In this document: piece after piece, positions 1 through 21,341 of the stretch
How positions within the stretch are numbered: the first letter of the stretch is position 1
Layout of the letters: every line of letters begins with the position of its first letter
Origin: a virus
IMG/VR virus record: IMGVR_UViG_3300032287_002786
Location: 1-21,341 of that record
Reading direction: 5' to 3' (one strand)
Length of the DNA: 21,341 nucleotides
Program-made: the position numbers and the translations under genes
Notes under the pieces: model-generated
What the model saw: only the letters and a program-made list of their open reading frames with translations
Databases searched by the model: none
What the model was told of the DNA's origin: nothing

Positions 1-9
1 AAAAAGAAC

Positions 10-38
10 TTGACTCGATATGATGTATTGAGTAATAT
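10..38 (+). promoter_or_regulatory. sigma70-like promoter for the primase gene
   Basis: The -35 element TTGACT (10-15) and -10 element TAATAT (33-38) are separated by exactly 17 nt. The -10 ends 6 nt before the ATG at 45, so the expected start of transcription falls on that A. There is no Shine-Dalgarno sequence before the ATG. This is sequence-level evidence only, but the same layout recurs at six other operon starts in the window. Confidence 0.6.
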
Positions 39-44
39 GGTGTC

Positions 45-1064
45 ATGGTCACTTTACCAGAAGAGTTCGTCGTTTCCAAGTTTTACCAATTCGCAGGTTC
101 GCCAAAACATAATAAAGGGTCGAATACTTATCAAGCGAGTTGCCCAATATGTAGAGAAGGTAAATCTTGGTTAAAGAAAAAAAGATGTTATTATATTGTA
201 GCAAAAAATACAATATATTGCCATAATTGCGGTTGGAAGGGAAATCCTGTTAATTGGATAATGGAGTTGTCTGGCGATTCCTTTTCAGATGTAATGAAAG
301 CATCTAATGAATACGACAACGTTGACATTGAGAGGTTTCAAGTAAGCACAACCAAAAAGAAGACCGATTACGAATTGCCTTGTGATTGTATTGACTTGGA
401 AGACGATGAACAATTGCAGTATTTTGACGATGATTATGTGGTAGAAAAGGCAATTCACACTCTAAATGATAGAGGACTTTTAGTTGCAGTGAATAGGCCG
501 AAGAAATACTACGTTACCCTTAATGACTATGTTCATCAAAATAGGCTTATAATCCCATTCTATGATGAAAATTCAAAAATAGCATTCTATCAATCCAGAA
601 AGTTGTTGGAATCTGATCAAAAGCCTAAATATCTTTCCAAAAAAGACGCTGAGAGGTCTGTTTTCAACATAGACAATGTACAGGAGAAAATTCCCTATAT
701 TTTTATCACAGAAGGTCCATTGGATTCAACCTTTATAAGAAACGGAGTCGCTTTAGCTGGAATATCGGAATCTGGCTCAGAAACATTCACAGATAAACAG
801 AAAAGCCAAATGCAATTGTTTCCTCTACATGAACAGATTTTTGTATTGGATAATCAATGGAACGATACAGCATCTAAGAAAAAGACCAAATGTTTAATTG
901 AATCTGGTAAAAAAGTATTCATTTGGCCAAAGGAATACGGAAAATTCAAGGATTTGAATGATGTTTGCGTTGCATATAAACTATATGAATTTCCCTATAA
1001 ATTCATTTTGAAAAATTCATATGATGGAATGAAGGGGAAGATTAAATTGTCCGAAATTAAGTGA
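45..1064 (+). CDS. 61: DNA primase, T4 gp61-like
   Basis: Likely the phage primase, which synthesises RNA primers for lagging-strand replication and works with the replicative helicase. At 339 aa it is close in length to T4 gp61 (about 340 aa). The N-terminus has a zinc-binding module with CPIC at residues 33-36 and CHNC at 59-62. A TOPRIM-like segment follows, with ITEGPLD around 221-227 (catalytic Glu 223) and VLDN around 267-270 as the acidic strand. The ATG at 45 is chosen because it lies 6 nt after a good -10 element. Its stop abuts the stop of the leftward gene at 1065, so the two genes converge with no gap. Other zinc-TOPRIM primases are possible, but the size and motif order favour gp61. 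Confidence 0.88.
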   Translation: MVTLPEEFVVSKFYQFAGSPKHNKGSNTYQASCPICREGKSWLKKKRCYYIVAKNTIYCHNCGWKGNPVNWIMELSGDSFSDVMKASNEYDNVDIERFQVSTTKKKTDYELPCDCIDLEDDEQLQYFDDDYVVEKAIHTLNDRGLLVAVNRPKKYYVTLNDYVHQNRLIIPFYDENSKIAFYQSRKLLESDQKPKYLSKKDAERSVFNIDNVQEKIPYIFITEGPLDSTFIRNGVALAGISESGSETFTDKQKSQMQLFPLHEQIFVLDNQWNDTASKKKTKCLIESGKKVFIWPKEYGKFKDLNDVCVAYKLYEFPYKFILKNSYDGMKGKIKLSEIK

Positions 1065-1481
1065 TTAATCTTGATCACCAGCAATCAAATATCCTTTGAG
1101 AGCTTCCGCTAGACCACTAAGCTCCACAGCAATACGTGAAATTCTACGATGTTCGGAAGAGGCAATTTTCTCAAATAAGGTATCACAGCCAGCATTGTGA
1201 AGTTGTGCTTGAACAGAAGTATCGTTAACACCGTTAACGTATTGAACGAATCTTTCAATTTCAGCAACCCATTCGGAAAGAGTATTTTTTTGTTTAGCGA
1301 GTGATTCTTTTCTAATAACTTCCACTCTACCAGCATCAGAATCAAACGAATCAGCGGAAGTTCCAGCATCGAGTTCCGCTGACATTGCAGCATTTTCCGC
1401 TTCTGGAGTTGCAGCAACAGGAGCCGCTTCAACTTCGTCTTGTTCCAAAAGTGTATTGAAATATTTTTCGTAGATTCCCAT
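1065..1481 (-). CDS. probable virion or prohead-associated protein of unknown function
   Basis: 138 aa, family not recognised with certainty. Residues 1-14 have the form MGxxxxxFxxLLEQ, which is shared with the leftward gene at 3831-4208 and resembled by the one at 1520. A low-complexity Ala/Glu/Asp/Ser linker follows (about 15-55), then a probably helical domain (about 65-133). A short N-terminal peptide ending in Glu before a disordered linker recalls the capsid-targeting peptides of T4 internal proteins, which the gp21 protease removes; that link is inference. A CTAAATA late promoter 5 nt before the ATG supports late, structural-class expression. It is transcribed toward the primase and away from 1520. 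Confidence 0.72.
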   Translation of the reverse strand: MGIYEKYFNTLLEQDEVEAAPVAATPEAENAAMSAELDAGTSADSFDSDAGRVEVIRKESLAKQKNTLSEWVAEIERFVQYVNGVNDTSVQAQLHNAGCDTLFEKIASSEHRRISRIAVELSGLAEALKGYLIAGDQD

Positions 1482-1486
1482 AAGAT

Positions 1487-1494
1487 TATTTAGT
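1487..1494 (-). promoter_or_regulatory. T4-type late promoter, leftward
   Basis: The minus strand reads ACTAAATA, close to the T4 late consensus TATAAATA, and is followed after 5 nt (ATCTT) by the ATG at 1481. The same element and spacing precede the leftward genes starting at 4208 and 6026. Transcription would start at or beside the ATG, leaving no room for a ribosome-binding site. Confidence 0.6.
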
Positions 1495-1501
1495 GATTGT
1501 T

Positions 1502-1509
1502 GCTAAATA
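1502..1509 (+). promoter_or_regulatory. T4-type late promoter, rightward
   Basis: GCTAAATA on the plus strand ends 10 nt before the ATG at 1520. With the leftward element at 1487-1494 it forms a pair of divergent late promoters whose octamers are separated by only 7 bp. Confidence 0.5.
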
Positions 1510-1519
1510 TTTATATCAG

Positions 1520-1918
1520 ATGAGAGAAAAATTTAACATCCTAGTGGAAGATGACCAAAAAATATATAATAAATGGGTCAAGGGCATAGCAAAACAAGAT
1601 GCACCATCTCAAATTATTACGGTTGATGATGTTGTAAATAGATATAGAAACACTCTCGACCACAATGCTCCAAAGCAACTTCCATTTGGATTGGATTCGT
1701 TATTAAACAGAATCGGAGATATTGTCACAAAAGTTGCTGATATTCGTTTCGATCTCAACCGTGCATTGAAGAACCCTGTAATATATGAAAATAAACATAG
1801 AATCGATGCGGTGGAAAAGTTAAATGAAAAAATGGATAAGATTCAACAAATTCTCTTTTCAACAACAGTTGAAATGAATAAAATTGTTGAAAATTCGGAT
1901 GAAGATGATAAAATCTAA
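1520..1918 (+). CDS. unknown coiled-coil-like phage protein
   Basis: 132 aa, not recognised. A GTG at 1493 would add nine residues, but it lies upstream of the CTAAATA late promoter at 1502-1509. The ATG at 1520 is preferred and gives a short N-terminus, MREKFNILVED, resembling the FxxLLEQ starts of two leftward late genes here. Residues about 55-125 are predicted mostly helical, with heptad-like spacing (for example LNEKMDKIQQIL), consistent with a coiled coil. The C-terminus is acidic. It heads a run of small rightward genes (1922, 2376, 2782). Late timing and a structural or assembly role are plausible but not shown. Confidence 0.65.
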   Translation: MREKFNILVEDDQKIYNKWVKGIAKQDAPSQIITVDDVVNRYRNTLDHNAPKQLPFGLDSLLNRIGDIVTKVADIRFDLNRALKNPVIYENKHRIDAVEKLNEKMDKIQQILFSTTVEMNKIVENSDEDDKI

Positions 1919-1921
1919 TTC

Positions 1922-2389
1922 ATGCCTAAAGAAATATTAAAAAAACTGATTTATAGTCTCGCTATAACTATTTCCGTTTCAATTCTCGGTGGTCTTTTCT
2001 GCCTTAATTTTGGATTTAATTTCTGGATTACAACCTTATTCTTTTTTATTTTACAATTCATCGGATTTTATTTTTATGGTGAACACGTAAAAAGGAGAAA
2101 CGCTATAATAGAAGCTGAATTGGAAATGATTGCAGCAGCAGAACTAGCTAAAATAACGGCTGATGTTGTCTGCCCATGTGATAAAAAGGTTCAAAATAGA
2201 ATTCCAATTGAAATGAACGTTGATAATTCTTATACTTGTTCACAATGTAATAAAAGAATTGGTGTTATTGTCGATGTTAAAACCACATTAAAAACAGAAC
2301 CATTGGAACAAAATCCATTAGCCGATCCCTTAGTGATTAAAAACGTTGAAGAAGCCATAAAAGATCCAACACACAATGATCGAATTTGA
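1922..2389 (+). CDS. membrane protein with C-terminal zinc-ribbon-like domain
   Basis: 155 aa. Two hydrophobic segments (about residues 9-30 and 33-52) suggest a hairpin of two transmembrane helices. A charged helix follows (about 55-80), then a four-cysteine domain with CPC at 84-86 and CSQC at 106-109, likely a small zinc ribbon on the same side of the membrane as both termini. The C-terminal 35 residues look disordered. It starts 3 nt after the stop of the previous gene and overlaps the next by 14 nt, so translation is probably coupled. No function is assigned; inner-membrane location is inferred from hydrophobicity. Confidence 0.7.
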   Translation: MPKEILKKLIYSLAITISVSILGGLFCLNFGFNFWITTLFFFILQFIGFYFYGEHVKRRNAIIEAELEMIAAAELAKITADVVCPCDKKVQNRIPIEMNVDNSYTCSQCNKRIGVIVDVKTTLKTEPLEQNPLADPLVIKNVEEAIKDPTHNDRI

Positions 2390-2744
2390 TATCCAAAAAA
2401 ATTCTGGAATTGCACCAGAAAAAACAGAGGCTGATTTACCAAAAGCGGATGATGTGAAACTATTTTTCGAGTGTCATTTCAAAAAAAATGTTGATCAGTA
2501 TATGATTTTCAAAAAAAATCAATTCAAGAACCCCAATAAAGAGTTTATGAATGATTTTATTAACAAATTGGAGAGTTTTGTTAAACAAGATAATAAAGAT
2601 GAGGTGAAACATCAGTCGATCAACTTGACCTTTGATATTATCAAGAATGCTATAAAACTTTTGGGTGAAAGCAATTCCTTACCAGACAATGATAAGGTTA
2701 AGGCATTCTTCGTTTCTTTTGTCCTTTCCAAATTTTTTTCTTGA
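2376..2744 (+). CDS. unknown phage protein
   Basis: 122 aa, not recognised. The first 25 residues are polar and probably flexible. The remainder is Lys/Phe/Asn-rich and mostly helical, ending in a hydrophobic stretch (VKAFFVSFVLSKFF) that may pack as an amphipathic helix. The ATG overlaps the end of the upstream membrane-protein gene by 14 nt. A weak sigma70-like promoter for the next gene overlaps its stop codon. Confidence 0.6.
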   Translation: MIEFDIQKNSGIAPEKTEADLPKADDVKLFFECHFKKNVDQYMIFKKNQFKNPNKEFMNDFINKLESFVKQDNKDEVKHQSINLTFDIIKNAIKLLGESNSLPDNDKVKAFFVSFVLSKFFS

Positions 2745-2769
2745 TATTCTTAAGAAAAAAGTTCATAAT
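2741..2769 (+). promoter_or_regulatory. possible sigma70-like promoter
   Basis: TTGATA (2741-2746), a 17-nt spacer, then CATAAT (2764-2769). The -10 ends 12 nt before the chosen ATG at 2782, so a leader of about 6 nt is expected. It is weaker than the other promoters in the window. Confidence 0.35.
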
Positions 2770-2781
2770 GGCGTTTCAATT

Positions 2782-3081
2782 ATGAAAAACACTATTAAAT
2801 TTAAAACAAAAGAGAGTGATCTAGAAATGAATAAAGATACGTTTATTCGTTGGATGTGTCTTGTGGAACTTATTCTTCTCACAGAAGAAAAAGCAGAAGA
2901 ACTAAAGTTGGATTTAGATAAATTTGATTGGGTAAAGCCAATTGCATTTAAAAAATATATCAACGATAGATTTAAAAGTATGGAGGTTGATATTGAAGCG
3001 GAAGCCAATTCAAAGAAACCTTTATTGAAACCAATGGATAAGTTGGCGATGATGAATAAAAATATTGATCTAATTCACTGA
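2782..3081 (+). CDS. unknown small phage protein
   Basis: 99 aa from the ATG at 2782. The frame is open back to an ATG at 2665, but that start would overlap the previous gene by 80 nt and add a segment of different composition. The protein is charged and mostly helical, with a central block DKFDWVKPIAFKKYIN. Size and charge would allow a small regulator or adaptor (a gp33-like late co-activator was considered), but I cannot align it to one. The gene converges directly on the leftward neck gene; the two stop codons are adjacent. Confidence 0.6.
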   Translation: MKNTIKFKTKESDLEMNKDTFIRWMCLVELILLTEEKAEELKLDLDKFDWVKPIAFKKYINDRFKSMEVDIEAEANSKKPLLKPMDKLAMMNKNIDLIH

Positions 3082-3087
3082 TCAATA
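3058..3087 (-). terminator. leftward intrinsic terminator at a convergent gene junction
   Basis: An 8-bp perfect stem (3063-3070 paired with 3080-3087) with a 9-nt loop overlaps both stop codons. On the minus strand it is followed by five U residues (plus-strand A-run 3058-3062), so it should end transcripts of the leftward neck-protein operon. In the plus direction there is no U-run. Confidence 0.5.
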
Positions 3088-3834
3088 ATATCCACCGTAT
3101 TCCAGAGTATCATTGATAGACATATCAAAAACCTTTTCTTTGGATTCTGTGTCTGAATCTTGTGGATAAGATGGATCTCGTTGTGGAGGAGCCACCAAAG
3201 CACCACTCAAATCACCATAAAACGTGTCATCATGGACTTGAGCATTTCCTTTTTCTTGAGGTAAATTTTCAAATGAATGCTCAAGTCTCTTGGCCTTTAA
3301 GAGCCATATATAATGACCAGCGAGCGGGTTTATTTTTGAATTGTCTTCATCACAACGTTCTGTGATTTCGTACATTTTACCATCACGCTCACCAGGTCGA
3401 TCTGATCCATATTCCACCAATTTGAACACGTCTCCCGCTTTTGGTTCGTAATTAGGCGGATAATGTACATAAAAAGAACTAATGTGCAAATAAGCTGTTA
3501 CTTGATCGTCCGATTGATAACCAAACTTGGAAAGAATTAGTGAATTTTCCGTTAGTGTGAAAAGCATTATCATTTCTTTTGGAGTTTCAAACTGATTTAA
3601 TGGCATTTCACCGTAAGTATTATCCGCTTGTTCTAAATTATATAAATTCTTGTAATAAAGAATTTTTTGACCATATAAATCAATTTGTTCTCTCCAATAG
3701 TTGCTATATAATGATCTTTCTGCTACATTTTTTTCCTTGTCCGTGAATCTCACAGTTGATGCAGTGTATTCCGAATAATTGTTCGGATACGTTCTAATGC
3801 AATTTACTCCGTTGTATTTGTCGTATGTGATCAT
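3082..3834 (-). CDS. 14: neck / head-completion protein, gp14-like
   Basis: 250 aa, near the T4 gp14 length (256). The segment order matches my recollection of gp14: an early helical region with QIDLYGQKILYY (about 50-61); a middle block with LSKFGYQSDDQVTAYLHIS (about 101-119), comparable to the gp14 region reading FGMQVQDEVTLSI; then EPKAGD at 130-135 and MYEIT at 154-158, comparable to EPKEGD and LFEIT. The C-terminal third is acidic and probably flexible. In T4, gp14 joins gp13 at the neck to close the filled head before tail attachment. The ATG overlaps the stop of the 125-aa gene upstream (ATGA). Assignment rests on remembered family patterns, not a search. Confidence 0.62.
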   Translation of the reverse strand: MITYDKYNGVNCIRTYPNNYSEYTASTVRFTDKEKNVAERSLYSNYWREQIDLYGQKILYYKNLYNLEQADNTYGEMPLNQFETPKEMIMLFTLTENSLILSKFGYQSDDQVTAYLHISSFYVHYPPNYEPKAGDVFKLVEYGSDRPGERDGKMYEITERCDEDNSKINPLAGHYIWLLKAKRLEHSFENLPQEKGNAQVHDDTFYGDLSGALVAPPQRDPSYPQDSDTESKEKVFDMSINDTLEYGGYY

Positions 3835-4208
3835 TTTTTTAAGATGAATGATTTGGTAGGCTCATTCCATATAATCATAATTCCAGTATTTCCGAGCTTT
3901 TTAGGTTCCATTTTAGATACACTGTAAATTCCGTATTTTTTACATATTTTTCTCAATTGAACGATATTTAATGGAACATTTACAGTTGGGTTATTTTTAA
4001 TTCTTTCAACTTGCTGAATAATGCTCATGTCAGGTTTATGCATATCTGGAACGGTCTGAGCATGTTTTCTGTTAAATGGATCTAAAACAACAGCTCTTCT
4101 ATGTCTCATGCCTTTTGTTTTCTTTTGCATTGGCATGAACATGTTTAAATAGCCACCATTCCACGTTTGTTCCAATAAAACTGAAAATGTATTTGCGAAT
4201 AATCCCAT
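3831..4208 (-). CDS. unknown late protein with shared N-terminal peptide
   Basis: 125 aa, not recognised. It starts MGLFANTFSVLLEQ, strongly resembling the start of the leftward gene at 1065-1481 (MGIYEKYFNTLLEQ), and then diverges completely. The body is basic (KKTKGMRHRR, RKICKKYG, MEPKKLG), so it may bind nucleic acid or an acidic partner in the head. It lies between the portal and the gp14-like gene, has its own CTAAATA late promoter, and is translationally coupled to gp14. A virion or prohead role is inferred from context; the N-terminal peptide may be a removable capsid-targeting sequence. Confidence 0.68.
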   Translation of the reverse strand: MGLFANTFSVLLEQTWNGGYLNMFMPMQKKTKGMRHRRAVVLDPFNRKHAQTVPDMHKPDMSIIQQVERIKNNPTVNVPLNIVQLRKICKKYGIYSVSKMEPKKLGNTGIMIIWNEPTKSFILKK

Positions 4209-4213
4209 AGGAT

Positions 4214-4221
4214 TATTTAGT
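4214..4221 (-). promoter_or_regulatory. T4-type late promoter, leftward
   Basis: The minus strand reads ACTAAATA, then ATCCT, then the ATG at 4208: a 5-nt gap identical to those before 1481 and 6026. It sits in the 18-nt gap after the portal stop codon, so the 4208-3082 pair can be transcribed separately from the portal. Confidence 0.6.
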
Positions 4222-4226
4222 TAAAG

Positions 4227-6026
4227 TTACTCTGCGGGTGCTTTTGCTTCTGGAGCCGCTCCACCACCAGCAGCAGCAGCTGGAGGAGGTCCAAATGCAG
4301 GAGGAGCCTCACCACCTCCACCGCCAGCAGGAACACCCTCACCTCCACCAGCAGGAGATGCAGGAGTTCCAGTAGGAACAGCACCACCAGAACCAGCGGC
4401 AAGAGGAACGCCTTCAACAGCTTCGCCTCCAGTTTTCCACATAGGTCCATTTGCTTGAATTTGAGCAAGTTCAAACTCAAGTTCTTTATCTTTTTTCAAG
4501 AATGCTCTATTTGCTAGAATTTCTTGGTCACTCCATCTCAAGTATTTCTTTTGAGCATATGTCTTAGATATGGATTCATTTTGAACCATACTATTGAATG
4601 TATTGTATTTTATTTCAGCTTTTTGAGCTTCTCTCATTTCAAAGAAATTGGTTGGGGGAGTAAATCTAAGCTCAAAATCATTTTCCTTCAGATCGTATTT
4701 TTCCCAAAGACCCTTTAATTTCAAGTGAACAATGAATGTATTCTTAATGCTTTCTGTAAAATACATTTGACTTCTCATAATGAACTTTGCGAATTTAAGT
4801 TCTTCTCTGAGCATTTGCATACCATCATTGTATCCAGAATCAGGTGATATTCGGTTCACTGGAACCTTGAGGGATTTATAAAGCTTCATTACGAAGTAAT
4901 CTAAATCAGGAAGGCTGTTAAGTTGCGGTCCTTCTGCGAGAGGAGTGACACTTGTTCCTTCGGAACCTTGTCTTTTTGCAAACCAATAATTGTCCAAATA
5001 GCTTTGAGGATTAAATTTATTGACTTGTCCAGCTTGATCAACGTCAAATGTTCGCTTTGACCAATATTCTTGGATCATTTTTCTCAAATATGCCTCTGCC
5101 TTCGGTGCTGGCATTGTTCCAACATCAACGTTGAAAACAAGTCTCGATGGTGCTCTTGCAAGTCTATAGATGACAACACTATCCTCAATAAGAGAAAGTT
5201 GTCTATACGCTCTTCTTGCATTTTCAATAAATGGAAGTCTAACAGTTTTATTTTCGTTCCAAATACCAGAATTAACATATGTAACTTGATTCTTGTCCAT
5301 TGGAATCAAGGCGTAATCTACAATTTTTGTCGGATTTGTTGGATCAAATACTGGTTTTCTTAACAAGTATCCTTTTATCAACATATTCTGAACATTTCCA
5401 AAAATAGGATCAATGAGTTCTGTTGGAATACTCACAATTCCAAGAACACCCTCTTCTTCTCTTTCTTTATGTATAATGTTTTCCCAATAAATTTCACCAT
5501 CCACCATCACACTTCTAAAGTATTCCCAACCTCTTTTTTCAAATTCAAAAAAACCAATGATTTTTTCAAACTCATCAGAAACATCTTTTTTAGCTTCACT
5601 TTTAAGTTTTTCAGTTGGAAATTGAATTGTTACAATTTGCCCATTGTCGTCTTTATTAATAGATTCATCGCAAATTTCATCTAATGCCTCGGCAACTTCT
5701 GAAAATGCTGCCATGACTCGATAATCACGAATTCTTGCAATTTTGTCCGCTTGGACATTTGAATACATGTATTGCGTGAAATTAGAGTCGATATTAAAAA
5801 ACGCAGTGGGAGATATATCATTGTATTCAGATGAGGAACTGATACTTTGTCTTGAAAGAGCCTCTGTTCTTTTAGATCCTGTATCTTGGAAGGTCTTGAA
5901 TTTGGGATTCAGCTTTGAAATAGTATCTATAACAGTATAAGATTGATATGGAAGATAAGAATTGACGTAGTTCATTAAACTACGTCCAAATGTTGATTCT
6001 CTTCCTGATGATGCATTTGCTGGCAT
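4227..6026 (-). CDS. 20: portal protein, T4 gp20-like, with Gly/Ala/Pro-rich tail
   Basis: 599 aa. This is the portal vertex protein, a dodecameric ring through which DNA is packaged and to which the neck attaches. Family-like blocks include RIRDYRVMAAFSEVAEALDE (about 98-117, the gp20 region reading RDYR...SEALDEICDE), a YWSKR block near 317, and LDNYWFAKRQGSEGT followed by LPDLDYFVMKLYKSLKVPVN, comparable to the FWLPRREG...KLYKSLNVP region of gp20. T4 gp20 has about 524 residues. The extra length is mainly a low-complexity tail (about 528-599) of Gly, Ala and Pro, encoded by GC-richer triplet-repeat-like DNA (about 4230-4420). An exact TATAAATA late promoter lies 5 nt before the ATG. Confidence 0.9.
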   Translation of the reverse strand: MPANASSGRESTFGRSLMNYVNSYLPYQSYTVIDTISKLNPKFKTFQDTGSKRTEALSRQSISSSSEYNDISPTAFFNIDSNFTQYMYSNVQADKIARIRDYRVMAAFSEVAEALDEICDESINKDDNGQIVTIQFPTEKLKSEAKKDVSDEFEKIIGFFEFEKRGWEYFRSVMVDGEIYWENIIHKEREEEGVLGIVSIPTELIDPIFGNVQNMLIKGYLLRKPVFDPTNPTKIVDYALIPMDKNQVTYVNSGIWNENKTVRLPFIENARRAYRQLSLIEDSVVIYRLARAPSRLVFNVDVGTMPAPKAEAYLRKMIQEYWSKRTFDVDQAGQVNKFNPQSYLDNYWFAKRQGSEGTSVTPLAEGPQLNSLPDLDYFVMKLYKSLKVPVNRISPDSGYNDGMQMLREELKFAKFIMRSQMYFTESIKNTFIVHLKLKGLWEKYDLKENDFELRFTPPTNFFEMREAQKAEIKYNTFNSMVQNESISKTYAQKKYLRWSDQEILANRAFLKKDKELEFELAQIQANGPMWKTGGEAVEGVPLAAGSGGAVPTGTPASPAGGGEGVPAGGGGGEAPPAFGPPPAAAAGGGAAPEAKAPAE

Positions 6027-6031
6027 AGGAT

Positions 6032-6039
6032 TATTTATA
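6032..6039 (-). promoter_or_regulatory. T4-consensus late promoter for the portal gene
   Basis: The minus strand reads TATAAATA, an exact match to the T4 late consensus, followed by ATCCT and the portal ATG at 6026. The 5-nt spacing puts the expected transcription start on or next to the ATG. It is arranged back-to-back with the rightward sigma70-like promoter at 6058-6085. Confidence 0.72.
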
Positions 6040-6057
6040 ACTTTTTTCGGATTTGTC

Positions 6058-6085
6058 TTGTATTTTTTTTCAAAAGGCTTATTAT
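6058..6085 (+). promoter_or_regulatory. sigma70-like promoter, rightward
   Basis: TTGTAT (6058-6063), a 16-nt spacer rich in T and A, then TATTAT (6080-6085), ending 6 nt before the ATG at 6092. There is no Shine-Dalgarno sequence, so a leaderless transcript is predicted. Confidence 0.5.
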
Positions 6086-6091
6086 TTTACC

Positions 6092-6376
6092 ATGCAAATA
6101 TTCGATTATATCAAAAACGTTTTATTTTTTAAGAAACCCTTTGAAAAAGAGAACATGGAAGAAATTAAACAATACAATCCTTTTTTAGTGAATAGATGGA
6201 TTTCCATGAATGATGGAGAGAGTGCGAATCTTGTCAATGAAACGACGAACAAATTAAATTATCTAGGAAATGATAAGGAAATGCACTATAAGATGCTTCT
6301 AAATGTCCTTCCGCAGAAGAAATATAATAGAATAAATTATATTAAAAAAGTTGAAAAAGTCGATCAAACTTCTTAA
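6092..6376 (+). CDS. small clamp-loader subunit, gp62-like (tentative)
   Basis: 94 aa from the ATG at 6092. A TTG at 6053 would extend it into the promoter and is rejected. The core YNPFLVNRWISM (about 42-53), LVNETTNKL and MHYKMLLNVLPQKKYNRINY (about 75-94 in the open frame) resembles the conserved part of T4 gp62 (NYLMAAVPRGKRYGKW) and of the shorter gp62-like proteins in distant T4 relatives. T4 gp62 has 187 residues, so this is about half-size. The role would be to load the sliding clamp gp45 onto DNA with the ATPase gp44, neither of which is in the window. The assignment is from remembered motif pattern only. Confidence 0.52.
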   Translation: MQIFDYIKNVLFFKKPFEKENMEEIKQYNPFLVNRWISMNDGESANLVNETTNKLNYLGNDKEMHYKMLLNVLPQKKYNRINYIKKVEKVDQTS

Positions 6377-6400
6377 AAAACTTAAGATTACTGTTTTTTT
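6371..6400 (+). terminator. weak candidate terminator
   Basis: A 6-bp stem (6371-6376 with 6382-6387) is followed 6 nt later by a run of seven T (6394-6400). Alternatively A-run 6375-6380 plus C pairs with G plus T-run 6393-6399. Both are AU-rich and weak. It lies between the gp62-like gene and groES. Confidence 0.3.
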
Positions 6401-6424
6401 AGTAGTTGCAAAAAACATTTACGT

Positions 6425-6432
6425 TGTAAATA
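6425..6432 (+). promoter_or_regulatory. possible late promoter for groES
   Basis: TGTAAATA matches 7 of 8 positions of the T4 late consensus and ends 12 nt before the ATG at 6445. A TTGCAA at 6406-6411 could add a -35-like element at a short 15-nt spacing, so a sigma70 reading cannot be excluded. Confidence 0.35.
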
Positions 6433-6444
6433 AAAACGAAATAT

Positions 6445-6864
6445 ATGAATATTGATCAATTAACACCTCAGAGATCTCTAATAGATTTGGATGGTTTCTC
6501 ACAAAATTCTCTTAACAGCGTTTTCATAGGATATAATCTATCCAAAGTATTGGATGATATTATATTGGTTGAATTAGTAGACCTCGGTGGAAACTCCAAT
6601 GAAATAGTAAGAAACGGAATTGTTGTGCCAGTAAATGCTGACACACAAGCATGGAGAATTGGTAAGGTTATTCTATGTGGTCAAGGAACATCTCTTGTTA
6701 AAAAAGGCGATCATGTGATTTTCCCAAATAATAAGGGAATTATGATTTCAAATGTTGAAATTGATGGTTACGGTACTTTGGAACATGGTCAATTTTTAAA
6801 CGAACATAGAATTTTTGGAATAGCAACACCTAGAGAAGATGTTCATATCAAGAGAGAATCTTAA
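6445..6864 (+). CDS. GroES-like co-chaperonin (gp31 role)
   Basis: 139 aa. The GroES fold signature is visible: LSKVLDDIILVEL (about 32-44, matching the PLxDRVLV strand), a mobile-loop region (about 46-60), WRIGKVILCGQG (about 70-81, matching GxVxAVGxG), LVKKGDHVIFPNNKG (about 84-98, matching VKxGDxVLF), and FLNEHRIFGI near the C-terminus (matching the final VxExDIxA strand). T4 gp31 replaces host GroES so that GroEL can fold the major capsid protein gp23; the same role is likely here. An extra N-terminal segment of about 30 residues precedes the fold. The gene overlaps the next by 26 nt. Confidence 0.85.
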   Translation: MNIDQLTPQRSLIDLDGFSQNSLNSVFIGYNLSKVLDDIILVELVDLGGNSNEIVRNGIVVPVNADTQAWRIGKVILCGQGTSLVKKGDHVIFPNNKGIMISNVEIDGYGTLEHGQFLNEHRIFGIATPREDVHIKRES

Positions 6865-7228
6865 GGCTCTTGCTCAAACTCATATTTGTGAGATAAAGTT
6901 CAGGAGAAGAAGAATGGTTGCAGGTAAGCCATTATACAGGAGAATGCTTTGCACAAGTGCTCAGAATATCTTAAATTCATTTGAGGGTAGATTCACCTTG
7001 AATTACAGACCCACAACTCCTCCTCCTTTTGGAAATCCTTTTTACGACCCAAATCAAAAAAATCTCGTTATTCTTTGGGATATTTTTAAACAAGACTACA
7101 GGGCGATTAATATGAGTTTTTGTAATTTAATAGCAAGAGTTCCTGCAAATGATGAATTTTGGCAATTTTTCTTGGACAATTACTATCACAAGAGTCCTGC
7201 TGAAAAAATGTCATGGATGAATATGTAA
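6839..7228 (+). CDS. WYL_2 / Sm-like small beta-barrel protein (tentative)
   Basis: 129 aa. The sequence has the order expected of the T4-phage family listed as WYL_2 (formerly DUF2693): a charged strand ICEIKFRRRR, RRMLCTSAQNIL (about 34-45), then LVILWDIFKQDYRAINM, comparable to the LxVWDxxxxxWRSF strand of that family, followed by a C-terminal block beginning EFWQFF. Members are short SH3/Sm-like domains of uncertain function in phage genomes. The ATG lies in the 3' end of groES (26-nt overlap) after an AGAGAAG that could act as a ribosome-binding site. No enzymatic residues are recognised. Confidence 0.55.
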   Translation: MFISRENLKALAQTHICEIKFRRRRMVAGKPLYRRMLCTSAQNILNSFEGRFTLNYRPTTPPPFGNPFYDPNQKNLVILWDIFKQDYRAINMSFCNLIARVPANDEFWQFFLDNYYHKSPAEKMSWMNM

Positions 7229-7563
7229 ATTTTATGGTTGATCAAAGTGAAATATTTTTAAATAATTTACATAGGAATTTTAAATTCACTTGTAACAATA
7301 AGACACTCAAAGAGGGAAAACTCATATTGTTTAATTTGAGTGACTTCTATTATTCATTCACTTTGGATTTATCTGGATCTAAAAAACATTTTAAATTGCC
7401 AATGGCTTTTTCTATTTCTCAAACATTGAGTTCAATCCGTTTGGATTATACGATAAACACTCTTTGCCATAACATGGAAGATTTCGTTTTCAATTGTAAA
7501 ATGATAAAACCTAAAATGAAAAACAATCTCTATGACGGGGTTGTTGAAATGGTTTTCATCTAA
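7213..7563 (+). CDS. unknown phage protein
   Basis: 116 aa, not recognised. The predicted content is mixed alpha/beta with alternating hydrophobic strands (LILFNLSDFYYSFTLDL) and a C-terminal strand ending VVEMVFI. The ATG at 7213 overlaps the preceding gene by 16 nt; a second in-frame ATG at 7234 is possible. The stop codon overlaps the CTAAATA element of the gp15 late promoter. Its position between the WYL_2-like gene and a tail gene suggests late co-expression, but there is no functional clue. Confidence 0.6.
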   Translation: MDEYVNFMVDQSEIFLNNLHRNFKFTCNNKTLKEGKLILFNLSDFYYSFTLDLSGSKKHFKLPMAFSISQTLSSIRLDYTINTLCHNMEDFVFNCKMIKPKMKNNLYDGVVEMVFI

Positions 7564-7586
7564 ATAATACTAACAGGAGTATTATT
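7559..7586 (+). promoter_or_regulatory. late promoter and 9-bp hairpin holding the SD of the tail gene
   Basis: TCTAAATA (7559-7566) is a late-promoter match overlapping the upstream stop codon. Bases 7563-7571 and 7578-7586 are perfect reverse complements (9 bp) with a 6-nt loop, and the hairpin ends directly against the TTG start at 7587. The Shine-Dalgarno AGGAG (7575-7579) lies half in the loop and half in the 3' arm. A transcript reading through from upstream would form the full hairpin. One starting from the late promoter would lack the 5' arm and leave the SD open. Confidence 0.5.
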
Positions 7587-8396
7587 TTGAAACAAAGTCC
7601 CTATTTTTTTGAGGTAAAGGATCTTTTGATCCAATTTTTAGCTGCATTCAACAATGTGGTCATCAAACGTTTTAATGAAAACAGGGAAATTGGACAGACG
7701 GTTCAAGTTCGATATGTCTATGCTCCGAAGCAGCGAGTCATTTATGATTTGATAAATTTCTCTCAAAATATAACATTGCCAGTTGTAAGTATCCACATGA
7801 AAAGTTTTTCTAGGGATAACAATAGAGTATTCAATAAAAATATTGGATTTTATAAACCAGATTATATTAAAGAAAAACAAAATACTAATTTGACTCATTT
7901 TTATAGGACACCAGTTCCAGTCAATATCAGTATTACTATGGATATCATGGCGAAATACCAAACGGATTTGGATCAGATCATGTCTAATTTTATTCCGTTC
8001 TGTAATCCATATATCATACTTTCATGGAAGGTTCCAGAGGAATATAATCTTCCATATATAGAAGAGATTAGATCCGAGGTACTGTGGGATGGGACGGTAA
8101 GTGTGAATTATCCAACGGATATTAACGGAAGTCAAAAATACTTTGTAACTGGATCAACATCATTCACAATCAAGGGTTGGATATTTCCTCCAGAGGAAGA
8201 CCCTGTTAACAATATTTTCTTCGTAGATACGGCAATAGGGGCCGTGAAGGGAAACTTGCAAGATATGAGTTATTTTTCATTGAGTTCTCAAGTTGTTGTA
8301 AAAAAAGATTGCGCAACGTATTATAATACGGAGATAGTATCGGTTTCGGCAAATCCTCAAATGCAAGATGTAATTGAATTTGACGTTAACTTGTAA
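7587..8396 (+). CDS. 15: tail sheath stabiliser, gp15-like
   Basis: 269 aa, against 272 in T4 gp15. Family-like order: VVIKRF near the N-terminus (gp15: IQIKR); VQVRYVYAPKQRVIY (about 39-53; gp15: IRVPITYASKEHFM); LPVVSIHMKSF (about 64-74; gp15: LPRINLHLVDF); PVPVNISITMDIMAKYQTD and IMSNFIPFCNPYI (gp15: PIKMIYELSIFTRYEDD and ILPYFQPHF); and FTIKGWIFPPEED (gp15: FEVNGWMYPPVDD). gp15 caps the tail at its head-proximal end and docks it to the neck. The start is TTG at 7587, chosen for the AGGAG seven nucleotides upstream and the lack of an earlier ATG. The hairpin around the SD suggests timing control. Confidence 0.82.
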   Translation: MKQSPYFFEVKDLLIQFLAAFNNVVIKRFNENREIGQTVQVRYVYAPKQRVIYDLINFSQNITLPVVSIHMKSFSRDNNRVFNKNIGFYKPDYIKEKQNTNLTHFYRTPVPVNISITMDIMAKYQTDLDQIMSNFIPFCNPYIILSWKVPEEYNLPYIEEIRSEVLWDGTVSVNYPTDINGSQKYFVTGSTSFTIKGWIFPPEEDPVNNIFFVDTAIGAVKGNLQDMSYFSLSSQVVVKKDCATYYNTEIVSVSANPQMQDVIEFDVNL

Positions 8397-8404
8397 TTTC
8401 TTTC

Positions 8405-8432
8405 TTGCAAAGTAAAAAGCTTATGCTAAATT
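8405..8432 (+). promoter_or_regulatory. sigma70-like promoter, possibly overlapping a late element
   Basis: TTGCAA (8405-8410), a 16-nt spacer, then TAAATT (8427-8432), ending 6 nt before the ATG at 8439. The CTAAAT also resembles the late element, so timing is uncertain. No Shine-Dalgarno sequence is present. Confidence 0.42.
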
Positions 8433-8438
8433 GTGTTC

Positions 8439-8600
8439 ATGAGTGAAGAAACAAACAAACGAGACGTAGACATGGCAAAGGCCAAAGATGAGATTGAACA
8501 AATTCTAATTAAATACAAGGCTGTTCTCATACCTGTTATTGTACATCAAGGCGATAAGACGATCAGCCGTATTGATATTGCGCCAGTAACAAAAGACTAA
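8439..8600 (+). CDS. small unknown protein (53 aa) heading the nuclease/deaminase operon
   Basis: 53 aa. The N-terminal half is charged and helical (MSEETNKRDVDMAKAKDEIE), and the C-terminal half carries beta-prone segments (VLIPVIVHQG, TISRIDIAPV). The shape fits a compact alpha-beta phage protein. The stop overlaps the next start as TAATG, so it is translationally coupled to the nuclease. Promoter placement directly before this ATG supports it as a real gene. Function unknown. Confidence 0.62.
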   Translation: MSEETNKRDVDMAKAKDEIEQILIKYKAVLIPVIVHQGDKTISRIDIAPVTKD

Positions 8601-9325
8601 TGTGGACTAAAAGATTCCCTTTGATTGGAGAGGATATTCCAGTCCTCTCCAAGGAAAGTCACACGTATTCTGATTCAACTGGAAAAGTATACAAATCGGT
8701 ATCGAGTATTCTTTCCACGATCAAACCAAAATTTGATGTTGATCAAAAGGCTTTGGAGTACTCTCAGAGGAAAAAAATACCATTCAATGATGTATTGAAG
8801 CTTTGGGAGGAAAAAAAGACAACTGGTTTGGACTATGGTACAGAAGTTCATGAAAGCGTTGAAGCATATTTTATCAATAGGGAAATAAAAAACGAAAGAT
8901 ATTCGGAAATTATCAAGAAAATATTTGAAGACGTGTATTCTGAAAAAGGTTATAACGAATTGATTTGTTTTAATAAACAAAAAGGAATATGTGGAACGTC
9001 TGATTATGTTGTTTTTGACGAGGATAGTTTCGATATATCTGATTTTAAAACGAATAAGAAATTTAATTTCGAAAACCAATATGATGATAAATTTCTTCTT
9101 GATCCAGTTTCACATTTACCGAATTCCGAGTATTTCATATATGCATTGCAGTTATCTTTTTATGCTAAAATGATAGAGGAAATAACTGGACTGAGATGTG
9201 GTTCTTTGAATATTTTTTGGTTGAAAAGACAAATAGATACTAAAACAGTTTTCAAAGCAAAATGGTTGAGATACACTGTACCCTATCTTAAAAAAGAAGT
9301 TGAATCAATTTTATGTCACGTATAA
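8600..9325 (+). CDS. PD-(D/E)XK nuclease, RecB/Cas4-like exonuclease
   Basis: 241 aa. The catalytic signature is visible in order: GTEVHESVE (80-88, with His 84 as in GxxxHxxxE), GTSDYVVFD (132-140, Asp 135), DISDFKT (145-151, Asp 148 and Lys 150 as the D-x-K metal site), and ALQLSFYA (182-189, the QxxxY motif of Cas4/RecB-type nucleases). The likely activity is metal-dependent DNA exonuclease action, used in recombination, end processing or host DNA breakdown. No iron-sulphur cysteine cluster is obvious, unlike classical Cas4. It is coupled to the small gene upstream (TAATG) and overlaps the dCMP deaminase gene by 13 nt. Confidence 0.78.
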   Translation: MWTKRFPLIGEDIPVLSKESHTYSDSTGKVYKSVSSILSTIKPKFDVDQKALEYSQRKKIPFNDVLKLWEEKKTTGLDYGTEVHESVEAYFINREIKNERYSEIIKKIFEDVYSEKGYNELICFNKQKGICGTSDYVVFDEDSFDISDFKTNKKFNFENQYDDKFLLDPVSHLPNSEYFIYALQLSFYAKMIEEITGLRCGSLNIFWLKRQIDTKTVFKAKWLRYTVPYLKKEVESILCHV

Positions 9326-9732
9326 GTTGGGAAAATTATGCATTGGAACTCGCAAAAACTGCGAGTATGCGATCAGAAGATCCGTATAAAAAAGTTGGGG
9401 CTTGTGCATTATCTTTTGATAATCGTGTATTGGGGGTTGCATACAATGGATTAAAGAGTGGTAAAAATCCAGATGTTTCTTTTTGGAAAGACAGAGATGC
9501 AAGAAGACCATATATGATTCATGCTGAAACAAATGTATTATCACTTTTTTCAAGAAATGAATGTCGGCTTCTTGCTGTAACTATGATGCCTTGTTCTTGT
9601 TGCGCTAGAATGATTTGCGCATGGAATATACCTGAAGTGGTATATTTTGAGGAATATAATAGCATCGAATCGAAATACAGTATGGATATATTTGAATTCT
9701 ATAATGTTAAAATTACAAAATTGGAAAATTGA
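9313..9732 (+). CDS. deoxycytidylate (dCMP) deaminase
   Basis: 139 aa. Zinc-dependent deaminase with HAE at 70-72 (His ligand and catalytic Glu 72) and PCSCC at 93-97 (Cys 94 and 97 as ligands). The N-terminal WENYALELAKTASMRSEDP block and the VGACALSFDNRVLGVAYNG strand are typical of phage and bacterial dCMP deaminases. It converts dCMP to dUMP, feeding thymidylate synthesis during phage replication. Substrate is inferred from family resemblance; a tRNA or nucleoside deaminase is less likely given the N-terminal block. The start overlaps the nuclease gene by 13 nt. A divergent second deaminase follows after one base. Confidence 0.85.
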   Translation: MSRISWENYALELAKTASMRSEDPYKKVGACALSFDNRVLGVAYNGLKSGKNPDVSFWKDRDARRPYMIHAETNVLSLFSRNECRLLAVTMMPCSCCARMICAWNIPEVVYFEEYNSIESKYSMDIFEFYNVKITKLEN

Positions 9733-9733
9733 T

Positions 9734-10177
9734 ATGGCTTCTTTAAAACAAAAAAAATTACAGAAATTTGTTGAGATAGCGAAAGCGATGCAGCCGATAC
9801 ACCACTCTTATCCGACGATAAGAACGTTTCATGTGACATTTGCAATGCATAAACAAAGAACGGTGGCAATAGGAATCAACAATTACAAAACACACCCAAA
9901 TATAAAAAAGTTAAATTATCAATCCGAAGAAGGGGAAGACTTGCGTGATGTTGCAAGAGTTCATTCCGAGTTCAATTGTATTTCAAAATTACAAAATAAA
10001 ATGGACATTGAGAGTTTTGATGATATTGTTTTTGTGAACATACGTCTTGACAGAATGGGGAATGTAAGGTATTCTAGGCCATGTAATGGTTGCACCCACT
10101 TAATGAATCAAGTGGGTTATAAGAAAATATATTATTCTGGTGACTGTGGAAATTTTTTTGAAATGGAGAATCAATGA
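9734..10177 (+). CDS. second CDA-fold deaminase-like protein
   Basis: 147 aa from the ATG at 9734; an ATG at 9647 in the same frame would overlap the dCMP deaminase by 86 nt and is rejected. It carries its own zinc-deaminase signature, HSE at 77-79 (in VHSEFNCIS) and PCNGC at 116-120 (Cys 117 and 120), so it is probably catalytically intact. Apart from those motifs it is unlike its neighbour: the His-x-Glu has Ser rather than Ala, and a longer insert separates the motifs. The substrate is not predictable; a modified nucleotide, a free base or a nucleic acid is possible. The SD GGAG and start of the next gene lie in its 3' end (ATGA overlap). Confidence 0.75.
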   Translation: MASLKQKKLQKFVEIAKAMQPIHHSYPTIRTFHVTFAMHKQRTVAIGINNYKTHPNIKKLNYQSEEGEDLRDVARVHSEFNCISKLQNKMDIESFDDIVFVNIRLDRMGNVRYSRPCNGCTHLMNQVGYKKIYYSGDCGNFFEMENQ

Positions 10178-10422
10178 AAAAGAAATATCGTAAATTAGAG
10201 CAATTAAAAGAATTTGCAAAAAGTTATCAAAGTTCTGAAACGAATCTTAACAATAATAAAAAAAATTTGTTAAAAAGTAAAGAAGGTATTGCCAATCTTA
10301 CTGAAAGCTCATGTATTCGTCCAGATATATATCTCGATAATGATAGAAATTGCGATGGTTGTCCTTACTTTGATCATTGTATTTGTTCCATCAAACGTTT
10401 AGAGAAAAAAAGAAAACGTTGA
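10174..10422 (+). CDS. small basic Cys-rich protein
   Basis: 82 aa, not recognised. The N-terminal two thirds are Lys/Asn/Glu-rich and helical or disordered. The C-terminal third holds Cys residues in the pattern C-x13-CxxC-x5-CxC (about 49-72), ending in a strongly basic tail (KRLEKKRKR). A small zinc-binding or nucleic-acid-binding domain is likely. GGAG six nucleotides before the ATG gives it a clear SD, unlike the operon-leading genes. Its stop codon lies within the TTGACA of the next promoter. Confidence 0.65.
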   Translation: MKKKYRKLEQLKEFAKSYQSSETNLNNNKKNLLKSKEGIANLTESSCIRPDIYLDNDRNCDGCPYFDHCICSIKRLEKKRKR

Positions 10423-10447
10423 CATTTCAACTGAAAGGTTTTATAAT
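10419..10447 (+). promoter_or_regulatory. consensus sigma70 promoter
   Basis: TTGACA (10419-10424), exactly 17 nt, then TATAAT (10442-10447): a perfect consensus. The -10 ends only 5 nt before the ATG at 10453, which places the transcription start at the first codon. This is the clearest case of the leaderless layout. Confidence 0.82.
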
Positions 10448-10452
10448 AAATT

Positions 10453-10752
10453 ATGAAAATACTAGAAAAAGAATTCACATATAAGGGTTTTATTTTTAAT
10501 CAACTTTATCGTGATGGTAAATTTGCTATATATGAACAAAGCAGAGAAGACTTCAAAGTGAAAAAATATGAGGCTGTTGTTATTGAATCACATAATGGTT
10601 ATGATTTGGCTGGTCAACATTTTCCTCCAGCTGAAATGTATCCATCCTCGACACAATGGGGTGTTAAAGGTTTTACCTTGGATTCATATGATGATGCTTT
10701 AGACAAGGTAAAGTATTTAAAAAAAGTTGAATCGAAAAAGAAAGAAAAATAA
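10453..10752 (+). CDS. conserved-looking small phage protein, unknown function
   Basis: 99 aa. A beta-rich small domain with EFTYKGFIFNQLYRDGKFAIYEQ (about 6-28), YEAVVIESHNGYDLAGQHFPPAEMYPSS (about 39-66) and TQWGVKGFTLDSYDDAL; the tail is Lys-rich. The pattern 'hydrophobic strand, EMYPSS-x-QWG' is one I associate with small uncharacterised phage proteins, without known function. First gene after the perfect sigma70 promoter, with no Shine-Dalgarno, so probably leaderless and strongly expressed early. Followed after 2 nt by a 41-aa gene. Confidence 0.68.
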   Translation: MKILEKEFTYKGFIFNQLYRDGKFAIYEQSREDFKVKKYEAVVIESHNGYDLAGQHFPPAEMYPSSTQWGVKGFTLDSYDDALDKVKYLKKVESKKKEK

Positions 10753-10754
10753 TT

Positions 10755-10880
10755 ATGAGTAAAAATTATTCAAACCAAGCTGGTAAAGGTGACAAATATC
10801 GTCCAGTTGATGTTAAAAAATACAACGATAATTTTGATTCGATCAAGTGGAAATCAAAGGATAAAAAAGACAAAAAGTAA
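10755..10880 (+). CDS. 41-aa GKGDKYRPVD-motif phage protein
   Basis: 41 aa. It contains NQAGKGDKYRPVDVKKYNDNF, resembling a very small protein motif (GKGDxxRPxDxxKYxxN) that I have seen in many phage genomes, with no known function. The C-terminus is almost entirely Lys/Asp. The ATG is 2 nt after the stop of the previous gene and the stop overlaps the ABC-GNAT start as TAATG, so the three genes are an operon with coupled translation. The motif makes it credible despite its size. Confidence 0.7.
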   Translation: MSKNYSNQAGKGDKYRPVDVKKYNDNFDSIKWKSKDKKDKK

Positions 10881-11986
10881 TGTCCCAAATCGTACTTGAA
10901 TCCAATATTCAACATGATGAATATACATCGAAAACATCTAGTTTTTTCGATGTTCCATTTTCGGAAAAAAGTAAGGTAGTCATCGAAAATAACATAGAAC
11001 TTCCAGATGAATGGCAAATGGGTTTAATATATGGACCGAGCGGAAGTGGTAAAAGTACGCTTTTAAAAACATTCGGAAACATATCAACTCCGACTTGGGA
11101 TAACGATAAATCTTTAATATCAAATTTCAATCCAATAGAATTTGAGCGAGCATCGAAGGTTTTATGTGCTGTTGGATTGTCCACCATTCCAACTTGGTTC
11201 AGGTCTTTTAATGTTTTATCTAATGGCGAACAGTTCAGAGCAAATCTTGCGAAGTCTTTGATTGATGATAAAGAGGTTCAATTGATAGATGAATATACTA
11301 GTGTTATAGATAGAACGGTTGCTAAATCAGCATCACACTCTATTTCGAAATGGATAAGAAAAGAAAATAAAAAGAAAGTAATATTTGCTTCTTGTCACGA
11401 AGATATTATAGAGTGGTTGCAGCCAGATTGGATATACAATCCCCTTGAAGGAAAAACAATCCTTCCGAGGGGTTGTCTTCAGCGACCTCAAATTGAACTT
11501 AAAATTTTCAGAGCAAAATATTCGGCGTGGGAGTTATTCAAACAATATCATTATTTGAGTAGTGATTTGAATAAAGCGGCAAAATGTTTTATTGCATTTT
11601 GGAACAATATACCTGTTGCTTTTAATGCAACCTTGTCATTTCCTCATCCATCTGTTAAAAATGCATGGAGAGGTAGTAGAACTATAGTATTACCAGACTA
11701 TCAAGGTCTTGGTATAGGCTCAAGATTATCAGATCATGTTGCGAGTATGGTTGCTGCTAAAGGTGGTAGATATTTTTCCAAGACCATACATCCTTCTATG
11801 ATAGAATATAGATTGAAAAATAAAAATTGGAAAGAAACAACGCACTCTAGAAAAGCAAGAAACCCTTCTAATAAAAGTATGCTTGCTAGAAATTGGAATG
11901 CTACATCGAGATTTTGTTATGCCTTTGAATATGTAGGTAAAGCCTCTACTGAGGAAGAGGCTAATGTTTTTTGGGAGAAATGTTGA
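10880..11986 (+). CDS. ABC-type ATPase fused to a GNAT acetyltransferase domain
   Basis: 368 aa with two domains. The first (about 45-190) is a soluble ABC-type ATPase: Walker A GPSGSGKST at 52-60, signature LSNGEQ at 113-118, Walker B VQLIDE at 133-138, and a His switch SCH at 171-173. Only about 53 residues separate Walker A from the signature, shorter than transporter ABC domains, and no membrane segment exists. The second (about 205-365) resembles GNAT acetyltransferases, with the acyl-CoA loop QGLGIG at 275-280 and a following helix. The architecture matches COG2401, described as an ABC ATPase fused to a predicted acetyltransferase. The substrate is unknown; translation- or nucleic-acid-linked acetylation is one guess. 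Confidence 0.82.
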   Translation: MSQIVLESNIQHDEYTSKTSSFFDVPFSEKSKVVIENNIELPDEWQMGLIYGPSGSGKSTLLKTFGNISTPTWDNDKSLISNFNPIEFERASKVLCAVGLSTIPTWFRSFNVLSNGEQFRANLAKSLIDDKEVQLIDEYTSVIDRTVAKSASHSISKWIRKENKKKVIFASCHEDIIEWLQPDWIYNPLEGKTILPRGCLQRPQIELKIFRAKYSAWELFKQYHYLSSDLNKAAKCFIAFWNNIPVAFNATLSFPHPSVKNAWRGSRTIVLPDYQGLGIGSRLSDHVASMVAAKGGRYFSKTIHPSMIEYRLKNKNWKETTHSRKARNPSNKSMLARNWNATSRFCYAFEYVGKASTEEEANVFWEKC

Positions 11987-11989
11987 AAT

Positions 11990-12097
11990 ATGAAAAATGA
12001 TTGGTTTGACATTTGTGCTTGGTTTGTTATAGTAATTGCTACTATATATACGACACTTTATAGTATATATAAAATTATTGAGGTATATTTAAAATGA
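11990..12097 (+). CDS. 35-aa single-pass membrane peptide
   Basis: 35 aa. After a short polar start (MKNDWFD) comes one hydrophobic segment (about 8-31, ICAWFVIVIATIYTTLYSIY), then a short polar end. The ATG lies 3 nt after the ABC-GNAT stop, and the stop overlaps the next ATG (ATGA). It contains the SD (GAGGT) of the next gene. It may insert in the inner membrane. Similar tiny membrane peptides occur at 16320, 19859 and 21229 here. Confidence 0.55.
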   Translation: MKNDWFDICAWFVIVIATIYTTLYSIYKIIEVYLK

Positions 12098-12345
12098 TAA
12101 AAGAAAAAATTGAAGAAATTCTAGGAGAAGATGAAAATGTTCTACTTGCAGATGGTTTTGAAGATGCATTTGTGGGTATCGGTAGGCAATTTGGTAGACC
12201 TATTGCTGTATATGATAGATTTGAATGTATCGAGATTTTGATAAAAGAAGGAATGTCTGAAGAGGAAGCGGAGGAATATTTTCAATACAACACTGAAGGG
12301 GCATGGGTTGGTGATCAAACTCCGATATTTTTGGAGAGGATATGA
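12094..12345 (+). CDS. small acidic phage protein, unknown function
   Basis: 83 aa, acidic. The blocks AFVGIGRQFGRPIAVYDRFECIEILIKEGMSEEEAEEYFQYN and GAWVGDQTPIFLE match a pattern I associate with small uncharacterised proteins found in phages and some bacteria; function unknown. GAGGT nine nucleotides upstream of the ATG provides an SD. It overlaps both neighbours by 4 nt (ATGA type). Confidence 0.7.
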   Translation: MIKEKIEEILGEDENVLLADGFEDAFVGIGRQFGRPIAVYDRFECIEILIKEGMSEEEAEEYFQYNTEGAWVGDQTPIFLERI

Positions 12346-12689
12346 AAATAGAACTCCCAAAATCTTTTTATGAACTTGGTTTGATTAAATTTAAAGAACC
12401 AGTTTATATTGATTTGTATTTTGTAGATAGGAAAAATAAAATAGCTCATTTCGAATGGGACTTTGGAATGGATTGTAAAGTATTCTTGGATTCTTGGATG
12501 TTGGAAGATAGAGCACCAAAAGGAATTAAAAATAAAGTTTTAATGCAGATTCAATATGATATTGGACACAGTTTCTTTCATTATGAAGGAGATCCAAATT
12601 ATACATATTACCATTGGGCATTGGCAGCGTGGTTAAAAGATAGAGTAGAACTAGATGAAAACTTTGGACAAGATTCATACTACAAATAA
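12342..12689 (+). CDS. unknown phage protein
   Basis: 115 aa, not recognised. Aromatic-rich and acidic, with predicted strands near the start (YIDLYFVDRKNKIAHFEWDF) and a Trp/Tyr-rich C-terminus (YTYYHWALAAWLKDRVELDENFG). AGAGG just upstream of the ATG may be an SD, though close. Last gene of the operon that begins at 10453; a new promoter follows its stop by 3 nt. Confidence 0.62.
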   Translation: MKIELPKSFYELGLIKFKEPVYIDLYFVDRKNKIAHFEWDFGMDCKVFLDSWMLEDRAPKGIKNKVLMQIQYDIGHSFFHYEGDPNYTYYHWALAAWLKDRVELDENFGQDSYYK

Positions 12690-12692
12690 CCA

Positions 12693-12721
12693 TTGACATT
12701 TTATTGCTCCTACATTATTAT
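12693..12721 (+). promoter_or_regulatory. sigma70 promoter
   Basis: TTGACA (12693-12698), exactly 17 nt, then TATTAT (12716-12721). The -10 ends 8 nt before the ATG at 12730, giving a leader of 0-2 nt. Confidence 0.75.
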
Positions 12722-12729
12722 TTAAAAAA

Positions 12730-13377
12730 ATGAAAAAGAAAAGCAAACCATCTAAAAAAGTATCTATAGAGTTTGATGAAAGACATCTTGGTACTCTTGC
12801 GACAGCATTAGAAGTCTATTCTCGTCTTCGTTCTGGTCAAATCAAAATGGCAATGGATACAGCATTTTGGGATAAAGAATTAACATATCAAGATGGAGAG
12901 GTTCTTGAAAGCATGGTAAGAACTATTGTTTTTTATAAAGAAAAAGAACTAATGGAAAATCGCAATTGTTATTATGGTATTGGTTGCGAAAAAATGAAAG
13001 ATGGTACTGTTGCATGGGAAATTAAAAAGACTATAGAACAATATCTACATTATCAACGAAATGATGGTTATAGACAAATTTGTGATGTTTCGGGAAACGG
13101 AGCATTTCAAAGTTCTGATGTTCCTATACCAAAAATCATAGAACCTTCTCGTATGTTGTCGGAATTCGCTTATTGGAAACCACAAAAAGAATTTAGGATT
13201 CCACAAAGATACCAAGAACGAGTTGATAAAGCAATGAAAAGTAAAGACTTTACTTTAGTTTGGGAAATAGTAGACAAAGCATTTAAGAAAAATTTACCAA
13301 AAGGCTCTAGTTCTAGTGTGCAAGAAGTTGCTGGAACATATTATGTAATTGTTAAAGAAGCATATAAAAACGACTGA
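12730..13377 (+). CDS. unknown phage protein
   Basis: 215 aa. The N-terminus is Lys/Ser-rich (KKKSKPSKK), followed by a helical region ERHLGTLATALEVYSRLRSGQIKMAMDTAFW (about 18-47) of a kind I have seen in phage genomes without a known role. The C-terminal part is basic with a helix-strand pattern and no catalytic motif I can name. It leads an operon from a TTGACA/TATTAT promoter with no SD. The stop overlaps the HNH start (TGATGA). Confidence 0.66.
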   Translation: MKKKSKPSKKVSIEFDERHLGTLATALEVYSRLRSGQIKMAMDTAFWDKELTYQDGEVLESMVRTIVFYKEKELMENRNCYYGIGCEKMKDGTVAWEIKKTIEQYLHYQRNDGYRQICDVSGNGAFQSSDVPIPKIIEPSRMLSEFAYWKPQKEFRIPQRYQERVDKAMKSKDFTLVWEIVDKAFKKNLPKGSSSSVQEVAGTYYVIVKEAYKND

Positions 13378-13958
13378 TGAAATTTATTGATAGACACAAT
13401 GTTTTAATTTTAAATAAACACTGGATACCGATTAATACTACTACGGCTAGGCATTCTTTTTCTTTGATGTATTCCGAGCATGCAAAAGGAATAATGGTTG
13501 ATGAGGATAAAATGATTCCTTTGGAATGGCGTGAATGGGTTGGTTTAAAGGTCAATGAAAATGATAGAAAGGTGAAAACAGTGAAAGGATTTGTGAAAAT
13601 ACCTACTGTTATTGTTTTAAATCATTATGATAAAATCCCAAGACAAACTATAAAGTTCACTCAGAAAAATCTATGGGAAAGAGATAATTTTACTTGTCAA
13701 TATACTGGTAAAAAAATAACAAAATTGACGGGTAATATAGACCATGTTATTCCTAAATCACAAGGAGGAAAAACATCATGGGAAAATTGTGTATTGGCGC
13801 ATAAAGAAATAAACGCTAGAAAAGCAGACAAGACACCAGAACAAGCAGGTTTGAAATTAATAAAAAAACCATCTGCTCCTAGATTCATGCCAGTCTCTTT
13901 TTATATTAGGAATAAAGATAAAATAGAAGATTGGGAACTATTTTTAAATGTAATATGA
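13377..13958 (+). CDS. HNH endonuclease (McrA-like HNH family)
   Basis: 193 aa. N-terminal LILNKHWIPINTTTAR (about 10-25) and the C-terminal HNH core with CQYTGKK (107-113), NIDHVIPKSQGGKTSWENCVLAH (120-142) and INARKADKTPEQAGL (145-159). This follows the bacterial/phage HNH pattern of DHxxPxSxGGxxxxxNxxxxxxxxNxxKxxxxxxEAGL. His 123, Asn 137 and the following His/Asn are candidate catalytic and metal-binding residues. It is probably a DNA-nicking or cutting enzyme, with homing, genome processing or host DNA attack all possible. It is in-operon and on the same strand as its neighbour (1-nt overlap), unlike the antisense homing-type HNH that abuts its stop. Confidence 0.82.
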   Translation: MKFIDRHNVLILNKHWIPINTTTARHSFSLMYSEHAKGIMVDEDKMIPLEWREWVGLKVNENDRKVKTVKGFVKIPTVIVLNHYDKIPRQTIKFTQKNLWERDNFTCQYTGKKITKLTGNIDHVIPKSQGGKTSWENCVLAHKEINARKADKTPEQAGLKLIKKPSAPRFMPVSFYIRNKDKIEDWELFLNVI

Positions 13959-13961
13959 TAA

Positions 13962-14744
13962 TTACCAAGATTTTTTACCATAACCTAAAATAAACCCTTC
14001 TGGTATTATTGAGTCTGGTTTTACTCTTTTTCTTATTTTTAATATAGGATCATGTATGTAAATTAAACCTTTGACATTTTTATTATTTTTAGCATTAAAA
14101 TTTCCCTTAACCCATCCTTTTGGAATTTGTTGATCGGGTCTTATTCTTCTTGTTTCTTTTGTTTCAAAATTACAAATACTAATCATTCCCTTTGTATTTA
14201 AAGGGCAACCCATGATCCAACCTTTTGGCAATTGATCAATTTTCTCTATTCTGGTTCTTTCTAGTGTTTTTGGGTTATAACAATGTTTTAAATTTTTAGT
14301 TCTTTTCTGTCTTTTTGCTGACCAACTAAATCTTTCGCTAAAATATTTTTTAAATTTAGAGTATAAATTGGAATTAAAATATCTATTTGGTAAAGCTTTA
14401 TTGTTTATCGTTTTCATTCTCAAAAAAGCGTTTATCATTTTATATCTATAGATATTAATAAACATTTTAACTAATAAAGCGTGAACAACAAAATGTTCTT
14501 TGGATGTCAAAAATACTATATTTTCATTTTTACTATCATAGTTTATTTTTTTAAAAGAATTTGGATAAATGTGATGACCTTCGGTATAACCAAATAATAA
14601 TTTAGCTTCTTTTTTATTAAGGTTTCTTTTTAGTGCTTTATCTATAATATTAAAATACCATTTTGTATATTTGTTTTCTAGTGCTATAGTACAAACATAA
14701 TCTAGATAAAAGTTATTTGATGTATAAATATTTTTGCTGGACAT
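13962..14744 (-). CDS. HNH homing endonuclease with three C-terminal repeats
   Basis: 260 aa, antisense to the surrounding operons. The HNH core is GYTEGHHIYPNSF (52-64) with NIVFLTSKEHFVVHALL (75-91), typical of free-standing phage HNH homing enzymes. A basic linker follows, then three copies of about 26 residues (starting near 154, 189 and 229) of the form 'hhxxxTxxxxRIxxxxxxPxGWxxG' (PKGWIMG, PKGWVKG, PEGFILG). Such repeats probably bind DNA and set target specificity. Its stop is 3 nt from the stop of the rightward HNH gene, and its start lies 26 nt before a rightward terminator. No clear promoter or SD is seen upstream of its ATG. Confidence 0.82.
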   Translation of the reverse strand: MSSKNIYTSNNFYLDYVCTIALENKYTKWYFNIIDKALKRNLNKKEAKLLFGYTEGHHIYPNSFKKINYDSKNENIVFLTSKEHFVVHALLVKMFINIYRYKMINAFLRMKTINNKALPNRYFNSNLYSKFKKYFSERFSWSAKRQKRTKNLKHCYNPKTLERTRIEKIDQLPKGWIMGCPLNTKGMISICNFETKETRRIRPDQQIPKGWVKGNFNAKNNKNVKGLIYIHDPILKIRKRVKPDSIIPEGFILGYGKKSW

Positions 14745-14770
14745 ATTGGTTTAATTGTTGTATGTTTAGA

Positions 14771-14807
14771 GTCTGTGAGGATTGCAGTCCTGCGACAGAC
14801 ATTTTTT
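14771..14807 (+). terminator. rightward intrinsic terminator
   Basis: Outer stem GTCTGT (14771-14776) with ACAGAC (14795-14800), inner stem 14778-14782 with 14787-14791 and loop TGCA, then six T (14802-14807). The T-run leads directly into the TTGACA of the next promoter at 14809. It should end transcripts of the 12730-13958 operon after they cross the antisense HNH gene. Confidence 0.7.
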
Positions 14808-14808
14808 A

Positions 14809-14836
14809 TTGACATTTTTAAAGTGTCTATTATTAT
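14809..14836 (+). promoter_or_regulatory. sigma70-like promoter
   Basis: TTGACA (14809-14814), 16 nt, then TATTAT (14831-14836). Here the -10 lies 22 nt before the ATG at 14859, so a short leader of about 16 nt is expected. That leader has no AGGAGG-like site. This is the one strong sigma70-type promoter in the window that is not leaderless. Confidence 0.62.
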
Positions 14837-14858
14837 TTATACTTAACCTTTACATTTT

Positions 14859-15149
14859 ATGAAAAATATTATTGAAGAAATTACAAGTCTTACTGATGAA
14901 TGGTATAGATTGATTGGACCTACGCACCACAAGGATAGGTGCTGCCATTGGTATATAGAAACCAAATGGAGTTATGGTCAACCTCCAAAATATAGTGTGC
15001 AACATCACGGTTACATTTTACATGATTTTGAGGAAATAGAATGTAGTTCTTATGAAGAAGCATTGACTGTTTTGAGAGATACTTTAAAAGAAAAAATAGA
15101 AGATGAAATGAAATTTATAGAAGAAAGAAATGAAGAAGATGGATGGTAA
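14859..15149 (+). CDS. unknown small phage protein
   Basis: 96 aa, not assigned. It contains HHKDRCCHWYIETKWSYGQPPKYSVQHHGYI (about 22-52), rich in His, Trp and Tyr, and an acidic helical C-terminus (KEKIEDEMKFIEERNEED). The His/Cys cluster could bind metal but does not match a domain I know. First gene of the 14859-16409 operon; overlaps the next gene by 20 nt. Confidence 0.64.
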   Translation: MKNIIEEITSLTDEWYRLIGPTHHKDRCCHWYIETKWSYGQPPKYSVQHHGYILHDFEEIECSSYEEALTVLRDTLKEKIEDEMKFIEERNEEDGW

Positions 15150-15405
15150 TAAATTCTACAGAATAAAAAAAGTTAAGAAGGATAAGAAAGAAATGTATTT
15201 TCCTCAAAAGAAAGGTACTTTTGGTTGGAGAAATGTTTATTATGATCTATATTTTGAAACACTAGATGGTGCTAATTGTTTTTTAGATGATTATACGACA
15301 CCTCAAAAAACAACAACAGAATATATAGATTATAATAATCCAAGTGCAAAACCAAGATTTGACTTGACTAGCAAATTTTTACATGTATTCTGTAAAGACG
15401 TATGA
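15130..15405 (+). CDS. unknown small basic phage protein
   Basis: 91 aa, not recognised. Lys-rich at the start (FYRIKKVKKDKKEMYFPQKKG), then an aromatic region (WRNVYYDLYFETLDGANCFLDDY). The ATG at 15130 overlaps the previous gene by 20 nt; an in-frame ATG at 15139 is an alternative with less overlap. The stop overlaps the phosphoesterase start as ATGA. Confidence 0.6.
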   Translation: MKKMDGNKFYRIKKVKKDKKEMYFPQKKGTFGWRNVYYDLYFETLDGANCFLDDYTTPQKTTTEYIDYNNPSAKPRFDLTSKFLHVFCKDV

Positions 15406-16103
15406 AAACATTAAACAAAAACAAACCAATTTTATTTCTAGGAGATCATCATGGAGAATGGTCTTATCTTCTTGATATCATAGACACTAAAAAAATAAGT
15501 GATTGCTATTTGATTAGCGTTGGGGATTCTGGAATTGGATTCACCGATAAGAAAAATCAAGAAAGAATTAATAATTGGCTTAATGAAGAATTTAAAGAAA
15601 GAAATATCATTTTTATGGGGATCCGGGGCAACCACGACGACCCATCCTTCTTTAATGGGTCTGATAGAGTTTCTTTAAGTAACTTTGAACTAATTGAAGA
15701 TTATACTGTAGCCGAATATGATGGTAAAAAAATTCAATTTATTGGTGGTGCGGTTTCGATTGATAGAACATCTAGAACCGAAGGACGTTCTTATTGGGAA
15801 GATGAAATAGTTAAATTCGATAGAGATAAATGCAAAGAAGTAGATATTCTAGTAACCCATACTGCTCCTTCTTGGTGCTTTCCGCAACAATTTAATGAAA
15901 TGGTTTATGGATGGGCAAACGAGGATGCTTATTTACTGGAAGACCTTACAGACGAAAGAGCGGTAATGGATGAAATTTGTAAGCTATGTAAACCAAGGAC
16001 TCATCTATACGGACACTTTCATACTTCTTGGACTGAAAGAGTAAATGGTTGTGTTCATAGGCTTTTGGACATAAATGAAATTTGGGGAAATGTTGAATTT
16101 TAA
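15402..16103 (+). CDS. calcineurin-like metallophosphoesterase
   Basis: 233 aa. All five metal-site motifs of the family are present in order: GDHHG (14-18), GDSG (41-44), GNHDD (76-80), VTHTAPS (151-157) and GHFH (204-207). The fold uses two metal ions to cleave phosphate esters; substrates in the family range from phosphoproteins and nucleotides to cyclic nucleotides and DNA. The substrate cannot be read from sequence. It sits one operon upstream of the RNA ligase; a link to RNA end repair (phosphate removal before ligation) or to destruction of cyclic nucleotide signals is speculation. Coupled to 15130 (ATGA overlap). Confidence 0.87.
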   Translation: MKTLNKNKPILFLGDHHGEWSYLLDIIDTKKISDCYLISVGDSGIGFTDKKNQERINNWLNEEFKERNIIFMGIRGNHDDPSFFNGSDRVSLSNFELIEDYTVAEYDGKKIQFIGGAVSIDRTSRTEGRSYWEDEIVKFDRDKCKEVDILVTHTAPSWCFPQQFNEMVYGWANEDAYLLEDLTDERAVMDEICKLCKPRTHLYGHFHTSWTERVNGCVHRLLDINEIWGNVEF

Positions 16104-16104
16104 A

Positions 16105-16323
16105 ATGATAAATATTATAATGAATGCATTGTCGTCTACTTCGGATTTTTACATCAATTCCTTAATTTATAGGGAATTTTTGGAAGAAAGAGAAGAAGTA
16201 TTGAAACATAAGTGGTTGGAAAGTGAAAAAAAAGGCTATGATATTGGTTATAGTGCTGCTCTAATTGATTGGATTTTAAAATATAGAAACGGTTGGAGAA
16301 ATTGTAGAAAGAATAAAGCATGA
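16105..16323 (+). CDS. small phage protein with SEKxGYDIGxxxAxxDW motif
   Basis: 72 aa from the ATG at 16105, 1 nt after the phosphoesterase stop; an ATG at 16075 in frame would overlap that gene by 29 nt. The C-terminal block KHKWLESEKKGYDIGYSAALIDWILKYRNGWR resembles a small motif seen in bacterial and phage proteins (DUF4032-like, W-x-SExxGxDxGxxxA), function unknown. The stop overlaps the next ATG (ATGA). Confidence 0.62.
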   Translation: MINIIMNALSSTSDFYINSLIYREFLEEREEVLKHKWLESEKKGYDIGYSAALIDWILKYRNGWRNCRKNKA

Positions 16324-16409
16324 GAACTAGTAGTAAACAAATTATCGCTTTAACGCTTTTTATTATTTGTAGTATTTTATATTTCTTCTTGATATCTTAC
16401 CTGAAGTAA
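16320..16409 (+). CDS. 29-aa single-pass membrane peptide overlapping a promoter
   Basis: 29 aa. MRTSSKQ is followed by a hydrophobic segment covering nearly the rest (IIALTLFIICSILYFFLISY). Coupled to the previous gene by ATGA. Its last seven codons are also the -35 region and inverted repeat of the RNA-ligase promoter, so this DNA carries two functions. It is short and could be a chance reading frame, but similar tiny hydrophobic genes follow coupled starts elsewhere in the window. Confidence 0.45.
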   Translation: MRTSSKQIIALTLFIICSILYFFLISYLK

Positions 16410-16417
16410 GATATTAT
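16389..16417 (+). promoter_or_regulatory. sigma70-like promoter with internal inverted repeat (possible operator)
   Basis: TTGATA (16389-16394), exactly 17 nt, then TATTAT (16412-16417), ending 6 nt before the RNA-ligase ATG at 16424. A perfect 9-bp inverted repeat (16392-16400 and 16406-16414, 5-nt loop) spans the spacer and touches both promoter elements. A repressor dimer bound there would block the polymerase. In read-through RNA it forms a hairpin just before the start codon. Confidence 0.6.
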
Positions 16418-16423
16418 TGTCGC

Positions 16424-17509
16424 ATGAAAGTTAGTCTTCCTATAGAGGAGGGATATTTTAATATCACTCCAAATGAGTTTTGTGGTCTGGATTGTTATTT
16501 GATAACTCCAGAAATGGATGCTAAATGGAATAAAAACAACCTTTTTTACAGATCTTTAATTGTTGATAGAGAAGGAAACGTTTTGTCTTCTGGTTGGCCG
16601 AAGTTTTTTAATTATGGAGAAAAACCAGAATGTTATCCGAAATTAGAGGATTATAATGATTGGCGTTTTGTTGATAAAGTAGATGGTTCTTTGGTTATTT
16701 GTGACTATGTTAATGGCCAGTTCTCGATGAGAACCAGAGGCACTGTTTCTTATAAAACACTACCTAATGCAGAAGACTTTGAATTACTTCCAGAAAAGCA
16801 TCCAAAAGTAGTTGAGTTTTTAAAAGAGAATCCACATCTTACTCTTTTGTTTGAAATTGTAACTCCTAATAATGTTATTGTTGTTAGACCAAAAGAAATA
16901 GAATTTTATCTTCTTGGTTCAATAAACAAGAATGGAATGGTTGTGGTTTCCAATCAAGACTTAACCGACATATGGAGAAAAATTGGACCCATTTCAATGC
17001 CACAAACGTACCAGTTTGATAATTTTTCCGATTTATCCAAAATATATCAACATATCAAAAATTGGAGAGGAAAAGAAGGAATTGTAATTTCTTACAACAA
17101 TAATCAAAATAGAATTAAGTTAAAATCTGATTGGTATTGTTTCATTCATCGTGTTAAATCTCAATTAAACTCCACCGATAATTTAATTGATTTTTATATA
17201 GAAAAGGAAATGCCTTCTTTGGAAGATTTTTATAAAATAATTGAAACTGAATTTGATTATGAAATCGCCATTCAATTAAAAGATGAAATGGAAAAAATTT
17301 GCGATGCAGGAGAAAAAGCAAAAAAATATATTGACAATTTACTTGAAATGATTCATGATATTAGAAAAGTAGAAACCAGAAAAGAACAAGCGGAAATGAT
17401 AAAAAGAAATTGCGGAGATAATTCGGGTTATGCTTTTTCTATATTGGATAATAAAGAAATAACTAAAATACAGTGGTTTAAAATGATTAAAAAATATTAT
17501 GAAAGTTAA
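16424..17509 (+). CDS. rnlA: RNA ligase, T4 Rnl1 (RnlA)-like
   Basis: 361 aa, against 374 in T4 Rnl1. Nucleotidyltransferase motifs are in order: RSLIVDREGNVLSSGWPKFF (43-62) leading to motif I KVDGS at 85-89, with Lys 85 the expected AMP-bearing residue; RTRG (103-106); LFEIV (142-146); EGIVIS (218-223); and motif V IKLKSDWY (231-238), which is characteristic of Rnl1. A helical C-terminal domain follows. The enzyme joins 5'-phosphate and 3'-OH RNA ends; in T4 it repairs tRNA cut by a host anticodon nuclease, together with Pnkp, which is not in this window. Predicted leaderless from its own promoter. Overlaps the next gene by 11 nt. Confidence 0.88.
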   Translation: MKVSLPIEEGYFNITPNEFCGLDCYLITPEMDAKWNKNNLFYRSLIVDREGNVLSSGWPKFFNYGEKPECYPKLEDYNDWRFVDKVDGSLVICDYVNGQFSMRTRGTVSYKTLPNAEDFELLPEKHPKVVEFLKENPHLTLLFEIVTPNNVIVVRPKEIEFYLLGSINKNGMVVVSNQDLTDIWRKIGPISMPQTYQFDNFSDLSKIYQHIKNWRGKEGIVISYNNNQNRIKLKSDWYCFIHRVKSQLNSTDNLIDFYIEKEMPSLEDFYKIIETEFDYEIAIQLKDEMEKICDAGEKAKKYIDNLLEMIHDIRKVETRKEQAEMIKRNCGDNSGYAFSILDNKEITKIQWFKMIKKYYES

Positions 17510-17723
17510 AGAATTAATAGAGATATTACAAAAAGAAGATCCCGAAACGTTGATTCTGATTGATGGTTATGAGGGGGATTATACAACTCCAAGAAACACA
17601 CATCAATTTTATGTAAAAGAGCAGGAAGCCGAATGGTATTATGGTGAATATGAACCCTGTTCGAAAGAAGATCCAGACGCAATAAAAGCAATACTATTAC
17701 CAAGAAAAAACTATGTATTTTAA
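17499..17723 (+). CDS. small phage protein with MKVKELIEIL...DGYEG pattern
   Basis: 74 aa. MKVKELIEILQKEDPETLILIDGYEGDY is a widespread start of small uncharacterised phage and bacterial proteins; the rest is acidic and aromatic. It may be an adaptor or inhibitor, but nothing supports a specific role. Overlaps the RNA ligase by 11 nt and the next gene by 11 nt. Confidence 0.66.
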   Translation: MKVKELIEILQKEDPETLILIDGYEGDYTTPRNTHQFYVKEQEAEWYYGEYEPCSKEDPDAIKAILLPRKNYVF

Positions 17724-17988
17724 TTTTACAATAAGGAACTTTTGCAAACCAAGAAAAGAGTTTAAAAAATATTTTTCATTTTATAAACAACTTTCAAAAT
17801 ATAAAAACATAGAATTTGAAATATTTTATTCGGGAGATAACATTTTTCAATTTGAATTGGTTCTTTGTCCAATTGCGGAAGATCATGGCAGTTCGGGTAT
17901 AAATTTAAATTTTTTGGGATATGAAGTAGGATTAATAATTTATGATTCTCGTCATTGGGATTATAAAAATTGGTGTTGGGAGGAATAG
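17713..17988 (+). CDS. small phage protein, unknown function
   Basis: 91 aa. Contains FNFTIRNFCKPR at the start, a central IEFEIFYSGDNIFQFELVL, and the C-terminal FLGYEVGLIIYDSRHWDYKNWCWEE, a pattern I associate with an uncharacterised phage family ending in 'YDxRHWDYxxxxWE'. Its beta-rich pattern suggests a compact domain. Last gene before the antisense GIY-YIG gene, whose stop is 6 nt away. Confidence 0.68.
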   Translation: MYFNFTIRNFCKPRKEFKKYFSFYKQLSKYKNIEFEIFYSGDNIFQFELVLCPIAEDHGSSGINLNFLGYEVGLIIYDSRHWDYKNWCWEE

Positions 17989-17994
17989 TAATAT

Positions 17995-18825
17995 TTAAAT
18001 TATACCTTTTATTTTTAATGAATTTAAATGTTTTTTATAATTTCCTGCATTAAAACATTTATTACAATGTTTACACTCAGTAGTAAGTGTTTTGGCTTTT
18101 TCTGATATTTTTTTTCTAACATCTTTGTTTTTAGCGGGATTTAAATCGCCATTCATTTCTGGTCTTAATCTACCTTTACCAGTAGTTCCATTTTTTAATT
18201 TTGTTTCATTCGCTTTTAGTATAGAAAATTGTATTTGTTCTGATGTTCTTTTTCTTTTAGTTTGATTTGATTTTAACACTGCAATTCGTATTTGTTCTGG
18301 TGTTTTTTTGCTGCTTACTATTTTATGCGATTCTGACATTTTTAATAATGTTTCCTTTGTATATTTTCTATTTACACATCGTTTATTACCTTTAGCCATT
18401 TCAGATATTTTTCTTTTTGTTTCTTCTGAATGCTTTTTACCAAAAAAATGATTGTTGGAACCACTGATAGTTTTCTTGAATTCTTCACTTCTTACTACAC
18501 CACTTGAACCAGTACCGCCATCGCATCTATTTCTTAAAATACCAGTATTATTGTCAATTCTACCCCACCATGCTATCAATCTTCTTTCTAATGCAAGTGC
18601 TCCCAATTCGGTTAAATTATTTTCTAATATTACTATATATTTTTTATTCGGCATATGAACCGATGTGTGTTTTCCTTTATTTTCATTAGTCCACGCTCTT
18701 CTACCACTACCTTTTCCTATATAATATGGAGTTCCTGCTTTTGCAATTTTAGAATTTTTTTCACGTATATATGCGTACACGTAAAACCTTAAAGGATTAT
18801 TATTGTTTTTCATAGTTTGTCGCAT
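17995..18825 (-). CDS. GIY-YIG homing endonuclease with NUMOD-like repeats and C-terminal zinc finger
   Basis: 276 aa, antisense to the adjoining operons. N-terminal GIY-YIG domain: VYAYI (16-20) and [10 protein letters not shown] (34-43), catalytic Glu 80 in LALERRL, and NRCDGGTG (99-106). Then NUMOD3-like DNA-binding motifs ([20 protein letters not shown] near 123-142 and [17 protein letters not shown] near 235-251). The C-terminus has a CKHCNKC...KKH zinc-finger-like end. It should cut a specific DNA site and spread itself; no intron is evident, so it is free-standing. GATAAATA (late-like) lies 3 nt before the ATG on the minus strand, and a GGTGGAG SD-like sequence upstream lies in the stem of a large hairpin. 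A second in-frame ATG exists at residue 5. Confidence 0.86.
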
Positions 18826-18867
18826 AAATATTTATCTCCACCGTGTTACTTTTTCATAGTTGTCGCA
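18806..18867. repeat. imperfect direct repeat flanking the endonuclease start
   Basis: TTTTTCATAGTTTGTCGCA at 18806-18824 recurs as TTTTTCATAGTTGTCGCA at 18850-18867, with a one-base difference in length. The first copy is the 5' end of the GIY-YIG gene; the second lies in the loop of the terminator hairpin. The repeat could be a trace of how the element inserted, or a binding site. Confidence 0.55.
18829..18836 (-). promoter_or_regulatory. late-like promoter for the GIY-YIG gene
   Basis: The minus strand reads GATAAATA, 7 of 8 matches to the T4 late consensus, ending 3 nt before the ATG at 18825. A transcript from here would exclude the GGTGGAG SD-like sequence. A transcript from further upstream would hold that sequence paired in the 13-bp stem. 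Confidence 0.42.
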
Positions 18868-18898
18868 AACTTTTATTTTAACACGGTGGAGGTTTTTT
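18836..18898 (+). terminator. rightward intrinsic terminator, 13-bp stem
   Basis: CTCCACCGTGTTA (18836-18848) pairs perfectly with its reverse complement at 18879-18891 across a 30-nt loop, followed by G and six T (18893-18898). The T-run leads into TTGACA at 18900. It should end transcripts of the RNA-ligase operon. Confidence 0.75.
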
Positions 18899-18899
18899 A

Positions 18900-18927
18900 T
18901 TGACATTTATATAAAATATATTAATAT
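18900..18927 (+). promoter_or_regulatory. sigma70-like promoter
   Basis: TTGACA (18900-18905), 16 nt, then TAATAT (18922-18927); the -10 is a 4/6 match. It ends 8 nt before the ATG at 18936, so a leader of 0-2 nt is expected. A TTG at 18927 in the same frame lies inside the -10 region and is unlikely to be the start. Confidence 0.62.
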
Positions 18928-18935
18928 TGGGTTAT

Positions 18936-19445
18936 ATGGATAAAGAACTCGAATTAGAACTTGTAAAAAAATACCCCAAAATTCTTAAAGAATATGGTGG
19001 AGATCCAATGCAAACTTGTTTAAGCTGGGGCTTTGAGTTTGATAATGGTTGGAACACATTGATTTCTAAGTGTTTAGAAAAACTTCAATATTTTTGTGAT
19101 CTTTGCTCAAAGGACGGAAAAGAGGTACAGGTTGTTGCGAACCAAGCCAAGGAGAAGTACAGCAGCCTCCGTTTTTATGTAAGTGTTTATGGTGCAAATA
19201 GTATTGAAAATAATATTATAGATGACATCATTAATCAAGCGGAAGCAGAGTCCGCTAGAACATGTGAAGTCTCAGGAAAATATGGTGAATCTTGCAAACG
19301 AGGTGGTTGGTATAAAACTCTATGTTACGAAGAAGCAAGAAAGCTAGGTTATGTAGCTTGCAACGAATCAACCGAAGCTTACTGGAAAGAAAAAGACGCA
19401 AAAGGAGAAAAAAATGACGACCACGAAGAACTTGGAACAACTTGA
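18936..19445 (+). CDS. conserved-looking phage protein, unknown function
   Basis: 169 aa. MDKELELELVKKYPKILKEYGGDPMQTC (start), WGFEFDNGW, a helical segment with LQYFCDLCSKDGKEV, VVANQAKEKYSSLRFYVSVYG (about 69-89), and ESARTCEVSGKYGESC...GWYKTLCYEEA near the C-terminus, where Cys pairs may bind zinc. The pattern 'KEKYxxLRFY ... CExxG ... GWxxTLC' is one I associate with uncharacterised phage proteins. The ATG at 18936 is chosen over TTG at 18927 from promoter placement. A 32-nt overlap with the next gene follows, with its SD (AAGGAG) inside this gene. Confidence 0.7.
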   Translation: MDKELELELVKKYPKILKEYGGDPMQTCLSWGFEFDNGWNTLISKCLEKLQYFCDLCSKDGKEVQVVANQAKEKYSSLRFYVSVYGANSIENNIIDDIINQAEAESARTCEVSGKYGESCKRGGWYKTLCYEEARKLGYVACNESTEAYWKEKDAKGEKNDDHEELGTT

Positions 19446-19875
19446 AGAAGCCGCCTTTTACGAAAGTGGGTTATCTGCTGATGGATGTTTAGAAAAATTA
19501 GATTATTATACAAACGAAGCCATTAAAAGATACGGTAGATTTCTTTTAGAAAAACAAAAAGAAAACTTCATAAACGGATTTCAAGGATGTTGCTATACAT
19601 GCGAACCTGTTGGAATTCTTAATCAAAAACTGGAAGAACAACTTAGAGCAATTGAAGAAGATGGCACAGAAGAACATAACAATGCGGTAGAGCTTCGCAT
19701 GAAACTTGCAGAAACTCTTGTTAAAAATGATGAACTTAAAAAAATAGCTAGAAAACTTTACGGTACAGTTCTTCATGTATATGAATTAGCTAAAGTAGAT
19801 CCCTTGGTTGTAATCGGCCCTTCTCTATATAAAGAAGCGGCTGAAGGAGCAAAAGAATATGAAGATTTTGAATGA
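19414..19875 (+). CDS. unknown helical phage protein
   Basis: 153 aa, not recognised. Rich in Glu, Leu and Lys, predicted almost entirely helical. A CCYTCE pair of cysteines lies near residues 59-62. It has the clearest Shine-Dalgarno of the right end (AAGGAG before the ATG at 19414). Overlaps the previous gene by 32 nt in a different frame and the next by 17 nt. Confidence 0.68.
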   Translation: MTTTKNLEQLEEAAFYESGLSADGCLEKLDYYTNEAIKRYGRFLLEKQKENFINGFQGCCYTCEPVGILNQKLEEQLRAIEEDGTEEHNNAVELRMKLAETLVKNDELKKIARKLYGTVLHVYELAKVDPLVVIGPSLYKEAAEGAKEYEDFE

Positions 19876-20035
19876 AATTCTTGAAAAAATTTTATTCTTT
19901 CTAATCATTCTTGCATTGATATTATCGGCTTTTGTTTTTGGCTCTTATATACAAACGCAAAACAAATTAGACATGCAAGAACTAGAAGAAATTGTGGATA
20001 AGGAAATAAATGAAAACCATGGAAAAAGAAACTAA
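19859..20035 (+). CDS. 58-aa single-pass membrane protein
   Basis: 58 aa. The N-terminus MKILNEILEKI leads into a hydrophobic helix (about 12-30, FFLIILALILSAFVFGSY), followed by an acidic, helical tail (LDMQELEEIVDKEINE). Probably an inner-membrane protein with the tail on the other side. Overlaps both neighbours in different frames (17 nt and 26 nt). Confidence 0.58.
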   Translation: MKILNEILEKILFFLIILALILSAFVFGSYIQTQNKLDMQELEEIVDKEINENHGKRN

Positions 20036-20291
20036 ATATAAATTTGTCGAAACTACAGGCTGTACTGCATTTGATTTTGTAGTAAATGATACTTCATTAT
20101 CTGTATTATCGAAAGAAGAAATTAATGAAATTCTAGATTACCTTTTTGTTAAAGTTAAAGAAGGTATTAACGATAATACAATACTCTTCCCTGATGTGGT
20201 GAAATTGTTCCAACCTGATGATTGGCATTATGGTACGGAAAATTGTGAAAGTTGTGGCGACACTGTGGATGATATGACATGGAACATATGA
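20010..20291 (+). CDS. unknown small acidic phage protein
   Basis: 93 aa, not assigned. Acidic, with a helical middle (SKEEINEILDYLFVKVKEGI) and a C-terminal CESCGD. AAGGAA before the ATG at 20010 can serve as an SD. Followed by the PQ-loop gene with an overlapping start. Confidence 0.64.
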   Translation: MKTMEKETKYKFVETTGCTAFDFVVNDTSLSVLSKEEINEILDYLFVKVKEGINDNTILFPDVVKLFQPDDWHYGTENCESCGDTVDDMTWNI

Positions 20292-20560
20292 TTAAAGAAC
20301 TAATATACCAAGTATCTGGATTGCTGATGACTTTTTGTTATTTGATTTGTACATTACCACAAATAATTAAAACATATAAAACCAAATCTGCTAAAGACAT
20401 ATCGGCTGGTTCTTTGGGTTTAGTTGTTTCTGGTCATATATTTTCTATAGTATATGCCACATTTGGAAGCAATAACATTTGGGTTTTTGTTTGTGCATTG
20501 GGTGGTTTGATATCATCTGTCATTATGTTGATTCTTTGGAGCAAATACGGAAAACAATAA
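20288..20560 (+). CDS. PQ-loop membrane protein, SemiSWEET-like
   Basis: 90 aa from the ATG at 20288 (ATGA overlap); an ATG at 20279 adds three residues. It shows the single three-helix bundle of SemiSWEET and other PQ-loop proteins: helix 1 ending in the motif LPQIIKTYKTKSAKDIS (PQ at 24-25 from this start), helix 2 with GSLGLVVSGHIFSIVYATFG, and helix 3 with NIWVFVCALGGLISSVIMLILW. The 'PQ-x3-Tyr-x4-Ser/Lys-x-Ile-S' pattern is diagnostic. Bacterial SemiSWEETs dimerise to pass sugars across the inner membrane. The cargo here is unknown. A membrane transporter fold is unusual in a phage and suggests acquisition from a bacterium. Confidence 0.8.
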   Translation: MIKELIYQVSGLLMTFCYLICTLPQIIKTYKTKSAKDISAGSLGLVVSGHIFSIVYATFGSNNIWVFVCALGGLISSVIMLILWSKYGKQ

Positions 20561-20561
20561 T

Positions 20562-20704
20562 ATGATTTTAGCACTATCCGATATCCATTTAGGAAGTCCA
20601 ATATGCCAAGCCGATTTGACCTTGGAAATTCTGGATGTGATTTGCCAATTACCTATGCTTTGATAGATGATAGAGGTAATATAGAATTAAAAAATTATGA
20701 ATGA
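20562..20704 (+). pseudogene. remnant of a metallophosphoesterase gene with internal deletion
   Basis: The frame from 20562 reads MILALSDIHLGSPICQAD and stops at 20663. SDIHLGS is the first metal motif of calcineurin-like phosphoesterases, normally followed by about 150-250 more residues. From 20603 a different frame reads MPSRFDLGNSGCDLPITYALID and runs to the stop at 20702-20704; this looks like the C-terminal end of such a protein. The N- and C-terminal pieces are in different frames with the middle missing, as expected after an internal deletion near 20595-20605. A tiny functional peptide is possible but less likely. Confidence 0.55.
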
Positions 20705-20963
20705 AACATTTGAAGAATACAAGTACGCAATTCGTCACAAACCTACTAAAAAATGGGTTAATTTTAAAAATGATGATTTAGAATTAACGGCAACCGCTAT
20801 AGAATTAGTGGATTTCAAGGATTGTTTAATTGTAGCGGCTAGAGATTATCTTGAACTGTTTTTAAAAAGGAGTTCATTTAATAATAATCCAAATTATGGT
20901 AATGAAAATTTTTTAGAATTTGAGCTTGTAAAAATAAAAACAACATATACAATAGAATCATGA
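20697..20963 (+). CDS. unknown small phage protein
   Basis: 88 aa, not recognised. MNETFEEYKYAIRHKPTKKWVNF looks like a beta-strand segment with a KWV core, followed by helical parts (AIELVDFKDCLIVAARDYLELFL) and a strand at the C-terminus. The ATG lies inside the end of the phosphoesterase remnant. Ends with an ATGA overlap. Confidence 0.62.
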   Translation: MNETFEEYKYAIRHKPTKKWVNFKNDDLELTATAIELVDFKDCLIVAARDYLELFLKRSSFNNNPNYGNENFLEFELVKIKTTYTIES

Positions 20964-21226
20964 GCGATTTTACAAAACCATATACACCGAAAGGAAAACA
21001 TCCAGAAGACGCAATCTATGAAGTTAAAGAGTTTTTTAGAAAACTACAAGACGTTCAAGAAGATTATTTTCAAAGATTGTCTAAAGGATTAAAATTAACC
21101 GAAGAAGGAGAAGAATATCTTTTCGATTACATTTATAATACATATAATGAAGTTGACGAAATTGACGACTTTTCTCATTATCTAGAAACCCTTGGTAGAA
21201 ACTACAAAGATTTAATTAAAAAATAA
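20960..21226 (+). CDS. unknown small acidic phage protein
   Basis: 88 aa, not recognised. MSDFTKPYTPKGKHPEDAIYEVKEFFRKLQDV, then a helical acidic body (LTEEGEEYLFDYIYNTYNEVDEIDDFSHYLETLG). No catalytic motif. It starts by ATGA overlap with the previous gene and ends 2 nt before the next ATG. Confidence 0.64.
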   Translation: MSDFTKPYTPKGKHPEDAIYEVKEFFRKLQDVQEDYFQRLSKGLKLTEEGEEYLFDYIYNTYNEVDEIDDFSHYLETLGRNYKDLIKK

Positions 21227-21228
21227 TT

Positions 21229-21341
21229 ATGTTACAAAAAATTGATCCATTTATTGCGGCTTGTATATTTATGATAGTTTGCTCGTTTGCTTTTTTTACT
21301 TTTTTGATTAAAACAGAAAACGAAAACAAAAACAAGAGAAT
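21229..21341 (+). CDS. partial small membrane protein, cut by the window end
   Basis: At least 37 residues, open to the right edge. MLQKIDPF leads into a hydrophobic segment (about 9-27, IAACIFMIVCSFAFFTFLI), then a polar KTENENKNK tail. It matches the small single-pass membrane proteins at 11990, 16320 and 19859. Confidence 0.5.
   Translation, partial: MLQKIDPFIAACIFMIVCSFAFFTFLIKTENENKNKR

Follow-up and report, generated by a model that had tools for sequence, protein, structure and literature searches.

A GNAT acyltransferase coupled to an ABC ATPase was predicted by Iyer, Zhang, Burroughs, and Aravind to catalyze acyl modification of a DNA base, with Tenacibaculum phage pT24 as an example (Iyer et al., 2013, 2021; PMC7824862). 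ParB-acetyltransferase fusions, one of which binds GTP, represent a related architecture, and the portion of the source that deals with them mentions no ABC domain (PMC12704722). In Dpd-type 7-deazaguanine modification a ParB-like NTPase (DpdB) likewise pairs with a base-modifying enzyme (PMC12839542), although the reaction is a base exchange catalyzed by a transglycosylase, as opposed to the acyl transfer envisaged for ABC-GNAT. In the literature searched, we found no experimental study of an ABC-GNAT fusion, no measured activity for any member of the family, and no paper using the term COG2401.

Mom, the adenine methylcarbamoylase of phage Mu (PF25680; PDB 8bv8), is assigned by the literature to the GNAT superfamily; it is very basic, sometimes has ParB encoded upstream (phages Appa, Martha, and Wyborn), and occupies matched genomic sites in related phages, all of which is reminiscent of ABC-GNAT, but it has no ABC ATPase. 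The RNA cytidine acetyltransferases TmcA and NAT10, which make N4-acetylcytidine, have a P-loop ATPase coupled to a GNAT domain in one chain and target a nucleobase, as would ABC-GNAT proteins; however, their ATPase is of the helicase type rather than the ABC type.

By its sequence, the gene described here belongs to the kind predicted by Iyer et al., represented in PHROGs by phrog_11143, and it shares with the pT24 system the same two domains and the same predicted role. The pT24 protein is the second-best match among named phages (a single match, 42.3% identity over 96%, E 1e-86). Our copy is intact and stands alone, whereas in the deposited pT24 copy (L001:8001-9173), annotated as two genes, codon 254 within the GNAT part is an in-frame TGA; this could reflect a broken gene, a sequencing error, or recoding.

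The ABC-GNAT gene and its two domains

The gene is located in a 21,341-nt stretch of viral DNA (the window) that is part of a tailed phage, and that also encodes a primase, an exonuclease, a dCMP deaminase, an RNA ligase, and a portal-like protein (4227-6026, judged by eye). No close named relatives of the window were retrieved by DNA search. The ORF and its features are as follows, with conservation given across 70 relatives:

10880..11986, + strand: ABC-ATPase/GNAT fusion ORF, 368 aa (phrog_11143 match; dN/dS ~0.13 relative to L007)
10880..11476, + strand: ABC-type ATPase domain, residues 1-199 (PF00005, 3.9e-9; matches to solved ABC cassettes)
11033..11056, + strand: Walker A, GPSGSGKS, residues 52-59 (G52, S54, G55, G57, and K58 invariant)
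11216..11233, + strand: ABC signature, LSNGEQ, residues 113-118 (S114 and G116 invariant; E117 in 69 of 70)
11279..11314, + strand: Walker B, catalytic Glu, and D-loop, QLIDEYTSVIDR, residues 134-145 (D137, E138, S141, and R145 invariant)
11390..11404, + strand: switch histidine region, SCHED, residues 171-175, with H173 (C172, H173, and D175 invariant)
11492..11941, + strand: GNAT acyltransferase domain, residues 205-354 (PF00583, 3.1e-5; domain model; RimI/Naa50-like folds)
11549..11557, + strand: HYL, residues 224-226, candidate substrate-side motif (H224 and Y225 invariant)
11678..11719, + strand: GNAT beta4 and acyl-CoA pyrophosphate loop, RTIVLPDYQGLGIG, residues 267-280 (R267, P272, Q275, G276, and G280 invariant)

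The fusion ORF is complete, with an ATG start and a TGA stop, and a 41-aa ORF upstream ends at 10881. The Pfam matches of the encoded protein to ABC_tran (3.9e-9) and Acetyltransf_1 (3.1e-5) both exceed the gathering scores, and residues 3-358 match phrog_11143 (3e-118), of which the protein is a full-length member and which has no named function in PHROGs. An AlphaFold2 model constructed from the 70 relatives comprises two confident domains (pLDDT 90.6, pTM 0.85). These domain and fold matches are far above chance; the structure matches indicate folds, not function. Comparison with L007 (76% aa identity) gave dS 1.37, dN 0.17, and dN/dS ~0.13, with dS high enough to make the ratio imprecise, and dN/dS ~0.11 over the GNAT part; judged by this comparison, the fusion gene is under purifying selection.

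Residues 1-200 of the model align to solved ABC cassettes with Z 14.4 over 172 residues (rmsd 2.8), and the acidic ABC domain (pI 5.5) shares with transporter and non-transporter ABC ATPases the Walker A, signature, Walker B, D-loop (S141..D144-R145), switch histidine, and fold (Z ~14). It differs from them in the distance between the Walker A Lys and the signature Ser, which has a median of 56 residues across the relatives (range 50-60) compared to ~95 residues in typical ABC ATPases. Furthermore, none of the alignment columns between Walker A and signature reaches 90% glutamine among the 70 relatives, so the usual Q-loop is not visible. No permease family was recognized among the neighboring window ORFs scanned with Pfam and PHROGs (a scan that covered part of the small ORFs), and none is annotated beside the homologs in named phages; a transporter function was rejected on this basis. 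W184 and, in the GNAT domain, F220 are also invariant across the 70 relatives.

Modeled alone, the GNAT domain has a pLDDT of 91.1 and matches solved structure 1y9k with Z 13.5 and RimI with Z 13.0, with GNATs filling the match list (Z 11.8-13.5); residues 205-355 of the full model likewise align to GNATs (Z ~13). The conserved loop P-D-x-Q275-G-x-G-x-G280, which reads Q275-G-L-G-I-G280 in the window protein, fits the acyl-CoA-binding pattern Q/R-x-x-G-x-G/A. The GNAT part is basic (pI 9.8 for window residues 199-368), as in the family (median 9.75) and in Mu Mom (10.0), these being the proteins compared. Nevertheless, the domain was rejected as a Mom: the window protein has no PF25680 match up to E 0.1 in Pfam, against which Mom proteins score 7e-59 to 2e-75 or 6e-56; profile comparison with Mom by hhalign gave a probability of 1.7%; of the Mom alignment motifs, HYS reads HYL and SFAD is absent; and the Mom structure 8bv8 is not among the best 50 structure matches listed.

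A first-pass annotation of this DNA had described the same ORF, recovered here with identical coordinates, and had reported intact Walker A, signature, Walker B, and switch histidine motifs, a very short gap between Walker A and signature, no transporter parts, and a GNAT acyl-CoA loop. All of these observations hold, and the motifs and the loop are invariant or nearly so across the 70 relatives. Regarding the absence of an acyl-CoA pocket or loss of catalytic residues, which it had considered as grounds for dismissing the GNAT domain, the part of this check that was run found the predicted GNAT fold and motifs intact.

Other ORFs of the window also merit description. A second deaminase-like ORF (9647-10177, + strand; PF00383, 9e-6) directly follows the dCMP deaminase gene (9313-9732) and has the zinc-type motifs HSE and PCNGC. 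A homing-endonuclease-like ORF (13962-14744, - strand) has no counterpart in the near-identical contig L005, in which the flanking genes are 6 bases apart (5210, 5216) compared to 900 in the window, which suggests that L005 has the empty site of a mobile insertion. Another candidate mobile-endonuclease ORF, GIY-YIG-like by eye, is at 17995-18825 (- strand), opposite in strand to its neighbors.

Family distribution, ParB partners, and accessory genes

The ABC-GNAT family is widespread: its members occur in phages whose hosts differ greatly and in prophages across many bacteria. Relatives were identified by tblastn in 77 phage records, all at <60% identity and 47 of them at >=80% coverage, and by profile scan in at least 590 confirmed stretches of viral contigs and in 464 stretches of bacterial and archaeal genomes. 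Many of the best 80 of these 464 cellular-assembly loci have a phage-like setting, with a terminase-like neighbor family in 20 and a portal-like one in 14 (identities by eye). Separate ORFs, adjacent or overlapping, encode the ABC and GNAT parts in phages of Streptococcus, Lactococcus, Oenococcus, Thomasclavelia, and Enterococcus, which suggests that the two parts work as a complex even when unfused. Phage or phage-plasmid records from Klebsiella, Rhizobium, and Acinetobacter show the gene order ParB, an ABC of the same type, phrog_886, then terminase; in Klebsiella, the phrog_886 protein has only a weak similarity to the beginning of the phrog_11143 GNAT part (E 0.001). PHROGs names phrog_886 (for example L196:6063-6953) an "ABC transporter ATP-binding subunit," yet Pfam recognizes no ABC_tran domain in three of its members, and the name looks wrong.

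A ParB-domain gene was identified in 67 of 79 cellular-assembly loci, in 52 of them <=100 bp upstream (median gap of upstream ParB in this set, 4 bases), and in 10 of the 80 viral loci nearest the window; these fractions describe samples of top-ranked relatives, and the E-values of our home-made profiles derive from small sets, with some of the counted loci having also helped to build those profiles. In L120, ParB, ABC, and GNAT are encoded in a single chain of 611 aa, with the ParB part recognized by a home-made profile (2e-7) and without a match to the ParB model of Pfam.

The ParB proteins that partner ABC-GNAT have in common a C-terminal tail of ~35 residues, which differs in the Mom-partnered ParBs of Martha and Appa and in those of Sour and MakoManhole. 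The tail also occurs as a free ORF of 42-49 aa in Porphyromonas and Pseudomonas Mu-like phages. Free tail ORFs are located directly before ABC-GNAT (L019:3876-4004 and L020:3819-3968); the Porphyromonas one is annotated as an "acr candidate," but is more likely to be a subunit of the modification cassette.

Other genes adjacent to ABC-GNAT encode enzymes that fit an acyl chemistry. A gene for a formyltransferase (PF00551) follows ABC-GNAT in three of the phages examined; by analogy with the chemistry of PurN, and as speculation, this enzyme would formylate the transferred amino-acyl group. In the Gordonia/Rhodococcus phage Jace (L013:5098-6209), ABC-GNAT is directly followed by genes for an aspartate decarboxylase (2e-33) and a CoA-transferase III fragment (2e-8), suggesting the supply of an unusual acyl-CoA. 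In Streptococcus phages, ASCH-domain genes (PF04266; L018:5116-5493 and L022:5102-5470) are located downstream of the split ABC and GNAT genes, and their products are possible readers or erasers of an acylated base.

The window copy belongs to a part of the family with few such partners. In a FastTree phylogeny of 171 proteins it falls in a set of 78 (support 99%), of which 76 are without ParB and tail, and searches for ParB and formyltransferase were negative in the window, in a related contig of 116 kb, and in the genomes of pT24, P12024S, VmeM-32, and PX29. A free ParB-tail peptide encoded upstream of the window gene was considered and rejected, as the 41-aa ORF has no match to the ParB-tail profile. 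Because this clade is mostly ParB-free, the function of the window copy is inferred from the family; a DNA-modification role for this copy would rest on its homology to the family and the catalytic residues in common rather than on its own neighborhood, and the solo clade may have diverged in target.

Exchange of ABC-GNAT and DNA-modification cassettes in related phages

The replacement of ABC-GNAT by other cassettes at matched sites is the main new evidence for the function of the family. In the Sourvirus-type Gordonia phages Axumite, Sour, MakoManhole, and LittleMunchkin, the locus opens with a ParB gene and closes with a terminase gene; compared to Axumite, the ParB proteins are 57-66% and the terminases 73-85% identical (aa), with DNA homology at both borders. 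Between these genes, Axumite encodes ABC-GNAT (like the window protein, full-length phrog_11143) and a formyltransferase. The same slot in Sour is occupied by genes for 7-deazaguanine modification (queuine transglycosylase, QueC, QueD-like, radical SAM, and GTP cyclohydrolase I), and in MakoManhole by genes for a TET/JBP-like oxygenase, an ADDT amino acid:DNA transferase (6e-26), and a P-loop nucleotide kinase (9e-59); the TET/JBP-like match is weak (6e-4, below the Pfam cut-off), and PHROGs calls its family a queuine transferase. LittleMunchkin has the same order as MakoManhole by annotation. Gene sets of the Sour and MakoManhole types are of the kinds that make DNA-base hypermodifications. 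The annotations of the named phages were checked in part with Pfam and PHROGs.

Sites shared with Mom were identified in other phages. Arthrobacter phage EastWest encodes ABC-GNAT at the site where Martha and Wyborn carry Mom (PF25680, 4e-61 and 7e-59), with homologous flanks; the DNA match ends inside the ParB gene, near the tail, such that the tail and the enzyme appear to be exchanged together. The Porphyromonas Mu-like phages phage011a and phage012a match at 87% identity over 3.7 kb up to the site and again over the last 91 bases, with ABC-GNAT and a formyltransferase in the former and Mom (PF25680, 6e-56) in the latter. Pseudomonas phage Komp_PAO1_1 perhaps also carries ABC-GNAT at the Mom site of JD024, a weaker case because the matching flank, upstream, is only ~200 bp. 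Aeromonas phage PX29 (L012) encodes ABC-GNAT and, far from it, a Mom-like protein; the two are therefore not mutually exclusive. No description of the swaps, the ParB tail module, or the acyl accessory genes was found in the literature searched, although the 2013 paper of Iyer et al. may hold some of these neighborhoods.

Predicted function of the ABC-GNAT system

We posit that the gene probably encodes a DNA base-acylating enzyme, by which the phage marks its own genome and so evades host restriction. Both the positional swaps with Mom, 7-deazaguanine, and ADDT cassettes and the ParB partner indicate that the target is DNA: family members are in slots otherwise held by DNA-base modification genes, and ParB accompanies most members outside the clade of the window and is fused to ABC-GNAT in L120. 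The same reading is supported by the cassette-specific ParB tail, also present as a free ORF, by the accessory enzymes of acyl type (formyltransferase; aspartate decarboxylase with CoA-transferase), by the basic GNAT domain with a pI close to that of Mu Mom, and by the prediction of Iyer et al. Against it, the GNAT domain has no detectable relation to Mom; the nearest solved folds, RimI and Naa50, are protein acetyltransferases, although these are generic GNAT matches; and, for the window copy in particular, most of the swap and ParB evidence is drawn from other clades.

The fold matches, which also include NatD, could instead indicate a protein acetyltransferase for host takeover or anti-defense that acetylates a host RNA polymerase, ribosomal, or defense protein, gated by ATP binding. 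The solo clade without a ParB partner would be compatible with such a role, and phage GNATs that modify RNA polymerase have been described (phiKMV Rac, cited in PMC7824862). However, the presence of the family at sites where relatives carry DNA-modification cassettes, the ParB partner and ParB fusion, and the strongly basic GNAT domain make a protein target unlikely. Acylation of a base in tRNA, rRNA, or mRNA would, by analogy, follow the same general logic as TmcA, in which an ATPase and a GNAT act on a nucleobase; in addition, ASCH genes lie next to the split genes for ABC and GNAT in Streptococcus phages, and an ASCH-like ORF is present in seven cellular-assembly loci (by eye). YqfB, a bacterial ASCH protein, is an N4-acetylcytidine amidohydrolase. 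ASCH domains are nevertheless common in phages, so that this association is weak; there is no TmcA-type GNAT family among the Pfam matches of the window protein up to E 0.1, and the swapped cassettes consist of DNA, not RNA, modification genes. An RNA target seems quite improbable.

It is also conceivable, with very low probability, that the GNAT domain is degenerate and non-catalytic and the protein an ABC protein with a regulatory or scaffold-like role, given that no general-base residue was assigned and the acceptor-side catalytic residues are not defined. This is at odds with the near-invariance of R267, the loop Q275-G-x-G-x-G280, and H224-Y225 across the 70 relatives, with the low dN/dS over the GNAT part, and with the acyl-metabolism genes located beside other family members.

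For DNA base acylation, the favored function, a mechanism can be proposed. Two ABC domains would come together as an ATP-sandwich dimer, gripping DNA or opening it so that a base is offered to the basic GNAT domain. This domain would take an acyl group from acyl-CoA and attach it to an exocyclic amine of the base (N6 of adenine, N4 of cytosine, or N2 of guanine); ATP hydrolysis would then reset the complex for the next site, and the acylated bases would protect the phage genome from restriction. In ParB-bearing members, ParB would supply DNA targeting, whereas the enzymes of the mostly ParB-free clade of the window would work unaided, with acetyl-CoA as the simplest donor.

More tentatively, ABC-GNAT proteins might form an ATP-driven class of DNA base acylases in which accessory genes set the acyl group (a formylated group in some Mu-like and Gordonia phages, a beta-alanyl-like one in Jace, and probably acetyl in solo members such as that of the window), yielding at least one undescribed DNA base, with the ParB tail serving as a docking module that specifies the modification enzyme to be recruited by the targeting protein; we regard this broader scheme as possible rather than probable.

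The first-pass annotation was accurate in recognizing, in a phage, an intact non-transporter ABC ATPase fused to a GNAT with an acyl-CoA loop, and its idea of ATP-gated acyl transfer is plausible. Its statement that such a fusion, which it called COG2401-like, has no known function is superseded by the earlier prediction of Iyer et al. of acyl modification of a DNA base. The new mechanism that it envisaged, acetylation of a host or phage target, finds no support as protein acetylation, as the swaps and the ParB partner point to DNA.

If DNA base acylation is correct, phages possess a base chemistry, powered by an ABC ATPase, that is still unexplored; it would help to explain their escape from restriction and would be a source of DNA-labeling enzymes. 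As the Gordonia phages Axumite, Sour, and MakoManhole differ at this locus, they make the question of DNA modification directly testable.
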